Shown piece by piece: positions 1-64,000 of a stretch of 64,000 bases of DNA. The position numbers were made by a program, and so were the translations under genes. The notes beneath the pieces are model-generated. The model saw only the letters and a program-made list of their open reading frames with translations, had not been told where the DNA came from and did not search any database. Numbering within the stretch: position 1 is the first letter of the stretch; the number at the start of each line of letters is the position of its first letter. Source of the DNA: a virus; IMG/VR virus record IMGVR_UViG_3300049255_000272, positions 1-64,000 of that record; one strand, 5' to 3'.

Positions 1-369
1 GAGAGCCCGTCTGTGCTCAAGCGACACCTGGTCTCCAAGAACGTGTGCCACGGCGTCATCTACGATCCGGCGACACACGAGCGCATGATGCGAGTCGAGA
101 ATCCGAACCCGGGCTTTGCTCTCATGCGAGAAGGGATGGCGAAATATCTTGGGAAAAACCCGAAAGGCAAAGCGTTCCACGACCCACTCGCCGCCATGTC
201 CACCATCGATCCCGGAATCTGCGAATTTGCTCGAGTCCAGCTCTACCGAGATAAGGGTGAGTGGGGCAGTCGCCTATCAGACGACTCGAGCACTTTCATT
301 GCCATCAACTACAATCGGGAACGGTTCGAACGAGTGCTTGCCGGGGAGCTACCCAGTGACGGCGCGTAA
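1..369 (+). CDS. Nucleoside hydrolase (IU-type), C-terminal part, truncated by window start
   Basis: The frame is open from base 1, so the gene begins before the window; about 122 residues are visible. The fragment has the layout of the C-terminal part of inosine/uridine-preferring nucleoside hydrolases: a KNVCHGVI segment, then the family's HDPLA motif, a GEWGSRL stretch where the family has its late Gly-rich loop, and an ending INYNRERFERVLAGEL like the usual final strand and helix. These enzymes cleave the N-glycosidic bond of ribonucleosides; in a phage this would serve nucleotide salvage, or possibly NAD-related metabolism. The N-terminal Asp-rich metal site lies outside the window, so activity cannot be judged. 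Confidence 0.6.
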   Translation, partial: ESPSVLKRHLVSKNVCHGVIYDPATHERMMRVENPNPGFALMREGMAKYLGKNPKGKAFHDPLAAMSTIDPGICEFARVQLYRDKGEWGSRLSDDSSTFIAINYNRERFERVLAGELPSDGA

Positions 370-547
370 CTTTGGCCACGAGTGGCAGAAGCTCCCCAAA
401 ACGGAGCGCCGCAAGTCCGGCAACCCTTCGATGGCCGCGCTCGTCCGCGTCTGCAAGAGGTGCGGTGCGAGGATGGGACCACTCGCAGGCCCGCCACCTA
501 CGGAAGAATACATCGTTCGCGTCGCCCGCCAAGTCCACGAATCGTAG
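356..547 (+). CDS. Small CxxC protein, unknown function
   Basis: A 63-residue frame starting at GTG 356, preceded by GGGGAG at a suitable distance, and overlapping the end of the nucleoside hydrolase gene by 14 nt, which suggests translational coupling. The product is basic and has one CKRCG knuckle in the middle, so it could bind a metal only as a dimer or with a partner. I recognise no family. Conventional translated ATG starts in this frame would lie inside the upstream gene, so the GTG start is an inference. Confidence 0.4.
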   Translation: MTARNFGHEWQKLPKTERRKSGNPSMAALVRVCKRCGARMGPLAGPPPTEEYIVRVARQVHES

Positions 548-728
548 GTCTGCCCGACGACGGTGTAATCTCACTGTCCCGAGGCACCGTGCACGTGAAG
601 CCGCGATGACGACATCAATCCAAAGGGATGTTGCTAAGAGTCGTTACGACTCTCTATTCCCGGGCTCAGGCTGCGGGAGCGACCTAATACCCCAAGAATA
701 GCGGCAACTTGACCCCAAGAATAGCGGC
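548..728. other. Non-coding gap with tandem repeat at its right end
   Basis: No convincing gene is visible in these 180 bases. The stretch 640-680 is otherwise unremarkable. The right end holds two copies of a 17-bp direct repeat that stop exactly where the next gene begins. Confidence 0.4.
689..728. repeat. Tandem direct repeat, 2 x 17 bp
   Basis: ACCCCAAGAATAGCGGC occurs at 689-705 and 712-728 with a 23-nt period, separated by AACTTG. The second copy ends directly at the GTG of the next gene. Closely spaced short repeats of this kind are known at the termini of IS21-family elements, and may be a transposon-end remnant here; no transposase gene is present nearby. They could equally be a protein-binding site over the promoter of the following gene. 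Confidence 0.6.
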
Positions 729-1184
729 GTGAAGACCCACCTTTTCACAGTGGATGAGGCTCAGCAGATGACGGAGCAAGTGCTCCAGCCTGCGGACCTG
801 CTACCAAAGGAATTGCCTGCGGCTTGCGAGTGGGCTCGTCCATCCATCGTGTCTGTGATTGGGGCGTTCTATCTTTCTCGATATTTCCAAGTTCAGCCAG
901 GCACCCTCAGCAGCAATTACTTGCCTGGTGCCGTCGAAATCACATTCGACCTGATAGCTGTGAACCGCGGCACGAGCCATCGGCACGGGAAGTTGACCGT
1001 TGAGGTGAGTCCGAAACATCTTTGCATTACTGTCAAGAGCATAGAGGTTCCGTTCAACGCCAAGAAACGCTGGATGCATGGCTACACGCACCGGCCGAAG
1101 TGGAAGAAGTTCGGGACCTGGGCCTGCAAGGGCCTTCTTTTGAGACAAGTTCACGAAGAAGTCTTTGAGGTAATGGAGAGCTGA
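729..1184 (+). CDS. Hypothetical protein, 151 aa
   Basis: Starts at GTG 729, immediately after the 17-bp tandem repeat, with no clear ribosome-binding site. The product is a mixed alpha/beta sequence with a Trp/Lys/His-rich patch near the C-terminus (RWMHGYTHRPKWKKFGTW) that could contact nucleic acid. It ends in VMES, an ending shared with a small gene at 18129. The last codons (ATGGAGAGC) double as a Shine-Dalgarno for the mini-gene whose ATG overlaps this stop codon. No family recognised. Confidence 0.5.
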   Translation: MKTHLFTVDEAQQMTEQVLQPADLLPKELPAACEWARPSIVSVIGAFYLSRYFQVQPGTLSSNYLPGAVEITFDLIAVNRGTSHRHGKLTVEVSPKHLCITVKSIEVPFNAKKRWMHGYTHRPKWKKFGTWACKGLLLRQVHEEVFEVMES

Positions 1185-1228
1185 TGCACTTCGACGCGCG
1201 AAAGGAGGCGATCATGTCAGGACTTTAG
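1184..1228 (+). CDS. Putative 14-aa leader peptide
   Basis: ATG 1184 overlaps the TGA of the upstream gene (TGATG) and has GGAGAG just before it. The frame MHFDARKEAIMSGL ends at 1226-1228, inside the loop of the hairpin at 1210-1246 that contains the ribosome-binding site and start codon of the next gene. Ribosomes translating this mini-gene would open the left arm of that hairpin, so it looks like a translational-coupling device. Inferred from arrangement only. Confidence 0.35.
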   Translation: MHFDARKEAIMSGL

Positions 1229-1246
1229 GAGGTTCTGACCATGATC
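1210..1246 (+). promoter_or_regulatory. Hairpin holding RBS in loop and start codon in stem
   Basis: GATCATG-TCAG (1210-1220) pairs with CTGA-c-CATGATC (1235-1246, one bulged C). The 14-nt loop contains TTTAGGAGG, the Shine-Dalgarno of the gene starting at 1241, while the ATG itself lies in the right arm. Formation of the stem would mask the start codon. Confidence 0.45.
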
Positions 1247-1456
1247 ACCGTCCTACCTGCTGTGCAGTACAGCTGCAAACGGGCTCGTCGCTGGGTGAAC
1301 TACAGCATCCTTTCCAAACGCCAAGACAAAAGGATCGCCAACCGCCGATACCGGCGATCTCTCAACCGCGCCACTCGAGGGTTTCTTCACGACCTCGAGC
1401 GCTTCTATTCCGAGGTGTTCGACGCTCCGTCGATGAGCGGCCGAGACATTTGGTAG
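1241..1456 (+). CDS. Small basic protein, 71 aa
   Basis: Strong Shine-Dalgarno (AGGAGG) in the hairpin loop before ATG 1241. The product is highly basic, with Arg/Lys clusters (SCKRARRWVNY, KRIANRRYRRSLNRATRG) suited to binding nucleic acid, and a short acidic C-terminal helix. No family recognised. Its translation appears coupled to the leader peptide just upstream. Its TAG stop is also the first three bases of a TAGGCT promoter-like element for the next gene. Confidence 0.5.
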   Translation: MITVLPAVQYSCKRARRWVNYSILSKRQDKRIANRRYRRSLNRATRGFLHDLERFYSEVFDAPSMSGRDIW

Positions 1457-1465
1457 GCTTCCCAT
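1454..1465 (+). promoter_or_regulatory. Class-2 promoter-like element TAGGCTTCCCAT
   Basis: One of five near-identical 12-mers (TAGSCT[GT]YYYAT) found a short way upstream of virion genes; this one precedes the gene at 1481 and overlaps the preceding stop codon. Confidence 0.35.
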
Positions 1466-1480
1466 GGTCGCTCCTTGGCG

Positions 1481-2389
1481 ATGGGCTCCAACGTAGCCTC
1501 GGGCGGCTTCCGGTTCAGCAAGATCTCGGTTGGCGGGACTTGGTACTGGACTGTTTCGGCCAGCAACGTTCAAGGAGCTTCGCAGCAATACTACGTCTGC
1601 GACATCCAGACGCCGTTTGGCCGCTACACGGATGGCGTCGACGTTCCGATCCCCGGCGACGTCGTCCAAGAGATGGCCGGTTCAATGACGCAGCTGCAGC
1701 AGCAGCTCGCGCCTCTTCTGGCGCTCGTCGCGGGTCAGCAGACATCGTTCAATATCACTGTCACGCAAGGCGACGCGGCGTCTCTCGTTGGGGCGGTCAA
1801 TATCATCAACGCCGGCGCCTTCGGGTCTTTTATGACTGCCACGGCGACCCCAACAGTGCCTTGGCTTTCGGCCTCCCCGGTGACTATCCCGGGGATTGGT
1901 CAGAACCAGACGGGACAGTTTTCTGTCATTCTGGATCCGACGATTCTGGTCGCCCAGCAGGCGCCTTACGTCGGCACGGTCAACCTGCAGGATAATCGCG
2001 CCACGCCGACGGTCATTCCGCTGACTGTCAACGTCACGGTGCTTCCGCCGCCGGTCATCTCGGCCCAGCCTGCCGTCATCCAGCTCACCTGGACCCTGCT
2101 GACGGCCGCGAACAGCGGATCGCAGCAGCTGACGATCACGAACACCGGGCCGACGTCGTCTATCCTGAACGCGACGGTTGCCAAGGTGCAGAACAACAGC
2201 CCCTGGCTCGCCTTCAACCCGCCCACCGTCAGCGGCCTGGCTGGGGGCCAGTCGACTATCGTCACTCTCTCGCTCTGGTCGGCGGGGATACCTCAGGTGC
2301 CGGGAACCTACTTCGAGATACTTCAAATCTCGTCCCCGAACCCCACGGTTACTCCGGTCAACGTCCAGGTGCAGTTGGTCGTCAGCTGA
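1481..2389 (+). CDS. Putative virion protein with tandem Ig-like/BACON-like domains
   Basis: 302 residues from ATG 1481; a TTG at 1475 is a possible alternative, and neither has a good ribosome-binding site. After an N-terminal strand-rich part (about 1-60) and a short Gln/Leu helix, two beta-sandwich units follow (about 75-180 and 185-302). Each has the PWLS/PWLAF hydrophobic signature and alternating Thr/Val strands typical of BACON or abnormal-spindle-like Ig folds that decorate phage particles. No signal peptide or membrane segment. The likely role is a virion surface or tail component, by fold resemblance and context only. Confidence 0.5.
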   Translation: MGSNVASGGFRFSKISVGGTWYWTVSASNVQGASQQYYVCDIQTPFGRYTDGVDVPIPGDVVQEMAGSMTQLQQQLAPLLALVAGQQTSFNITVTQGDAASLVGAVNIINAGAFGSFMTATATPTVPWLSASPVTIPGIGQNQTGQFSVILDPTILVAQQAPYVGTVNLQDNRATPTVIPLTVNVTVLPPPVISAQPAVIQLTWTLLTAANSGSQQLTITNTGPTSSILNATVAKVQNNSPWLAFNPPTVSGLAGGQSTIVTLSLWSAGIPQVPGTYFEILQISSPNPTVTPVNVQVQLVVS

Positions 2390-2403
2390 CCCTCGGACAC
2401 TCC

Positions 2404-2415
2404 TAGGCTGTTCAT
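2404..2415 (+). promoter_or_regulatory. Class-2 promoter-like element TAGGCTGTTCAT
   Basis: Matches the 12-bp consensus shared with 1454, 12885, 31803 and 40885. The next start (ATG 2441) is 25 nt downstream, with AAAGGGTGAG as its ribosome-binding site. Confidence 0.45.
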
Positions 2416-2440
2416 TGGCATGCCTTGCAAAGGGTGAGAC

Positions 2441-2710
2441 ATGCCTGCGCCTAAGATCGAAGACCTGCGTTTCTCCTCCAGCTCAATCGACGACTTCTTC
2501 ACCTCGAAGCCCGTGGTGCGGAAGGCGAGCGCGGCGCCTGTCGGCAGGATTCGCATCGCCAATGCCGGTCAGCTGGCCGGTTTCCAACTCGTCGCCGAAG
2601 ACCAATTGGTGCACTTGTCGCAACAGGACTTTTGGCACCTGGGCAAGGACGACAAGGGCTTCTACATCGAGCGCCTGGTCGACGACGACAACGGTCCTGT
2701 GAAGGGCTGA
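2441..2710 (+). CDS. Small hypothetical virion-region protein, 89 aa
   Basis: ATG 2441 follows AAAGGGTGAG. The sequence starts with a Ser-rich tail and continues as a compact beta-rich domain (VGRIRIANAGQLAGFQLVAEDQLVHL), then an acidic end. It is short, soluble and lacks Cys. It is the first gene of a run of closely spaced + strand genes leading to the terminase, so a structural or assembly role is likely; no family recognised. Confidence 0.5.
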   Translation: MPAPKIEDLRFSSSSIDDFFTSKPVVRKASAAPVGRIRIANAGQLAGFQLVAEDQLVHLSQQDFWHLGKDDKGFYIERLVDDDNGPVKG

Positions 2711-2719
2711 GAGGTCTCC

Positions 2720-4072
2720 ATGGACCGCCTTTCTCGAATCGCCGCTGGTGTCCTCATTCGCCACGCCATGCGTGTGGCCGGAGTGCGCGGCAAGCCGCAA
2801 GTCAGGACGGCCGGCAAGATCGAGTTCGTCAAGGACACCGGTCCGATCCGGCGCGACATCCGCGTTCAGGACTTCCAGTGGACTCCCGAGGCGCTGCGAG
2901 AACTTGCCAAGATCTTGTGGGCCAGCCAGCGTGCTCAGAGCTACGCCATGGCGGCCTTCCGGCTCTTCTCCAAGATGCCGTCCGCGCAGATCAGCCCGGA
3001 CGGACTGCTCGGTGGCCGTGGTTATATCCAGAACATCAAGGACATGCGCCAGTCGCTCGCGCAGGCGGCGGAGGTGCTTTCGTCCTTCACCGATACTGTC
3101 GACGACGAAATCAACGCTCCGCATTGGCAGGGCGCCGGAGAGTCCGGGCCCGCCGAGGAGATTCTGGACCAGACCGAAGAGGTCAAGCAGAATCCGGCCG
3201 GCTTTGTCGAGGAGGAATTCCAGGAGGAGAACCCCGAGGAAACCTTCGACGAGCCTGTCGAGAACCCGAACGCCGACGAGATGAACCCGCAGGTCGAGAG
3301 CGACGAGACCGACAACGGCGACAACGATGGCTGGGGTGACGAGGGTTCGTCCGAGGACAACGACGCCAGCGGCGACGGCCAGATGCAGCTCTCCAGCTAC
3401 GCTGACACGGCCAAGCGCGACAAGAAGATCCTCGAGAAAAAGAAGAAGTCCGAGGAGCCCGGCGAGCAGGGCTCGCAACTCCCGGGCGGTACGGGCGAAC
3501 AGCACGAGGGCCAAAGCCCCGTCGAAATGGTGATGCACACCACGACGCCGGAGCAGGGCAATTACGCTTCGGCCATTGCCCATCTAATGCGCGCGTACGA
3601 GATGCGTACGGCGTCGACTCGCGTCGCGGACTCATCGGTGGATCCGGACAGCCTGCCTGGTCCCCGCATCGAGCACATCGGTCCGGGTGAGGGTGGCTTC
3701 AATGGCGACGAGCAATACGGTTCGGACGATCCCACTGGGGAAGCACTCGACAGCGGCGTCAACACCGAGAAGCAGCTCCCGGAAGGCTACGATGCGATGC
3801 TCGATGGCACTACGGGACTCGGCGACCCGTACACGGAGAGCGCAGAGAGCGTCGACCTGAACTCGGTAGCCACGAAGGTGGCCGCTCTCCCGCAGACCTA
3901 CTCGTGGCTCCCGGGCGCCGACAACAGCAAAAATCTCGATTACTACGCGCTTGGAATGAACGAGGAAGACCTCAAGTGGCTGCGCGAGCATTCGCAGCCT
4001 GACCCGCCGCCGGGCCTGAATCCCAAGAAGCCGAAGCTCGAAATTCCGAACCTGTGGGAGACGCAGTTCTGA
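2720..4072 (+). CDS. Acidic virion/assembly protein with N-terminal IA-V tag
   Basis: 450 residues, starting 10 nt after the previous gene behind GAGAGG. The N-terminus RLSRIAAGVL (residues 3-12) matches the peptide shared with other proteins in this window. Residues about 30-110 form an ordered helical region; 120-260 are strongly acidic and probably disordered (EEEFQEENPEETF, DNGDNDGWGDE), with a Lys-rich insert KKILEKKKK. The low-complexity acidic middle resembles scaffold or internal-head proteins. The stop overlaps the next ATG (TGATG), so the two are probably co-translated. Function unassigned. Confidence 0.5.
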   Translation: MDRLSRIAAGVLIRHAMRVAGVRGKPQVRTAGKIEFVKDTGPIRRDIRVQDFQWTPEALRELAKILWASQRAQSYAMAAFRLFSKMPSAQISPDGLLGGRGYIQNIKDMRQSLAQAAEVLSSFTDTVDDEINAPHWQGAGESGPAEEILDQTEEVKQNPAGFVEEEFQEENPEETFDEPVENPNADEMNPQVESDETDNGDNDGWGDEGSSEDNDASGDGQMQLSSYADTAKRDKKILEKKKKSEEPGEQGSQLPGGTGEQHEGQSPVEMVMHTTTPEQGNYASAIAHLMRAYEMRTASTRVADSSVDPDSLPGPRIEHIGPGEGGFNGDEQYGSDDPTGEALDSGVNTEKQLPEGYDAMLDGTTGLGDPYTESAESVDLNSVATKVAALPQTYSWLPGADNSKNLDYYALGMNEEDLKWLREHSQPDPPPGLNPKKPKLEIPNLWETQF

Positions 4073-5679
4073 TGCCGTCTACACTCCCCACAGAGAGCAC
4101 CCTCCCCAAGCAAGTCGATACTTGGGGCATCGGGACCTACGATTCCCAGCGAGACGAAGAAGGGGATCACGGGGAGAACTCTGAGGCGCACGAGCCTGCA
4201 GGCCGCACGCTGCCAGACGACGCCACCAAGTCATCGCAGATCGAGGTCCCCGGCAACGGGGCCGGTGATGAGGAGTGGCTCTCGTATCCGAACGAGCCGG
4301 AGAGCCGCACTGTCAGCTATCCAGTGTCGGTCGACACATCACCAGTGTCCGAGATGACAATGCGCCTCGGACCTCTTCCGAATGGCGTTCTGCCGCCGGA
4401 CCACGTCTGCGACGAGGACTGCGAGCACGAGCCTCCCATTGGAGATGCTCAGCCGGCCAACGTCTTCAATCCAGACCGGAGTCTAATCTATCCGGACGGT
4501 GACGATGGACGTCTCGGGACCCTCATGCACCGCGGCTTCATTGCTGTGGGCCTCGTTCCGGGCGACCAGGACGCCAACATCCAGCACTTCCATCCGAAGA
4601 CCGACGTCTACGACGCTCGAGTGGAGACCGTAGCGGAAGCTACGACGCTTCCGCAGGAGCAGGGCGTCGACGGTCGTGATCCTGGCGCCATCAGGCCCAA
4701 AGGCAAGAAAGTTTCCGAAGAGCACTCGGAGCTTCCTGTCGATGGTGATAATCCTGCGGCGCGGACTGACTACTACGATTATATGCACCCCGGTCATACC
4801 GGGTCGAGCAGGCGGGCTCTTTTCACTGACTATGTGGCGCCCACCCAGGACAGCGGCGCCTACACAAGTCAAAAGGAAAAAGTTTCCGATTCTGCGCTTC
4901 CCACGGTGATGAAGAACGAAGAGACGATGGACGATTTTCTCCAGAGTCTCGGCAACTGGCTTTCCGGCAAGGAGATCGAGGACGTATCGGGTCCGTACGG
5001 GTTTCCTGCAACAGACTTTGATGAGAACATAAACTTTGACAGGAGTGACAACCAGGACGGTGGAACCCAGCTCCCTGGTGCCGATGTGACCGGTGATAGG
5101 GTTACCATGTTTGCGTCCGGAGGACTTTCGATGAACTCGAGGCAGGCAACCAACATCAACCAGGTCGTGGCCCTGACGAAGGACTTCCTCAAGGAAGCCG
5201 GCAAGAAGGGTCTGACCAAGCGGCATGTGCTGGCATTCCTGCAGTCGCGTGGTCTGCCGCAATATCTGTCATCGGACATCATCCGGTGCCTCAAACTCTC
5301 GCACAACGTCTTCGTCAAAGACGTGCTCGACGAGTTCCCGGTGGCGCGTGCGGCGTCGACGGCTGGCAACACCACGGTGGCCAGGGTCCGCAACAAGCTC
5401 ATCGATCTCGAGTGCCGATACGTGCTGCAGCCCGAAGTCGCCGGCGTCCTCCGCCGACTCGCGGCGAATCTGACTCGCGCTCTCATCGACATGGACCGGA
5501 TCGCCAGTGACGGTAGCGTCAAGGAAGCCGAGAAATGCTACGACGACGCCATGAAGGAGTCGACCAAGACCGCCTACGAAGCTTACTGTAAGAGCTGTCG
5601 AGAGAGCGGCCAATCCTGCATGTCTCACGACGAGTGGCTCAAAGGAATGAAGTCCGAGCCCGTAAAAGAGCGGGAGTAA
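4072..5679 (+). CDS. Large hypothetical virion-region protein, 535 aa
   Basis: ATG 4072 overlaps the upstream TGA; an in-frame ATG at 4054 lies inside the upstream gene and is less likely. The first 350 residues are acidic, Pro/Gly-rich and probably extended, with one small Cys/His cluster (HVCDEDCEHE). The C-terminal 170 residues are helical and better ordered: a winged-helix-like stretch (TKRHVLAFLQSRGLPQYL), an Arg-rich helix, and a Cys-containing end (YCKSCRESGQSC). No family recognised. The position between other putative structural genes suggests a virion or assembly role. Confidence 0.45.
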   Translation: MPSTLPTESTLPKQVDTWGIGTYDSQRDEEGDHGENSEAHEPAGRTLPDDATKSSQIEVPGNGAGDEEWLSYPNEPESRTVSYPVSVDTSPVSEMTMRLGPLPNGVLPPDHVCDEDCEHEPPIGDAQPANVFNPDRSLIYPDGDDGRLGTLMHRGFIAVGLVPGDQDANIQHFHPKTDVYDARVETVAEATTLPQEQGVDGRDPGAIRPKGKKVSEEHSELPVDGDNPAARTDYYDYMHPGHTGSSRRALFTDYVAPTQDSGAYTSQKEKVSDSALPTVMKNEETMDDFLQSLGNWLSGKEIEDVSGPYGFPATDFDENINFDRSDNQDGGTQLPGADVTGDRVTMFASGGLSMNSRQATNINQVVALTKDFLKEAGKKGLTKRHVLAFLQSRGLPQYLSSDIIRCLKLSHNVFVKDVLDEFPVARAASTAGNTTVARVRNKLIDLECRYVLQPEVAGVLRRLAANLTRALIDMDRIASDGSVKEAEKCYDDAMKESTKTAYEAYCKSCRESGQSCMSHDEWLKGMKSEPVKERE

Positions 5680-5688
5680 TCAACGGTC

Positions 5689-7734
5689 ATGGCTAAGAAA
5701 CTGCCCGATCTCAGTGGAACCTCTGGTCTTGGGGATCTGACCAAGATCCTTCACAACCAGGGTGTGTCTGACCTGAGCTGGCTCGCGGTCGACGAAGCGG
5801 ACTATCGGGCAGCCGAGGCTCTTCCCAAGCAGAACCTCGACATCATTCCGGAGTTCCAGAAGGCACTCATTTCGGACACGAAAGAGGGCTCGCTCAACGT
5901 CCCGCAGCTCGTTCCGCTCAAGCCACACACCATCGTCAACCGCAATCCGTTGAGCCAGGACTACGGTCAGACGGCCCCCACTGACCAGACGGCCCCCATC
6001 CGGAATCGCGTCGCCAAGATGGTGATGATGGGGATGGACAACAACACGATTGCAGGTCGCCTGCAGTCGGAGTTCGGCATCGGCGACATTCGCCGCGCCA
6101 AGGACGCCATCAACGAAGTCATCGCGGAGCGCGGCCTTCTCGGCAACGTCTATATCAACGCCTCTTACTTCCCTCGAGCGTGCAAGGATCCGAAGGAGCG
6201 CCAGTTCGCTCGTGCCGTGAGCAGGAACGCTCTGTTCGTGCTTGGAGGGTGCGACAACTCGAGCGGATGCGATTGCCAGAAGACGGGCATTTGCAAGACG
6301 TTCGGCGGCAAGCGCGTCGTGGCCGAAGTTCCATACACGGCCAAGGTCGTGGCTCACTACGCACCCACGCTCGCCAGCGAGAAGCGTCTGGACGGTCCCG
6401 TTCCGGTGGGCCGGATGGCCAACGGACTCCCTGCGAGTGCACGCGAGTACAAGGAAATCCTGCGTGCTGCGTTTCTGAAGACTCCGATCGCTGCTCGAGC
6501 GGAGGGTGTCCTCACCGTCCAGACGCAGCAGCCGGTGCCCAAGGCCCAGCCGACGCAGGCCGACTACGATGCCTTCTGGCACCGCAAGTTCTCGGCTCCG
6601 GTCGAGTCGATGCCGTCGCCGGGCTTCCTCAAGTACGCGGCGCGGATGATGAAGGGCGACGCTGACCTGCAGGTTCTCGCCGCTTCTCAAGACCCGGAGA
6701 TCGCCGGTCTCGTTGCCGAGTACGGAATCCTCGGCAAGACGTACCTCGACATGGACGCTCTCGAGGGGTGCAACAACACGCTGAACCTGATGCATCAGCT
6801 GGCAGCTGACGGACAGTCGAACCAAGCCGGTCTCGGCATCGATCCGCGTGACCTGCATCTCGACTACGTGATTCGGCGCTCGGCTACGTGCACGCACTGC
6901 AAGGGCGCTCCGGACGGCGCATGTGCTCAGATCTGCAAGTACACGAAGATCGTGAGCAAGAAGCAGCCCATCAGTAAGGAGACGTTCCTGCTCGCACTGC
7001 AGCGTGCAGCTCTGCAGCACCGACTGACGACGACAGAAGTCCAGAACGCCAACGCGCGGTCGGCCTCCATCAAGAGCTGGGCGACTGCGGTCGCTTACGT
7101 GAACCTGCACAACCCGATTCCGCCGGCGGACGAGCAGGTGCATCAATACTCCGGCGTCCAGGCCACCATCAAGACCCTCCAGCCCGGTCGGGCTGAGGTG
7201 GCGGTCGCGCAGATGGATCCGGAGGAGGTGCGTCGCACGATTTCGCACCTGATGAACACGGGCCTGTCGGGCAAGCCTCTGCAAGCGGCCATCCTCCAGC
7301 GGTACTCTCGAGACGACCTGACCCAGGTACCGGAGGTGGGACGTCGGGCGGCCAAGGACGACGGCGTCCAGGGCGTTTTCTTCATCGACCCGACCGCCTA
7401 CCGCGACTACGGCAAGGGGTGCAACGTCGGGTCCCAGGCGTTCCGCAAGCGCGGCGCTCCGCACGTCCTGGCTTCGGACGGGTGCACCGGGTGCATGCTC
7501 CAGACGGCCCCGGGATGGTGCTCCAAGTACGCCAAGTCCCTGATCCGTCAGGTTCCCACTCAAGTCCGTCAGGCAGCAGTTGCTGCCAAGCGCAAGCTCC
7601 CTGTCGTGCAGGCCGCTCCAGTCGAAAACCCCGTCGAGACGTTCGAACTGGCCAACGAGTTGGTCGTCGAGCCTCCGAAGGTTCGCGCGAAGGGCCCCGA
7701 GATTACAATTGGTGGCCCGTCGCTCGATGGCTGA
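5689..7734 (+). CDS. Cys-rich 681-aa virion-region protein
   Basis: ATG 5689 lies 9 nt after the previous stop. Three separate Cys clusters are visible: GCDNSSGCDCQKTGIC (about residues 186-201), CTHCKGAPDGACAQIC (about 403-418), and a C-terminal set including GCTGCMLQTAPGWC. This density suggests one or more zinc or iron-sulphur sites, rare in virion proteins. Residues about 105-150 look like a helical DNA-binding segment (NTIAGRLQSEFGIGDIRRAKD). It lies three genes before the portal and two before TerL. I do not recognise the family; a large structural protein or a nucleic-acid enzyme are both possible. Confidence 0.5.
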   Translation: MAKKLPDLSGTSGLGDLTKILHNQGVSDLSWLAVDEADYRAAEALPKQNLDIIPEFQKALISDTKEGSLNVPQLVPLKPHTIVNRNPLSQDYGQTAPTDQTAPIRNRVAKMVMMGMDNNTIAGRLQSEFGIGDIRRAKDAINEVIAERGLLGNVYINASYFPRACKDPKERQFARAVSRNALFVLGGCDNSSGCDCQKTGICKTFGGKRVVAEVPYTAKVVAHYAPTLASEKRLDGPVPVGRMANGLPASAREYKEILRAAFLKTPIAARAEGVLTVQTQQPVPKAQPTQADYDAFWHRKFSAPVESMPSPGFLKYAARMMKGDADLQVLAASQDPEIAGLVAEYGILGKTYLDMDALEGCNNTLNLMHQLAADGQSNQAGLGIDPRDLHLDYVIRRSATCTHCKGAPDGACAQICKYTKIVSKKQPISKETFLLALQRAALQHRLTTTEVQNANARSASIKSWATAVAYVNLHNPIPPADEQVHQYSGVQATIKTLQPGRAEVAVAQMDPEEVRRTISHLMNTGLSGKPLQAAILQRYSRDDLTQVPEVGRRAAKDDGVQGVFFIDPTAYRDYGKGCNVGSQAFRKRGAPHVLASDGCTGCMLQTAPGWCSKYAKSLIRQVPTQVRQAAVAAKRKLPVVQAAPVENPVETFELANELVVEPPKVRAKGPEITIGGPSLDG

Positions 7735-7736
7735 AG

Positions 7737-7742
7737 TAAAGT
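7737..7742 (+). promoter_or_regulatory. -10-like TAAAGT, leaderless spacing
   Basis: TANNNT hexamer followed by 6 nt and then ATG 7749, with no ribosome-binding site in between; a transcript from here would begin at or near the start codon. Confidence 0.35.
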
Positions 7743-7748
7743 TCCTGT

Positions 7749-8348
7749 ATGGACGACACCGAGGACAAGGACAAAGACAAGAAGGACGAGCCTAAAGGCA
7801 AACTTCTCGTCCTCCCCGGTGGGAAGAAGATCAACACCGGCGAAATCGGCATGAGCGGGGTCATCGTCGGCCCGAGCGGGAACGTTCCGACCCCGGAAGT
7901 CATCGACCCGAAAGCAGCCGAGCAGGAGCTTCGGGAGCGCGAGGACTACGTCAGGCGCCAGGAACTGGTGCAAGCGGCTACGCGCCGTGGCGCCACTGGC
8001 GAGATGATCGAACTGGCCATCCAGGAGATCACTGAAGAACTCGCCCACCTCAAATTCGAACGTCGCAAGGCTACCAAGGAGGGCAAGCCCACCGTCCAGC
8101 ACACTATCGCCCGCATCTCCATGCTCCGGAACCTGGCCGATGTGCTTCTCAAGCGCCAGGAGAACAACCGCCAAGAGCGGATGGACTTCAGGAGCCCGGA
8201 GTTCAAGAAGGTCATCCACCAATGGCTCGAGTTCATTCACGAGGCCATGCAGAAAGCCGGCGTTGCCGACAACGACATCGACCTGGTCTTTCGACAGATA
8301 GAGGCTGACATGGCCGAGTGGGAGAAGCGCATTTCGGAAGCGGTGTAA
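7749..8348 (+). CDS. Hypothetical protein directly upstream of TerL (possible small terminase or adaptor)
   Basis: 199 residues. A charged disordered N-terminus (DDTEDKDKDKKDEPKGK), a short Gly-rich beta part, then long amphipathic helices from about residue 55 onward (EQELREREDYVRRQELVQAA and the ERRKATKEGKP region), compatible with an oligomeric coiled-coil core. It ends 2 nt before the TerL start. In many phages that position is taken by the small terminase subunit, but no helix-turn-helix is obvious, so this is suggestion from position only. The start has TAAAGT at leaderless spacing and no Shine-Dalgarno. Confidence 0.4.
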   Translation: MDDTEDKDKDKKDEPKGKLLVLPGGKKINTGEIGMSGVIVGPSGNVPTPEVIDPKAAEQELREREDYVRRQELVQAATRRGATGEMIELAIQEITEELAHLKFERRKATKEGKPTVQHTIARISMLRNLADVLLKRQENNRQERMDFRSPEFKKVIHQWLEFIHEAMQKAGVADNDIDLVFRQIEADMAEWEKRISEAV

Positions 8349-8350
8349 TC

Positions 8351-10300
8351 ATGCCGACGCGCGAGCCTGTATTCAAGAGCGAGCTGACTGCAGAGGTGTC
8401 TGGCTTCATCGCCAGGAAGCGGAAGCAAGGCAGTCAGCAGAAGTCGGACACTGAAGGCGATGTTGAGTTCCTCAATATTCTCGAATTCATCGACCGGTTC
8501 AAGCTCTTCCCGGACGGGCTTTTCCCCGCGCAGCGCTTCATCATCAAGCTGTACTACAACATCCCGCTCGACGACACCGAGAAGTGCATCAAGATCACCG
8601 ACAGGTACGGCGACGCGATCAAGCTCGAACTGACCGAGAAGGAATACCTTCAGTACCTGTTCGACAACAAGCGATGCAACATCCGCGAGCAGGACGGGAG
8701 AGAGCGCCGCGAGCTGGTCCTCATCCTCGGCCGCCGTTCTGGTAAGAGCGCGCTCTCGGCCGTCTTCGCGGCGTACGAGCTGTACAAGCTCCTCAAGCGC
8801 GGGCACCCGCAGGCTTACTACGGCATGCCGCCGGGCTCCGAAATTCGTATCCTCGACATCGCGAACGACAAAGAGCAGGCGTCGATCGTCTACAACGACA
8901 TCCAGGGCCACATCCAGGCCATCGACTACTTCAAGTCGTCAGTGGCGCACGACACGCAAACGTTCTTGCGCTTCCGAACGGAAAATGACCGCAAGAAGTT
9001 CGGCCCTGAGGGCAAGGGCACCATTACGGCGACGTTCAAATCATCCATCGCCAAGGGTCTCCGCGGTCGTGGTATCATTTGCGCAATTCTCGACGAGATC
9101 GCATTCTTCGTCGACAACGGCAAAAGCTCGGCCGAACGCGTGTACAAGGCCATCAAGCCCTCCATCGCGCAGTTCGCCAAGAAGGACAAGAAGACCCGCA
9201 AGGCGGTCGGTGATACCGAAGGCCGCATGATTCTCATCTCGTCGCCCGACGCGCGAGAGGGTTTCTTCTACAAGCAGTACGAGATGAGCCTGACGGGCGG
9301 ACCCGAGTCGCGCAACATGCTCATGATCCAGGCGCCGACGTGGGAAATCCGCCCGGACCTTCCCAAGAGCTACTACGAGGAGGAGTACGCCAAGGATCCC
9401 GCTGGCTTCATGACGGAGCACGGCGCTCAGTTCTCGGACCGCGTCCGCGGTTTCATCGAGGACGCCCGGGACCTTCAGGCTTGCATCGTTCCCGACCTGC
9501 GGCCCAAGCAAGTTGGCATTCCGCGCGAGCCCCACTGGGCGGGCGTCGACTTCGGTCTCTCGGGCGACGGCACCGCCATCGCTCTGACTCGTGTCAACTC
9601 GGGCAGGATAGAGCTGGCTTACCACGAGGTGTGGTATCCGAAGAAGAAATGGGCGGAGTGCAATCCTCACTTGCCGTCGCCGATGGTGCCGTACGCCATG
9701 ACTCTCCAGGATCAGGCGAGGCTCGACATCGAAGCCATTGCTGATTGGTTCTTCGCACTCTCGAGAAGGTTCTACATCATCAAGGGAGTGTTCGACCAGT
9801 GGGCGGGCCCCATCTTCGAACAAGTGCTGCACAAGCGCCATCTCATCCAATTCGAGCAGCGCAACTTCTCGACTATGGACTCGTCGCAGATGTATCACGG
9901 GTTCAAGATGAGCATGTACTACAAACAGCTCGCCTTGTACGACTACCCGATTCCTCAGGCTGACGAGACCAAACTGTGGGACGGCAGCAAGCATTCCCCG
10001 CTCATCTCCGAGCTGCTTGAGCTGCAGTCGACGTCGGGTGGAAAGAACATCATCATCGTCGAGGCGCCAAAGATCGCGGGCAAGCACGACGACCAGTCGG
10101 ACGCCCTCGTCCGTTCGGTCGCACTTGCCAACGAGTATGTCAAGGACAACCCGTCCCTCCTGACGGCCGGAACGATCCTCGCCCCGGCGCCTTCGTCACG
10201 GGTGCCGACGTACGGGTATCATCACTATCACCGGATGCGGGACCGCATGCACGGAGGCGGAGCGTCCATGCGACGTGTCCCACGGACAAGACCCCGCTGA
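8351..10300 (+). CDS. terL: Terminase large subunit (DNA packaging ATPase/nuclease)
   Basis: 649 residues from ATG 8351, just after the preceding stop. The ATPase half has a Walker A-type GRRSGKS at 127-133 and a Walker B ICAILDEI with Asp248-Glu249. The nuclease half has the first catalytic Asp in WAGVDFGLSGDGT (Asp400) and late acidic residues in KHDDQSDAL (about 580-584), the RNase-H-like arrangement of large terminases. The enzyme translocates DNA through the portal into the prohead and cuts concatemers. Length is normal for the family. The portal lies three genes downstream. Confident in function; the packaging type (headful or cohesive) cannot be read from this. Confidence 0.93.
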   Translation: MPTREPVFKSELTAEVSGFIARKRKQGSQQKSDTEGDVEFLNILEFIDRFKLFPDGLFPAQRFIIKLYYNIPLDDTEKCIKITDRYGDAIKLELTEKEYLQYLFDNKRCNIREQDGRERRELVLILGRRSGKSALSAVFAAYELYKLLKRGHPQAYYGMPPGSEIRILDIANDKEQASIVYNDIQGHIQAIDYFKSSVAHDTQTFLRFRTENDRKKFGPEGKGTITATFKSSIAKGLRGRGIICAILDEIAFFVDNGKSSAERVYKAIKPSIAQFAKKDKKTRKAVGDTEGRMILISSPDAREGFFYKQYEMSLTGGPESRNMLMIQAPTWEIRPDLPKSYYEEEYAKDPAGFMTEHGAQFSDRVRGFIEDARDLQACIVPDLRPKQVGIPREPHWAGVDFGLSGDGTAIALTRVNSGRIELAYHEVWYPKKKWAECNPHLPSPMVPYAMTLQDQARLDIEAIADWFFALSRRFYIIKGVFDQWAGPIFEQVLHKRHLIQFEQRNFSTMDSSQMYHGFKMSMYYKQLALYDYPIPQADETKLWDGSKHSPLISELLELQSTSGGKNIIIVEAPKIAGKHDDQSDALVRSVALANEYVKDNPSLLTAGTILAPAPSSRVPTYGYHHYHRMRDRMHGGGASMRRVPRTRPR

Positions 10301-10324
10301 AGCCCTAATCGTCGACTAGACTAG

Positions 10325-10585
10325 ATGAAAGAGCCCGGCGTCAAGGACACGACTGCCTACAAGATCGTGCGGCAGATCACGGATCACGTGTACGGGCCGG
10401 ATACCAAACTCTCCAACGAGGACTTCGTCAAGATATTCCACGACTACGCGGCCCGCGGAGGCTCCTGGGAACGTCTCATGGGTGGCGACATGGGATGCGT
10501 CAAGATCATCGAGGATGCAATTGACGCATTCGTCAACAACCGTCGCCTTGCTAGCATCGCTTCCAGGGTGGCACGCGCCAAGTAG
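10325..10585 (+). CDS. Small helical protein with C-terminal IA-V tag
   Basis: 86 residues from ATG 10325, with no ribosome-binding site. Helical throughout, with a Tyr/Asp-rich middle. The last 14 residues, RRLASIASRVARAK, carry the shared peptide R-[LF]-x-x-I-A-[AS]-R-V, here at the C-terminus instead of near the N-terminus. The TAG stop starts the TAGTGT element serving the next gene. It lies between TerL and portal, so a packaging or head-assembly accessory role is plausible. No family recognised. Confidence 0.5.
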   Translation: MKEPGVKDTTAYKIVRQITDHVYGPDTKLSNEDFVKIFHDYAARGGSWERLMGGDMGCVKIIEDAIDAFVNNRRLASIASRVARAK

Positions 10586-10588
10586 TGT
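10583..10588 (+). promoter_or_regulatory. -10-like TAGTGT, leaderless spacing
   Basis: TANNNT hexamer, 5 nt, then ATG 10594; overlaps the stop codon of the preceding gene. Confidence 0.35.
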
Positions 10589-10593
10589 TAGGT

Positions 10594-11052
10594 ATGCCCA
10601 AGGTCGGCCAGGCGCCTGCCGTGATACCCATTCCGGAGCTTTCGGAACGGGAGCAGCAGGACCGTCTTCAAGAGGTCGATCAGGTTTCGAAGCGTCATAC
10701 GCTCATCCGAGAGAAAATCGCTAAGCTGACGCCGGCGCTCGATGAGATTATTCAGGAGCATCTCAAGCTTCTGCACGACCTGGACACTAGTCAGCCGCTT
10801 CGGTCCCTACGCGTCGGCCGCCGGATCGGCATTCAGGCATCTCTCAAGGGCGTGGCTGGGGTCAAGTTCTTCCTGTCGCAGCTGGTAAAGCAATCAGAAC
10901 GCTCGGTCCGTCACATCGAAGCGGCCAAGCGCGAAGTTCTGGATCCCAACCTTCCCGGCGTCACGCGGGATCCCCTCGAAGTCCGAGAGCAGCTCAGGAA
11001 GATGGCGGAGGCGGCAAAGGCGGCAGAGGCCAGGAAGCGGAAGACCGGGTAG
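10594..11052 (+). CDS. Coiled-coil hypothetical protein upstream of portal
   Basis: 152 residues from ATG 10594; GTG 10585 would add three residues and overlap the upstream stop. Long charged helices dominate (LSEREQQDRLQEVDQ, IREKIAKLTPALDEIIQEHLKLLHDL), a Gly/Val segment (GVAGVKFFLSQLVKQ) interrupts them, and the C-terminus is Ala/Lys-rich. It lies 34 nt before the portal gene. Possibly a small terminase or head-completion factor, but no diagnostic motif is present. Confidence 0.45.
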   Translation: MPKVGQAPAVIPIPELSEREQQDRLQEVDQVSKRHTLIREKIAKLTPALDEIIQEHLKLLHDLDTSQPLRSLRVGRRIGIQASLKGVAGVKFFLSQLVKQSERSVRHIEAAKREVLDPNLPGVTRDPLEVREQLRKMAEAAKAAEARKRKTG

Positions 11053-11086
11053 TTGGCCTTTTTGAAGGCTGTGCGAGAGCGACCTC

Positions 11087-12880
11087 ATGGCGAAGAAACC
11101 GAAAGTTGGAGTCACTCCCCCGATGCCGGTCAACTCTGTTGACCAGCAGAATGGCTCCAAACAGAAGCTGACGAAGCTCGAGAGGCTCGCTCGCCGGGAG
11201 CAGGCGCAGTCCATCCGTGTCGCCGCGTACGGCGGTACCTTCGGCAATGCTGGCGGCGGAGCCATATCGAACGCGGACTCCGCCTTCTACAGCCCGCAGC
11301 TTTCTACCGACTTCCTCGAGCTGCCGCAGTCCGAGCGCGAAAAGCGCGAGCTGTTTCGGTTCTGGTACGTCACGCACCCCATCGTCGGCGCGGCCATCGA
11401 CTTTCACACCGATGTGCCGATGTCCAAGATCCGTCTTTCGCTCCCGAAAGGCAAGGATCTGGACCGCAACAAGCGCATCCTGCACTTCTACGAGCAGATG
11501 TGCAAGCGGGTTCGCCTGTTCCAGACGCTCTACGATGCCACGCACGAATACTGGCTGCACGGCAACGTCTTCATCTTCTGTGAGGACCACGACCTGACTG
11601 AAGAGATCACCGAAGAGATGATCTCGGACGTCAAGGAAGAGGAAGTTGGAGAGGTTGACTACGCCGGCCGCGCGAAGACCAAGATTGAACGCAAGAAGTC
11701 GCTCAAGCCCGAGACCGAGCGAGTCAAGGCCATTCGAGAGCACGTCGCCAAGAATTACCGGGGCTGGGAGCGCCTCCAGATTCTTCCACCGGAGCAGGTC
11801 AAGCTCGAGGTTTTCCAGTATACCAATCGCGCCAAGATGGAACTGATTCCGTCCGAGAAGGACCGAATCGTCGTCATGAAGGCGCAAGAGCAGCACGATG
11901 ATGAGTCTGCACGGATTGCCGAGGACATCCCGGAGCAGATCCGTGAGAATCTCCTGAGCGGGCAGCCCATCCCGCTCAACACGTCGCCCTATGACGACTT
12001 CCTGTGCTCGTCCTTCTGCTATCACCTGACGCACAAGAAGTCATCCTACGACGACCGCGGCATCTCGATTCTCGAGCGCTGCCTGCGGACTCTGCTCTAT
12101 CAGGACAAGCTGCGCCAGGCGCAGACGTCCATTGCATCGCGCGCGATGACGCCCAAGCGCGTCATTTGGGCCGACAAGATGTCGGAGCCGGACGTCGAGA
12201 ACCTGCGCGACCAGATCGACCAGGCGCTCATCGACCCCGACTTCAGCATCATCATGAACTTCGAGGTCCACTGGGACGAGGTCGGCTCGCGCGACCGTCT
12301 CCTCGATCTCGGAACCGAGTACGAAATCACCAACAAGCTTCTGTTCATCGGTCTGCGCATCACCGAGTCGATGCTCACCGGAGAGTCGACTTATTCAGGC
12401 GAGCGTATTCATCTCGACGTGATGAACACGATGTACCTGCTGTATCGCGAGACGCTCGCGCAATTCGTCGAGGATTATTTGTTTGCTCCGGTCGCCGAGA
12501 AGAAGGGGTTTTGGGAGGAGGACGACTACGGCAACCGAGTCCTGCTTTACCCCAAGCTCCAGTTCACGCGCCTTGCGCTGCGTGACAACTCGGAGCTGCA
12601 GGACTTCATGTTCAACCTCTACAACAAGGGGTCGTTGCCGATTTCGTTCATCCTCGAGCTGCTCAACATCGACGCAGACGAGACTTTGGCGCAGCTCAAG
12701 CGCGATATGTTCACGCCGAATGACGCCAACTTCAATGAATTCCTGCGCACCGTCATGACCAAGGCTGGTGAGGAAGCCCTCGAGGAGACTGATATCCTCG
12801 AGAAGGTCGCCACGGCTGCCGGACTGAAACTATCCAAGAAGAAGGGCGACAGGTTCGGCGGCGGTGAGGGCGAGAAGTAG
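11087..12880 (+). CDS. Portal protein
   Basis: 597 residues. The sequence has the order expected of large tailed-phage portals: a basic flexible N-terminus, an early conserved FWYVTHPIVGAAIDFHTDVPM segment, a helical wing region, a middle beta part with the long Glu/Lys insert at about 165-225, and a stem/clip region (YEITNKLLFIGLRITESMLTGESTYSG) followed by the long crown helices and a disordered Lys/Gly tail. The dodecameric portal forms the DNA entry channel, nucleates prohead assembly and docks TerL. Position after TerL and before the protease and major capsid genes agrees. Confidence 0.85.
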   Translation: MAKKPKVGVTPPMPVNSVDQQNGSKQKLTKLERLARREQAQSIRVAAYGGTFGNAGGGAISNADSAFYSPQLSTDFLELPQSEREKRELFRFWYVTHPIVGAAIDFHTDVPMSKIRLSLPKGKDLDRNKRILHFYEQMCKRVRLFQTLYDATHEYWLHGNVFIFCEDHDLTEEITEEMISDVKEEEVGEVDYAGRAKTKIERKKSLKPETERVKAIREHVAKNYRGWERLQILPPEQVKLEVFQYTNRAKMELIPSEKDRIVVMKAQEQHDDESARIAEDIPEQIRENLLSGQPIPLNTSPYDDFLCSSFCYHLTHKKSSYDDRGISILERCLRTLLYQDKLRQAQTSIASRAMTPKRVIWADKMSEPDVENLRDQIDQALIDPDFSIIMNFEVHWDEVGSRDRLLDLGTEYEITNKLLFIGLRITESMLTGESTYSGERIHLDVMNTMYLLYRETLAQFVEDYLFAPVAEKKGFWEEDDYGNRVLLYPKLQFTRLALRDNSELQDFMFNLYNKGSLPISFILELLNIDADETLAQLKRDMFTPNDANFNEFLRTVMTKAGEEALEETDILEKVATAAGLKLSKKKGDRFGGGEGEK

Positions 12881-12884
12881 TCGG

Positions 12885-12896
12885 TAGGCTTTCCAT
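12885..12896 (+). promoter_or_regulatory. Class-2 promoter-like element TAGGCTTTCCAT
   Basis: Lies 5 nt after the portal stop codon and 22 nt before ATG 12919; matches the 12-bp consensus seen at four other virion-gene starts. Confidence 0.45.
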
Positions 12897-12918
12897 AAGC
12901 CGTCTAGGCAGAGCTTGC

Positions 12919-15582
12919 ATGCCCACGGATCTGACCCCTGCCGAGAAGGACGACAGGCAAATTGAACGCCTGATCGACAAGGAACCTGCTCCGAGTAGGA
13001 AGCCGAAGGGTCGTGGGGCGCCGAAGCATGACAATCGCCGGCGCCGGATGAAGGACCACACGGACAAGGAAACCACTGACAAGGACCTGTCGCGCAAGAC
13101 GCAGGCGTCGCGACTCTTCTACATCGCGGCCCGTGTCGCGGCAGATACAGAGGAGGAAGAAGGCCATCAGCCTCCCGCGGGTCCGGGCGAGGAAGCTCAT
13201 CGCCTGATCAATAAGTTCAGTCATCTCTTGGGCCTGCAATCGATGAAATTGCAGGACGCGTTCGACGACTTTGCCCGCAAGAACTACGCGCAAGTGGCTC
13301 TGGCGAAGGTCGGCAAGCCCGGAAAGGGCAAGGGCAACCAGCACAAGGTGATGCTCGACGCGCAGAAAGACCTCGTCGGCCGGATGAAGAAACTCATCGG
13401 CATTTACGAGAAGACCGCGAACACGAAGTTCAAAGGTACTCCAGCTGAAATCGCTGCCGAAGTGGCGGCACTGTGGCCGAACGACAAGCCCAACAATTGG
13501 GCTACTCGGGCGGGCGTGCTGGCAGCCCTCCAAGAGTCGGTCAAGAGCCTCAAGGCTCCGGCATCGATCAAAGCCACAGCTCTTCGAGAGGCCGGCAACA
13601 AGAAGAAAGGTGCCAATCTCCTCGAGGACGTTCTCAAGGAGGCCAGCGAAGGCAAGATCAGCGAGGAGAGTCTGGAGGACAGGACCGAGCTTGCCACCCT
13701 CGTTGCCGCCTACAGATCCCTACTTGACAATCCCATCCGGGTGGATGCCGCAGATCTTGTCGCCGATATCGACAAGGAGACCGAGCGGGTCTACGGCGAG
13801 ATGCAGAAGCTCCTGGCTGTCTCCACCTTCATGAAATCGTGGGAGAAGGCCATTCACGAGTTCGCCAAGGGAGACGACGACCCCGAGACCATCACTGCCA
13901 GCGAATACTACGACGAGGTCCAGAAGAGCCTCAAGTCGTTCTTCAAGGACGATGATGACCCTGTCTTCGACCCTGGGGAATTTGTCGATGGGATAGAGAG
14001 CTTCTTCGGGGACGACTTCAAGAAAGCTCCGGAGCCCCTCAAGAAGATGGTCGAGGGGTACAGGAGTGCAGCAACTTCTTATGGAGCCCTCCGAGGTAAG
14101 GCTATGGGCCAGAAGACTGCAACCTATCACGGTGTCCGTCAGCAGGGCGACCCGACCAACGGGCCGTACAAGGGATACCAGTCGATCGACAAGCGGTACT
14201 TCGGCAAGGAGCACTACGACTCCATCGTTGCCCACGCCAAGGACCTGCTTCAGGAGGATTGGCTCAAGTTCGAGTGGGAGTCAGGTGCCAAAGATGCACC
14301 GTTCCGCGCCGCGCTTGACCTGTCGATCCACCTGGCCGACAGCAATCTCTACCAGGGCAAGATCGACGGCGAGACGTACAACATGCTGCTTGCTCGCCTG
14401 ATGGGCGACAAGGTTGACGTGTTTTCTGAGACCCTGATCACGAACGACGACAGCACGAAATCGAGGAGAGCTTCCGCCATGAGCAATGTCCACTACCAAA
14501 ACATCCTGCGGGTTGCGAGCAACCTGCGGAAGACGGACCCTCGTGCGGCGCTCGAGATCGTGAAGAACCTTCGCTCCATGGTTGCTCAGCAGCAAGAGCA
14601 ACAGCAGGAGGAAGAGGAGCAGCAGGGCAAGACCTCCCAGCAGGAGGAAGAGCAGGAAGAGGAGCAGCAGGAAGGCTCCCACCACTCGCAGCAGGAGATG
14701 TGCTCGCAGGAGCAGCAGGGTCAGCAGCAACAGCAGGGCGAGCAGTGCATGCCCGAGGCTGGCCCGCCCGGCATGGCTCCTCCGCCTCCTCCGCCGGCCG
14801 CTGGCGGCCCTGTCCAGGGCCAGCAACAGCAGCAGAGCCAGATCCACGACAAAGACATGGACGACTTTGTCGAGGGCAAGGTCGACATCAAGGATCTCAA
14901 GAACCACCTCAAGCAGGTCGTCGACGCGCAGTCTATCGAGGACTTCGTCGATGGTCTGACGGAGATGGACGAACTTCTGAAGAAGACCGCGTCCGGCCGC
15001 ACTGCCCGCGTTGCCCAAGAGCAACAGCAACAGCAGGGTCAGCAGCAACAGCAGGGTCAGGAGCAGCAGACCGGCGCCATCATGGACCTCGAGCCGCTCG
15101 AGGATATGGACGAGGAGCAGGTCAAGGCGTTCCTCGACAAGCAGAAGGCGGAAGCCAAGAAGCTCTTCCAGGAGAACGACATCGAGAAGTTCATGGAGGG
15201 CATGGACGCGCTCTTCTCGGAGGCCGAGCAGGCTGCCAAGGGCGTCAAGACCGGCAGCGTCGTGGTGGCGATGAGCACGCTCGTTCGCCTCGCGCATGCC
15301 AACCCGGAGGCCCGCCCGGTGCTCCTGCCGATCATCCTCGCCGCCGGCAAGAAAAAGAAGAAGAAGGAGCAGCGCAAGAAGGACAAGGCCAAGAAGAAGG
15401 GCAAGAAGGGCGACAAGCCCAATCCCTTCGCGAAGGGCGGCGACAAGGCCAAGGGCGGCAAGGGCGGCAAGAAGCCCCCGTTCGGTGGCAAGAAGGCCCC
15501 GCCGTTTGGCGGCAAGAAGGCGCCTCCCTTCGGCAAGAAGAAGGCAGCCGTCACCATCGACCCATCCGACATCAAGTGGTAG
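12919..15582 (+). CDS. Large internal-head or scaffold-like protein with IA-V tag, poly-Gln and Lys-rich tail
   Basis: 887 residues. A basic N-terminus leads to the tag RLFYIAARVA at 65-74. A long helical region follows to about 540, then a Gln/Glu-rich tract (about 555-615), two related acidic helical modules (near 655-695 and 722-765, each with a DFVEG or KFMEGMD core), and a second Gln tract between them. The segment RLAHANPEARPVLLPII (about 787-805) is shared with the gene at 16945. The end is Lys-rich, with three KKAPPFGG-like repeats. Such composition fits an abundant protein packaged in the prohead and removed or compacted at maturation. No family recognised. Confidence 0.5.
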   Translation: MPTDLTPAEKDDRQIERLIDKEPAPSRKPKGRGAPKHDNRRRRMKDHTDKETTDKDLSRKTQASRLFYIAARVAADTEEEEGHQPPAGPGEEAHRLINKFSHLLGLQSMKLQDAFDDFARKNYAQVALAKVGKPGKGKGNQHKVMLDAQKDLVGRMKKLIGIYEKTANTKFKGTPAEIAAEVAALWPNDKPNNWATRAGVLAALQESVKSLKAPASIKATALREAGNKKKGANLLEDVLKEASEGKISEESLEDRTELATLVAAYRSLLDNPIRVDAADLVADIDKETERVYGEMQKLLAVSTFMKSWEKAIHEFAKGDDDPETITASEYYDEVQKSLKSFFKDDDDPVFDPGEFVDGIESFFGDDFKKAPEPLKKMVEGYRSAATSYGALRGKAMGQKTATYHGVRQQGDPTNGPYKGYQSIDKRYFGKEHYDSIVAHAKDLLQEDWLKFEWESGAKDAPFRAALDLSIHLADSNLYQGKIDGETYNMLLARLMGDKVDVFSETLITNDDSTKSRRASAMSNVHYQNILRVASNLRKTDPRAALEIVKNLRSMVAQQQEQQQEEEEQQGKTSQQEEEQEEEQQEGSHHSQQEMCSQEQQGQQQQQGEQCMPEAGPPGMAPPPPPPAAGGPVQGQQQQQSQIHDKDMDDFVEGKVDIKDLKNHLKQVVDAQSIEDFVDGLTEMDELLKKTASGRTARVAQEQQQQQGQQQQQGQEQQTGAIMDLEPLEDMDEEQVKAFLDKQKAEAKKLFQENDIEKFMEGMDALFSEAEQAAKGVKTGSVVVAMSTLVRLAHANPEARPVLLPIILAAGKKKKKKEQRKKDKAKKKGKKGDKPNPFAKGGDKAKGGKGGKKPPFGGKKAPPFGGKKAPPFGKKKAAVTIDPSDIKW

Positions 15583-15633
15583 GTTGGGTTGATACAGTTT
15601 TCATAGTTCTGTAGAACAGACCCGGAGATAGAC

Positions 15634-16182
15634 ATGCCGACCCCTCAGCAAAAGCAGATCGCCAACAGGGTTCTTCACACCCTGGACTCGACCGCCGAGC
15701 AGCTGGACGGTCTTGCCAAGGCCGGCAAGATCGATCCGCGTCTCGCGAGCGCCATCAACCGCGACATCGACACGTTCGCTGACAAGTTCGAGATTGCCGT
15801 TTTCGGCAAGGAGAACCTGCAGAAGCGTGCGTCGAGGCTGATCCAGGCCAAGGTCGTCCAGCGTGACTCCGACGAAGAGTACATGAAGACCTTCGAGAAC
15901 CCGATCAAGCCGATCACGACGGACACCGACGAGCCGTACATGCACAAGGCTCCGCACGGCTACAACTCGACGAAGGACATGGAGACGTACGACGCCGACA
16001 TCTCCTCGAGCGTTGCCGACCGCGACGAGTTCCAGGTGCGCGACCTGAACGAGTACGCCGGCGGCACGAAGAAGCAGCCGTCGTGGGAGAAGGGTCCGGC
16101 TGGCAAGAGCACCGCCATCGGCTCGGGTCCCGCGCGTCCGGCCGCACCGGCAAAGACGGCCGGCAAGACCTGGGCTCCCTGA
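15634..16182 (+). CDS. Hypothetical head-region protein, 182 aa
   Basis: Preceded by CCGGAGATAG before ATG 15634. The first 70 residues form a helical bundle (KQIANRVLHTLDSTAEQLDGLAKAGK), the middle is Asp/Tyr-rich and extended, and the C-terminal 40 residues are Pro/Ala/Gly/Lys-rich and probably disordered. No Cys. It lies between two large internal-head candidates. Function unassigned. Confidence 0.5.
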   Translation: MPTPQQKQIANRVLHTLDSTAEQLDGLAKAGKIDPRLASAINRDIDTFADKFEIAVFGKENLQKRASRLIQAKVVQRDSDEEYMKTFENPIKPITTDTDEPYMHKAPHGYNSTKDMETYDADISSSVADRDEFQVRDLNEYAGGTKKQPSWEKGPAGKSTAIGSGPARPAAPAKTAGKTWAP

Positions 16183-16190
16183 AGCCACTC

Positions 16191-16219
16191 GGCGCCTAAT
16201 CTTCTCCGGGCTAGGCGCC
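16191..16219 (+). promoter_or_regulatory. Intergenic inverted repeat with embedded TAATCT
   Basis: GGCGCCTA (16191-16198) and TAGGCGCC (16212-16219) form a perfect 8-bp stem with a 13-nt loop between two head-region genes. No T-tract follows. TAATCT at 16197-16202 resembles a -10 for the next gene, so it may be an operator or a weak terminator. Confidence 0.4.
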
Positions 16220-16234
16220 CAATGCGAGGGAGCC

Positions 16235-16948
16235 ATGTTCAGGACTGCATTCGTAGATGATTCACTCATCGCTAGGGAGTTCAAGAGCGGCGATATAGTC
16301 CGGAAGGCCGGGTACCGCGACTTCGTCCTCTCTCCCTACGTTGGGCGTGTCATCTACTCCAGTCCGGACTCGGGCAAAGTCCACGTGCAGTGGCCGTGGG
16401 GCGAGGAAGAGATCTCGCCTACCGAGCTGGTCAAGGACGTGAGCGATTCGTTCGTGCCGCCCATGTCGGCCGATCAGATCTACTCGACTCACGAGATGGC
16501 GCGCAACATCAACTCGCCCGAAGTGGTCAAGGCGGACGAGAAATGGCGCAAGTCGCTCACCGCCTCGACTTCTCTGGCAGCTCGCATCGTCGATCGGTAC
16601 GAGCAGCACACCCTGCCTCTGTGGCGCGCGGCGTGTGAGGCGTGGCACTGCGAGATTCCCGAGATCGAAGCCTTCCAGCGCATGGCGAAGGTGTTCGGTC
16701 CGGAGTATGGCCAAGAGGCTGTACGTATCACAATCGCCAACCTGTACGAGCTGGGCCGCAGGCTCGCTCTGTACTGGAAGGACCCGAAGCGCCGTTACAA
16801 GACGACGCAGAAGGAGAAGCAGACCGGCAAGCTCTCTTGCCCGCGCTGCCACGGTCTCCTGAAGCCGCGTGTCTACCGGCACGGTGGCCGTGTGATGCTC
16901 TGCAAGGGATGCGGGTTCGCCATCCATCCCAAGGACATCAGCCGATGA
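16235..16948 (+). CDS. Protein with SH3-like N-terminus and C-terminal zinc ribbon
   Basis: 237 residues; ATG 16235 follows GAGGGAG. Residues 17-65 look like a small beta-barrel (FKSGDIVRKAGY through GKVHVQWPWGEEEISP), reminiscent of SH3-like hypothetical domains. A helical middle follows. The C-terminus has a CPRCHG knuckle and a LCKGCGF knuckle 20-odd residues later, a normal zinc ribbon. The TGA overlaps the ATG of the next gene. A nucleic-acid or protein-binding head accessory is plausible; family unknown. Confidence 0.5.
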   Translation: MFRTAFVDDSLIAREFKSGDIVRKAGYRDFVLSPYVGRVIYSSPDSGKVHVQWPWGEEEISPTELVKDVSDSFVPPMSADQIYSTHEMARNINSPEVVKADEKWRKSLTASTSLAARIVDRYEQHTLPLWRAACEAWHCEIPEIEAFQRMAKVFGPEYGQEAVRITIANLYELGRRLALYWKDPKRRYKTTQKEKQTGKLSCPRCHGLLKPRVYRHGGRVMLCKGCGFAIHPKDISR

Positions 16949-17919
16949 GTCGCGCCGTATGGCGCCGGGTGAAGCTGGCGCGTCAAATTGGCCAGTACAA
17001 CCCTCTGCTCGGCTACGAGCTGGAGCGCCAGGCGATTGCCGTCATCAATCCGGGCGCCAAGAAGTGGGAGCAGAGCCTCGAGAACAGCATCACTGTCCTT
17101 GAGTCCCTCAAGGACGAACTCGAAGACGCGCTCAAGATGCTCGACACCGAGGACGCGAAGGAATTCGCGAAGTTCTTCGAGGACGCGGCCGAGGCGGAGG
17201 AAGAAGAACTCCGCCAGATGCTCAAGAAGGTTTCGACGACCGCGGGCATCAAGGATTTCTTCAAGAAGTTCAAGGACGTCTTCAAGCCCACGCAGAAGAA
17301 GCTCGAGGAGCAGGCCGAAGACATGAAGGCCAACGCTCCGTCGTACCAAATGGACGAGTCCGCGATGGACGAGTTCATCGAGGGAAAGCGTGAGTGGGCG
17401 GATCCTGAGCACTACATCAACGAGGAGGCCAAGGAGAACGCCGCGTATTTCGGTGGCGTCGAGAAGATCCTGGCCGAGATGGAAGAGGCCCGTCGCAAGC
17501 CGAACAAGCGCCTCATCCAGGACATCCTCAAGAAGGTCGAAGTCCTCATTCGCAAGGGCAAGAACCTCGCGAAGGGCATCCGCGAGCATCTCCTCGAGCC
17601 GGCTCCAAAGATCGAGATCACCGAAGAGGGGATGAAGCCGGAGAAGAAGCCGGAGGGCAAGAAGCCTTCTCCCGAGCAGCTCAGCATGCTCGTCTCGCAG
17701 TACGGCGAGTCCCTCCAGGAGGCCGCCGGTGATGAGGGCAAGACGGTCAAGCTCCTCAAGGAGCTGTTCAACCAGGTCAAGCCGTTCCTTCACGAGGAGC
17801 GGGCAGAACTCGCCGCGGCCAAGATCAAGGCTGCGCGCATCTTCATCCGGTACGCACACGCTCGTCCGGCTCTGCGGCCGAAGCTTCTGCCCGTCATCTA
17901 CAAGCTGACCGGCCGCTGA
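16945..17919 (+). CDS. Highly charged coiled-coil protein sharing the RPxLLP motif
   Basis: 324 residues from ATG 16945, overlapping the previous stop (ATGA). The chain is mostly charged helix (Glu/Lys/Ala), including KDELEDALKMLDTEDAKEF and a Lys-rich KKFKDVFKPTQKKLEEQ stretch, with a Pro/Lys linker near 230. The last 25 residues (FIRYAHARPALRPKLLPVIY) match a segment near the end of the protein encoded at 12919. It fits a scaffold or internal-head component. No family recognised. Confidence 0.5.
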   Translation: MSRAVWRRVKLARQIGQYNPLLGYELERQAIAVINPGAKKWEQSLENSITVLESLKDELEDALKMLDTEDAKEFAKFFEDAAEAEEEELRQMLKKVSTTAGIKDFFKKFKDVFKPTQKKLEEQAEDMKANAPSYQMDESAMDEFIEGKREWADPEHYINEEAKENAAYFGGVEKILAEMEEARRKPNKRLIQDILKKVEVLIRKGKNLAKGIREHLLEPAPKIEITEEGMKPEKKPEGKKPSPEQLSMLVSQYGESLQEAAGDEGKTVKLLKELFNQVKPFLHEERAELAAAKIKAARIFIRYAHARPALRPKLLPVIYKLTGR

Positions 17920-18114
17920 TCAGCTCTCCATGATCTCGTAGACGACGACCTCGTCTTCGGTCGGAGCGACGAGCTGCAGCCGCCACTGTTTGAAGCCCGG
18001 GATTAGTCTACTCGCGTCCGGCTCGCACTTGAGCACCTTGTAGATCCCGTCGCCTCCAAACGTCACGAGCTGTCCAGGCGCTATGTAATCGAGCGAGTTG
18101 CGGAAGAGCGGCAC
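17920..18114 (-). CDS. Small beta-rich hypothetical protein, 64 aa
   Basis: Convergent with the previous gene. The frame DYIAPGQLVTFGGDGIYKVLKC resembles a small SH3-like barrel. GTG 18114 is the first conventional start. GGAGAG is better placed for an ATT codon a few residues upstream, so the true start is uncertain. The protein ends EIMES. Probably cotranscribed with the gene at 18129-18650. Confidence 0.4.
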   Translation of the reverse strand: MPLFRNSLDYIAPGQLVTFGGDGIYKVLKCEPDASRLIPGFKQWRLQLVAPTEDEVVVYEIMES

Positions 18115-18128
18115 GCTCGAGCTTACAA

Positions 18129-18650
18129 TTAGCTCTCCATCACCTTGTGGACAACCGCCTCGTGCCAGGCTTCCACGACGTCGCGCTTCTCGAGCCGGTG
18201 CGGGAGACTGAGCAGCAGGTCTCGGATGGCCTTCTTGCCTGCGGCTCGCTCGATCTTGCGCATCAGCTTGCGGTGCCTCTCCTGGAAGGACTTCTTCTGC
18301 GTGGCCTGCGCGAGCTTCTGCTGGATCTTCTTGTAGCACATCTTGGCCTTCGCCTCGGCGGCATCGGCCAGAACGTATGGCCTCTTGACGGGCCGGAGAC
18401 CCGCTGTGAGGAAGACCAAGTCATCCATCGTGTGGTACTTGAAGTTCGGGTCGTCCTTTTTGGTCTCCATCATCTCGCGCCAGTAAGTGAAGGGATGCAC
18501 CTTCTGCTTGCCCCGGCACGAGAATGTGACGCGTGGCCAGAGACACTCGATGAGCGGGGTGTTCTTCTCTATCCCGCTCAGGGAGAGCGTCACCTCTACT
18601 TTCACCACCTCGACGTCGGCGATGAGAGCGATCGCAGCCGGGGTATTCAT
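18129..18650 (-). CDS. Hypothetical protein, 173 aa
   Basis: Divergent from the protease gene. The N-terminal 70 residues are beta-rich, then comes a long basic helical region (KMCYKKIQQKLAQATQKKSFQERHRKLMRKIERAAGKK) suited to RNA or DNA contact. It ends HKVMES, like the gene at 729. No recognised domain. Lies with its small neighbour on the opposite strand within the head operon, suggesting later insertion. Confidence 0.45.
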   Translation of the reverse strand: MNTPAAIALIADVEVVKVEVTLSLSGIEKNTPLIECLWPRVTFSCRGKQKVHPFTYWREMMETKKDDPNFKYHTMDDLVFLTAGLRPVKRPYVLADAAEAKAKMCYKKIQQKLAQATQKKSFQERHRKLMRKIERAAGKKAIRDLLLSLPHRLEKRDVVEAWHEAVVHKVMES

Positions 18651-18727
18651 ACCACTTGGTACGCTCGAGGGAGGCCAATTTACGGTAACGTGCCAGAGCT
18701 TCTATAGCCCAGCTTGGGCGAGGACCT

Positions 18728-21532
18728 ATGGCCAAGAGAAGGTACGCCCACGCCATCGTTTCTCGTCGGAACATCGCCTTCGACGAGTGGATGGAAGAGC
18801 TGCGCGACCAGCACGAGGGCGCAGTTCCGAAGGACTTCGTGCACCGCACGGCCAAGACGATCCTGCGCAAGTGCGACCCGAAGCAGTACCTGCTGTCGCA
18901 TGCGACCATCGTCGCTTCGGTCGACACCTACGCCCCTAAGGGTGTCAAGACCGGCCGGCTGATGAACCGCGGCTGCCAGATCGACGTCCGGTGGCCTGAG
19001 TTCCGCATCAAGCCCGAGTGCCACAACATCATCAACAACAACGGTGATGCGTGGGAGCGTTCGCTCCTTCTGGCGACCTACCGGACCTTCATCGGCGCGC
19101 ACAACTACCTCGAGCACATCCAGCTCCCCGAGCTGTCGAAGGGCTTCATCGTCGACGCCATCGCGCGTGATCTCGGCAACAGCTGCTACATCGACATCCT
19201 CGTCGCGACCGACCGCAAGCACAACCAGCTCGTGTCGGACATCCTCTCGGGCGCCATCACGGGCCTGAGCATGGGCTGCCATGTCCCTGGAACCCTCGTT
19301 TACCTGTCGGACGGCAGTCCGATAAACATCGAGGACGTCCGCCCGGGTATGGAGGTCATGACGCAGAAGGGGAATTCCCGGCGCGTCGACAACCTGCAGA
19401 TCCGCGAGAATCGTTGGAATGTTCAGACTATCAAGGCGGTCGGGCTTCCTCCTGTCACCTCGACCGATAATCACAACTACTACATCGTCCGCCGCGAGAC
19501 GTTGGATATGGTCCGAACTCGCAGCGGCTGCGGCCACAAATCCAAGCCTCGTGTTGTGGAGAAGGACTACGCGTTCGACTACGCCGAAGCCGGGACTGCG
19601 CGCGTCGGGGACTTCCTCGCTTTCCCCATCTCCCAGGACACCCTGGAAGCGGACGTTTCCCTTACCGAAGCTCGTCTTCTCGGGCTTTGGGTTGGGGATG
19701 GCTGGAAGTTCGAGTACACGCACGACTCCACGGTTGGCGTTGGGTTCTGCCTGGACGAGTCTCACCCCGAGATCGTCGAAGATGCTATTCGCTCACTCGA
19801 CCAAGTAGCTTGGGCTGCGCGCGAATATCATATGGCTGTCGGAGGTGCGCCCATCAAGCCCCAAAGCACGTCCCGTTCGAGTCGCCGAGGTGCGGCTTAT
19901 ATTACGAACACTTCTCGAGCCTTCCGCAGGCTCGTGGACTCCCACGTTTCCGGCAGGAACTCGTCCGAAAAACTTATCGGCAAGACTATCATGAGCTGGC
20001 CGCGGGAACACCAAATGGCGTTCTTGTCGGGCCTCATCGACTCCGATGGGTGCGTTTCGACGAGCAAGCGTGGGACAAAGAATGTCTTCCTCAGCACCCG
20101 CAACCTGAAGCTCGCCCATCAGTACATGCAGCTTGCAGCTCGCTGCGGGATAGTCCCGACCTTCTCTGCCGTGGAGAGACCGGGGACAAGGCTGCTCCAT
20201 GGTGCGGCCGGCGTGGACTACCAGATCAAACTTCGCAATTCGGACGTGGTCCGAGTTCCGTCGGTCAAGGTGCGGTCTGCGCTCGCCGGGATCAAGTCTA
20301 CTCAAGCGGGTCGCAACAGCCGCTGGATCACCGACAAGTACGTCTACTCGGAGATCAAGAAGGTCGTCCGTTCCGAGTACCAGGGATTCGTATATGACCT
20401 CCAAGTCGACGGGGATCACTCTTACGTCGCCAACGGCGTCGGAGTTTCGAATTGCATTTCGCTGTTCACTGCTTGCACGAAGTGCGGCAACGTGGCCGCG
20501 GACGATGCGCAGCTTTGCCCGTGCGTCCTCTACGATGGCAAGCTCTCAACGTTCATCGACGAGACTGGGCGAGAGCAAATCCTCGCTGAAGTCATCGGTC
20601 ACGTTTCAGTTCCCAACTCCAACCAGTTCATCGAGGCGTCGTGGGTCCGCAACCCGGCGTTTCGTGGAGCTGTGCGGCGCAACATCCTGAACCCGGACGC
20701 GAGCGCCGTCTCGTCGCAGATGCAAGCGTCCAAGTACGTCTACGAACTGCGGCAGCAAATCCCGGAGATGGACGGCATCAAGAAGGCCGCCTCCGTGCAG
20801 CGCCGCGCCCAGCAGGGCCAGGAAGAGCAGTCGTTCGACGACGTGTTCGGCGGTCAGGACCAGGGCGGACAGGGCGGCCAGCAGGGCGGTGCGGACGAGT
20901 CGCAACAAGGCGGCGGCGCTGACCAAGCCGAAGAGCAGGGCGGTCAGGACCAAGGTCAGGGCGGTCAGGGCGAGCAGGACCAGGGCGGCAAGGAGCCGAG
21001 CAAGCCGGCAAAGGCAAAGCCCGATAAAATTGATGGGATGCTGGATAAAATTACAGAGCAATTGCTCACCAGCATCACCAACAAGCTCGAGGAGAAGCTC
21101 GCTCCCAAACCCGAGGACGTCGGCACTGCGACTCCAATGCCTGCCAATCTCGAGGCTGGCAACGACAGTCTCGTGCGTTCGAGCCAGGACTTCACTCGCA
21201 TTCTGCGCAAGAAGTTCGGCTCTTCGCCGCGTCTCGTGCAGTGGGCAGAGAAAGCTTACAAGACCGTTCACGAAGGCGGGATCGCAGCGATTCGTCGCGC
21301 CAACATGACGCCTCGTGAACTGATAATCCTTTCATGGATCGAGGATCGATGCCGAGACCGGAACTACCCGCCGAGTCTCTACAAAGCAGTGATGCAAGCC
21401 GGTCCTTCCAGCAGCTACCCGACAACCAACTCATTCATTGCTGCGTGCAAGATGAAGGTTGGTAGGGAGCTGACCGCTCAGGAGCGCAGGTTCCTCGAGT
21501 GGAAGGGTCGGATCGCGTCAGTCAATTTTTAG
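18728..21532 (+). CDS. Prohead maturation protease precursor with LAGLIDADG intein and Gln/Gly-rich tail
   Basis: 934 residues as a precursor, 542 after removal of the intein (184-575). The mature N-terminal part has the serine prohead-protease layout: His125 in FIGAHNYLEH with a following Pro-Glu-Leu turn, about 55 residues to the nucleophile Ser181 in ITGLSMG, and then a CISLFTACTKCGN segment seen after the active site in phage proteases of this type, with CPC further on. The beta end FIEASWVRNPAFRGAV matches the usual last strand. The tail (mature about 300-420) is Gln/Gly-rich and disordered, then helical, possibly a fused scaffold. It should cleave scaffold, tags and capsid protein during maturation. 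Start ATG 18728 follows GAGGAC. Confidence 0.72.
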   Translation: MAKRRYAHAIVSRRNIAFDEWMEELRDQHEGAVPKDFVHRTAKTILRKCDPKQYLLSHATIVASVDTYAPKGVKTGRLMNRGCQIDVRWPEFRIKPECHNIINNNGDAWERSLLLATYRTFIGAHNYLEHIQLPELSKGFIVDAIARDLGNSCYIDILVATDRKHNQLVSDILSGAITGLSMGCHVPGTLVYLSDGSPINIEDVRPGMEVMTQKGNSRRVDNLQIRENRWNVQTIKAVGLPPVTSTDNHNYYIVRRETLDMVRTRSGCGHKSKPRVVEKDYAFDYAEAGTARVGDFLAFPISQDTLEADVSLTEARLLGLWVGDGWKFEYTHDSTVGVGFCLDESHPEIVEDAIRSLDQVAWAAREYHMAVGGAPIKPQSTSRSSRRGAAYITNTSRAFRRLVDSHVSGRNSSEKLIGKTIMSWPREHQMAFLSGLIDSDGCVSTSKRGTKNVFLSTRNLKLAHQYMQLAARCGIVPTFSAVERPGTRLLHGAAGVDYQIKLRNSDVVRVPSVKVRSALAGIKSTQAGRNSRWITDKYVYSEIKKVVRSEYQGFVYDLQVDGDHSYVANGVGVSNCISLFTACTKCGNVAADDAQLCPCVLYDGKLSTFIDETGREQILAEVIGHVSVPNSNQFIEASWVRNPAFRGAVRRNILNPDASAVSSQMQASKYVYELRQQIPEMDGIKKAASVQRRAQQGQEEQSFDDVFGGQDQGGQGGQQGGADESQQGGGADQAEEQGGQDQGQGGQGEQDQGGKEPSKPAKAKPDKIDGMLDKITEQLLTSITNKLEEKLAPKPEDVGTATPMPANLEAGNDSLVRSSQDFTRILRKKFGSSPRLVQWAEKAYKTVHEGGIAAIRRANMTPRELIILSWIEDRCRDRNYPPSLYKAVMQAGPSSSYPTTNSFIAACKMKVGRELTAQERRFLEWKGRIASVNF
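19277..20452 (+). mobile_element. Intein with two LAGLIDADG motifs in the protease gene
   Basis: 392 residues (Cys184-Asn575 of the precursor). Block A is CHVPGTLVYLSDGSPINIED; block B is TSTDNHNYY; the endonuclease motifs are LLGLWVGDG (317-325) and FLSGLIDSDG (432-441); block F is VYDLQVDGDHSYVANG, and the end is GVSN followed by Cys576. The penultimate residue is Ser instead of the common His, which occurs in some functional inteins. Both LAGLIDADG motifs keep their acidic residue, so the homing endonuclease may be active. The insertion lies between Gly183 and Cys576, two residues after the catalytic Ser181. Confidence 0.9.
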
Positions 21533-21569
21533 GACCTTGATAGAAGACCAAGAAGCAGGAGACTCCCAC

Positions 21570-23036
21570 ATGCGTACGCGTTCCACCTGGCAGGGCAACG
21601 GTGCCGCGACCTCGCGTCAGGCGGCGACGCAACGCCAAGCCGACATCTACAAGATGAACCAGGAGCACCCGGATCCCAAGCCGACCGACTACGAGTCGGG
21701 CGACCCGGACAGCTGGGCCGAGTCCTGGCACGGCTACGGTGATGTCGAGGCGGAGTACGAGGGCGGTCACGTCAAGCGGAACGAGCTGAACTTCGCCGAG
21801 TTCCGCGACAACACCTTCAAGCACAAGGACTCCGACAACTGGCACTCGGGCAAGGGGACGTACGACAACGTCAAGCCGGACGGCACCGGGACGTTCTCGG
21901 GCAACACGTCCGGCAAGTCCCAGGGCGAGAAGGCTGGTCGCACCTACGAGGCGGCTGGTCGTCCTGCCACTGCGGCTGACCCGCGCGCCATGGCCGAGCA
22001 GAAGGCCAAGGCAGTCGAGCGCATCACCCGTGCCATGCTGCGCACCTCGAACGACAAGATCGTCGAGGAAGTGGCGATGGGCTTCATGGGGATGCCCGAC
22101 CGCGTCGTCGTCTCGACCCTCCGCGCCCTCGACGCCGTGTCTCCCGACGCGCTGACGCCGGAGAACAAGACGCGCCGCGCGATGGCGTGCACCAAGCTTG
22201 CGGCTCTCCTCATCGGCGAGTCGGCGGCTGACCGGGCCCTCGAGCAGCTGGCGTCGACGATCATGACGATCGACGACCCGACCCTCAAGTCTGTCCTCAA
22301 GCAGGTTGCTGCGGCTCGCGTCGCGCAGCAGCAAGAGGAAGAGGAGGAGCAGCAGCAGGGCAAGACCTCCCAGCAGCAGCAACAGCAGGGTCAGCAGCAG
22401 CAGTCCCAGCAGGAGCAGCAGGGCCAGCAGCAGCAACGTGGCCAGCAGCAACAGCAGGGTCAGCAGCAGATGATGGGCCAGCAGGAGCAGCAGGCACAGC
22501 ATCCGATGATGGGCCAGCAGCAACAGCAGGGCCAGGAGCAGGAGGAGCAGCAGGAGATGGGCATGCCGCACATGGGCGGCGACCTTCCGCCTGCCGAGCT
22601 TCAGATGCTCGATCAGATGCTGAAGGAGGAGATGGGTCAGCAGGGCGTGCCCGCGGGCGACGACCTCCAGGCCCTCTTCGAGGCGGCTCCCGCACCGGCG
22701 GCTCCTGTCGCTCCGGTGATGGCGACCGCGACGGGTGCGCAGCCCGACATCTCCTTCGACGAGGAGGACGAACTCCAGGCGACTCCGGCTGGCGTCACGG
22801 CGGCTGCCGTGGCCTCGCATGGCGACGAGCTGGACAACCTCTTCGGCGACAACGAGGAAGTTCAGGCTCAGCGCCAGATCAAGGCTGCGGAGCAGGAGCA
22901 GCACGCTCGCGAGATGGGCAACTTCTCGGTCGGCCGCACGGCTTCCGTGAAGGGCGCCAAGAAGATCGGTCAGGTCCAGCGCGGCAAGCCCGCGTCGGTC
23001 GACCAGGCCCTGGAGAACCTCTGGGACCGTCCGTGA
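21570..23036 (+). CDS. Scaffold-like protein with poly-Gln tract
   Basis: 488 residues; ATG 21570 follows AGGAGA. Residues 1-130 are Gly/Asp/Lys-rich and extended; 140-245 form a helical domain (MAEQKAKAVERITRAMLRTSNDKIVEEVAMGF onward in pieces); 252-330 are almost pure Gln/Glu with Gly spacers, and the last 140 residues are acidic and helical. The short EEEEQQ-GKTSQQ signature is also present in the 12919 protein. Position directly after the protease and before the capsid genes matches a scaffold protein, but no scaffold family is identified. AQ-rich cleavage sites are not obvious. Confidence 0.5.
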   Translation: MRTRSTWQGNGAATSRQAATQRQADIYKMNQEHPDPKPTDYESGDPDSWAESWHGYGDVEAEYEGGHVKRNELNFAEFRDNTFKHKDSDNWHSGKGTYDNVKPDGTGTFSGNTSGKSQGEKAGRTYEAAGRPATAADPRAMAEQKAKAVERITRAMLRTSNDKIVEEVAMGFMGMPDRVVVSTLRALDAVSPDALTPENKTRRAMACTKLAALLIGESAADRALEQLASTIMTIDDPTLKSVLKQVAAARVAQQQEEEEEQQQGKTSQQQQQQGQQQQSQQEQQGQQQQRGQQQQQGQQQMMGQQEQQAQHPMMGQQQQQGQEQEEQQEMGMPHMGGDLPPAELQMLDQMLKEEMGQQGVPAGDDLQALFEAAPAPAAPVAPVMATATGAQPDISFDEEDELQATPAGVTAAAVASHGDELDNLFGDNEEVQAQRQIKAAEQEQHAREMGNFSVGRTASVKGAKKIGQVQRGKPASVDQALENLWDRP

Positions 23037-23249
23037 TGCAATTTCAGCAATTGGAGCGATAAGCTCCTAATTGCAGAGATACAAATAAAGGATACGCAGA
23101 CAAACCACAGCATCTTTGGAGACGAAAGGGAAAGACAGGAAAGCAGATTGAAGAAATTGGACGGCTTCGCGGGCAACCGGACTGAAGCCACGGTTTCGGA
23201 GAGATGCGTACTTAGTCGGACCTGAGCGTCAACGGAGACTGGAGCAACC
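23037..23249 (+). promoter_or_regulatory. 213-bp AT-richer leader before capsid genes, with hairpin
   Basis: No gene is visible. The stretch is clearly less GC-rich than its surroundings. GCAATTGGAGC (23047-23057) pairs with GCTCCtAATTGC (23063-23074, one bulge) around a GATAA loop. A second stem is possible between GGCTTC near 23163 and GAAGCC near 23185. Likely the transcription start and structured 5' leader of the capsid genes. Confidence 0.45.
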
Positions 23250-23948
23250 ATGGGATCGATTGGCGGCCAAGCATCTGGTGACTTCAAGCTGAGCACCAGC
23301 GCGCTGCGTATCCTGTACAGCCTGTTCAAGGACACCATCCCGTCCTTGAGCCCTGACGGATTCACGCAGAACAACCCCAATGTCGTCACCACGGCCGGCG
23401 CGGTCTCGACCACCATTCCGGTGAACGTCAAGAAGGGCGTTCTCGGTGGGTCGGTCGCTTTCGTTCGGCCCGACATTGGCGAGAACACGGTCGGAGGCGC
23501 TGTGCTCGTTTCGAGCGCCTACGTCGTGAATACGAGGCCGCTGGGCCTCTTCATCAACGACGCGGCGGGCAACGCGTACGAGAACACCCCGGGCCCGGCG
23601 TCGGGCAAGGGACCGTTCCTGCGCGGCGGTACGTGCGGCAACAAGCTGTACGAGACCGCGAAGCAGACGACGAACTCGTTCGTCGCCGGAACCGGCATGT
23701 CCACCTCGGGTGGCGTCGTCGGCACCGCCCTCGTCTACAGCCCCGGCCAGAAGCTCTACGCTTCGGTCAACGGCTACCTCACCAACGACTGGACCGATTC
23801 GTACGAGGCGCAGTGGATCCACGCTGCCGCGCTCGGAAGCGGTACGGCCGGAACCCCCATGGAGCCGGATGTGACCCGCTTGGGCACACTGCTCGCTCAA
23901 CCCGATGCCACCAGCTCCGAGATGTTCCTCGAGCTGAACGTGGCCTGA
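23250..23948 (+). CDS. Putative capsid decoration protein, 232 aa
   Basis: ATG 23250 follows GGAGACTGGAG. The protein is Gly/Thr/Ser/Val-rich, beta-rich, with no long helices, no signal peptide and two Cys. It precedes the major capsid gene by 28 nt and appears cotranscribed with it, the usual place for a head-decoration or stabilisation protein. N-terminal residues LSTSALRILYSLFKDTI form its only clear helix. Assignment rests on position and composition, not on a recognised family. Confidence 0.55.
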   Translation: MGSIGGQASGDFKLSTSALRILYSLFKDTIPSLSPDGFTQNNPNVVTTAGAVSTTIPVNVKKGVLGGSVAFVRPDIGENTVGGAVLVSSAYVVNTRPLGLFINDAAGNAYENTPGPASGKGPFLRGGTCGNKLYETAKQTTNSFVAGTGMSTSGGVVGTALVYSPGQKLYASVNGYLTNDWTDSYEAQWIHAAALGSGTAGTPMEPDVTRLGTLLAQPDATSSEMFLELNVA

Positions 23949-23976
23949 GCCGAAGAAAGGACGAAAGGCAAATACC

Positions 23977-24867
23977 ATGAATCCCTTCGGCGTTCAGGTT
24001 GTCGACAACACGATCAAGGAGCAGGTCGTCGACAAGTTCATCGGCTCTTCGGCTGGTCGCAAGCGCCTCGCGGCGTCCATGATCCAGCCGCTCCGCGAGC
24101 GGCGCGACTACTCGTCCGTGGGTCGCAAGACCTTCCTGGTCGAGCAGCTGCCCGACGGTGCTCTCCCGATCTACGACAAGGATCCGGATGTCACCGCGTA
24201 CGTCATCGGTGAGGAGGGCGAGAGCATCACCGCGGTCATGAAGCCGCGGCGCGTGATCTTCCCGCTCTTCGAGATCGCCGCCCTGCCCAAGGCCCCGCTC
24301 ACGCAGATCAAGGAGCGTCGGTACGACCTCCTCAAGCGTATGCAGGACCTCGGCAAGGCGCAGGTCCAGGCGGCAGAAGACGACCGCGTCTTCTCCATCA
24401 TGGACGCGCTCGCCGTCAACGGCTTCGACGAGCTGCCGGGGCAGACCAACCCCGACGTCCCCGTCATCGCTCCGATCTCTCCGGCCGTTCTCGCGGACGC
24501 GTTCGCCGAGATCGAGCGGCAGGACCTCCGCGTCGCTCGCGTCTACATGAACGCGACCGACTACGCGGACATCCGCAAGTTCGGGCGCGACGTGCTCGAC
24601 ATCGAGAGCCAGGCCACGCTGTGGAAGACGGGCATGATGGCGACGGGCTGGAACGCCCAGTTCATCGTCAGCCGCCTCGTCGCCGCCGGCGTCGTCTACA
24701 TCACGTGTGAGCCGGAGCACTTCGGTCGCATCCCGGTCCGCACGGAGCTGACGGTTCTCTCGGCCGACAACCCCGAGGAGCGGACAATAGGTTTCTCAAT
24801 GTTCGAGAACCTTGGCATCGGGGCGTACAACCCCCGCGGCCTGGTGCGCCTGATCGTCGCGCGCTGA
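23977..24867 (+). CDS. Major capsid protein, HK97 fold
   Basis: 296 residues; AAAGG lies upstream of ATG 23977. The N-terminal arm and basic spine helix (GRKRLAASMIQPLRERRDYSS), the E-loop-like region (FLVEQLPDGALPIYD), the long helix (LTQIKERRYDLLKRMQDLGKA) and the P-domain/A-domain end (FGRDVLDIESQATLWKTGMM, then CEPEHFGRIPVRTELTVLSA and GIGAYNPRGLVRLIVA) match HK97-fold major capsid proteins of large phages. It forms the icosahedral shell. No intein or fused protease. Translation should be very high; codon use is biased to G/C-ending codons. Followed by a strong terminator hairpin. Confidence 0.82.
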   Translation: MNPFGVQVVDNTIKEQVVDKFIGSSAGRKRLAASMIQPLRERRDYSSVGRKTFLVEQLPDGALPIYDKDPDVTAYVIGEEGESITAVMKPRRVIFPLFEIAALPKAPLTQIKERRYDLLKRMQDLGKAQVQAAEDDRVFSIMDALAVNGFDELPGQTNPDVPVIAPISPAVLADAFAEIERQDLRVARVYMNATDYADIRKFGRDVLDIESQATLWKTGMMATGWNAQFIVSRLVAAGVVYITCEPEHFGRIPVRTELTVLSADNPEERTIGFSMFENLGIGAYNPRGLVRLIVAR

Positions 24868-24887
24868 CCTTAGCGCCTGACGGCCTT

Positions 24888-24923
24888 CTGAGCCCCGGCC
24901 CCGCAAGGGATACCGGGGCTCAG
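24888..24923 (+). terminator. Hairpin terminator after major capsid gene
   Basis: CTGAGCCCCGG and CCGGGGCTCAG form a perfect 11-bp stem with a 14-nt loop, followed by TCGTATTTGG rather than a true T-tract. It separates the capsid operon from the convergent - strand block. Confidence 0.65.
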
Positions 24924-24935
24924 TCGTATTTGGCT

Positions 24936-25154
24936 TTACGGACATGTGATGTTCAAATCGTGCAGAGCATCCTCCACGAGTTTTTCACTTGAGCCAAAAC
25001 TGCTGGGCTCTGTATGAAGTTTTTTGGCGATGGCGTGTATCTTCAGGAGTGCGCGCTTGGCTACCTCGTGGCATCTGCGTAAATCACGAATGCAGTCATC
25101 ATGAAGATGATGGAGGTCTGGCGTTTCCAAGCCGCATCGGGGGCAGCAGGTCAT
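24936..25154 (-). CDS. Small Cys-knuckle protein, 72 aa
   Basis: ATG 25154 has GGAGGAG upstream. It begins with CCPRCG and a HHLHDDC segment a few residues on, probably a single zinc site, then continues as helix. Typical of short phage proteins that bind nucleic acid or a host factor. Last gene of the - strand block, convergent with the capsid operon. Function unknown. Confidence 0.5.
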   Translation of the reverse strand: MTCCPRCGLETPDLHHLHDDCIRDLRRCHEVAKRALLKIHAIAKKLHTEPSSFGSSEKLVEDALHDLNITCP

Positions 25155-25218
25155 AGAACCGAATCTCCTCCGTAGTCTGATCGCAAAACTGCCTCGGATG
25201 CACGTTTCCCCGCACAGC

Positions 25219-25252
25219 CCGACCCGACCAGGCCCAATCCCGGTCGGGTCGG
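25219..25252 (-). terminator. GC-rich hairpin after gene 25268-25555
   Basis: CCGACCCGACC and GGTCGGGTCGG form a perfect 11-bp stem around a 12-nt loop; no T-tract follows on the - strand. Confidence 0.55.
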
Positions 25253-25267
25253 AGCGGAGCAGGACGG

Positions 25268-25555
25268 TTAGAGACCCGGCCGCTTGACACCGAGATCGAC
25301 GAACTCGCGGAGACGACGCTCCGTCCAGATGGTCTTGGTCCCGGGCACGACGACTGCAGCGGCGTTGAGGAAGGATACCGCGATCTCGTACGGATCGTCC
25401 GCTCCCTGCTTCTCGGCCACTTCGATCGCCCGCTTCGCGGCGTTCATCACATCCTCGTGGTCCCCTGATTTACCCAAGTCCTCGAGTTGCGACACGATTT
25501 CGCCGCGCGACATACGCCTCGTTTCCGCTTTCTCCTGAGTCTGTTGCGTTGCCAT
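25268..25555 (-). CDS. Hypothetical protein, 95 aa
   Basis: ATG 25555 is preceded by GGAAAGG; an upstream start would add an unlike, Arg-rich stretch. The sequence is helical and acidic (RRMSRGEIVSQLEDLGKS, DVMNAAKRAIEVAEKQG), followed by a short hydrophobic strand. The 16 bases around its start are almost identical to those at the gene at 25937 (GGTGGCTNTCATGGCA). No family recognised. Confidence 0.5.
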   Translation of the reverse strand: MATQQTQEKAETRRMSRGEIVSQLEDLGKSGDHEDVMNAAKRAIEVAEKQGADDPYEIAVSFLNAAAVVVPGTKTIWTERRLREFVDLGVKRPGL

Positions 25556-25623
25556 GATAGCCACCTTTCCGAGCGGATCAGCCGCTCGCGGGTGCGCGCT
25601 GCGAGATCTGTGCCCGAACATGC

Positions 25624-25659
25624 GACGGCCCCGCCAGCGTTTCCACCAGCGGGGCCGTC
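25624..25659 (-). terminator. GC-rich hairpin between two - strand genes
   Basis: GACGGCCCCGC and GCGGGGCCGTC, perfect 11-bp stem with 14-nt loop, just after the end of the gene at 25665-25937. Confidence 0.55.
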
Positions 25660-25664
25660 TCTCC

Positions 25665-25937
25665 TCAGTGGGAGTGGAGAAAGGTCGGGGTGACGAGGTT
25701 TTGCGGGATCGGATTGCAGCGCTTGCAACCGATGTTTCCGCACGGGCCAGTCGCGTGATTCCTCGTGCGAATCTGCTTTTTCTTCAGCATCTTCGCCCGG
25801 AGTTTCACGCGCTTGCTTTTGGTGTTCCGACCTTCCTTCTTCCACTGCTCGTACAAAGCCTTTTGGGCCAACTTACGATCAGTCTTCTTCGAGCGCCGGA
25901 GCTTCCGCTCACGCGCTTTCCTATCTCTACCTGCCAT
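25665..25937 (-). CDS. Very basic small protein with Cys cluster
   Basis: 90 residues from ATG 25937 (GTG 25946 would add three). Arg/Lys-rich over the first 60 residues (RDRKARERKLRRSKKTDRK), then a GPCGNIGCKRCNP knuckle and a hydrophobic end. The composition indicates nucleic-acid binding, perhaps RNA. Preceded by a 7-codon mini-gene and a hairpin that may control it. No family recognised. Confidence 0.5.
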   Translation of the reverse strand: MAGRDRKARERKLRRSKKTDRKLAQKALYEQWKKEGRNTKSKRVKLRAKMLKKKQIRTRNHATGPCGNIGCKRCNPIPQNLVTPTFLHSH

Positions 25938-26075
25938 GACAGCCACCCAGCCGCTACACGAGTCCGGCGGAGCGGGCGATATGATGACGGACCTTGCGGT
26001 CGTGGTCCGCTCGAATACGCCCGCGGGACAGGAAGAGGCTGGCGAAGCCTACTCAAGAGCGTGGCGTGCTCATCC

Positions 26076-26096
26076 GCGCGTGAACACGTCACGCGC
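26076..26096 (-). promoter_or_regulatory. Hairpin overlapping mini-gene end
   Basis: GCGCGTGA and TCACGCGC form a perfect 8-bp stem with a 5-nt loop; on the - strand one arm contains the TGA stop of the 7-codon frame just upstream. Confidence 0.4.
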
Positions 26097-26112
26097 AGAG
26101 GACGATCATCAT
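26089..26112 (-). CDS. Possible 7-aa leader peptide
   Basis: A frame MMIVLCA with a strong AGGAGG six to seven bases before its ATG, ending in the arm of the hairpin at 26076-26096 and located upstream of the basic protein gene. Arrangement resembles a leader-peptide attenuator; coding is unproven. Confidence 0.25.
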   Translation of the reverse strand: MMIVLCA

Positions 26113-26140
26113 GGCAGTCCTCCTGCACAGGGGAATACAC

Positions 26141-26174
26141 TGAGGGCGGGTCCGATTTCCGGAACCCGCCCTCA
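26141..26174 (-). terminator. Hairpin after DUF932-like gene
   Basis: TGAGGGCGGGT and ACCCGCCCTCA form a perfect 11-bp stem 11 nt beyond the end of the gene; no T-tract follows. Confidence 0.6.
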
Positions 26175-26184
26175 CCGTACCAGG

Positions 26185-27207
26185 TCAGTTCGCCGCGGGC
26201 AAGTGCTTGCCCTCGAAGTCGATGGCCTTCGTGTCGGTCCCTTCGAGATCGAACTCGCCCGAGATGGTCGTGCCGAGCCACGCCTCCAGCTGACGGGCCT
26301 CCATGCCCTTCGAGTGGTGTGTGGAGACCTCCGACGCCAGGTTCAGCAGGTCGTAGACCCTGCACTTGGCCGGCAGCAGGCGGAGCTTCTTCTCCGAAAT
26401 GGCATCGAGATTCGCCACTCCGTAGTGGTTGTAGATGTCGCCAACGACCTTGTCGAACGCCTTCATCGCGTCCTTGTGGCGCAGACCCTTCAGCCGCTTG
26501 TAGAGCTTGAGGCACTCCCACAGGGAGGCCGGCGAGAGCTGCGCCACCTCGAAGCGCTGCCGCAGGGCCGAGTAGCCCTCGTCCGAGTCGAAGGACTCCA
26601 GAGCGCGGTTCAGGTTGTACTTGGGGTTGTCGCCGACCGTGATGTCTGTCCGGAAGGCCGGGGCGTAGGCGACGGCGCCGTTGGAGCAGACCTGCCGCAG
26701 CAGCGACAGGTAGATGGAGGGCTTGCCGTACCCATCCATCGGGGTCTCGAGCATGTAGCGGTTGGCGAACGCGTCGCCACCGATCTTGAATTGGTGCTCA
26801 CCGGAGTTCGGCGTGTACGTGCTCGTGATGATGCCGTCCTCGTACTGCAGGTTCTCGCCGTGGAACTTGCGGGCGATCTTGTCGAACTCGGCGACCTGCA
26901 GCAGCGGCTTGGCCGGGTTGGAGATGGCGAGCGCCTTCGTGCCGTCCGTGCAGAACCGCAGCTCCACGTCGTCCTTGGTCTGGCAGATGCGGTCGAAGAC
27001 CTCCTGGTGCGAGTAATACTTGAAGATGGAGTCGGAGATCCCGAACTTCGCGAAGAACGAAGTCCAGAACCGCTGCGTGGTGGCGAACCACTTGGTTCCG
27101 ACTCGCACCTTGGCTGCCAGGCGCTTCTCGTCGTTGGTGCTCTCCACCTGCACCTTTGCCAGGGGAAGGATCTTGTACTGCAGCTCGGGAATTACCGAAG
27201 CTTCCAT
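26185..27207 (-). CDS. DUF932-like phage protein
   Basis: 340 residues; AGGAGG before ATG 27207. The sequence has the features of the DUF932 family common in phages and plasmids: an N-terminal beta part, a CTDGTKALAIS segment, and the central QVCSNGAVAY with following beta-helical stretch, then a helical C-terminal half. The family's role is unknown; some members are thought to act in phage DNA metabolism. It lies just after the SF2 helicase gene (43-nt gap), and both probably belong to one - strand transcription unit. The family call is from memory of its layout. Confidence 0.6.
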   Translation of the reverse strand: MEASVIPELQYKILPLAKVQVESTNDEKRLAAKVRVGTKWFATTQRFWTSFFAKFGISDSIFKYYSHQEVFDRICQTKDDVELRFCTDGTKALAISNPAKPLLQVAEFDKIARKFHGENLQYEDGIITSTYTPNSGEHQFKIGGDAFANRYMLETPMDGYGKPSIYLSLLRQVCSNGAVAYAPAFRTDITVGDNPKYNLNRALESFDSDEGYSALRQRFEVAQLSPASLWECLKLYKRLKGLRHKDAMKAFDKVVGDIYNHYGVANLDAISEKKLRLLPAKCRVYDLLNLASEVSTHHSKGMEARQLEAWLGTTISGEFDLEGTDTKAIDFEGKHLPAAN

Positions 27208-27249
27208 GTGACCTCCTGATGGGTATCCCTGAAGGGGGAATTCCTGGGA

Positions 27250-28443
27250 TTATACACCACGCCTACGCCGGGGTCTCCGAGATCTACGGCCGGCGACCGG
27301 GAACCGGCCGTTGTCGTGCTCGGCGTCCCTTCCGAAACGCCCCGGGAGCTTTTTGGATTTGTCCAAGATGAACTGCGGCAGGGAGGCGTCGGCCAGCAGA
27401 ACCTGCTGGGCCATGGCCGAGGCGATCCTGTCTACGTTTTCGTTCTGCGCGAGCGACCGGAAACTCTCCCCCACCTGGATGTAGGACCGGCGGGCTCGTG
27501 CCGTCTTCACGAAAGGGTGGTGGGTGTCCTGGCACTGGATGATCTGCTTGACGGGCTCCTGCTCGCAGATGCGCAGGACCCTCCCGCCCATCTGCACCGC
27601 CGGCAGGCGGGACGACGGCCGGATGAACACCGACCGCATGTCCTCGGCGTCGAAGCCTTCGGACAGGATGCTCATAGAGACGAGTACCTGGACGTCTCCC
27701 TCGCGGAAGGCGTCGATCTGCTCCTCCCTGTTGGAACCGCCCCACACCACCTCGTTGCGCACTCCCACTGCGTTCAGAGCGGCCTGCGCACGCTCACACT
27801 CCTCCATCGTGAGGAAGAATGCCACGGACTTGCCCCACTTGTCCGGATGACGCCGGAACAGCTCGGCGACCGACTCGGGCGAATACTTGGGGATGGTGTA
27901 GTGGTCGTACTGCGACAGGTATCCCTCTTGGATGAGGGTGTGGATACCGACGTCCTTGACGATGCGCTCGAAGGAGAGCTGCGCACGGTCCGTGCGGTAC
28001 GGCGTAGCCGACAGACCGATGACCTTCGCCGGCTTCACACGCGCGTGGATGTGCGCCATGCTGTCGGTGCTGTCGTGCTGAGCCTCGTCGACGAACAGCC
28101 AGTCCACATCATCCGGCGGGTCCTGCTCGAACATGGAGATCAGCGCCATGTTCGGGACCTGGAAGCCGAACTGGTCTCGCATGTCGATCGCCTGCCGGAG
28201 TAGGTTGCGCCGCATCGCGCACCAGCCCACCCGCAGCCCGTGCTGGAAGGCGTACTGCGCGAGCCCGAGGCCCATCACGGTCTTGCCCGAGCCGGTAGGC
28301 GCCTCGATGAGGACGGACTTGGCCTGCCCTGGGCTGTGACCGTCCTTCGCGGTCCACGTTCCGTTGAGCATCGACAGCACCTTGTTGCAGATTCGCCCCT
28401 GGTAGTCCCTGGGCTGCGCGCTGGTGCCGGCAAAGAACTCCAT
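27250..28443 (-). CDS. SF2 DEAD/DEAH-type helicase
   Basis: 397 residues. Walker A APTGSGKT (48-55), motif II DEAQ (119-122), motif III SATP (145-148) and motif VI QMGGRVLR (284-291) are all present, with the Q-like RDYQ near residue 12. The order and spacing match superfamily 2 ATP-dependent helicases of the UvsW/RadD type. A phage UvsW-like enzyme would unwind branched DNA during recombination and replication. The C-terminus is Arg-rich. TACTCT lies 6 nt before the ATG and no Shine-Dalgarno is seen, so leaderless initiation is likely. Confidence 0.85.
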   Translation of the reverse strand: MEFFAGTSAQPRDYQGRICNKVLSMLNGTWTAKDGHSPGQAKSVLIEAPTGSGKTVMGLGLAQYAFQHGLRVGWCAMRRNLLRQAIDMRDQFGFQVPNMALISMFEQDPPDDVDWLFVDEAQHDSTDSMAHIHARVKPAKVIGLSATPYRTDRAQLSFERIVKDVGIHTLIQEGYLSQYDHYTIPKYSPESVAELFRRHPDKWGKSVAFFLTMEECERAQAALNAVGVRNEVVWGGSNREEQIDAFREGDVQVLVSMSILSEGFDAEDMRSVFIRPSSRLPAVQMGGRVLRICEQEPVKQIIQCQDTHHPFVKTARARRSYIQVGESFRSLAQNENVDRIASAMAQQVLLADASLPQFILDKSKKLPGRFGRDAEHDNGRFPVAGRRSRRPRRRRGV

Positions 28444-28449
28444 GGGATA

Positions 28450-28455
28450 AGAGTA
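28450..28455 (-). promoter_or_regulatory. -10-like TACTCT, leaderless spacing
   Basis: On the - strand TACTCT is followed by TATCCC and then the ATG of the helicase gene at 28443 (6-nt spacing). Confidence 0.4.
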
Positions 28456-28473
28456 CGCCGGATAGGTCCCAAC

Positions 28474-28926
28474 TTACGAGGCGGCTCGCGGACGGGCAGC
28501 GAAGCCCTCAGCGAGCTTGATGACTACATAATCCTGCCCATCGATATTGAGTTCGCCGACTTGCGGACATCCCTCGACGGAGATGTTTGCTTTCACCCAC
28601 TTCTTGGGTGAGGCGAGCTTCCAATTTTTGCCCCCGAACAGCAGCACAGGGATTGTGGCTTGCATCGTAACCGGTTGCTCGATAACGGGCGGCTGCACGT
28701 AGAATTCATCCGCCAACTCGATGGACTCGGCCGGGGTTGTACCCTTCTTGAGGATGAGGCTCTTGCCCGTCTGCACCACGAGTTCCCATGTGGCGATGAC
28801 CTCATCACCACGCCGTTGCTCGAGGGTAGCGCCTGGCTCTATCCTCCAGTCCCTGAGCATGAAGACATGGCATTCAATCGTGCTGTCCCCATCCACCGCC
28901 GATTTCGCCGTGCAGAGCAGTTCCAT
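28474..28926 (-). CDS. Hypothetical beta-rich protein, 150 aa
   Basis: ATG 28926 (MELLCTAKS) is chosen over starts further upstream, which would overlap the divergent gene and its promoter. Composition is beta-rich with many Val/Ile strands and no Cys cluster apart from two isolated Cys; the end is Ala/Arg-rich. TAGGAT is 5 nt before the start. Overlaps nothing and is separated from the helicase gene by 30 nt. No family recognised. Confidence 0.45.
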   Translation of the reverse strand: MELLCTAKSAVDGDSTIECHVFMLRDWRIEPGATLEQRRGDEVIATWELVVQTGKSLILKKGTTPAESIELADEFYVQPPVIEQPVTMQATIPVLLFGGKNWKLASPKKWVKANISVEGCPQVGELNIDGQDYVVIKLAEGFAARPRAAS

Positions 28927-28931
28927 TCTCG

Positions 28932-28937
28932 ATCCTA
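28932..28937 (-). promoter_or_regulatory. -10-like TAGGAT, leaderless spacing
   Basis: TAGGAT, 5 nt (CGAGA), then the ATG at 28926 on the - strand. Confidence 0.35.
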
Positions 28938-28967
28938 CGTTTGGGCTTCTATCCCTCATCAGGACAA

Positions 28968-29258
28968 ATGAATCAGAAGCGGCTCTTTGCGATTGCATCT
29001 CGCGTCGCCGCGCAGTCGCCGGGATTCGAAACGGTCAATCAGGCTCTGGCCGAGGCGCACAACGTCGATCACGTTCGCAGTCTCCTCGGTCAGCATAAAG
29101 TCAAGCTCTTCAAAGAGCCCGCCTACCCCAACGACATCCCCAAAACCAAGGATGACCTCGAGGTCGGCATCGAATCCGTGAACGATGTACCCGTCGAGGG
29201 GCTACATTTCCTGCGCAAGGCCGACAAGGGTTGGGAAATCGCCGGCCCTGCCTTGTAA
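28968..29258 (+). CDS. Small protein with N-terminal IA-V tag
   Basis: 96 residues; ATG 28968 follows AGGA. The N-terminus RLFAIASRVA (5-14) is one of the clearest copies of the shared peptide. The rest is a small alpha/beta domain ending WEIAGPAL, without Cys. Divergent from the gene at 28474. If the tag targets proteins to the prohead, this is a candidate internal-head protein. No family recognised. Confidence 0.55.
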   Translation: MNQKRLFAIASRVAAQSPGFETVNQALAEAHNVDHVRSLLGQHKVKLFKEPAYPNDIPKTKDDLEVGIESVNDVPVEGLHFLRKADKGWEIAGPAL

Positions 29259-29261
29259 TCT
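29256..29261 (+). promoter_or_regulatory. -10-like TAATCT, leaderless spacing
   Basis: TAATCT, 6 nt, then ATG 29268; the TAA is also the stop codon of the previous gene. Confidence 0.4.
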
Positions 29262-29267
29262 CTCTTG

Positions 29268-29657
29268 ATGGAATATCTGGCCGCGCTCGACGCCGTGATC
29301 CGTCGCGGTATCGATGGGTGCAAGAAGACGTACAAAGACCAGCCGCACAAGCTCGAGGGCTCCATCCAGGGGTTCGAGTCATGTCGCAACAAGACGCCCG
29401 ACGAGCTGTTCAAGCTCCTGGACGAGGCCCAACGGAACATCGAGGACGCGCGCCGTCGCGCGAATGAGGGCAAACTCGCCACGCCGGAATTCTGGAAGAT
29501 CCGTCACGTGGAACTCCAGATCGAGTGGACCTGCAACAACATGGCCGTGTTTCTCGTCGAAGCCGGTCTCCGGTCGCCCTTTCCCCGGCATGTCGGTCCG
29601 ACTGCATTCGCATACCGCAACATGGCGACGATTCTCGGGGTGCGTGCTCCGAACTGA
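29268..29657 (+). CDS. Helical hypothetical protein, 129 aa
   Basis: ATG 29268 without Shine-Dalgarno. Helices with Cys in GCKKTY, ESCRNK and WTCNNM positions; Arg-rich segment near residue 65 (EDARRRANEGK). The TGA overlaps the ATG of the next gene (TGATG), so the two are probably coupled. No family recognised. Confidence 0.5.
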   Translation: MEYLAALDAVIRRGIDGCKKTYKDQPHKLEGSIQGFESCRNKTPDELFKLLDEAQRNIEDARRRANEGKLATPEFWKIRHVELQIEWTCNNMAVFLVEAGLRSPFPRHVGPTAFAYRNMATILGVRAPN

Positions 29658-30256
29658 TGCCTCGGTTTTACTTTCGAGCACTGCCCGATGGGGCGCTCCC
29701 TGTGTACGAGGCGCCATACGCCTACGTGGGCCCGCCCGACTTGCAGGGCATTGCGGACGTCTCCGACAAGTTCGTTTCGGATGGTAAGAAGTATTGGGTC
29801 GTGCACCAGTCGCTCGACATTCACCAGTTCGGCGACAAAGCTATGTACACGGGCCCCGCAAAAGCCATCGTGACCGAGCACGGGTTTGACGCGAGTAGCC
29901 CTGTCGGATTCCACAAGTGGTTCCGTCACAGAGTCGCCGCCGTGAGCGCCGGCGGGCTCTTCATTCTTACGTATCGGTGTCTCGGGTACAGCGAGCACGC
30001 CAAGATGTGGTCCCTAGCGGGGCTGGTATTTCTCCCTGATCCCGTTCCCGAGAAACATGAACGATGGCACTATGAAGGAAGCTCAAAGCATGCGGCCACG
30101 CTGGCGTGGATGGCCGTCCACGGATTGGGTAGCCAGTGGTGCAACAGACGAAAGTTCCTCTACCACACCGACTACAACGTCCTCCGGAGAAAACTCCGGA
30201 GTCTCATGTGTGCCAGTCGAAGTGGTGCAAGAAACCATGCCACTCCTTCGTCATGA
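29657..30256 (+). CDS. Hypothetical protein, 199 aa
   Basis: ATG 29657 overlaps the previous stop. The product is aromatic-rich (MPRFYFRALPDGALPVYEAPYAYVGPP) with a basic C-terminal third that overlaps the 3' end of the convergent gene at 30204 by 53 nt; the basic tail may therefore be partly fortuitous. No family recognised. Confidence 0.45.
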   Translation: MPRFYFRALPDGALPVYEAPYAYVGPPDLQGIADVSDKFVSDGKKYWVVHQSLDIHQFGDKAMYTGPAKAIVTEHGFDASSPVGFHKWFRHRVAAVSAGGLFILTYRCLGYSEHAKMWSLAGLVFLPDPVPEKHERWHYEGSSKHAATLAWMAVHGLGSQWCNRRKFLYHTDYNVLRRKLRSLMCASRSGARNHATPSS

Positions 30257-30887
30257 TGGAACCGGCGCCCGCGGCGCAGGTGTGTCCATTCTTGTCGACG
30301 TGTAGCGTTCCGGCTTCTGGAGAGCCCGTCCGCACCCAACACCGATGTTGCCTGTCGTTCGGCAGTGTGCAGTTGCTCGCACGACCGTCGATATCCCAAT
30401 CGAATCCGGTCGGTAGCACGCCGTAAAGGTGCATCCCATCGCAGTTGTCCCAATTCGGGCACTTCCCGGGCTCGTGCCACCTGACCCAATACACGTCGCC
30501 AGGCTCGGGCCTGCCGGAGGCATTGTTGTAGAGCCGGCTCGTGAAAACTTGGTGGGTGATGTCGTTGATTTCGTCTCCGACACGTACGGGGATTTGCTTG
30601 GGCGGGACGAGCTTGTTGCAGTAGGCACAAGCTGTTGGCCACATCTCAGGCGGATAGTCTTCGACCTTGCCGAAGCAGTTGTAGTCTTCGGTTCCGGTTT
30701 TGTCACCCAGCTCGTGATAGGCGTTGTGGATACCTGCCGAGCCTTCACGCCCGTACGACTTCGGGCAGTCGTTGAGATGCTCGCGCGAGTAGTACCCGTC
30801 TTCGTAGAGCTTCGTGACGCGGACCCTGTCCCAAAAGATCCGTAGCTGACCTCGAATGCCGATCTGCTGGATGAATCTTGCCCGCAT
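30204..30887 (-). CDS. Cys/His-rich hypothetical protein, 227 aa
   Basis: Several Cys/His pairs are spread over the chain: NDCPKSYG, ACAYCNK (a zinc knuckle), GKCPNWDNCDGMHLYG (CCCH-like), and C-terminal histidines. One or two zinc sites are likely. Acidic overall. The start codon lies in the stem of a hairpin (30881-30900). Its 5' neighbour on the same strand ends 21 nt upstream. No enzymatic family recognised; protein or RNA binding is plausible. Confidence 0.5.
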   Translation of the reverse strand: MRARFIQQIGIRGQLRIFWDRVRVTKLYEDGYYSREHLNDCPKSYGREGSAGIHNAYHELGDKTGTEDYNCFGKVEDYPPEMWPTACAYCNKLVPPKQIPVRVGDEINDITHQVFTSRLYNNASGRPEPGDVYWVRWHEPGKCPNWDNCDGMHLYGVLPTGFDWDIDGRASNCTLPNDRQHRCWVRTGSPEAGTLHVDKNGHTCAAGAGSIMTKEWHGFLHHFDWHT

Positions 30888-30900
30888 ACAGAGATGCGGG
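30881..30900 (-). promoter_or_regulatory. Hairpin with start codon in stem
   Basis: CCCGCAT / ATGCGGG, 7-bp perfect stem, 6-nt loop. On the - strand the ATG of the gene at 30887 is the first three bases of the right arm. Confidence 0.4.
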
Positions 30901-30908
30901 ACAAAAAC

Positions 30909-31232
30909 TCACGTCATGATGTTTTCGACGATGACGCGCTGATTGTTGAGGCGGAAAGCGCTCTTGGAGGACGGATTCCAACCAGCATCCATCGCGCGCC
31001 GGACAACGGTCCTGACGACTTCGGGTGTGACCGAGTTGTGCTCGAGCCAGGAAAGTTCGTGCTGCAAGACATGACCCGGCTCCTCCACGTCTTCTTGGAC
31101 GGTGAGAGTGGCAAGGCATCGGGTCCGCATCGGATCTCCCTCGACCTCACGTTTACGAGGGTCCGATAGCATCCAACGGAACATGCGCCCATCGACGGCG
31201 ACACTGCGGCTGCCTTTGCGCGGGAGAGTCAT
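30909..31232 (-). CDS. Hypothetical protein, 107 aa
   Basis: ATG 31232 is preferred because longer starts would run through the divergent kptA gene and its promoter. The protein has an acidic middle (LTVQEDVEEPGHVLQHELSWLEHN) and a basic C-terminus (VVRRAMDAGWNPSSKSAFRL). No Cys cluster. Divergent from kptA with 36 nt between starts. Unknown function. Confidence 0.4.
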   Translation of the reverse strand: MTLPRKGSRSVAVDGRMFRWMLSDPRKREVEGDPMRTRCLATLTVQEDVEEPGHVLQHELSWLEHNSVTPEVVRTVVRRAMDAGWNPSSKSAFRLNNQRVIVENIMT

Positions 31233-31257
31233 TCGCGACGGTACAACGGCTCGAGCG

Positions 31258-31263
31258 TACTTT
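31258..31263 (+). promoter_or_regulatory. -10-like TACTTT, leaderless spacing
   Basis: GCGTACTTTCCGC lies directly before ATG 31269 (5 nt from hexamer to ATG). The same 13-mer precedes the gene at 37741. Confidence 0.5.
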
Positions 31264-31268
31264 CCGCC

Positions 31269-31805
31269 ATGAAAGACCCTCTCGTCCACAAGAGCAAGCA
31301 TCTGAGCCTGGTGCTCCGCCATCAGCCCGAGAGCGTCGGCCTCACGCTCGATTCGGCTGGATGGGTCGAAGTCGCTGCGCTCCTGCCGGCGATGAAATGG
31401 TCAATGGACGACCTCGAGGCGGTCGTTCGCGACAACAACAAGAAGCGGTTCGAATTCAACGAGGACAAGACTCGCATTCGTGCCTGCCAGGGTCATTCGG
31501 TGGAAGTCGACCTCGAGTACGAAGAGAAGGAACCACCGGATTGCCTGTATCACGGCACGTCGAAGGACATCCTCGATGTTCTCGAGCAAGAGGGCCTGAA
31601 GAAGATGCAGCGTCACCACGTCCACATGTCTCCGGACGTGAAGACTGCCCTCATCGTGGCTCGGCGTCGTCGCAACCCGATAGTTCTCGAGATTTGGACA
31701 GACCAGATGTTCCGTGACGGCTACAAGTTCTTCCTGTCGACCAACGGAGTCTGGCTCACCGACCACGTTCCGTCTCGGTACTTCCAGCTCGTCGACCTGA
31801 CCTAG
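31269..31805 (+). CDS. kptA: RNA 2'-phosphotransferase (KptA/Tpt1 family)
   Basis: 178 residues, full family length. All hallmark segments are present in order: SKHLSLVLRHQPE (9-21), a GWVEV/LL winged-helix turn, IRACQGHS (70-77), LYHGT (93-97), RHHVHMS (115-121), and GVWLTDHVP (160-168). KptA/Tpt1 transfers a 2'-phosphate from RNA to NAD, forming ADP-ribose cyclic phosphate; in eukaryotes it finishes tRNA splicing, and bacterial roles are unclear. In a phage it could repair RNA ends or undo a host or phage ADP-ribosyl/phosphate tag. The conserved Arg/His residues of the NAD site are kept, so it is probably active. Confidence 0.9.
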   Translation: MKDPLVHKSKHLSLVLRHQPESVGLTLDSAGWVEVAALLPAMKWSMDDLEAVVRDNNKKRFEFNEDKTRIRACQGHSVEVDLEYEEKEPPDCLYHGTSKDILDVLEQEGLKKMQRHHVHMSPDVKTALIVARRRRNPIVLEIWTDQMFRDGYKFFLSTNGVWLTDHVPSRYFQLVDLT

Positions 31806-31814
31806 GCTGTTTAT
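31803..31814 (+). promoter_or_regulatory. Class-2 promoter-like element TAGGCTGTTTAT
   Basis: Overlaps the kptA stop codon; ATG 31828 is 13 nt downstream and has GGGGAT as ribosome-binding site. Confidence 0.45.
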
Positions 31815-31827
31815 CTCCTGCGGGGAT

Positions 31828-32784
31828 ATGCCCGTTTGGGAGAAACTCGCCGCGACGTATACTCGTCTGCGCCTGGCCGACGAGATCGTGTCCATGAGCA
31901 AGGAGACTGCGGTCTCCATTTCAGACCTCGTGAGGCCACTTGTCGATGCAGTCGTGCCGGGCATCGACTGGCAGTGGGACACTCGCGGAGAAGACCCGTC
32001 TGCAGGCTTCGGCTGGAGCGGCCTGAACTTCTCCTTCCCGGGGAAGCCCTCGGAGCTGAGCAACAACGGCATCCTCGGTGGCCTGCTGGTCAAGGGAAAC
32101 CTTGCCGTCAATCCGAAGCCCGGAGAGGCCAACACTGTCCACCTTGAGGTCGGATATTACCACAAGTTGCCCGGCGCGTCTGGCGAGGGCAAGTATTCGA
32201 TGGAGACCGACCTCGGTACCTACGACATCAACTTCGATGCGAAGGGCAATCCGAGCTGGACCAAGGACGAGGACACTGGGCAGGAGCAGGACTTCGGACG
32301 CGTAGGCGCCGGCGTCCAAGACCTCGTCCAGCACATTGTCGCTCACCCGCCTTTCGAGTCCAAATCGAAGGCGGTGCAGAAGAAGGTCCAGAAGTACAAG
32401 GAGCAGCAGCAAGTTCGCCAGAAGGGCGAGAAGCAGCTCGAGCAAGAGAAGGCGGACCTTTCGGGGCCGTACAGCTCCATCGAATCGTTCTACGATCACA
32501 TGGTCGACGAGAACGACGGCGTGTTCGGTCCGCCGGATCTCGACATGCTCGCGAAGGGCATGTTCAAGTCGCCCGCTGAGCGAGCTTCGAAGAAGGGCGA
32601 GCTTCTGCAGCAGCTCAAAGACACGGGCATGACCTTCGACCCGAAGAAGACGAAACTGTCGGCTGGACCGTCTTCGGTGGCCGACATCCTGCGTATCATC
32701 GCGAACAACGTGGAGCAGGCTTCCCGCCCGTCCATTGCCGCGGTGACTGCGGATCTCGAGTCAGTGATCGCTATTCTGACATGA
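31828..32784 (+). CDS. Hypothetical protein with degenerate IA-V tag near C-terminus
   Basis: 318 residues. Residues 40-165 form a beta-rich domain (aromatic and Gly-rich), followed by a Lys/Gln-rich helix (KYKEQQQVRQKGEKQLEQEKADL) and an acidic helical end. DILRIIANNVEQA near 285 matches the shared peptide in its weaker form. The upstream class-2 promoter element groups it with virion genes. It overlaps the convergent gene at 32771 by 14 nt. No family recognised. Confidence 0.45.
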   Translation: MPVWEKLAATYTRLRLADEIVSMSKETAVSISDLVRPLVDAVVPGIDWQWDTRGEDPSAGFGWSGLNFSFPGKPSELSNNGILGGLLVKGNLAVNPKPGEANTVHLEVGYYHKLPGASGEGKYSMETDLGTYDINFDAKGNPSWTKDEDTGQEQDFGRVGAGVQDLVQHIVAHPPFESKSKAVQKKVQKYKEQQQVRQKGEKQLEQEKADLSGPYSSIESFYDHMVDENDGVFGPPDLDMLAKGMFKSPAERASKKGELLQQLKDTGMTFDPKKTKLSAGPSSVADILRIIANNVEQASRPSIAAVTADLESVIAILT

Positions 32785-33040
32785 CCGTGTCAACGGTCGT
32801 GAAGTCCGAAAGCTCCTGAATCGCCGCCGGAAACTCCGGCATCTTGACTGCCGCTTGGCCCCGCGGATTGGCGCCGACTGTCAGGGCGCCGTCGCGCAGG
32901 GTTCCAACTTCGAAGTAGGAGGCTTGGCGCTGAGTCAGGTCCTCGAGAAGGACCCTGTACAAACCCTCGGCGAGCCGGCGCACCCCGACCGACACCTTCG
33001 GAGCCAGAGGCACCGACTTGAGCATGGGGATTTTGCGCAT
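32771..33040 (-). CDS. Hypothetical protein, 89 aa
   Basis: ATG 33040 has CGAGGGA directly upstream. The N-terminus is basic, the middle is a beta-rich domain (VGVRRLAEGLYRVLLEDL, YFEVGTLRDGALTVGA), the end acidic. Convergent with the previous gene. No family recognised. Confidence 0.4.
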   Translation of the reverse strand: MRKIPMLKSVPLAPKVSVGVRRLAEGLYRVLLEDLTQRQASYFEVGTLRDGALTVGANPRGQAAVKMPEFPAAIQELSDFTTVDTVMSE

Positions 33041-33092
33041 GTCCCTCGATACTATCCACCTGGTCGTATTTCCGACCCTTTGTGTCCAAGAG

Positions 33093-33098
33093 TAGTAT
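33093..33098 (+). promoter_or_regulatory. -10-like TAGTAT, leaderless spacing
   Basis: TAGTAT, 6 nt, then ATG 33105; no Shine-Dalgarno present. Confidence 0.45.
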
Positions 33099-33104
33099 AC
33101 CCCG

Positions 33105-33419
33105 ATGGGCCGGTTCCTGCAAATCGCCGCGCGTGTAGCTGCTGGTGACCCCGAAGAGGACACGCCCATCGAGTCGGACAAAGTCGAAGAAATCATTACG
33201 CAGTTGAAGCGTCAGCTCGACCTTCTCACTCAGGCGGCCTCACGCGACAACCCACAACGAGCCGTGAAGCTCCTCGAGGGCGCATATTCTGCTCTCGAGA
33301 CCATCCTCAAGCTCGTGACTATGCACCATGAGGAAGTGACTGATCGGCGGGAATTGCTTGAGGATAAGATGGACCAGGTCAAGCAGAACCTGCGGCCCAT
33401 TCGGATGCAGATCCACTAG
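33105..33419 (+). CDS. Small coiled-coil protein with N-terminal IA-V tag
   Basis: 104 residues. RFLQIAARVA (3-12) is a clear copy of the shared peptide. The rest is a helical hairpin with a charged coiled coil (KVEEIITQLKRQLDLL, ALETILKLVTMHHEEVTDRR). Its stop is at the tail of the convergent gene at 33416. It is a candidate internal-head protein by its tag; no family recognised. Confidence 0.5.
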   Translation: MGRFLQIAARVAAGDPEEDTPIESDKVEEIITQLKRQLDLLTQAASRDNPQRAVKLLEGAYSALETILKLVTMHHEEVTDRRELLEDKMDQVKQNLRPIRMQIH

Positions 33420-33982
33420 AACGGCGGCTCCATGGGCGGCTCTTTCAATAGGGGAGCCACCTCTACCTTCTCTACTCTGTCGGGGAGTCCCCAACGTGTT
33501 CTGGCGTCGCGAACCCACTGCGCGGCGAGCATCATCACGTTGATGGCTCGTGGCTCCACGCGCTTGGATTCGCTCTTCCCTTCCTGAAAGTGCACAACCG
33601 CCTCTCCGAGGCCCCATAGCTGGCGCAGCAGCTCTGGTGGCATGAACACCACGCCAAAGTTCTCGCCGGCGAGGACCTCTTCGCGGTCGTCGGGCTTCAC
33701 TTTGTCAGCGAGGATCTTCTCCCCGCGCGCAAGAGTCTGCTGCACGATCTGGAGCACCTGCGCCTTGGTCTTCTCCTGGAGCATCATCCCGAGAAAGATA
33801 GAATCCGTTCCTATCTCGTTCGCAATGGCCTTGGCGGATGCTGGGCGTCCCTCGATGGCACTGACGAGACCAGGAAACATGCTCTCTCCGAGGCCGTCGT
33901 CCACTGCCAGCCGGACGACTTGTTCAGTATCACGTAGCTGCTGTAGGGTCTCGCGTAACTCCTTCTCGGGAAGATCGTGCAT
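33416..33982 (-). CDS. Hypothetical protein, 188 aa
   Basis: ATG 33982 sits 5 nt after TAATCT and has no ribosome-binding site. The protein is helical (KELRETLQQLRDTEQVVRLAVDDG), with a beta/Gly part (ENFGVVFMPPELLRQLW) in the middle and a Pro-rich end. Its start overlaps the start of the divergent + strand gene by 6 nt, an unusual tight arrangement. No family recognised. Confidence 0.45.
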   Translation of the reverse strand: MHDLPEKELRETLQQLRDTEQVVRLAVDDGLGESMFPGLVSAIEGRPASAKAIANEIGTDSIFLGMMLQEKTKAQVLQIVQQTLARGEKILADKVKPDDREEVLAGENFGVVFMPPELLRQLWGLGEAVVHFQEGKSESKRVEPRAINVMMLAAQWVRDARTRWGLPDRVEKVEVAPLLKEPPMEPPF

Positions 33983-34690
33983 ACACTAGATTACGCTCGC
34001 CAGAGGTTCATTGATGTCCTGGCCGCGGCGGTCGATCTCCGTCAGCAGCTCGTGCAGGTGCTTGCTCTCCAAGCAGACAAGCGCATGCAGACAGCGTACC
34101 GGCTTATTTATCCAGCTCTGTGCAAAGACGCGGAATCGATCGTTTACATGGAGCAGCTCGAGCCCAACTTTGCGGTGTTCGCTCGTCAGCTTGCGGACGC
34201 TCAGGTCGTGGCACCTTCAGTTCAGACCGACGTGCGCTTGAACTCGGAGAAGCGCATCGTCGCCGACCTGCATGTCTACGCGATAATCAAGACGTCGCAT
34301 CACAAGGGTCGCATCAAGGCCAAGAGCTTCCAAGACTACGCGTCCGGTGTTGTCGATCGACTCTTCGACTCGTTCAAGTCCAAGGTGTCCATCCAGGTGC
34401 TTCTGAGCAAGAAAGCGGCGTTCGAGATCTTGAACAAAATGGTCAGCAACGAAGTCCTGTACAAGGTGCAGGATTCCATTAACCTGACCGTGCGCGACGC
34501 TCGGACGGAGGCTCAGCGCGAGCACGTGCTCGACAAAGCCATCGAAGCGTTCCGCGAGAAACACCGCATGAAGTACACGGGTGAACTCGTCGCTTTCCTC
34601 AAAAAGAACATCCCTCCGGGACTCCTCGAAGAGGACGACTTCCATCGAGCCTGGAAGGAATTCCTTGTCGAAGACCTGATGAACGCCTAG
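33977..34690 (+). CDS. Hypothetical protein, 237 aa
   Basis: GTG 33977 is the first usable start; it overlaps the opposite gene's start, so a later start is possible. Helical protein with a beta-hairpin (NSEKRIVADLHVYAIIKTSHHKGR) and Phe/Lys-rich region (DRLFDSFKSKVSIQVLLSKK), ending in charged helices. No Cys cluster. Overlaps the last bases of the convergent gene at 34687. Function unknown. Confidence 0.45.
   Translation: MHTLDYARQRFIDVLAAAVDLRQQLVQVLALQADKRMQTAYRLIYPALCKDAESIVYMEQLEPNFAVFARQLADAQVVAPSVQTDVRLNSEKRIVADLHVYAIIKTSHHKGRIKAKSFQDYASGVVDRLFDSFKSKVSIQVLLSKKAAFEILNKMVSNEVLYKVQDSINLTVRDARTEAQREHVLDKAIEAFREKHRMKYTGELVAFLKKNIPPGLLEEDDFHRAWKEFLVEDLMNA
33988..33993 (-). promoter_or_regulatory. 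-10-like TAATCT, leaderless spacing
   Basis: On the - strand TAATCT, AGTGT, then the ATG at 33982 (5-nt spacing). Confidence 0.4.
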
Positions 34691-34929
34691 CGATTGCGGA
34701 AGATGAGAGCGGCGACTGTGCCGTCTGGAGCCACAAGCCACAAGCCGCCGATATTCACGTTTTCGGCCAGCTTCTGGTACTCGCGCGTGGCCTTTTCGGC
34801 TTGCTCCGGCGGCCACTCACCCTTGGGCTTCAAGGTATCGAAGGTTTTGCCTCCGTGCCTCAAAAGACGCCACTTGCCGTTGCCCTCGACCTTATCGCCG
34901 AGTTTCGTCCACCCGTTCAGCTCGCCCAT
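34687..34929 (-). CDS. Small basic-acidic hypothetical protein, 80 aa
   Basis: ATG 34929. Beta-hairpin N-terminus (GWTKLGDKVEGNGKWRLLRHGG), central helix, hydrophobic strand at the end (IGGLWLVAPDGTVAALIF). It could be a small SH3- or WGR-like fold, but no motif confirms this. Convergent with the gene at 33977. Confidence 0.4.
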   Translation of the reverse strand: MGELNGWTKLGDKVEGNGKWRLLRHGGKTFDTLKPKGEWPPEQAEKATREYQKLAENVNIGGLWLVAPDGTVAALIFRNR

Positions 34930-34960
34930 CTTCAGATCATTACATCAACACGCCTGAAGC

Positions 34961-35203
34961 TTACGGACTAGCCGGACGTGATTTCGCGCGTCTGCGAATT
35001 CGACGTGGATGGATAGCGCACTGGATGTCGCGGAAGATTTCTACCACAGGCTCTGGTCCAACGGTTTCCACGAGCCTTCGCATGCCGCCAAGTTCCACGC
35101 CTATCACGCACCCACACGGAAGGAGCAGGCCGCCTTGCCTCTCTATCGAGGCGATCGTCTTGGCAACTGAGCGTTTGGCTGTTGCAGCCATTCGCCACAA
35201 CAC
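34961..35203 (-). CDS. Small hypothetical protein, 80 aa
   Basis: The GTG at 35203 directly follows CTCTTATCCC, as the helicase ATG does; an ATG 12 nt inside (35191) is the alternative. Basic N-terminus and C-terminus flank a hydrophobic middle (GGLLLPCGCVIGVELG). Follows the 2H phosphoesterase gene on the same strand with 12 nt between. No family recognised. Confidence 0.4.
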   Translation of the reverse strand: MLWRMAATAKRSVAKTIASIERQGGLLLPCGCVIGVELGGMRRLVETVGPEPVVEIFRDIQCAIHPRRIRRRAKSRPASP

Positions 35204-35215
35204 GGGATAAGAGCG

Positions 35216-35725
35216 TCAGCGTTTCTGCCCGCGGAGTTCTATTTCCGCAGAGAAAAGCTGATCCGCTTCGTCGCCGCCCCACACTGTGAGCCACTGTGCC
35301 GGCCAGCGTAGCGGTTTGATCTTCTGCGGTGGCACTGCCTGCTGCGCGTACGACAGCGTCACATGTGGTTTGTACTGCGGGTGGCGCTTGGAATACTCCA
35401 CCTTATTCATTTCAAGCAACTGGACCAAACGCGCTCTCATGTCGAAGAGCTGCGGGGTCACTATTCGAGCGATGACCGGGATTCGCCCTTCCGGGTCGGC
35501 CGGAAAGCTCATCAACAGTGCTGCAGTCAGCTCGAGAGGTGCGTACTCCTGCGCAACCAGGTAGCAGCACGCGAGGGACCGGAATACCTGCTCCATCGGC
35601 ACTTGGTTTCCCAAGAAAGCCAACGTCACATGCATTTCACGCAGTGGTGTCGCTTCGCCGGGGACGGGAATCTCCGAAAGATTGGTCGCTGCGATCGATG
35701 GCAGCCGCATCCCTATGAACGCCAC
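35216..35725 (-). CDS. 2H phosphoesterase (2'-5' RNA ligase/cyclic phosphodiesterase superfamily)
   Basis: 169 residues from GTG 35725, which keeps the first family strand (AFIGMRLPS); ATG 35710 would remove it. The two superfamily motifs are present: HVT at 32-34 (MHVTLAFLG) and HVT at 121-123 (YKPHVTLSY), with the usual spacing of about 90 residues. These enzymes open 2',3'-cyclic phosphates or cleave 2'-5'-linked or cyclic oligonucleotides; phage members include anti-CBASS Acb1 and RNA-end healing enzymes. No kinase or ligase domain is attached, so this is a stand-alone phosphoesterase. Substrate unknown. Confidence 0.85.
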   Translation of the reverse strand: MAFIGMRLPSIAATNLSEIPVPGEATPLREMHVTLAFLGNQVPMEQVFRSLACCYLVAQEYAPLELTAALLMSFPADPEGRIPVIARIVTPQLFDMRARLVQLLEMNKVEYSKRHPQYKPHVTLSYAQQAVPPQKIKPLRWPAQWLTVWGGDEADQLFSAEIELRGQKR

Positions 35726-35767
35726 GTCTCCGCCCGTGATAAAGGTCCGATACCCATTTTGGCTGTG

Positions 35768-36538
35768 ATGGTTGCTGCTGGTGTCATCGTCAACGGGGTT
35801 GCGCTCGAGGGGCCCGATGGTGTGCGCCTGAAGAACTTCACCGACCCCTCGGTCTACAGGTTCGTCAACCAGAAACGTACTGGTCCCGTGACCGAAGCGG
35901 TGGTGCACGAGACTGTTACGTCGAGTTGGCAAGAGACCGTACAAGTCCTGATGCCGTCGTCGCCGTCGAATCCTGGCGGCCGTGGGCTCGGTGTCCACTT
36001 CATCGCCGACTACGACGGCACCATCTACCAGCACGGGGATTTGCTGACCGATGAGCTGTGGCATGGGAGCCAGCACAATGGCCCGTCAGTCGGAATAGAG
36101 ACTGTCAACCCTTACGAACCCAGCTTGGCTCCCAAGAATAGTCCGTGGAAGGACATCATCACCAACGCTCCTTGGGCAGCCGGCGGCAAGTACCTGGTCC
36201 CTACACCGGAGCAAGCAGAGTCAGTTTTCAAGCTGGTACTCTGGATGCTGACGCCGGCGTCCAACCTGACTATTCCCCTCACATTTCGCGGCCTGAACGG
36301 CAACACCCTAGTGATGGGTCCGTACGCGCCATGCAATAGCCTGGCGCCGGGGATCTACGCGCACCACTACTTCGGTCACGCGGACGGGGCTTGGCTCAAC
36401 CTCTATATTTTCCTTCGGACGCAGGGCATGGACCCTGACACGGCGCGTTCGACGGCCATCCAGCTGGCCACGGGAGCCCACTCTTCGGGCGTGGATATCA
36501 GCGCCTACATCGCTCCCCAGGCCGCCCCGAATGCGTAG
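35768..36538 (+). CDS. N-acetylmuramoyl-L-alanine amidase (endolysin candidate)
   Basis: 256 residues; ATG 35768 chosen, TTG 35759 and GTG 35765 are alternatives. The Amidase_2 layout is visible: first zinc His in VVHETV, the core GVHFIADYDGTIYQHGD and WHGSQHNGPSVGIETV, and a second metal region GIYAHHYFGHADGAW. It cuts the bond between the glycan and stem peptide of peptidoglycan. No signal peptide, no cell-wall-binding domain; the last 30 residues are Ala/Ser-rich. It faces the divergent phosphoesterase gene. Likely endolysin, but a virion-associated lysin is also possible. No holin gene is evident. Confidence 0.78.
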   Translation: MVAAGVIVNGVALEGPDGVRLKNFTDPSVYRFVNQKRTGPVTEAVVHETVTSSWQETVQVLMPSSPSNPGGRGLGVHFIADYDGTIYQHGDLLTDELWHGSQHNGPSVGIETVNPYEPSLAPKNSPWKDIITNAPWAAGGKYLVPTPEQAESVFKLVLWMLTPASNLTIPLTFRGLNGNTLVMGPYAPCNSLAPGIYAHHYFGHADGAWLNLYIFLRTQGMDPDTARSTAIQLATGAHSSGVDISAYIAPQAAPNA

Positions 36539-36559
36539 ATCTCGACCGTGCGCCTGTAC

Positions 36560-36580
36560 ACTCCCTTTCAAGAAGGGAGT
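36560..36580 (+). promoter_or_regulatory. Hairpin containing ribosome-binding site
   Basis: ACTCCCTT / AAGGGAGT form a perfect 8-bp stem with a 5-nt loop; the right arm is the AAGGGAG Shine-Dalgarno of the gene at 36587. Folding would block initiation. Confidence 0.45.
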
Positions 36581-36586
36581 ATCCGC

Positions 36587-37702
36587 ATGGGCAAATCCTC
36601 GATCGATGTGGTCCTGACGTTCGACACCACGGGGTCTATGTACCCATGCCTCACTCAGGTGAGGCGAAACTGCAAAGACACCGCCAAGCGGCTTTTCGGA
36701 GACATCGAAGGGCTCCGGATGGGAGTCATCGCTCACGGTGACTACTGCGACGCTGGAAGTTCGTACGTCACCAAGATCCTCGATCTGACGGACGACGTGA
36801 AGAAGGTCACGTCTTTCATCGACAAGGTGGAGCCCACGGGCGGAGGGGACTCCCCGGAGTGCTACGAGCTGGTGCTCCACCAGGCGCGCACTCTCAAGTG
36901 GACCTCGGGCAAGTCGAAGGTCCTGGTGATGATCGGCGACGACGTCCCGCACGGACCGACGTATCCGGACAACAAGAAGAAGATCGACTGGCGCAACGAG
37001 CTGGGACTCCTGCTCGAGGCGGGCATCAACGTCTACGGCGTCCACGCGATGCCGGGCTGCCGCAAGCACTCCAAGAGCTTCTACGAGGAGATCGCCAAGA
37101 AGACTGGCGGATTCTACCTGACGCTCGACCAGTTCGCGACCATCAACGACCTCATCATGGCCGTCTGCTACAAGCAGGGTGGCGACGAGCAGCTCCAGGG
37201 CTTCGAGAAGGAGCTGAAGGAAGACAAGCGCATGAACCGCAACCTGGACAAGATCATCTCGATCTTGCTGGGTCGCAAGCCCGCGTTCGCCGCCGGCGAC
37301 GCCTCGCTGCATGCGGTTCCGGCCGGCAGGTTCCAAATCCTGCCCGTCGACAAGAAGCAGGGCATCGCCGACTTCGTCCGCGATCAGGGCGTCGAGTTCC
37401 GCAAGGGTCGCGGATTTTACGAGCTGACGAAGGCCGAGACCGTTCAGGGCTTCAAGGAGATCGTGCTCATGGACAAGTCCACGGGCGACATCTTCAACGG
37501 CGCCAAAGTGCGCGAAATGCTCGAGCTTCCTCCGCAGAGCGAGCGCAAGGGTGAAGACCGGGAGGACGTGAAGCTCAAGCCGGTGAGTTTCGAGAAGTAC
37601 GCGGTCTTCGTTCAGTCGACCTCGGCCAATCGCTCCCTGGTCGCCGGCACGAGGCTCCTGTACGAGGTGCCGGATTGGGACAAGTCCGAAGAAGCGGCCT
37701 GA
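36587..37702 (+). CDS. VWA-domain protein
   Basis: 371 residues; ATG 36587 with AAGGGAG inside the hairpin at 36560-36580. The N-terminal von Willebrand A domain has a MIDAS motif DTTGS (13-17), followed by GVIAHGDYCD and GDDVPHG metal-side segments, spanning to about residue 195. The C-terminal half is a mixed helical/beta region (ILLGRKPAF to VFVQSTSANRSLVAG), without a TM segment. VWA proteins bind partners through a metal; in phages their roles are unknown, with a virion-assembly or host-interaction function possible. Downstream gene at 37741 may work with it. Confidence 0.8.
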   Translation: MGKSSIDVVLTFDTTGSMYPCLTQVRRNCKDTAKRLFGDIEGLRMGVIAHGDYCDAGSSYVTKILDLTDDVKKVTSFIDKVEPTGGGDSPECYELVLHQARTLKWTSGKSKVLVMIGDDVPHGPTYPDNKKKIDWRNELGLLLEAGINVYGVHAMPGCRKHSKSFYEEIAKKTGGFYLTLDQFATINDLIMAVCYKQGGDEQLQGFEKELKEDKRMNRNLDKIISILLGRKPAFAAGDASLHAVPAGRFQILPVDKKQGIADFVRDQGVEFRKGRGFYELTKAETVQGFKEIVLMDKSTGDIFNGAKVREMLELPPQSERKGEDREDVKLKPVSFEKYAVFVQSTSANRSLVAGTRLLYEVPDWDKSEEAA

Positions 37703-37729
37703 CCGCGTAAGTCCAGATCCCGGGCGGCG

Positions 37730-37735
37730 TACTTT
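37730..37735 (+). promoter_or_regulatory. -10-like TACTTT, leaderless spacing
   Basis: GCGTACTTTCCGC directly precedes GTG 37741 (5-nt spacing), identical over 13 bases to the element at kptA. Confidence 0.5.
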
Positions 37736-37740
37736 CCGCG

Positions 37741-38436
37741 GTGAGTAAGCCCAAGGACGAGAAGTCGCCCGGGATGTCCATCGTCCTCATCAGCTACGTT
37801 CCCTTGCTGGTGGGAGACCCAATGCAGCTCATCCCGCCCGAGCGGACCGCGGAGCTGATGGAGGGCCTCGATCAGCTTCCGAGCGGAGCCGCCGAGGCTT
37901 GTCTCTGGTTCAAGCACAACGTCAAGTCGGACACCGACTACGAGATGCGACCCGTCTTCCTGATGAAGGATGCGGACAACATCGTCGAGCACCTCAAAAT
38001 GTGGGCCGAGGGTAAGCCCACCGAGTGGTTCCACTTTCACCTGCGGCAGAAGAACAAGCGCTACGCGTTCGCGCTGATGCCCGATTTCGACAAGTCGATC
38101 TCGCGCCACAGCGTTGCATTCCAGATGCGCACTGGTTATCCGGTGCCGAAGAATACTCGCTGGACGTTCGTCTTCCGGGCCATCCATTTCACGAGCGGTC
38201 CCGAAAATATGTTCCTGCCGGAACGGCAGCGGCTCGCCGACCCTACGGAGGTCGGATTCCTCGACATTTCGAAGGTCGACCCTCTGAATCTGGACGAGTC
38301 GATCCAGAAGCTCGACGATGCCGAGGTGAAGTGGCTCGGTCCCTTCAAGCTCGCGCCCAACAAGGACGTTCTTCCATACCTCGATAGTCTCATCGAGGAT
38401 GCGAAGGAGCCGAGCAAGATCTCATTCAAGCGCTAG
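37741..38436 (+). CDS. Hypothetical protein, 231 aa
   Basis: GTG 37741 with a leaderless -10. Beta-rich N-terminal part (SIVLISYVPLLVG), a helical middle, aromatic/His-rich region (WFHFHLRQKNKRYAF), and a charged tail. No Cys, no TM. Overlaps the convergent GT51 gene by 15 nt. No family recognised. Confidence 0.45.
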   Translation: MSKPKDEKSPGMSIVLISYVPLLVGDPMQLIPPERTAELMEGLDQLPSGAAEACLWFKHNVKSDTDYEMRPVFLMKDADNIVEHLKMWAEGKPTEWFHFHLRQKNKRYAFALMPDFDKSISRHSVAFQMRTGYPVPKNTRWTFVFRAIHFTSGPENMFLPERQRLADPTEVGFLDISKVDPLNLDESIQKLDDAEVKWLGPFKLAPNKDVLPYLDSLIEDAKEPSKISFKR

Positions 38437-40419
38437 TGCACGCGCCGGCTTCGGCATTCCTCGAACGGGAATCTCGGTCACGCCCTCTTCATACTGCGTC
38501 TGCGTGATGAGATGACGGTGCTCGAGTGCGACCATGAGCGTCTGTAGCCACTTGAGCCGACCTGGTTGCAGCTGCCCGTCTGCCCCGAACCAATTCTGCT
38601 TGGGGTTGGGTAGAATCGAGCACAGGAAGAGCGCCTGCGAGAGTGTGAGGTTGGACGGAATAGTATTGAAGTAGAAGTTGGCCGCGTCCGTGATGCCGTA
38701 CACCATCGGTCCAAACTCGACGACGTTGAAGTACGTCTCCAGAATCTCTTGCTTGGAGAGCGTCTGCTCGAGGTAGATGGTGAGGAAGGCTTCCTGGATC
38801 TTCCTGGCGATGGTCTTCTCGCGCGACAACCACAGGTTTTTGGCGAGCTGCATGGTGACCGTGCTCGCGCCCCGTGCGAACCTACCGAGCGAAATGTCCG
38901 TCTTGAGCGAGTTCTCGATGGCGGACGGCTCGAATCCGTAGTGACCGAAGAAGCCCGGGTCCTCCGTCACTTGGATGGCATCGACGAGGAAGGGTGACAT
39001 ATCGCCCAGCGGCATCCATTTGCCTGAGCTTGGTCCCGTAGGGATTTCGACACCCTCTCCCATCGGGCCTTGCACTACACGCATGAAGCTCGATCGCAGT
39101 GTGGCTCGGTCAGCCCCATCCGGCGGACTCGTGACCTTGCAGTGATCGAACAGGTGGAGCTTCACGACGGGTTCGGCGAGGTTGTCGTCTTTCTCGACGT
39201 GGAGCTGCATTTCCGCCGAGCCCTTCATCTTCAAACCCATGATGGCTCGGTTCATTCCCGCTGGAACCGCGTCAAGGAGTTTCTGGCAGTCCGTGTCGGG
39301 GAGTTCTACGTCAGCTTGCAGTCGACCGGGTTTCCACTCACCCTTGAAGTTGACCTGCACCTCTTCCACTTTCACGTGGGTTCTCTCGTCGAAGAGAACA
39401 TGCGGTGACTTCCACGTAGAATCCGGAGGCAGGCTTCCTGCGAGGACCAACTCCGTTGTCCCTAGGGTCACCCGATTGCCTGTGACGCCTTGCACTTTGC
39501 CGCGGGCTCCATCCGACTTCACGGTGAAGGAGAAGAGCGCGTATCCGCCGGACGACAAGTCACTCAGCCAGCCCTCGGTCCCAGTCTTCCCGAGACTCAC
39601 TTTGTGAACCTTCGGAAGGTCAGCCTCCATCTCGTCGAAGGAGAACTTCGTGTACGCCGTGTCGCCAGAGTCGGAATCGCCGCGGAACACAAGGTTCTTC
39701 GCGTGGAGCGTGTGGGGCTTGTCGTCGACGTTCAGCTCTCTGACGACCAGGTTTGGAATGGACCCCTGCACGGGGAACTCTCTGGTGTCGAGGTTCCTGG
39801 GTGACGTGGTTGCTGGCCCTGTTGCTCCGGAACGCGTAATCTCGAGCTTGCCGATTTCCACACTCTGCAAAGATGCCTTCACGTCAGTGGAGTGGGCTTT
39901 CCACCCGAGGCAACTTGCGGTTACATCGCTCGCTTGCACGACCAGGTCCGTGTTGTTGACCGAAACGCCTGTAGCAGAAGCATCGTCTCCGCCACATGGT
40001 GCCTGCCACGTGAGCTGGAGTTTGTCGGCCATAATGACGGCCTTCTCACCACTGCCATTGCCGTGGTGTTTGTCTCGCCACGATTGCCACTGACCGCGGA
40101 CTTCGGACACTCTCCCGTGGACGACGACCTTCCCACCGTGGACGGTCAGAGCGCGCAGCTTCGATCCATCGACAATCGCCATCGCTTGATCGATGTCGGC
40201 TTCGATGGGCAGCTCTTTGGAGCTGATGTGAATCCCTTCGAACAGGTAACCGCCGTCCGAGTGATTCACGGAGTTCACAGTCATTGTCAGGCCCATCGCT
40301 TGGGCCCGCTCGATTGCCTTGTTCTTGGCGAAAACGGGGGCTACCAACCACAAGCCCACGAACAGGAGCATCACGAATAGAACCGCCCCGATTGTGAACT
40401 TGAAGAAACGCTTCCGCAT
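38422..40419 (-). CDS. Membrane-anchored peptidoglycan glycosyltransferase (GT51) with long N-terminal domain
   Basis: 665 residues. An N-terminal membrane anchor at about 8-30 (FTIGAVLFVMLLFVGLWLV) precedes an extracytoplasmic beta-rich domain (35-450), AsmA-like in composition. The GT51 domain (about 470-640) has motif 1 TEDPGFFGHYGFE with catalytic Glu486, motif 2 RGASTVTMQLAKN (about 514-526), motif 3 RKIQEAF and SKQEILETYFN, and motif 5-like region LTLSQALFLCSILPNP. This family polymerises lipid II into glycan chains; no transpeptidase domain is attached. The second catalytic Glu region (QEAF) is kept. Such a synthase on a phage is odd; it could alter host wall growth. It is a single - strand gene among + strand genes. 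Confidence 0.85.
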   Translation of the reverse strand: MRKRFFKFTIGAVLFVMLLFVGLWLVAPVFAKNKAIERAQAMGLTMTVNSVNHSDGGYLFEGIHISSKELPIEADIDQAMAIVDGSKLRALTVHGGKVVVHGRVSEVRGQWQSWRDKHHGNGSGEKAVIMADKLQLTWQAPCGGDDASATGVSVNNTDLVVQASDVTASCLGWKAHSTDVKASLQSVEIGKLEITRSGATGPATTSPRNLDTREFPVQGSIPNLVVRELNVDDKPHTLHAKNLVFRGDSDSGDTAYTKFSFDEMEADLPKVHKVSLGKTGTEGWLSDLSSGGYALFSFTVKSDGARGKVQGVTGNRVTLGTTELVLAGSLPPDSTWKSPHVLFDERTHVKVEEVQVNFKGEWKPGRLQADVELPDTDCQKLLDAVPAGMNRAIMGLKMKGSAEMQLHVEKDDNLAEPVVKLHLFDHCKVTSPPDGADRATLRSSFMRVVQGPMGEGVEIPTGPSSGKWMPLGDMSPFLVDAIQVTEDPGFFGHYGFEPSAIENSLKTDISLGRFARGASTVTMQLAKNLWLSREKTIARKIQEAFLTIYLEQTLSKQEILETYFNVVEFGPMVYGITDAANFYFNTIPSNLTLSQALFLCSILPNPKQNWFGADGQLQPGRLKWLQTLMVALEHRHLITQTQYEEGVTEIPVRGMPKPARALALE

Positions 40420-40479
40420 TGGCCGCCTCGTACCTTATTCGAACAGACATTTACGTAGGTTTTTATGCCCCAGGGAAGT

Positions 40480-40887
40480 ATGCTCGCGCCGGACAAGGTA
40501 GCCTCTATTCTGCGTCGAATTGCAACCAAGATCGACGCCAGTGAGCAGCCCAGCAACACCCTCGTCCGCCAAGACCTGAAGCTCCTCGCTTCGGCGCTGT
40601 GTCGTCAGCAGCGCATCGAGCGCGTCGCTCGAGAAATACTTTCCATCGCCGCCGATGACGTCGAGCTGTCGATTTGGGACACCGACGAGGGCAAGGACGT
40701 CGAGGAAGCGATGAAGTTCGTGCGCAAGACCGAGGAGCCCGACAAGCTCGTCCCCGCTCTGCGCAGCCTCAAGCATGATGTCGATGAGTTCATCACGGAA
40801 CTTCGGCGCGAGCCAGGCACGAAGAAGCCGCAGGAATCGGACCAGGACGTGGTGACCAGCGCGCCGCCCCGCCGGGTTATTCGGTAG
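40480..40887 (+). CDS. Hypothetical protein with degenerate IA-V tag
   Basis: 135 residues from ATG 40480 (with AGGGAAG just before). ATG 40465 is the alternative, but it lies in the TAGGTTTTTAT promoter-like stretch. SILRRIATKIDAS near the N-terminus is the weaker form of the shared peptide. The rest is charged helix (KLLASALCRQQRIERVAREIL) and an acidic-Pro tail. Its TAG stop starts the class-2 element of the next gene. No family recognised. Confidence 0.5.
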   Translation: MLAPDKVASILRRIATKIDASEQPSNTLVRQDLKLLASALCRQQRIERVAREILSIAADDVELSIWDTDEGKDVEEAMKFVRKTEEPDKLVPALRSLKHDVDEFITELRREPGTKKPQESDQDVVTSAPPRRVIR

Positions 40888-40896
40888 CCTTTTTAT
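40885..40896 (+). promoter_or_regulatory. Class-2 promoter-like element TAGCCTTTTTAT
   Basis: Overlaps the stop of the previous gene; matches the shared 12-bp consensus. A second -10-like TACAAT lies at 40919-40924, just before the hairpin of the next gene. Confidence 0.4.
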
Positions 40897-40922
40897 AACA
40901 ACTGGCGCAATTTTTCGGTACA

Positions 40923-40952
40923 ATAGTGCAAGCCCGAAGGAGTTTGCACTAT
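40923..40952 (+). promoter_or_regulatory. Hairpin with RBS in loop and start codon in stem
   Basis: ATAGTGCAA (40923-40931) and TTGCACTAT (40944-40952) form a perfect 9-bp stem. The 12-nt loop contains GAAGGAG and the right arm ends with the AT of ATG 40951. If transcription starts from TACAAT at 40919, the left arm would be only partly transcribed, so an operator role is the alternative. Confidence 0.45.
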
Positions 40953-42054
40953 GGACATCCGTTGGCAACGCAACGATTTCGTCACCCTTTACGCCAAGAT
41001 GAAGATTCGTCTTGGTGGCCCACACAGCGTCACCATCGACAAGGGTGAACAGGTCCAGTACGACGGGACTCTGCTCAAATACGCCGGGATGGACCTCCCC
41101 ATCGGCCCGAGCCTCCGGTCGTCCGTCAACCAAGGGTGGTTCACCGACGACGAGGCCGAGATCGATGGTCACGTGGCTGCGGTGGTGCCGTCGCGCCAGG
41201 TGGCCAAGTCGCAGACGAAGAACACGGATCTCCAACGCGTGCAGCGCCACGAGGCCAACTCGATGGAGACCGACAGTATGGACGAGGACACGGTGATGCA
41301 CGTGTCCGACAGGCGCCCCGAGGCTCGGGCCGACATGCACAACCCCGGTGGCCGCAACATCCGGGCGCAACCGCGCGTGATCACCTCCGCCAATCGGCCG
41401 CAGCCCAAGAAGACCGGCTGGAAGTCGAGCGGCCTGGTCGTCAATCCGGGCGCTATCGAGGAGCAGGACTACACGCCTGTCGCGCGCCTGCGTACGCCGG
41501 CCAATGCTGGCAAGATCGACATGACGTCGGCTGGGGCATCGCAGCTCAAGCATCGGCTCGACAACATCGCCGGGTCGGGTGCCATTCCGCTTCGTCAGCA
41601 GTACGAAGAGACCGAGCAGGAGGGCATCAACATCCGCACGACCAGCAGGATGAACCGCAATGCCCCTGTCGAGATCGGGGACGAGAACGAGGGCACGGTC
41701 GTCGGCAAGGTGCGCCATTCCTCGAGGGGTATGGGCAACGCCGAGGGCGTGAGCGTCGCCGACACAAGCAACATCCGTGCGGAGCGCGCCGCGGCCAAGA
41801 ACGGCAAGACCGTGAAGGCGACGTCCAAGGACGTCAAGATCGACACGAAGCTGCCGCCCAAGATCCGCATGGCCCGGCGCATCGACCCGGACTTCCCGGC
41901 GGATTGGTCTTTCACGGGCAAGCTCAAGGACCGCATGGATGCCGTCAAGAAGCACGGCGCATCCCAGCAGTTCCTCGAGGCTCTCTATGCCGCCGAGGGC
42001 GACCAGATGCGCAAGATGCTCGAGAAGACGTATCCCAAGCAGTTCGGCGCCTGA
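40951..42054 (+). CDS. Putative virion protein, 367 aa
   Basis: ATG 40951 with GAAGGAG in the hairpin loop. N-terminal 80 residues are a beta-rich domain (FVTLYAKMKIRLGGPHSVTI). The middle is Gly/Asn/Arg-rich and extended, with several NPGG and TSAN turns; the C-terminal 60 residues are charged helix (KDRMDAVKKHGASQQFLEALYAAEG). A class-2 promoter element precedes it. Likely a structural component; no family recognised. Confidence 0.5.
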   Translation: MDIRWQRNDFVTLYAKMKIRLGGPHSVTIDKGEQVQYDGTLLKYAGMDLPIGPSLRSSVNQGWFTDDEAEIDGHVAAVVPSRQVAKSQTKNTDLQRVQRHEANSMETDSMDEDTVMHVSDRRPEARADMHNPGGRNIRAQPRVITSANRPQPKKTGWKSSGLVVNPGAIEEQDYTPVARLRTPANAGKIDMTSAGASQLKHRLDNIAGSGAIPLRQQYEETEQEGINIRTTSRMNRNAPVEIGDENEGTVVGKVRHSSRGMGNAEGVSVADTSNIRAERAAAKNGKTVKATSKDVKIDTKLPPKIRMARRIDPDFPADWSFTGKLKDRMDAVKKHGASQQFLEALYAAEGDQMRKMLEKTYPKQFGA

Positions 42055-42057
42055 TTG

Positions 42058-42085
42058 GGCGGCCCCAAGACTTTGATGGGCCGCC
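42058..42085 (+). terminator. Hairpin terminator
   Basis: GGCGGCCC (42058-42065) and GGGCCGCC (42078-42085), 8-bp stem, 12-nt loop, followed by TAAAC; lies between the structural gene and the HNH gene. Confidence 0.5.
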
Positions 42086-42094
42086 TAAACCGAA

Positions 42095-42607
42095 ATGGCG
42101 GAGGCGACTGTTCATCAGTTGATGCCTATGGCTCCCGAGGAGGAAGTCAGAGCTAAAAACTGCATCAAGTGTGGTCTCGACAAACCGCTTGCGCTTTTCC
42201 GGCCAAACAAGCGTCTTAAGGACGGAAGAAGCAATGTCTGCTACGAGTGCCACAATAAAAAACCGGCGACTATTGCTGGTCGACACAAGTATGTCGGTAC
42301 AGCTCGTGGAAGATACCAGAAAGCCAAATGGGTAGCTCGAGATCGTGGGCTTGAATTCACTCTCTCTCTGGAGTCATATATCATTCTGGTGAGTCAACCT
42401 TGCTATTATTGCAAGGGCAAACTTGGTGAGCCGGTGAAGAAAGGTTGTGGCCTCGATCGTCTCAACAGCAACGTCGGATATGTAATCGGAAACGTTGTCT
42501 CTTGCTGCGGCTTTTGCAATCGAATGAAGTCTGATTGGATGACACCTGAAGAGGCTCAGGCAGCAGTTGACGCCATTCTCAGGCTCCGAGCATCGAGACA
42601 AATATGA
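42095..42607 (+). CDS. HNH homing-type endonuclease
   Basis: 170 residues. An N-terminal zinc ribbon (CIKCG ... CYECHNK) is followed by a basic linker and an HNH-like ββα-metal core: CYYCKGKLGEP, GCGLDRLNSNVGY, and CCGFCNRMKSDWM, with His replaced by Asp/Asn in this subtype. Such stand-alone enzymes cut DNA at related phages' corresponding sites, spreading themselves. It has visibly lower GC and a different codon use from its neighbours, in keeping with a mobile gene. The next gene's ATG overlaps its stop (ATGA). Confidence 0.85.
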   Translation: MAEATVHQLMPMAPEEEVRAKNCIKCGLDKPLALFRPNKRLKDGRSNVCYECHNKKPATIAGRHKYVGTARGRYQKAKWVARDRGLEFTLSLESYIILVSQPCYYCKGKLGEPVKKGCGLDRLNSNVGYVIGNVVSCCGFCNRMKSDWMTPEEAQAAVDAILRLRASRQI

Positions 42608-43002
42608 GCACCAAACGTACGGCTCATGTGAGTCTCTACATTCAGGAGGAGCTATCCGATGCTCGCCTGCGTGCGGACGAACTCAAGAGCTACGTAGTCC
42701 GAGCGTTGGATTTGGTGCATGCCTCGCCACAGCGAGATCACTTCTACGCTGTGGCGGGCGACATCATCCATGCCGTGCCAGAGTGCATGCTCAAGCTCGA
42801 GCGCGCTCTCCAGGCTGCTGCCATGGCAGTCGACAAGTTCGACTACGAAGAACTGCGACAAGTTCTGAGGCCGGAGAAGGTTGACGAGTTGGAGCGCGTC
42901 CTGGAGGACGTGCGGCTCCGTACTCCGCGCAGGACCGGGCGACAGCCTACTCCTCAGCAGCGGGCATCGGCCCCGGAGTACGACTACGAGGTCGACAAAT
43001 GA
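42604..43002 (+). CDS. Helical hypothetical protein, 132 aa
   Basis: ATG 42604 overlaps the stop of the HNH gene. Helical, with an Arg/Leu-rich start (ELSDARLRADELKSYVVRALDL) and a disordered C-terminal part. Its stop overlaps the start of the SWIM gene (ATGA). Coupled translation with both neighbours is likely. No family recognised. Confidence 0.5.
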   Translation: MSTKRTAHVSLYIQEELSDARLRADELKSYVVRALDLVHASPQRDHFYAVAGDIIHAVPECMLKLERALQAAAMAVDKFDYEELRQVLRPEKVDELERVLEDVRLRTPRRTGRQPTPQQRASAPEYDYEVDK

Positions 43003-44408
43003 TCCGCAACTCGCAGCAGGCGTCCGACAAGAAGGATTTCCCGCACGGATTCATCCTGAGCGAGGCAGCGCAGTACGCGTTCCTTTGCCAGGAGGTGTAT
43101 CCCGACATCATCTCGTTCGCGGCGGCGATTCCGGATCATCTCAAGCCTCTCTTCCTCATTCCGATCAAGGTCGAGACGATCCAGGTTGCATCTCGACGCC
43201 ATCTGGCGAGTCGGATTGCGCGCCGGCGTTTTGCGGACGGTGCCACTCCACTCGGTGACGGTGGCGAGAACGAGGCCGACTGGTTCGGAACCAAGACGTT
43301 CAAGTACGAGGACAACGAGCCCACGATTCCGTCCTCGGAACCCGGATCGATCTTCGACACGAAGGACGGCGAGGCCGACTCGGTCACTCACCACCAGGAA
43401 TATCAGTACGACGAGAACATCCAGACCCCGACCGACACGACATTCGTCGAAGATGTCGACATCACCCAGTATTGGGACTATCCGTACAGGACCAAGGAGA
43501 AGCCGATTCGGCACTCCTCGATCCAGCTGGTAGCCCTGCTGGAGCTTCCCTGGCGGGCACGACGTCAGGCGATGAAGCCGGAAGAACTCGAGCCGAGAGT
43601 TCCCGAGAAGATCAAGCGCAACGCGCAGAGCTGCCGCGTTTCGCTCACGAGCTACGACAAGAAGAGCCGGATCTTTACGTTCTCGGTCAACTGCGGTCAT
43701 GGTGCTCGCGTGGTCCAAGCGTCGCTGTCGGACGTGGACAAGGTCGCGCTCTCATGTGACTGTCCGTTCTGGCGTTACAACGGCCCGGAGTTCCACGCAT
43801 CGCAAAACTCATACATGCTCGGCCAGCCATTCGGCACGGCCGCGCCGCCGGACGTTCGCGATCCCGACAGGAAATACTTCCTGTGCAAGCACGCATACTC
43901 GGTCCTCAAGCGACTCGACGACTTCATGGAGGAGATCGTCGACGAGAACTGGGACAAGGATTCGGACGAAATCCTCGACGTTGTCGACGAGGATTGGGAC
44001 AGGCTCGAGGGAGAAGCGGAAGTTCCCATCGAGGACCTCGAGGAGGAAGACCCCGAGATCGAAATCGATTGGGAGGAAGAGCCTGAGGGAGGTCTCGAAC
44101 CGGAGGCCGCCGAAGAGCCCGAGGCCGAAGAGGAAGAGGAATTCCCGGAGTACGAAGTCGATCTTTCCGAACTCGAGCCCGACTACGAGCCGCCCGCCGA
44201 GGAGCCCGACTACGAGATCCCGGAGGAGACCGAGGATTACGAGGCGGTCAAGGACGCTCTCGAGGAGGAAGAGGGATTGCCCGAGTACGAGGTCGACCTC
44301 TCCGAACTGGAAGAGGAGACCCCGGACTACGAGGCTCCGGAAGAGCCCGAGGAAGAGGAATCCGAGGAAGAGGAAGGCCAGGATCAGGGCCAGCAAGAGC
44401 AGCAGTAG
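42999..44408 (+). CDS. SWIM zinc-finger protein with acidic repeat tail
   Basis: 469 residues. A degenerate copy of the IA peptide (HLASRIARRRFADG) occurs near residue 70. The SWIM motif is CDC (253-255) and CKH (296-298), about 40 residues apart, which binds zinc and typically contacts DNA or proteins. From about 307 the chain is Glu/Asp-rich with a repeated unit EYEVDLSELE (two copies) and PDYE turns, then a GQDQGQQEQQ end. The acidic tail could mimic DNA or bind basic partners. Overlaps the previous gene by 4 nt. Probable virion or DNA-associated protein; specific role unknown. Confidence 0.7.
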   Translation: MIRNSQQASDKKDFPHGFILSEAAQYAFLCQEVYPDIISFAAAIPDHLKPLFLIPIKVETIQVASRRHLASRIARRRFADGATPLGDGGENEADWFGTKTFKYEDNEPTIPSSEPGSIFDTKDGEADSVTHHQEYQYDENIQTPTDTTFVEDVDITQYWDYPYRTKEKPIRHSSIQLVALLELPWRARRQAMKPEELEPRVPEKIKRNAQSCRVSLTSYDKKSRIFTFSVNCGHGARVVQASLSDVDKVALSCDCPFWRYNGPEFHASQNSYMLGQPFGTAAPPDVRDPDRKYFLCKHAYSVLKRLDDFMEEIVDENWDKDSDEILDVVDEDWDRLEGEAEVPIEDLEEEDPEIEIDWEEEPEGGLEPEAAEEPEAEEEEEFPEYEVDLSELEPDYEPPAEEPDYEIPEETEDYEAVKDALEEEEGLPEYEVDLSELEEETPDYEAPEEPEEEESEEEEGQDQGQQEQQ

Positions 44409-44411
44409 AGT
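44406..44411 (+). promoter_or_regulatory. -10-like TAGAGT, leaderless spacing
   Basis: TAGAGT, 5 nt, then ATG 44417; its TAG is the stop codon of the SWIM gene. Confidence 0.35.
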
Positions 44412-44416
44412 AGCCC

Positions 44417-44851
44417 ATGATCTACACGTACGAGTGCACCAACGATGGGTGCCTTGGCCCGGATGGAAACCGAACCGTCTTCGAGGTCGAGGTCTCCATC
44501 AAGGACGACATGCGGGCCGTGCACCCTCCGTGCGTGCAGTGCGGAGACCCCTGCAACTACAAGTGGGTTCCGTACGCTCCGCACATCGTCCTGAAGGATG
44601 GTCCCACGGGTTCCTGGCCGTCCAAGGGCAACAGATTCAAGCAGTATCGCCAAAAGGCAGCCGAGGCCGCCGGAAAGCGCCAGCTCGACAGGTACGGGCC
44701 GCCGAAGAAGGCACTCCCCAACTACAAGGGCGAGGAGACCGGCACCTGGGAAGAAGCCAAGTCTCAGGCCATCAAGGACAGGGGCCTTGAGGCTGCTCCG
44801 ACCTTCGACGCCAAGATCGCCGAGACGAAGAAAGACAAGCTCATCGTCTAG
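44417..44851 (+). CDS. FmdB-like zinc-ribbon protein
   Basis: 144 residues. MIYTYECTNDGC with Cys7 and Cys12, then CVQCG at about 39-43 with a nearby Cys: the layout of the FmdB-type zinc ribbon found in many small phage proteins. The rest is a Lys/Pro-rich tail. The function of these phage ribbons is not established; nucleic-acid or protein binding is likely. Followed by a class-2-like sequence. Confidence 0.7.
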   Translation: MIYTYECTNDGCLGPDGNRTVFEVEVSIKDDMRAVHPPCVQCGDPCNYKWVPYAPHIVLKDGPTGSWPSKGNRFKQYRQKAAEAAGKRQLDRYGPPKKALPNYKGEETGTWEEAKSQAIKDRGLEAAPTFDAKIAETKKDKLIV

Positions 44852-44857
44852 GCGGCA

Positions 44858-44867
44858 AGCTGTTTAT
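44858..44867 (+). promoter_or_regulatory. Class-2-like half-site AGCTGTTTAT
   Basis: Shares the 3' part GCT-N-TTTAT of the class-2 element; related copies lie before the next two genes (GGCTTTTTAT at 45936-45945, AGCTTTTAT at 46707-46715). Confidence 0.35.
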
Positions 44868-44881
44868 GGCGGCGTGCTGAT

Positions 44882-45934
44882 GTGAGCACCACGATCAGCG
44901 CCAATCGGACTCCTAGTTCGAATCCGGCCGTCATATCGGCCGGCATCATTGTGGTGTCGGATCAGGCGCTGCCCGATCCGATGGGTTTCGTGTTTGGGAA
45001 TGCGGCTGCAGTCTACTCGCAGCTCAACGCGCCGAATACGTTCATCACAAACATCGTTCTGACGGGTGCCAATCAGAGCCCGGGACAATTCACCTATTCC
45101 TTCACCGCTCAGCTGGTGGCCCAGGGCTCGGCCGCGCCTGTGCAGTTCGTTCCGGGCCCGCCTGGACCCATTGGTCCTATAGGCCCGCCCGGTCCTCAGG
45201 GACCTCCTGGTTTCGGTCCTCAGGGTCCCATCGGCCCCCAAGGTCCTGTGGGTCCTGCGGGAGCAACCGGTCCTAGTGCAACAGGCCCTCAGGGACCGAC
45301 TGGTGCTGATGGCACTACCGGCCCCCAGGGTTCGACTGGACCGGCTGGCGTCGATGGCTTGACTGGACCCCAAGGCGCAACGGGTCCTGCGGGCATAAAT
45401 GGAGCTACAGGACCTCAAGGAGCTACAGGACCGGTAGGGCCGCAAGGTCCGACTGGTCCTTCTGGTGGGCCGCAAGGTCCGACTGGTCCGCAAGGTCCGA
45501 CTGGTCCCGCAGGTACGAATGGTGGCGGGGTACTTGCCGTTTACACGGTCGCGACCGGGTTCGACTACCAACTCGCGTCCCATGCACCCCTGGCGGACCT
45601 GGGCGGGATGACGACGACTCAGACTTTCAACGGGACCCGTATTTTGGTGCAAGTCGATTATTCGTACGATTCCGACGCCGTGCAGAACGGTGCAACGGTG
45701 GGATTCTCGCTCGACGGGGCCACGCAGACGAAGATCCTCGCGACTGGCACGACCGATTACGCTGGTGTATCGCAGAGCTTGAGCGGGGCCCAAGTGATCG
45801 CCAACACGCCTGGAACCTCCCATACGATCCAGCTCCAGTGGCAGCAGACGACGGTCACCCCAGCTACCGTGAGCATCAACTCTGGCAGCAATCCGTACGA
45901 ATATATCGTGATGACCGTGTACGACCTTCCATAG
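44882..45934 (+). CDS. Collagen-like tail-fibre protein, 350 aa
   Basis: GTG 44882. N-terminal 90 residues are beta-rich attachment domain; residues about 92-215 form a Gly-X-Y collagen stretch, first GPP/GPI-rich and then GPT/GAT-rich with one break ([10 protein letters not shown]); the last 130 residues are a beta-rich cap ([20 protein letters not shown]). Collagen-like phage proteins form trimeric fibres, and the C-terminal cap usually trimerises or binds receptors. Much shorter than the two collagen genes downstream. Likely a short tail fibre or decoration fibre. Confidence 0.75.
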
Positions 45935-45935
45935 C

Positions 45936-45945
45936 GGCTTTTTAT
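45936..45945 (+). promoter_or_regulatory. Class-2-like element GGCTTTTTAT with hairpin
   Basis: Followed by CGCTC-atcc-GAGCG, a 5-bp hairpin that ends at the ATG 45960. Confidence 0.35.
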
Positions 45946-45959
45946 CGCTCATCCGAGCG

Positions 45960-46703
45960 ATGGCACGGTATCTGTCGCTCTATAGGCGTCGCCCGAATCT
46001 GGTCGACATCAACTTGACGTCGGGCCCGAATGCCACGACCCCGACCAGTCCGGAGTCGCGTGCGAACGCGGCCTCGTACAACTTTCAGGTTGCTGCCAAT
46101 TTCGATGGGGCATACACGACGTTCCAGAACATGCCCGTGTCTGGTGGCTATGCCTCGCCGAGCGTGCAGGGCATGCAGAACATCATGGGCGACTCTGAGC
46201 AGTTCAGTCAGAGTCGACAGCCGTATCTGACGCGATTCAGGTTCGCTCCGACCGACTATATGACAGGCGGCAAAGTCAACACGGTTTTCTCGACCGTGGG
46301 TGTGAGCGACTCCACGCCGTTCTGGCTTCGCGTTCAGCAGGTCAATCTGGACGGCACGACCAATACGGCCGAGTCCGGGATGCTTATCTTGCCGTATCCA
46401 ATTGCACCCAATCGACCGATCCTTCTCAGCGGAAGTGCTCCGAACGCGGGGGCTCTTTCCGGCTCACTCGAGATCCAGCTGCCTTGCCAGGTCAACAACG
46501 TCCAGATCCAGAACAACGGCGGTGCGATCCTGTACGTGGCATTCGAGCCTACGGGCCCGGAGTTCCAAGTCCCCACACTTTCGAGCGATTTCGTGAACCT
46601 GGTGACGACTTACCCGGCTGTGTCGCAACTCTTCGTTCGTGGCAATGGCGCCTCGGTTCCCTTCAACTTCATCGGCTCCCAGCGAAACGACCCGATGCAC
46701 TGA
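45960..46703 (+). CDS. Putative virion/tail protein, 247 aa
   Basis: ATG 45960 lies directly after a small hairpin, without Shine-Dalgarno. The protein is beta-rich, Ser/Thr/Asn-rich and lacks long helices; repeated aromatic/Gly patches (FDGAYTTFQNMPVSGGYASPS) are typical of tail or fibre-associated proteins. No Cys cluster. It belongs to the run of four structural-type genes between the collagen-like protein and the DUF5659 gene. No family recognised. Confidence 0.5.
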   Translation: MARYLSLYRRRPNLVDINLTSGPNATTPTSPESRANAASYNFQVAANFDGAYTTFQNMPVSGGYASPSVQGMQNIMGDSEQFSQSRQPYLTRFRFAPTDYMTGGKVNTVFSTVGVSDSTPFWLRVQQVNLDGTTNTAESGMLILPYPIAPNRPILLSGSAPNAGALSGSLEIQLPCQVNNVQIQNNGGAILYVAFEPTGPEFQVPTLSSDFVNLVTTYPAVSQLFVRGNGASVPFNFIGSQRNDPMH

Positions 46704-46741
46704 TGCAGCTTTTATCGACTTCAGTCAAGTAGGAGACAGGC

Positions 46742-47341
46742 ATGCAAACGCCGGCATACGTCAGGGTCATCAACTCGCAGGTGCTGCCGCGAGACATCCT
46801 GCTCGACAAGATCGACCGGACCTCGGGCCAGTTCGAGACCGATCTCACGTACGCGCAGACGCCGAAGCAGGCGGTCTATGTCCCGTACGTCAACCCCATC
46901 GATCCGACTGTGCCGGGCTATCTCGACCTCGTTCCATCGGACGAGGTCAGGCTCCAGTCGCAGCTTCCGCACGGAGTGATCACCAAGCTCGCCGCGAAAG
47001 GCTACGTCAGCTTCTTCACCCACGCTGGCGGACTTTCGGCCGGTCCTTCGATCACGGGCGCTGTGCACAACACGCCGGTGGGCGACACCACGATTTCGGG
47101 TCCTGCCTCGGGTGCGACGTTCCTGTCGCTCACGCCGGACCACACCTACGTCATCCTGACGAACCTCAGCGGTGCCAAGCAGACGATCAAGGACACCGCC
47201 ATCACTGGAGGCGGCGGCACCATCGCAGCCGCATCGATCGTCCTGCCGAACACACTGGTGACGGGTGGGCCAGTCGTGGCGGGCTGGATGGTTCAGGTCC
47301 AGAGCAATTCGAAGCTCAGCAACGTGTTCACGGTGACCTGA
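46742..47341 (+). CDS. Putative virion/tail protein, 199 aa
   Basis: GTAGGAGACAGG lies before ATG 46742. Beta-rich with Gly/Thr/Ser-rich second half (GPSITGAVHNTPVGDTTISG, LVTGGPVVAGWMVQVQSNS). The compact beta structure and the lack of enzymatic motifs suggest a tail or fibre connector. No family recognised. Confidence 0.5.
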   Translation: MQTPAYVRVINSQVLPRDILLDKIDRTSGQFETDLTYAQTPKQAVYVPYVNPIDPTVPGYLDLVPSDEVRLQSQLPHGVITKLAAKGYVSFFTHAGGLSAGPSITGAVHNTPVGDTTISGPASGATFLSLTPDHTYVILTNLSGAKQTIKDTAITGGGGTIAAASIVLPNTLVTGGPVVAGWMVQVQSNSKLSNVFTVT

Positions 47342-47385
47342 GCATCTTCACGCTTTGATGAGCACAGGAGTTTGAGGAGAAGACA

Positions 47386-48654
47386 ATGCGCGTTGGACTC
47401 ATCCGCCAAGACCTCTCGAGGATCTACCTCGACGACGTGGAGAATACCTCGCAGAGGAACTTCTCCTCGCAACCGCCGGGACAGAGCCGGTACTTCGAGT
47501 TCCCCTCGAACACCACGCTCACCAGCGTACTGAATCAGTACGCGTTCCTGAGCAACCCGGGCAACAGCGCCACGTTTCCGCTGACGCTCACGGGTGCCAA
47601 CAACACCCTGACGGCCATCGTGCAGTCTGGCGGTCCCACGATCACCATGACGATCGCGACGGGGACGTACACGGCGGCGCAGCTGGCCGTGGCCCTCAAC
47701 GCGGCGTTCGCGGCCAACGGGCTCGCGCAGTCGCTGACGGCGATCGTGCAGGGTTCCACGGATCCGCACTCGGGCCAGATCGGCATCAACACGGTGGCGC
47801 CAGGCGCCAGCGTGACGGCGTCGTTCTCCTCGACGTACGCCGGCGTTCCTCAGCCGCCGCTGGGTGTGTCGCCGCAGCCTCCGGCGCCCTTCGTCAGCGC
47901 GCTCAACTCGGGTCCGACCGCGTACATGCACCTCGGCGGCACGCTCGCGACAGCTCTCGGCGTTTCGACGTCGGCTCTGTCCGGTCTGCCCGTGGCGAAT
48001 GGTGCGGCGGGCACCTCGTCGCTCATCGGCACCTCGGCCAACGCCGGCGTCTACCAGTTCACGGCCATCGCGGGCCAAACTGGCGCCGCTGCAGCCGTGG
48101 CTTCGGTCGGCACCAACGGCACCGCGGTCATCACGGGCCTCACGGGCATGACGGCCAACTCGACGCTGCACTACCTGGTGCTGACGGGCGGCACTCACGC
48201 CTCCAACGACGGCACGTGGCAGATCGTCCAGTACATCTCGCCAACGTCGGTTGTCATCTACAACCCGGCGGCGCTGGTGGATACGGCGCTCGGCTGGACC
48301 GAGGAGACGCTGTCCTTCAACATCTCGTATTCGCAGATCGGCGCCCTGTCGACCTTCGCGAACATGACGGGCTACTCGGCCTCGACGCCGAGCGGTGCGT
48401 TCCTCGCGCTCGCGACGGCCATCCAGAACGCCATCGCGCCGCAGCTCATCGAGACGGGTCCGGTGCTCCTGTCGTTCGCCAAGGGCAAGCTCTCGCTGCT
48501 CTCGGCGTCCTACTTCCAGCCCGGTTACCCGGCCCAAACCCCGTACCAGTCGCCCTTCGGCGCGAACGAGGGCGCGACGGCTCGCCTCGGTTACGCTGCA
48601 GGTCCGGCGGTCTTCATCACCGAAGACGACGGGCACACCGCTTACACGCTGTAA
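47386..48654 (+). CDS. Putative virion/tail protein, 422 aa
   Basis: GAGGAGAAG precedes ATG 47386. Beta-rich, low in charged residues, with Ala/Gly/Thr/Val repeats, three central Ala/Val-rich units (about 90-130, 160-220, 255-300) and NTTLTSVLNQYAFLSNPGN early. Probably a surface-exposed virion protein such as a tail-fibre or adhesin component. Followed by a GC-rich terminator hairpin. No family recognised. Confidence 0.5.
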   Translation: MRVGLIRQDLSRIYLDDVENTSQRNFSSQPPGQSRYFEFPSNTTLTSVLNQYAFLSNPGNSATFPLTLTGANNTLTAIVQSGGPTITMTIATGTYTAAQLAVALNAAFAANGLAQSLTAIVQGSTDPHSGQIGINTVAPGASVTASFSSTYAGVPQPPLGVSPQPPAPFVSALNSGPTAYMHLGGTLATALGVSTSALSGLPVANGAAGTSSLIGTSANAGVYQFTAIAGQTGAAAAVASVGTNGTAVITGLTGMTANSTLHYLVLTGGTHASNDGTWQIVQYISPTSVVIYNPAALVDTALGWTEETLSFNISYSQIGALSTFANMTGYSASTPSGAFLALATAIQNAIAPQLIETGPVLLSFAKGKLSLLSASYFQPGYPAQTPYQSPFGANEGATARLGYAAGPAVFITEDDGHTAYTL

Positions 48655-48666
48655 GCGGCATCCGGC

Positions 48667-48693
48667 GCCCTCGCTGTCTCCTCCAGCGAGGGC
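48667..48693 (+). terminator. Hairpin terminator
   Basis: GCCCTCGCT / AGCGAGGGC, perfect 9-bp stem, 9-nt loop, then GTCTGTGCATTT. Confidence 0.6.
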
Positions 48694-48700
48694 GTCTGTG

Positions 48701-48762
48701 CATTTGGGACCCTTCACTCAGTAGAGTGTGCGGAAACGCAGACGCATACTGAGACCCAAATG
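48701..48762 (+). promoter_or_regulatory. Long inverted repeat reaching the start codon of the DUF5659 gene
   Basis: CATTTGGG (48701-48708) pairs with CCCAAATG (48755-48762), whose ATG is the start codon; inner arms CTCAGT/ACTGAG (48717-48722/48748-48753) extend the structure. Confidence 0.35.
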
Positions 48763-49002
48763 CCGGAACTTGAAGAGAAGTTTGAGACCCACGACATCTA
48801 CTTGGCCGCGTATCTGAAGCTGGCTGGATGCCACATGCAGAATAGGCGCAAGCAGGGGGCTCGCGTTTTCTTCGTGTTCACCAACCCGGGCGGTTCCCTC
48901 AAACAGTTGAGGGAAGACTACTACTCGGGCAAGGCTTTGGTGAAAGCCAGTGAATACGCGAAGAACGTCATGGACATGAAGCAGCTCTGCTTCGATCCCT
49001 AG
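48760..49002 (+). CDS. DUF5659-like small protein
   Basis: 80 residues. The sequence THDIYLAAYLKLAGC ... RRKQGARVFFVFTNP ... LREDYYSGKALVKASEYAKNVMDMK has the length and layout of DUF5659 proteins, a widespread phage and bacterial family of unknown function. Its ATG lies in the right arm of a long inverted repeat. Its stop overlaps the end of the convergent gene at 48999. Confidence 0.7.
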   Translation: MPELEEKFETHDIYLAAYLKLAGCHMQNRRKQGARVFFVFTNPGGSLKQLREDYYSGKALVKASEYAKNVMDMKQLCFDP

Positions 49003-49388
49003 TCTTCCCAGTCAGCGACCAAATCTCGCTCGACCTCGGAGAAGACGACGTCTGACGGTTCGATCTGCGCGTCCTGCCGCTTCTTCCAGCTGTAGCCTCC
49101 GCCAGTCTCGTAGACGCTTGGCGGGATGTCGACAGCGAATGCTTCGTCCTCGTCGTACACGATGAAGTATGCGTGGTCGTCGCCGGGTTGGCCGCCCTCG
49201 GTGAATTCCACTCCCTCGAGCTGGTCGGCCACCACTCCTTGCATGGCCTCGGACACACGGTCGCAAACGCCACCGCCTCCAAGTTCTTCGTCCATGCCCT
49301 CTTCGTCCTGCTCCCACTCGTCAACGACAGCCTGCGCGGCCTGGGCCAACTGAGAGCGTAGGGCTTCGAGTTTCTTCTCGAGGTCCAC
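48999..49388 (-). CDS. Acidic hypothetical protein, 129 aa
   Basis: GTG 49388 with TAGTCT at leaderless distance. An N-terminal coiled-coil helix (KLEALRSQLAQAAQAVVDEWEQDEEG), then a Gly-rich turn and a C-terminal domain with FIVYDEDEAFAVDIPPSVYETGGGYSWKK. The pattern of the second half recurs in many uncharacterised phage/bacterial proteins. Highly acidic. Convergent with the DUF5659 gene. Function unknown. Confidence 0.5.
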   Translation of the reverse strand: MDLEKKLEALRSQLAQAAQAVVDEWEQDEEGMDEELGGGGVCDRVSEAMQGVVADQLEGVEFTEGGQPGDDHAYFIVYDEDEAFAVDIPPSVYETGGGYSWKKRQDAQIEPSDVVFSEVERDLVADWED

Positions 49389-49393
49389 CGCAG

Positions 49394-49399
49394 AGACTA
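49394..49399 (-). promoter_or_regulatory. -10-like TAGTCT, leaderless spacing
   Basis: On the - strand TAGTCT, CTGCG, then GTG 49388 (5-nt spacing). Confidence 0.35.
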
Positions 49400-49438
49400 C
49401 AACATAGGCACTCTAGGGCTCCAATACCTGCTCCAGGT

Positions 49439-49828
49439 ATGGCCAGGCAAGTGCCCGCAGGTCAGCTGATCCGTGATCAGATTGATCTCTACATGCCCAA
49501 TGGCAGCATCAACCGTGTGACGGGAGAGAGCTACACATCGCTCGGACTCGCCGTTTTCGCGGACAACACAGCAATTCCCTGGCCTCTGGCGGACGGTAGC
49601 AATGTTGCCGACTCGGGCGTCTCTGCGGGAACGATCTATTTCAACGAGATCGCCGGATCACCTGGTTACTACTCTGTGCGGTTCTTCCCGGATCGCATTG
49701 GCTTCTGGCGTCTCATCTTCCGTGAGGCGACTCTCGGGGAGGAGGTCATTCTGTCCTACGATGTGACGCCGGCCAGGCCAGGGCCGGCTTCGAATGAACT
49801 GAATGCCACCTTCGTCCCCCAACCATGA
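49439..49828 (+). CDS. Beta-rich fibre-region protein, 129 aa
   Basis: ATG 49439 without clear Shine-Dalgarno. A single Ig-like or beta-sandwich domain (QIDLYMPNGSIN ... GYYSVRFFPDRIGFWRLIFREA) related in layout to the two N-terminal domains of the next protein. Likely a connector or chaperone of the collagen-like fibres. No family recognised. Confidence 0.5.
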   Translation: MARQVPAGQLIRDQIDLYMPNGSINRVTGESYTSLGLAVFADNTAIPWPLADGSNVADSGVSAGTIYFNEIAGSPGYYSVRFFPDRIGFWRLIFREATLGEEVILSYDVTPARPGPASNELNATFVPQP

Positions 49829-49834
49829 GTGTAA

Positions 49835-51118
49835 ATGGCGGCCTTTCTCGTCCGAAGCAATCTGTCGAGAGGCGATCTTCAGTTATTCCTCAGTAACTCG
49901 AACGGATACGCTCAAGATGCCGCCTCAGTCAAATGGACCGTCTACGCAAGAGACGGGCAGCAGGTTTCTGGCCGCGGTTTGCCGGCGATCCGTCAAAGCA
50001 CTGGTCGCTACTACGCTCCTTGGTTCACCAACGTCCCCAACGGCAACTACAAAGTCGTTTGGGAGGTGATGCAGGAATTCGGTGGCCCGACCGTATGCCA
50101 CACGGATTTCATCTTCGTCGTTGACCCGGCAGACTATGAGCGCTGCCGACTGCAACCAAACGACATTCCGGCGCAAGGACAGTTCACGTTCCTGTCCGGG
50201 CAAGCGCTCGGCCCGAAAGACCTGACGCTCTATCTGAAAAACCAGAGCGGGTTCCCGCAGAGCGCGTTCGCGGTTTTCTTCACTATCCTCGACACTGTCG
50301 GCAACTGCCTCCATCCGCGCACGCCGGCGATGTGCAGCGCGACGGGGGCCTACTACGCTCCATACTTCGTCTCGCTCTGCAGCGGCAACTACATCTGCTT
50401 GTGGGAGTGGCAGGCTGATCAATCGACACCGATGAAGTCTGCGCGGGCTGGTTTCAGCGTCGTGGACCTTGGCGCTCCATACTCGGTCGTCGTGCCGGTT
50501 CTGTGCGAAAGCTCGCTGTTCTTGCAGAACTGCCCAACGCCCACTCGGCCACTCTTCTCGAGGATCGTCTACGCTGCCACCTGCGAGCCGTGTCCGGGAG
50601 CATGCGGCAGCGGCGGGTGCAGTCCGATTCCGTGTGCGCCATTTATTCCGCCTCCTGTTGTGCCGACGCCTCCCTGCCCGCCCAAGTCCTGCTGCGAAGT
50701 GGAGGTGCCTCGCACTATCCACCTGCTGACGCAGGGCTTGCCGCCGTCCGGGAACTTCACCAACCAGCCCCCATACATCATCCCGGACTGCATCAAGAAG
50801 ATTTGTTTCTATGTGACCTATTCTTACGGCGCTCCGGGCGGTTACGCGCTGCTGCAGCTGCGCTGGGGCAACGGGACCGACGAGGCTCAATCGACGCTCA
50901 TCGATCTGGACTTCACACCGCAGCAGCCGTTCTCACTCCAAAACACGTACCTGCAGGACCTAGAAGGACCGATACCTGCCTCGAGCGCGGCCATCACCTT
51001 CATGATCGAGGCAGTCGTTCCAGGCGGCGCCACGACTGTGAGGCTGGTTGCGGCTGAAGGTGGAGTGCCGGGAGCACCCGGGACCATAGGGATTACGCTC
51101 ACAGCATCAAGCGAGTAG
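49835..51118 (+). CDS. Multi-domain beta-rich fibre-associated protein, 427 aa
   Basis: Two consecutive homologous beta domains (about 5-100 and 108-230): compare [20 protein letters not shown] ... [21 protein letters not shown] with [20 protein letters not shown] ... [22 protein letters not shown] Cys/Pro-rich linker ([27 protein letters not shown]) leads to a C-terminal jelly-roll-like domain. Eleven or more Cys suggest disulphides, unusual for cytoplasmically made virions. Directly precedes the giant collagen gene. Probable tail-fibre base or adhesin. Confidence 0.6.
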
Positions 51119-51122
51119 GCCG

Positions 51123-54100
51123 ATGGGCATTGAGAACCCTCGCGGCCGACACCTCCAGACTGGTCCGGCTGGCCCCACGGGAGCCACCGGTCCGTTGGGT
51201 CCTACTGGGCCCGAGGGAGGGACTGGCGCGACGGGTCCTATCGGTCCGCAGGGCGCGACCGGTCCCGCGGGTCCCACTGGTCAAATCGGTCCGCAAGGGC
51301 CTACTGGACAAGCTGGTCCGACAGGCGACATCGGTCCTCAGGGCGCAACTGGTCCTGCGGGTCCGACTGGCGTTGGCGCGACAGGACCGACTGGTCCGGC
51401 TGGTGAGCCAGGTGCTACGGGAGCGACTGGTCCTGAAGGAGCGACCGGCCCGCAAGGTCCTACGGGCGCAGTTGGTCCCACTGGCCCGGCGGGTGAGCAA
51501 GGCTCCGCCGGCGTCACCGGAACGACCGGCCCGCAAGGTGCCACCGGCCCCACGGGAGCAGTCGGGCCCACCGGTCCCCAGGGCGAAACTGGTCCGCAAG
51601 GAGCGACTGGTCCGCAAGGACCCACGGGTTCGACTGGGCCGCGGGGCTCGCCCGGGGTCACAGGGGCGACCGGTCCGCAGGGCGCTACGGGTCCTCAGGG
51701 TCCGACTGGGCAGGTCGGGCCAACTGGTGTCGCTGGACCCACGGGATCCCAAGGGTCTACCGGTCCGCAGGGTTCGACTGGGCCGCAGGGAATCGACGGC
51801 GTCACAGGCGCAACAGGACCCACGGGTCCCGCCGGCGCGACTGGCGCTCAGGGGCAGCAGGGCATCCAAGGCACTCCTGGCCCTCGAGGCGCGACTGGAC
51901 TTCCCGGACCGCAAGGTCCCACAGGTCAGATCGGACCGACTGGGCCGACCGGACCTGTCGGCACCACGGGCGCGACCGGGCCCACGGGACCGCAAGGAGA
52001 GACCGGTCCGCAAGGCGCGACGGGCCCTGGCTATACTGGCCCCACTGGACCGACTGGCGCGCAAGGAGAGACCGGTCCGCAAGGAGCGACAGGTCCTCAG
52101 GGCGCGACTGGGCAGGACGGAGTTACTGGCGCGACGGGTCCGACTGGGCCGCAGGGGACGACTGGGCCGCAGGGCGCTACTGGGCCCGGTTACACGGGAC
52201 CCACTGGACCGACGGGTCCACAAGGTGAAACTGGCCCTCAAGGTGCCACCGGCCCCACGGGTCCGACTGGCAGCATTGGACCCACCGGATCTGTCGGACC
52301 CACAGGTTCTCAGGGACAGACCGGGCCTACAGGTCCGATTGGCCCTCAAGGTTCTCCCGGAGTCACTGGGTCCACCGGTCCAACTGGTGCAATCGGACCA
52401 CAGGGATCCCCGGGAGTAACTGGAGCCACCGGTCCGCAGGGTGCGACCGGACCCACGGGCGCCACTGGGCCTCAGGGCTCTCCTGGCGTGACGGGGTCCA
52501 CTGGTCCGCAGGGAGCGACCGGTCCGATTGGAAGCACGGGAGCTACTGGGCCTCAGGGTGAAACTGGCCCGACTGGGCCTCAGGGTGAAACTGGCCCGAC
52601 TGGTCCTATCGGTGCGCAGGGATCCCCGGGAGTCACCGGTGCAACCGGTCCTCAGGGCGCCACCGGTCCTACTGGTCCTCAAGGTGCCACGGGCGCAGAC
52701 GGTGTTACGGGTGCAACTGGCCCGACTGGTCCTGCAGGCGAGCAAGGATCGCCGGGAGTTACCGGAGCGACAGGACCCCAAGGCCAAACCGTTACTGGCG
52801 CCACGGGTCCGACTGGGCCTCAAGGTGCAACTGGTCCACAAGGAGAGACCGGAGCCACTGGGCCTCAAGGCGAACAGGGTTCACCTGGAGTGACCGGAGC
52901 GACAGGGCCTCAGGGTCCTACGGGCGCCATCGGTCCTATTGGAGCGACGGGCCCACAAGGCGCCACGGGTCCTGATGGTGTTACTGGCACGACCGGTCCA
53001 CAAGGCTCACCGGGTGTCACTGGAGCTACTGGTCCCCAAGGACCAACCGGAGAAATTGGATTTACAGGGCCGACCGGACCTCAGGGAGATCAGGGAAGTC
53101 CAGGTGTCACCGGCGCTACCGGACCGCAAGGAGTTACGGGCGCGGATGGCGTAACGGGCGCCACTGGGCCACAGGGCGCCACCGGTCCTACTGGCCCCCA
53201 AGGTGATCTGGGATCGCCTGGGGTCACTGGAGCGACAGGTCCTCAAGGCGCCACGGGAGCTGACGGAGCCACAGGAGCGACAGGTCCTGATGGTGTTACC
53301 GGCTCCACAGGTCCGCAAGGCGACCAAGGCAGTCCTGGAGTCACTGGAGCCACAGGTCCGGATGGAGTCACCGGGGCCACTGGTCCTGAAGGTGCAACCG
53401 GGCCTCAAGGTCCTACGGGTGGTATCGGGCCTACCGGCGCGACCGGACCTCAAGGGGCTACGGGAGCTGACGGAGTCACTGGTGCAACTGGTCCAGAAGG
53501 TTCCACCGGACCGACCGGGCCTCAAGGGGATCAGGGGTCTCCTGGGGTCACCGGAGCGACCGGACCTCAGGGTTCTCCTGGCGTTACAGGCGCCACTGGA
53601 CCTCAAGGCGCCACAGGGCAAGGTGGGGTCACAGGATCTACGGGCCCGCAAGGTCCGACTGGAGCCACCGGGCCTCAAGGCGATCAGGGTTCTCCTGGCG
53701 TCACTGGCGCAACGGGCCCACAAGGTGACCAAGGTTCCCCAGGAGTAACTGGTGCGGACGGTGTCACAGGGGCTACCGGACCGCAGGGACCGACCGGCGA
53801 CGTAGGTCCGACTGGAGCCACCGGGCCTCAAGGCGATCAGGGCTCTCCCGGGGTTACTGGTGCAACGGGTCCGCAAGGAGATCAGGGCAGCCCCGGCGTT
53901 ACTGGCGCCACCGGGCCGCAAGGAAATGACGGTGTTACCGGAGCCACCGGCCCCACGGGTCCGCAAGGAGATCAGGGATCGCCGGGCGTCACGGGCGCTA
54001 CTGGACCTCAAGGCAATGATGGTGTCACTGGTGCAACTGGTCCACAAGGTCCGACAGGATCGGACGGAGTCACAGGCGCCACTGGACCGACTGGCCCACA

Positions 54101-57100
54101 AGGTGATCAGGGCTCTCCTGGGGTTACTGGTGCAACAGGTCCGCAGGGACCGACTGGTGTTGACGGAGTCACGGGCGCTACCGGACCTCAAGGTGCAACT
54201 GGAGCTGACGGTGTTACCGGAGCCACCGGCCCACAAGGTGATCAGGGTTCGCCAGGAGTCACGGGCGCAACCGGACCTCAAGGACCAACCGGTGATGTCG
54301 GTCCGACTGGAGCCACGGGACCGACCGGGCCGCAGGGGGACCAAGGCAGCCCTGGGCTCACAGGTGCAACTGGACCCCAAGGTCCGACAGGAGCAGATGG
54401 AGTCACCGGCTCTACAGGACCTCAGGGCTCCACGGGTGCCGATGGTGTTACGGGTGCAACTGGACCGCAGGGTCCGACTGGTGATATTGGGCCCACCGGC
54501 GCTACTGGCCCACAAGGCGCAACTGGTGTTGATGGAGTCACCGGTGCGACTGGGCCGCAGGGTGATCAAGGATCGCCTGGAGTCACGGGCGCCACCGGAG
54601 TTGATGGCGTTACTGGCGCCACAGGGCCTGAAGGCCCAACGGGTGCCGATGGAGTCACGGGCGCCACCGGTCCGGACGGCGTGACCGGTGCCACGGGTCC
54701 ACAGGGCGATCAGGGCTCGCCAGGTGTGACCGGCGCTACGGGTCCTCAAGGTCCAACCGGTGATATCGGTCCAACCGGAGCCACTGGCCCCGATGGAGTT
54801 ACAGGCGCGACCGGTCCGACAGGGCCTCAAGGCGATCAGGGTAGTCCGGGGGTTACGGGTGCAACTGGACCGCATGGCCCGACAGGCGATATAGGGCCAA
54901 CTGGCGCTACAGGACCTCAAGGCTCGCCAGGCATCACGGGCGCCACCGGGCCTCATGGCGATCAGGGCTCTCCTGGTGTGACCGGAGCGACCGGTCCACA
55001 GGGGAACGATGGCGTCACGGGAGCGACCGGCCCTCAGGGTGAGCAGGGATCTCCGGGAGTGACGGGAGCCACAGGACCTGATGGGGCAACCGGTCCGACA
55101 GGTCCGCAAGGCGATCAAGGTTCACCCGGAGTCACCGGAGCAACTGGACCGCAAGGTGCGACGGGAGCTGATGGGGTTACTGGCTCCACAGGACCCCAAG
55201 GACCAACTGGTGATATTGGTCCCACAGGAGCGACTGGACCGCAGGGTTCCCCCGGAGTTACGGGAGCGACTGGACCCCAGGGCGATCAAGGATCTCCAGG
55301 AGTCACAGGAGCCACGGGTCCAGACGGAGCCACGGGTGCCACCGGTCCAACTGGGCCTCAAGGTGATCAAGGCTCGCCGGGTATCACCGGAGCCACCGGC
55401 CCACAAGGGGCTACGGGTGCCGATGGAGTCACCGGAGCTACTGGCCCACAGGGACCGACTGGTGCCGATGGCTTTACGGGTGCAACTGGACCTGATGGCG
55501 CGACCGGCGCTACGGGTCCTCAGGGAGACCAGGGATCTCCTGGAGTTACGGGCGCGACAGGACCTCAAGGGCCTACTGGTGACATCGGACCCACGGGCGC
55601 CACTGGACCACAGGGCAATGACGGTGTCACAGGCGCGACCGGTCCCACGGGCCCGCAGGGCGATCAAGGTAGCCCAGGAGTTACTGGAGCCACCGGCCCG
55701 CAAGGAGACCAAGGCTCGCCGGGCGTTACCGGGGCGACAGGCCCTCAGGGCGCGACAGGTGTCGATGGAGTTACCGGCGCCACCGGACCTCAAGGGGCTA
55801 CCGGAGTTGATGGCGTCACGGGTGCTACGGGTCCACAAGGTGATCAGGGTTCACCCGGAGTTACGGGCGCGACAGGTCCCCAGGGTCCTACTGGTGATGT
55901 TGGACCGACTGGAGCAACTGGTCCTCAGGGTCCTACGGGCGCTGATGGAGTCACGGGCGCGACAGGGCCTCAAGGGGAGCAGGGGTCACCCGGAGTCACT
56001 GGAGCCACCGGCCCACAAGGTCCAACTGGCGATATCGGTCCCACGGGCGCCACAGGTCCGCAGGGCCCGACCGGTGCAGATGGTGTAACTGGAGCCACCG
56101 GGCCTCAGGGCCCGACTGGAGACTTCGGTCCGCAGGGTTCGCCGGGCGTTACAGGAGCGACTGGACCGCAAGGGCCCACGGGAGACATTGGGCCCACGGG
56201 AGCAACTGGTACGCAAGGCGATCAGGGCAGCCCGGGAGTTACCGGAGCGACTGGTCCGCAGGGTGCTACTGGCTTTGATGGTGTGACTGGCGCCACCGGT
56301 CCTCGAGGAGCGACCGGAGCGGACGGTGCTACGGGCGCGACCGGCCCGCAAGGTGAACAAGGGTCTCCTGGAGTCACGGGCGCTACCGGACCACAAGGAG
56401 CCACTGGCGCCGATGGTGTGACAGGCACCACTGGACCGACAGGTCCGCAAGGCGATCAGGGCTCACCGGGGGTGACTGGCGCCACTGGGCCGCAGGGTCC
56501 AACTGGAGAAATTGGCCCAACCGGTGCTACCGGGCCTCAAGGAGCCACCGGAGTAGATGGCGTTACAGGAGCAACAGGTCCTCAAGGCTCACCGGGTGTT
56601 ACCGGGGCAACTGGGCCGCAAGGAGCAACGGGAGCTGACGGAGCAACCGGCGCCACAGGACCGCAGGGCTCACCTGGCGTCACCGGTGCTACAGGCCCCA
56701 TCGGGCCGCAAGGTTCTCCCGGCGTCACGGGTGCAACCGGTCCGCAAGGCGATCAGGGATCTCCTGGAGTTACTGGCGCTACAGGTCCTCAAGGTCCGAC
56801 TGGCGATATCGGGCCGACGGGTGCAACCGGTCCGCAAGGGGCTACCGGTGCTGATGGAGTCACTGGAGCCACGGGTCCAACTGGACCCCAAGGTGAGCAG
56901 GGCTCACCTGGCGTCACAGGGGCCACGGGTCCTCAAGGACCGACTGGTGACATAGGACCAACAGGTGCTACCGGCCCGGTCGGGTCGCAAGGCTCTCCTG
57001 GGGTCACGGGTGCAACCGGACCTACGGGTCCGATCGGACCACAAGGCTCTCCGGGAGTCACGGGGGCTACGGGTCCTCAGGGCCCGACCGGCGACATTGG

Positions 57101-58010
57101 CCCCACTGGCGCGACCGGGCCTCAAGGATCGCCGGGCGTCACTGGATTCACTGGCCCGCAAGGACCGACCGGGGCCAATGGTGTCACGGGTGCAACTGGC
57201 CCGCAAGGCGCAACTGGACCCACCGGGCCTCAGGGAGCAACGGGTGTCACTGGACCCACCGGTCCGATCGGGCCGCATGGCAGCCCGGGAGTAACTGGAT
57301 TCACTGGTCCGACTGGTCCTGTCGGTCCGCAAGGATCGCCGGGGGTCACCGGCGCAACAGGACCTCAGGGTGCAACTGGTCCAACTGGACCGATTGGGCC
57401 GCAGGGCAGCCCCGGAGTGACCGGTGTCACCGGGCCCACAGGTCCGATCGGTCCGCAAGGATCGCCAGGCGTTACGGGCTTCACTGGGCCCACCGGACCA
57501 TTCGGCACTACAGGAGCCACGGGACCGATCGGAGCCACGGGACCGACCGGGCCTCAAGGTGCAACTGGTCCAACTGGCCCGGCTGGTCCCACGGGTGTAA
57601 CCGGACCCACCGGACCTCGAGGTCCGGGCGCGGGCACCATTCTCGTCTTCGCCGCCGACAGCATGGCGACGACGACTGCAACGCGCTGGCTCTATCCAGG
57701 CTACGTCTCGAGCCTCGCTGCAACTTCAGATATCTATCGCTTGCGCGTGACGAGGAGCGGCACTCTGCAGCATCTCTACGTGATGCAGAATTCGCCGAGC
57801 ACTTCTACAAACACCATCACTTACACGGTGGAGGTCAATGGCACAACCACGAGTCTCTCCGCGACTGTTGCCGGCAACGTGACGACTGGCCAGGACACGC
57901 TTCACACCGTCAACGTCAACGCCGGCGATCAAGTGACGATTCAGGCCACAAAAACAGCCAGCGTTTCCCCTGCTGTTAGCCAGGTCGTTGTGACCGTTGA
58001 GCTCGTGTAA
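51123..58010 (+). CDS. Giant collagen-like fibre protein, 2295 aa
   Basis: ATG 51123. Residues from about 13 to about 2165 are Gly-X-Y triplets (around 718), dominated by [18 protein letters not shown] and GAD. Longer units recur, for example [20 protein letters not shown]. The repeat is interrupted at a few places, including GVGATG near residue 80, GPGYTGP (twice, near 300 and 355) and GQTVTG near 557. A 130-residue beta-rich C-terminal domain follows ([18 protein letters not shown] onward), likely for trimerisation or receptor binding. Stop overlaps the next ATG (TAATG). Thr at Y positions could carry glycans. Forms a long homotrimeric rod. Confidence 0.8.
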
Positions 58011-61000
58011 TGGGCATCTATAGATACCAGTCCAACCCGATCAATCAGACTGCGCTCGAGAATGTCATCGACGCGGGCGCGGTGATCACTGGTGTCTCGA
58101 ATGCGACGATCTACGTCGATATCTATCTCGACGATGACTCGCTGAAGCCAGATCTCGATCTGGCGATGAGCTATGTCGGTTTCGTGCCGTACACGGGTTT
58201 GTCGCCGACCGGACTAGCTCCGCCTCTCCAAATCCTCACTCCGAGCGGTCTGCCTTGGGACCTCTACATCACTGACACCGGTCAGATTTATTCACTCAGC
58301 CCCTCTGGAGTTACAGGGCCTCTCAGCGCGACTGGACCGACCGGTCCCCAAGGCCCGCAGGGTTCTCCGGGAGTTACTGGTCCGACCGGGCCTCAAGGCA
58401 ATGATGGAGTTACTGGTCCGACCGGTCCGCAAGGGCAGCAGGGTTCTCCAGGCGCGACGGGACCTCAGGGTGATCAGGGGACCCCTGGCGTCACCGGTTC
58501 TACTGGCCCGCAAGGAGAAACCGGACCAGTCGGCTCCACAGGCGCAACGGGTCCCCAGGGTGCGACGGGTGTCGACGGGGCTACGGGCGCCACAGGACCG
58601 CAAGGACAGCAAGGATCGCCAGGCGTAACTGGCTCAACCGGAGCGCAAGGGCCGACTGGAGAAGTCGGTTCCACTGGCGCTACAGGCCCGCAAGGTCCCC
58701 AAGGTGCTACAGGGGCAACCGGTCCACAGGGAGATCAAGGCTCGCCGGGTGTCACGGGGTCCACGGGTCCTCAGGGCCAGCAGGGTTCCCCTGGTGTCAC
58801 GGGCTCGACCGGTCCTCAAGGTACCACGGGCCCTCAAGGCGCAACTGGCGTAGATGGTGCCACTGGAGCTACAGGACCGCAAGGCAGCCAAGGCTCTCCA
58901 GGAGTCACCGGGTCCACGGGACCTGTTGGTTCTACCGGTGCAACTGGGCCCCAAGGAGCAACTGGAGCCACGGGTCCGCAAGGATCAACGGGCTCTATTG
59001 GACCGACCGGTTCTACAGGTCCTCAGGGCGATCAGGGCAGCCCAGGAGTCACGGGAGCAACTGGCCCCCAGGGATCGACTGGCAGCATCGGACCAACGGG
59101 AGCAACTGGCCCTCAAGGGGATCAAGGTTCTCCCGGAGTAACGGGGTCTACAGGTCCCCAAGGGCCGACTGGACAGCAAGGATCGACTGGCGCAACTGGA
59201 CCTCAGGGTCCTACGGGTGACGTCGGAGCCACGGGAGCGACCGGCCCGCAAGGTGAACAGGGATCTCCCGGGGTTACAGGTGCCACTGGCCCGCAGGGCA
59301 CTCAAGGGTCACCAGGAGTTACCGGCAGCACTGGCCCTCAGGGTTCTACCGGGCCAATTGGTTCCACTGGAGCTACAGGGCCGGACGGGGCCACCGGCGC
59401 TACAGGCCCGCAGGGTAGTCAGGGATCTCCCGGGGTTACAGGTGCCACTGGCCCGCAGGGAAGCCCTGGGATTACGGGGTCTACTGGCCCGCAAGGGTCT
59501 CCGGGTGTTACTGGCGCAACTGGTCCCCAGGGCCAGACCGGTCCGATTGGCGCGACTGGCCCCCAGGGATCTCCCGGTGTCACCGGTAGCACCGGGCCCC
59601 AAGGACCTACGGGAAACATCGGACCTACAGGTTCAACTGGCCCACAGGGAGAGACCGGGCCTGTTGGATCGACGGGAGCGACTGGGCCCCAAGGTGCGAC
59701 CGGAGATGTTGGACCGACCGGAAGCACAGGCCCGCAAGGCTCCCAAGGTTCACCGGGTGTCACAGGTGCGACTGGTTCTATTGGACCGCAGGGATCTCCT
59801 GGCGTTATAGGAGCGACCGGACCGCAGGGTGCTACTGGTGCTGACGGGGTCACTGGCGCCACAGGACCTCAAGGCTCACCAGGCATCACGGGAGCGACCG
59901 GACCAATAGGGTCTACGGGGTCGACCGGCCCGCAAGGACCAACCGGCCAGATCGGTTCCACAGGTGCAACTGGTCCGCAAGGAACTCAAGGATCGCCAGG
60001 CGTCACGGGTCCAACGGGCCCCCAAGGCGCTCAGGGATCGCCTGGTGTCACTGGCAGCACAGGTCCTCAGGGCCAAACTGGATCGACTGGTCCACAGGGC
60101 CCAACCGGATCGACAGGACCGCAAGGACCTCAAGGATCACCGGGAGTCACAGGTTCCACAGGACCTCAGGGACCGACTGGCGATGTCGGACCGACCGGTG
60201 CTACCGGACCTCAGGGAACACAAGGATCGCCAGGAGTCACAGGAGCGACAGGTGCTCAGGGCTCGACCGGTCCTGTGGGTAGCACTGGCGCAACCGGTCC
60301 CCAAGGTCCAACCGGCCCGATCGGGTCTACCGGTGCGACCGGCCCGCAAGGTCAGCAGGGCTCTCCTGGCGTCACGGGGTCAACCGGACCTCAAGGACAA
60401 CAAGGAAGTCCGGGAGTTACTGGGTCGACTGGACCGCAAGGCTCAACCGGAAGTACAGGCCCCCAAGGGTCCCCTGGCGTAAAGGGCGCCACAGGGCCTC
60501 AGGGCTCAACTGGCCCGATAGGGTCTACGGGCGCCACCGGTCCACAGGGGCAAACCGGCCCGATCGGTTCGACGGGTGCAACCGGTCCGACTGGTCCTGT
60601 AGGCAGCACTGGCGCCATTGGACCTCAGGGTCAGCAAGGATCTCCTGGAGTCACCGGGGTCACTGGTTCAACGGGCCCGCAAGGTTCGCAGGGATCGCCA
60701 GGAGTTACGGGTCCTACCGGTCCTACCGGTCCTCAGGGACAAACTGGTCCGATTGGCAGCACTGGCGCTACAGGCCCCCAAGGTCAACAGGGCAGCCCAG
60801 GGGTCACGGGTGCCACTGGCCCTCAAGGTTCGCAGGGGTCGCCGGGAGTCACAGGAGCAACTGGACCACAAGGATCGACTGGCCCAATTGGGAGCACCGG
60901 AGCCACAGGACCGCAAGGTTCAACTGGCCCCATAGGATCCACAGGAGCAACTGGACCCCAAGGCCCGCAGGGTTCACCCGGAGTCACAGGAAATACGGGC

Positions 61001-62440
61001 CCAACCGGTCCTATTGGTCCTCAGGGATCCCCGGGGGTAACCGGAACTACAGGACCCCAGGGCCCAACTGGACAAATCGGTAGTACGGGTTCCACTGGAC
61101 CGCAGGGTGCCACGGGTCCGGTCGGTTCTACTGGTGCCACTGGCCCCACCGGTCCGCAAGGTCAGCAGGGTAGTCCAGGGGTAACGGGAAGCACCGGACC
61201 GCAGGGTGCTACGGGCCCGGTTGGTTCAACTGGTGCCACCGGTCCTCAAGGCGCACAAGGTTCGCCTGGAGTAACTGGGTCGACTGGCCCGATTGGAAGC
61301 ACTGGCGCGACCGGTCCGCATGGTCCAACTGGACAGATCGGTGCGACTGGACCCACCGGTCCGCAAGGAGCGACTGGTCCTATCGGGAGCACCGGCGCTA
61401 CAGGTCCACAGGGACCTCAAGGTTCACCCGGAGTCACTGGGTCGACTGGGCCGCAAGGTCCTCAGGGTTCACCTGGTGTTACCGGCGCTACAGGACCACA
61501 AGGTGCAACTGGGCCCATTGGATCTACCGGCGCCACCGGACCTCAAGGATCCCAAGGGAGCCCCGGAGTCACGGGTTCCACTGGTCCTATTGGTAGCACC
61601 GGAGCCACGGGTCCTCAAGGATCGACTGGTCCCATTGGTCCTCAGGGTGCGACCGGCCCCATTGGAGCTACAGGAGCGACCGGACCGCAAGGCGCGACAG
61701 GACCAACTGGAGCCGCTGGTCGCACTGGCGCTACAGGTCCACAAGGGCAGCAGGGTTCACCTGGAATCACGGGGGCTACTGGGCCACAAGGTCCGACCGG
61801 ACCAATTGGCGCTACGGGAGCAACCGGGCCTCAAGGACAGACAGGCCCTGTCGGAAGTACAGGATCTACCGGGCCGCAAGGCCCTCAGGGTTCACCTGGT
61901 GTTACCGGCGCTACAGGACCACAAGGGCTGCAGGGTTCTCCCGGAGTTACCGGGGCCACTGGGCCGACAGGACCGATAGGGCCCCAGGGTGCACAGGGAT
62001 CTCCAGGCGCTACAGGTCCACAAGGGCAGCAAGGATCTCCTGGAGCAACAGGTCCTCAAGGTGCTACGGGACCGGTCGGATCGCAAGGACCTACTGGCCA
62101 AATTGGACCGACGGGTGCCACAGGACCACAAGGCGCCACCGGCCCCGCCGGATCAACTGGAGCTACCGGTCCGCAGGGGACTCAAGGCTCGCCAGGTGTT
62201 ACCGGATCGACCGGTCCGCAAGGTGCTCAAGGTTCACCAGGTGTCACCGGGTCGACGGGACCGCAAGGCGCGACAGGACCAACTGGAGCCGCTGGTCGCA
62301 CTGGCGCTACGGGGCCTCAAGGAGCAACAGGGCCACAAGGGCAAACTGGCCCCCAGGGAGCAACGGGTCCTGTTGGAAGCACCGGTGCAACTGGACCGCA
62401 AGGAGCAACCGGTCCGTCAGTCACCGGTCCTAGCTACAAT
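51123..62440 (+). repeat. Collagen-coding repeat tract
   Basis: Nearly 11 kb of degenerate 9-bp (Gly-X-Y) repeats with higher-order units over two genes. Different codons encode identical peptides throughout, so the repeat is kept at protein level while DNA is divergent. Confidence 0.9.
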
Positions 62441-62713
62441 GACTTCCTGCTCGCTTGCAACGATCCCGTCGAGGTCACCAACGATTACGCAGCGACTTAC
62501 TCTGGGAGCAAGGTCTATCGAGAGACTTGGACGAATCACGCTACGAGCACCCTCCTCAAATCCATCGACTACACCTACTCGGGTTCTCGAGTCACGCAGG
62601 AAGTTCGCAAAACCTATGCTTCTGATGGCGTCACCGTCATTGGACAAGTGACGATCACATATACCTACTCAGGTAACACGCTCATTTCGTACACCGAAGT
62701 CAGGAATATCTAA
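58010..62713 (+). CDS. Collagen-like fibre protein, 1567 aa
   Basis: ATG 58010 overlaps the upstream stop. Residues 1-100 form a globular N-terminal domain ([39 protein letters not shown]), probably for attachment. About 454 Gly-X-Y triplets follow ([18 protein letters not shown]; more GST/GQQ than in the first protein). The last 90 residues are a beta-rich domain with repeated [23 protein letters not shown] units. Stop overlaps the next ATG. Likely a second long fibre that pairs with or extends from the first. Confidence 0.8.
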
Positions 62714-63150
62714 TGCCGTACAAAGACCCCCAGAAAAGGAAGGCAGCATCTATAGAACGGAGTAAGAAAAGCCGTGAACTGAATCCAGAAGCGTATGCCG
62801 CCAGCAAAAAAAGAAGTGTTGCGACTCGGCGCGAACGCGATGGGTTAGATCCTCTCCACTCTGAGAGCGTCCGTCGACGAAACCTCAAGAACGATTACGG
62901 CATCCCTCCTGAAGACTATGATCAAATTCTCGTTGAACAGAATGGAGTCTGTGCCATATGTCGCGAGAAGGAAGTGCGCACGATAAACGGCAAAGTCATC
63001 CGTCTTTCCGTGGACCGCGATCACAAGACAAACGTGATCCGTGGTCTTCTATGCACAGATTGCAATAGGGCTCTTGAGCTGATGAAAGACAGTTCCATTC
63101 AGTTGCGGATGGCCGCCGAGTATCTGGAGAAGTCAAAGTGCCCGCGGTGA
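62713..63150 (+). CDS. Endonuclease VII-like (recombination endonuclease) protein
   Basis: 145 residues from ATG 62713, overlapping the stop of the collagen gene. A basic N-terminus is followed by the Endonuclease_7 core: YGIPPEDYDQILVEQNGVC, CAICREKE, LSVDRDHKTNVIRGLLCTDCNRALELMKD, with the two CxxC knuckles and the DRDH motif. T4 endonuclease VII resolves branched DNA; stand-alone copies like this one in fibre clusters often act as homing endonucleases. The base composition is lower in GC than the flanking genes. Position between two fibre genes suggests insertion. Confidence 0.85.
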   Translation: MPYKDPQKRKAASIERSKKSRELNPEAYAASKKRSVATRRERDGLDPLHSESVRRRNLKNDYGIPPEDYDQILVEQNGVCAICREKEVRTINGKVIRLSVDRDHKTNVIRGLLCTDCNRALELMKDSSIQLRMAAEYLEKSKCPR

Positions 63151-64000
63151 TAGTAGCTGCTCCCGCCCCGATCTTCGTCGATACGAGCCAGGGGACCCCC
63201 GGATTCCCCTCGCCCACGGGCGGGGTGATGACTGTGCAGGGCCAAAACGGCATGATGCCAGTTGGCGTGACGGGACCCATTCAAGTCACGCAGCCGACCG
63301 CAGCGAACCTCAATGCGACCGTGGTCGGACTTGGTGCCGCTGGCGGCCCCACAGGTGGAGTTCTTTCCACTCAAATTCCTGATACAACAGGCTCTGGGCT
63401 TCTGAATGCGTTGAATGCAGCGGTTCAGGTGGCACTCGCGGGATCGCAGAGCGTTGGATTCCAGCTTCTTTCAGGTACACTCATCGGCACGATCGTTCCC
63501 GAAATCTCCTTTGATGGTGGAACTACTTGGAACACGTCATTTTTTGACGATCCGGCGACAGGTTCCAAAGCTTCGACTATCGTATTCTCTTCGGCGAATG
63601 GAACTACAGGTAAAACGATCGTCGGTGCAGGTGGCGCATCGCACGCTCGCGTCAGAGTTTCTGCGTTCACTTCAGGCTCGGCGAACTGTGCGATGCGGGC
63701 GAGCCAAGTTAGAGATCCATCCACTCTGTTCGATGGTCCAATTGGCGTTACTGGCGCCATGCCACCTACAGCCGCCATGGTTGGAGGTATCGACGCTTCC
63801 AACACTCTGCGCTCTATTATTACCGACGTTAATGGTCTCGCTCTAACTGGAAATTTTGCCTACGCGGCGGCAGTCGCAAGGATTTCTGGTGCATACGTCG
63901 GCCACACGGTTGGTTTCAATTCTTCGGGTTCTGCGGGACAATTGTCTGCGACTGCATATACAGAGCAGACTTCCGCTGCAATTCGATCCCTCAAATCGGC
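63138..64000 (+). CDS. Putative fibre/baseplate protein, N-terminal part, truncated by window end
   Basis: Open from GTG 63138 (GGAG upstream at suitable distance) to the window end, 287 codons. N-terminal 60 residues are Pro/Gly/Thr-rich; from about 95 a beta-rich domain follows (FQLLSGTLIGTIVPEISFDGGTTWNTSFF, ASHARVRVSAFTSGSANCAMRAS), which resembles a domain found in phage tail/fibre proteins. The start overlaps the endonuclease gene by 13 nt. The remainder lies outside the window. Confidence 0.65.
   Translation, partial: MPAVIVAAPAPIFVDTSQGTPGFPSPTGGVMTVQGQNGMMPVGVTGPIQVTQPTAANLNATVVGLGAAGGPTGGVLSTQIPDTTGSGLLNALNAAVQVALAGSQSVGFQLLSGTLIGTIVPEISFDGGTTWNTSFFDDPATGSKASTIVFSSANGTTGKTIVGAGGASHARVRVSAFTSGSANCAMRASQVRDPSTLFDGPIGVTGAMPPTAAMVGGIDASNTLRSIITDVNGLALTGNFAYAAAVARISGAYVGHTVGFNSSGSAGQLSATAYTEQTSAAIRSLKS

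Follow-up and report, generated by a model that had tools for sequence, protein, structure and literature searches.

A LAGLIDADG intein two residues past the likely catalytic serine of a phage prohead protease

The virus DNA analyzed here, a stretch of 64,000 nucleotides (the window) from a large phage, carries a single plus-strand open frame that encodes an extein–intein–extein precursor of 934 residues and lies between the portal and major capsid genes. A second IMG/VR record, the 240-kb contig L001, encodes an identical product, residue for residue. The gene, its parts and its context are as follows.

8318..10300, + strand: terminase large subunit (context; phrog_2, E 3.3e-26)
11087..12880, + strand: portal protein (context; phrog_16240, E 2e-26)
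18728..21532, + strand: prohead-protease precursor gene (934 aa, with stop; identical protein on L001)
18728..19276, + strand: N-extein, residues 1–183, containing His130 and Ser181 (sequence, conservation)
19277..20452, + strand: class 1 LAGLIDADG intein, residues 184–575 (C184–N575, 392 aa; profiles, motifs, structure model)
20453..21529, + strand: C-extein, residues 576–934, with Cys576 as first residue and +1 nucleophile (sequence)
20453..20524, + strand: zinc-ribbon-like segment C-x6-C-x2-C...C-x-C directly after the splice junction (Zn_ribbon_3 below cut-off; zinc binding putative)
20627..20647, + strand: FIEASWV segment with Glu636 (244 after splicing), proposed third catalytic residue (conservation)
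23977..24867, + strand: HK97-fold major capsid protein (context; phrog_2522, E 2.7e-46; NF042927 above cut-off)

The intein sits between Gly183 and Cys576, two residues past the likely nucleophile Ser181. At this point the intein-free relatives L002, L003 and L004 join SMG straight to C, exposing the empty site. An earlier note on this DNA had described a 392-residue LAGLIDADG intein two residues after the catalytic Ser of the capsid protease; the insertion in the capsid-protease gene is confirmed, and the residue numbers given for Ser181, Cys184 and Asn575 agree with the translated frame.

Inspection of the intein revealed the following motifs.

19277..19315, + strand: block A, beginning with the Cys184 nucleophile (CHVPGTLVYLSDG; C1 invariant in 23 rows)
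19463..19474, + strand: block B TxxH, here TDNH (alignment, sequence)
19676..19702, + strand: LAGLIDADG motif 1, LLGLWVGDG (sequence)
20024..20050, + strand: LAGLIDADG motif 2, LSGLIDSDG (sequence)
20387..20425, + strand: block F (FVYDLQVDGDHSY; sequence)
20432..20452, + strand: block G, NGVGVSN, with terminal Asn575 and penultimate Ser574 where His is usual (alignment, sequence)

These include the residues that characterize class 1 inteins (C184 at position 1, TDNH, N575 at the end and C576 at +1) and two LAGLIDADG motifs with the acidic residue of homing endonucleases. As judged from its sequence, the intein thus retains intact splice and endonuclease motifs. The usual penultimate His of block G is absent; this residue is common, but not universal, in class 1 inteins. 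The match to LAGLIDADG_3 (PF14528) has an E value of 1.4e-13 and is not due to chance. At 24.1 bits, TIGR01443 (intein C-terminal region) passed its cut-off of 15.6, and Pfam Intein_splicing fell below its own (23.4 vs 35.8 bits). A structure model of the intein (pLDDT 90.8) matched 2cw7 best in the PDB (Z 29.9, rmsd 3.8 over 315 residues), and the best 50 PDB rows comprised only inteins, LAGLIDADG endonucleases and Hint domains of intein-like or hedgehog type. The model shows the Hint fold, with Mtu RecA, Ssp DnaB and hedgehog Hint rows at Z 16–18, and matches I-DmoI at Z of about 17.

The flanking exteins point to a capsid protease, as the earlier note had proposed. In a profile search, the spliced 542-residue protein matched phrog_18299, ‘head maturation protease’, at E 3.2e-8, as did all 82 rows of the homologue alignment (A4). 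No Pfam peptidase family scored above its cut-off, and the S77 and S78 models were absent among the families listed for the protein. Hhalign gave no profile link between the family and T4 gp21 or HK97 gp4 (probability 0.6% and 1.0%), a PDB sequence search returned 0 matches, and plain Foldseek against the PDB found no match at E ≤0.001 (none below 0.037). After this weak Foldseek result, the fold assignment came from VIA structural comparison, using a model of the intein-free homologue L002 in place of the window protein (block means >90 over residues 51–260). The top 35 VIA rows were all herpesvirus proteases or T4 gp21, the latter (5jbl) at Z 10.1 and rmsd 2.7 over 125 residues, against Z ≤7.0 for unrelated rows. 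This model supports placing the extein family in the T4 gp21/herpesvirus capsid-maturation-protease fold. Because the matches to ‘dmt’ methyltransferases overlap with the inteins of the query proteins, we did not take them as protease relatives.

Ser181 is likely the nucleophile: it is the best candidate, with S in 82/82 family rows, a count affected by the use of SMG in the pattern that chose 81 of the 82. Of the catalytic pair named in the earlier note, this serine stands and His125 does not. With H in 82/82 rows at position 130 and in just 40/82 at position 125, the conserved His130 is the likely base. The position of Glu636, which is E in 63 and D in 19 of the rows, probably supplies the third catalytic residue on the same grounds. 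In the L002 model, a strand at residues 179–186 spans the junction point, so that the intein is predicted to interrupt the strand that carries Ser181, which refines the earlier suggestion that it splits the active-site loop.

Across the protease family we found 34 distinct inteins at seven positions, one of them tentative, with both junctions read. Five of the seven insertion points lie no more than four residues from the catalytic His or Ser; 30 of the 34 inteins fall within that distance, partly because one search targeted the window’s insertion site. Some protease genes carry two inteins. Inteins at sites d and e sit away from the nucleophile, and three at site e (L184, L267 and L228, the last by its N-junction only) split the zinc-ribbon segment. 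The penultimate residue is Ser in 13 of the 23 distinct inteins at site a and His in nine of the 11 at other sites, and two inteins at site a (L174 and L196) have no endonuclease domain. At the two sites examined, 86 of 96 distinct homologue clusters were free of inteins, and their profile match ran unbroken. We dropped the idea that inteins choose the most conserved spot, since the ±5 residues around site a reach just the 54th percentile within the folded core. Because related phages carry inteins elsewhere in the core, the prohead protease looks like a recurring target of mobile inteins in phages.

The inteins move horizontally between phages. Those of L032 and L034 share 95% nucleotide identity (dS 0.15, omega 0.12), whereas their N-extein flanks are 74% identical with saturated synonymous sites and their C-extein flanks 78% identical with dS 2.41. 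Omega is given for few pairs because dS was saturated in most. Extein and intein trees conflict, with p values between 9.7e-4 and 3.6e-12 in four AU tests on clades picked after the identity matrix had been viewed rather than blind.

We favor, with a probability of roughly 0.83, a homing, self-splicing intein in a prohead protease of the gp21/herpesvirus fold, whose removal makes the protease competent. The precursor would be translated whole, after which Cys184 would attack the Gly183 carbonyl and the chain would be transferred to Cys576. Asn575 would then cyclize, with the block-F His helping in place of the missing penultimate His, and joining of the exteins would restore SMG-C. We infer that the active site (His130, Ser181 and precursor Glu636) is complete only after splicing. 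At the DNA level, the endonuclease would cut intein-free alleles and so spread the insert among related phages; the horizontal transfer is indirect evidence for such cutting. In KanR, experimental intein insertions up to 14 residues and 16 Å from the active site were invariably splicing-dependent (PMC7360933, covered in part), and by this analogy the activity of the window protease is likely splicing-dependent.

A broader proposal, which we regard as doubtful, holds that the catalytic centre of the prohead protease is a phage-wide intein target, hit at seven points, and that splicing serves in some lineages as a second zymogen lock, the speed of activation in head assembly being tuned by changes at the penultimate residue and by endonuclease loss (L174, L196). 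Less probable still is the suggestion of the earlier note that splicing acts as a timer, with inactive precursor packed into the prohead and slow splicing activating the protease after assembly. The position of the junction two residues from the nucleophile, the frequent penultimate Ser at site a and the persistence there of endonuclease-less inteins would suit such a timer, and in a phage intein a penultimate-residue change altered precursor build-up (PMC5050341, covered in part). The non-His intein was, however, the faster one in the covered part of that study. The many intein-free relatives weaken the timer further, as do the horizontal mobility of site-a inteins and the presence of inteins at d and e, remote from the nucleophile.

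Zinc or redox control, in which metal on extein cysteines would hold the precursor until conditions change, is conceivable because Cys576 adjoins a zinc-ribbon-like CxxC...CxC/H segment, yet we consider it very improbable. A group of cysteines (576, 583, 586, 597 and 599) lies at the junction, the three site-e inteins split the same ribbon, and zinc on the splicing nucleophile blocks a mycobacterial DnaB intein (PMC7360933, covered in part); but the ribbon, whose zinc binding is putative, occurs in intein-free members too, and the L002 model places the homologue Cys184 in the nucleophile strand, ahead of the ribbon. Equally remote is a defective intein that leaves the protease dead or cleaved without ligation: the penultimate Ser and the low Pfam splicing score would fit, but nothing is missing among C1, TxxH, the His of block F, the terminal Asn and the +1 Cys, the frame is open with an identical protein on two records, the close L032/L034 pair shows low omega, and splicing goes to completion in a phage intein that has Gly at the penultimate position (PMC5050341, in the part covered).

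In the literature, which was covered in part, we found no paper that explicitly describes a prohead protease with an intein. The earlier view that such a placement is not commonly described fits that literature and understates its frequency in environmental phages. Inteins in enzyme active centres are already known. Here the host protein is a protease of structural assembly, which inteins have entered at multiple points to either side of its catalytic residues in very diverged phages; a mycobacteriophage survey, covered in part, reports nucleic-acid binding for all of its phage intein hosts (PMC5050341). The intein-free, one-intein, two-intein and endonuclease-less members form a natural series for asking whether such inteins are only parasites or act as switches in essential enzymes, and cleavage of the capsid protein offers a simple read-out. 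Annotation gains as well, since most of the relatives listed from isolated phages are labelled hypothetical proteins, and LE23_71 of Eggerthella phage LE2-3 is mislabelled a tRNA synthetase.

Among known systems, T4 gp21 (PDB 5jbl) and the herpesvirus assemblins share with the window protease a fold over model residues 49–264 (Z 7.7–11.4), the order of His, Ser and acidic residue, and a position in the head-gene cluster. T4 gp21 has no intein and no significant profile similarity to the window family; the window protease differs from both in a zinc-ribbon-like insert after the nucleophile strand and a long Gln/Gly-rich C-terminal part. Bacillus phage G gp19 and Tunturiibacter phage Tunturi_5 gp331 (‘head maturation protease’, phrog_18299) belong to the same family; they have SMGC, CxxCG and the invariant His, adjoin head genes and lack an intein. 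LE23_71, in contrast, carries one in the nucleophile loop, two residues further on (SMGLN|C), with a penultimate His and 28% identity to the window intein. Mycobacteriophage TerL inteins, too, occupy a phage enzyme of head assembly, where they sit at several places in its active centre; like the protease inteins, they move horizontally and vary at the penultimate residue. Unlike the window protease, TerL is an ATPase that handles DNA, and the covered part of Table 1 in that survey lists no capsid protease (PMC5050341, covered in part). The organellar ClpP intein, cited with noncanonical penultimate residues in a source covered in part, also resides in a protease, but not a capsid protease. The covered literature comes nearest to describing an intein of this kind for the Jug phages, in which introns and inteins abound: their prohead protease genes are called ‘fragmented and/or highly divergent’; the part of that report covered does not state that the protease is interrupted by an intein (PMC12363816). 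Finally, Prp8, a eukaryotic spliceosome protein, harbors inteins at seven sites of one essential protein (PMC6805012, covered in part).

The precursor is encoded by a single open frame that is interrupted, in protein terms, by an intein (residues numbered on the precursor):

18728-21532, + strand: precursor gene, one open frame, 934 residues
19277-20452, + strand: intein, residues 184-575, Cys184 first and Asn575 last

The intein carries TDNH as block B, two LAGLIDADG motifs and DHSY in block F, and is directly followed by Cys576. The precursor matched LAGLIDADG_3 (E 1.4e-13) and, above cut-off, the intein C-terminal model TIGR01443; its match to Pfam Intein_splicing fell below cut-off. An AlphaFold2 model of the intein, built from 23 related inteins, reached a mean pLDDT of 90.8, and the best 50 structures matching it were inteins, intein-like/hedgehog Hint domains and LAGLIDADG endonucleases, the best being 2cw7 (Z 29.9, rmsd 3.8 over 315 residues). 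The close relatives L002, L003 and L004 read SMG-C-ISLFT without interruption, as do further intein-free examples, which puts the insertion point precisely at the G183/C576 boundary. Motifs, model and empty site together uphold the earlier note's placement of an intein inside the protease at SMG|C. A second IMG/VR record (L001, 240 kb) encodes an identical precursor. Within the window's own 111-kb record, Intein_splicing matches are confined to this one; relatives' contigs hold up to 7 each (13 records), with extra matches in other long frames on G009 (the contig of locus L180), G006 and G002.

The extein's predicted fold and its gene context are those of a capsid maturation protease. Searched against prohead protease profiles, as the earlier note had proposed, the spliced protein matched phrog_18299, 'head maturation protease' (E 3.2e-8), a profile that every one of the 82 family-alignment rows also matched, and phrog_2774, of unknown function (E 4.8e-15). 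The predicted structure of L002, an intein-free homologue (residues 1-305), has pLDDT block means >90 over residues 51-260. In VIA, our second structure comparison, it matches the herpesvirus protease/T4 gp21 fold: rows 1-35 consist entirely of herpesvirus proteases and T4 gp21 (5jbl; Z 10.1, rmsd 2.7 over 125 residues), and unrelated rows begin at Z 7.0. Plain Foldseek of the extein model against the PDB was weak. Among predicted viral proteins, the extein model had 141 matches at E <=0.001, with phage G gp19 on top, and 12 of the best 50 of these carry the name prohead or head maturation protease. No Pfam peptidase model matched the family sequences above cut-off, a PDB sequence search with the protease gave no match, and hhalign of the family against T4 gp21 and HK97 gp4 was not significant. 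The head module runs terminase, portal, precursor gene, HK97-fold capsid protein. Three further features lie in or beside the precursor gene:

18129-18650, - strand: possible 173-aa gene just upstream, without a PHROG match
20849-20992: Gln/Gly-rich stretch within the C-extein
21537-23036: Gln-rich 499-aa protein between precursor and capsid genes

The two Gln-rich features are possibly scaffold-like parts.

We next consider the active site. His130 and Ser181 are each conserved in 82/82 alignment rows, the invariance of Ser181 arising partly from selection, because all rows but one were chosen with a pattern containing SMG and CxxCG; that of His130 is unaffected. The earlier note's choice of His125 as base does not hold, as position 125 is His in only 40/82 rows. 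As third catalytic residue we propose the acid of [E/D]ASWV (63 Glu, 19 Asp), position 244 after splicing and Glu636 of the precursor. Motif comparison pairs this acid with Asp168 of T4 gp21, whose computed counterpart positions are His85, Ser140 and Asp168, which we take to be its catalytic residues. Passages of one study align the T4 gp21 triad with H-77, S-153 and D-178 of SPN3US gp245 (PMC5694885). In the L002 model, predicted strand 179-186 holds Ser181 and crosses the junction; the intein thus interrupts the strand predicted to carry the nucleophile. Immediately after the junction comes a zinc-ribbon-like CxxC...CxC/H segment, and such an insert sits right behind the nucleophile strand family-wide (L002 residues 184-207, for example), unlike T4 gp21 and HK97 gp4, which lack a cysteine cluster there.

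This protease family appears to be a recurrent intein target. Homologue searches returned 166 frames; after removal of 4 without the His-to-Ser signature, the remainder formed 96 clusters, a count that omits phage records L006-L009 as well as L001 and L005, which are the window protein and have L038 as their representative. Eight clusters carry an intein at site a, two at site b and 86 at neither, the family profile match being unbroken in these 86 as well. Loci from an intein search, two DNA patterns, a further family scan and one phage record were added for junction reading, giving 34 distinct inteins (95% identity) with both junctions read, at seven sites.

Insertion sites in the protease family
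Site a, SMG-C (the window's own): 23 distinct inteins
Site b, just before His130: 3
Site c, SMGxx-C: 2
Site d, INNN-S: 2
Site e, third cysteine of the ribbon: 2
Site f, EHN-S: 1, family membership tentative
Site g, SG-TSMG, just before Ser: 1

The DNA pattern designed for site a supplied 13 of its 23 inteins and the f intein, that for site b supplied L217 (b and d), and L180, L183 and L184 came from the intein search. Protease-only or whole-precursor searches alone gave 13 distinct inteins (a 7, b 2, c 2, e 1, g 1), 12 of them <=4 residues from Ser or His. Loci with only the N-junction read were left out of the 34 (L200, L201 and L194 at a, L218 at b, L228 at e).

Several frames hold two inteins, with all junctions read in L180 (d+a), L184 (a+e) and L217 (d+b); in L194 (f+a) the second lacks its end, and in L196 an a intein follows a b intein of which just the end is visible. 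Two inteins of 133-134 aa at SMG-C lack the endonuclease domain and keep the canonical penultimate His:

L174, 4556-4954: endonuclease-less intein
L196, 713-1114: endonuclease-less intein

In L245 (2764 onwards), the intein's +1 residue is a Thr adjoining the catalytic Ser (SG-TSMGC). The 'tRNA synthetase' of Eggerthella phage LE2-3 belongs to the prohead protease family and holds an intein at SMGLN-C (site c). This intein is 39% identical to the site-a intein of L213, an example of kinship between inteins at different sites. The LE2-3 extein matched 313 isolated-phage records, with a split match only in LE2-3 itself, a lower bound. Dmt methyltransferase genes of P1-like phages show weak similarity and may contain an intein or remnant, because the similarity falls on the intein portion of the queries.

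L006, 5854-8967 (MW679026.1, 45222-48335): LE2-3 intein-bearing protease gene
MH160767.1, 57198-60485: Dmt gene
OP279344.1, 61963-62946: Dmt gene

The inteins are mobile among these phages, and intein and extein trees conflict. The inteins of L032 and L034 are 95% identical in nucleotides (dS 0.15, omega 0.12); their N-extein segments are 74% identical with synonymous sites saturated, and their C-extein segments 78% (dS 2.41). Among the intein-bearing relatives compared, the window extein is nearest to L036 (94%, N-extein segment), and their inteins are only 44% identical. Across ten members (two with partial exteins), the extein tree groups the window with L036 and L032 with L033 and L034; the intein tree groups the window with L032 and L034, and L033 with L039. 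Four AU tests, on clades named after the identity matrix was inspected, rejected the swapped clades (p 9.7e-4 to 3.6e-12).

Taken together, the most likely reading is that a homing intein removes itself by the usual class 1 route and that the protease needs this splicing for its activity. By analogy, such dependence would agree with an outside system: in passages of PMC7360933, KanR activity was always splicing-dependent with DnaBi1 <=14 residues and 16 A from its active site. The window intein has a penultimate Ser rather than His, as do 13 of the 23 distinct site-a inteins, its own included. His occupies this position in 9/11 distinct inteins at other sites, a difference that is a lead and not a test because the sequences are related. 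According to parts of PMC5050341, His substitution of a native penultimate Gly slowed splicing of a mycobacteriophage intein, so a Ser at this position is no sign of slow splicing. The earlier proposal that splicing sets the timing of maturation is weakened, since many relatives are intein-free.

Much of this pattern has precedent. Mycobacteriophage TerL inteins, as portions of PMC5050341 describe them, are mobile, lie in the active centre and occupy several sites per gene; Prp8 is a known multi-site example (PMC6805012, in part), and passages of the literature cite an intein in the ClpP protease. In intein-rich phages, fragmented prohead protease genes have been mentioned, the passages of PMC12363816 concerned giving no cause. 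Within the literature covered by a partial search, what appears new is the host protein, a prohead protease.
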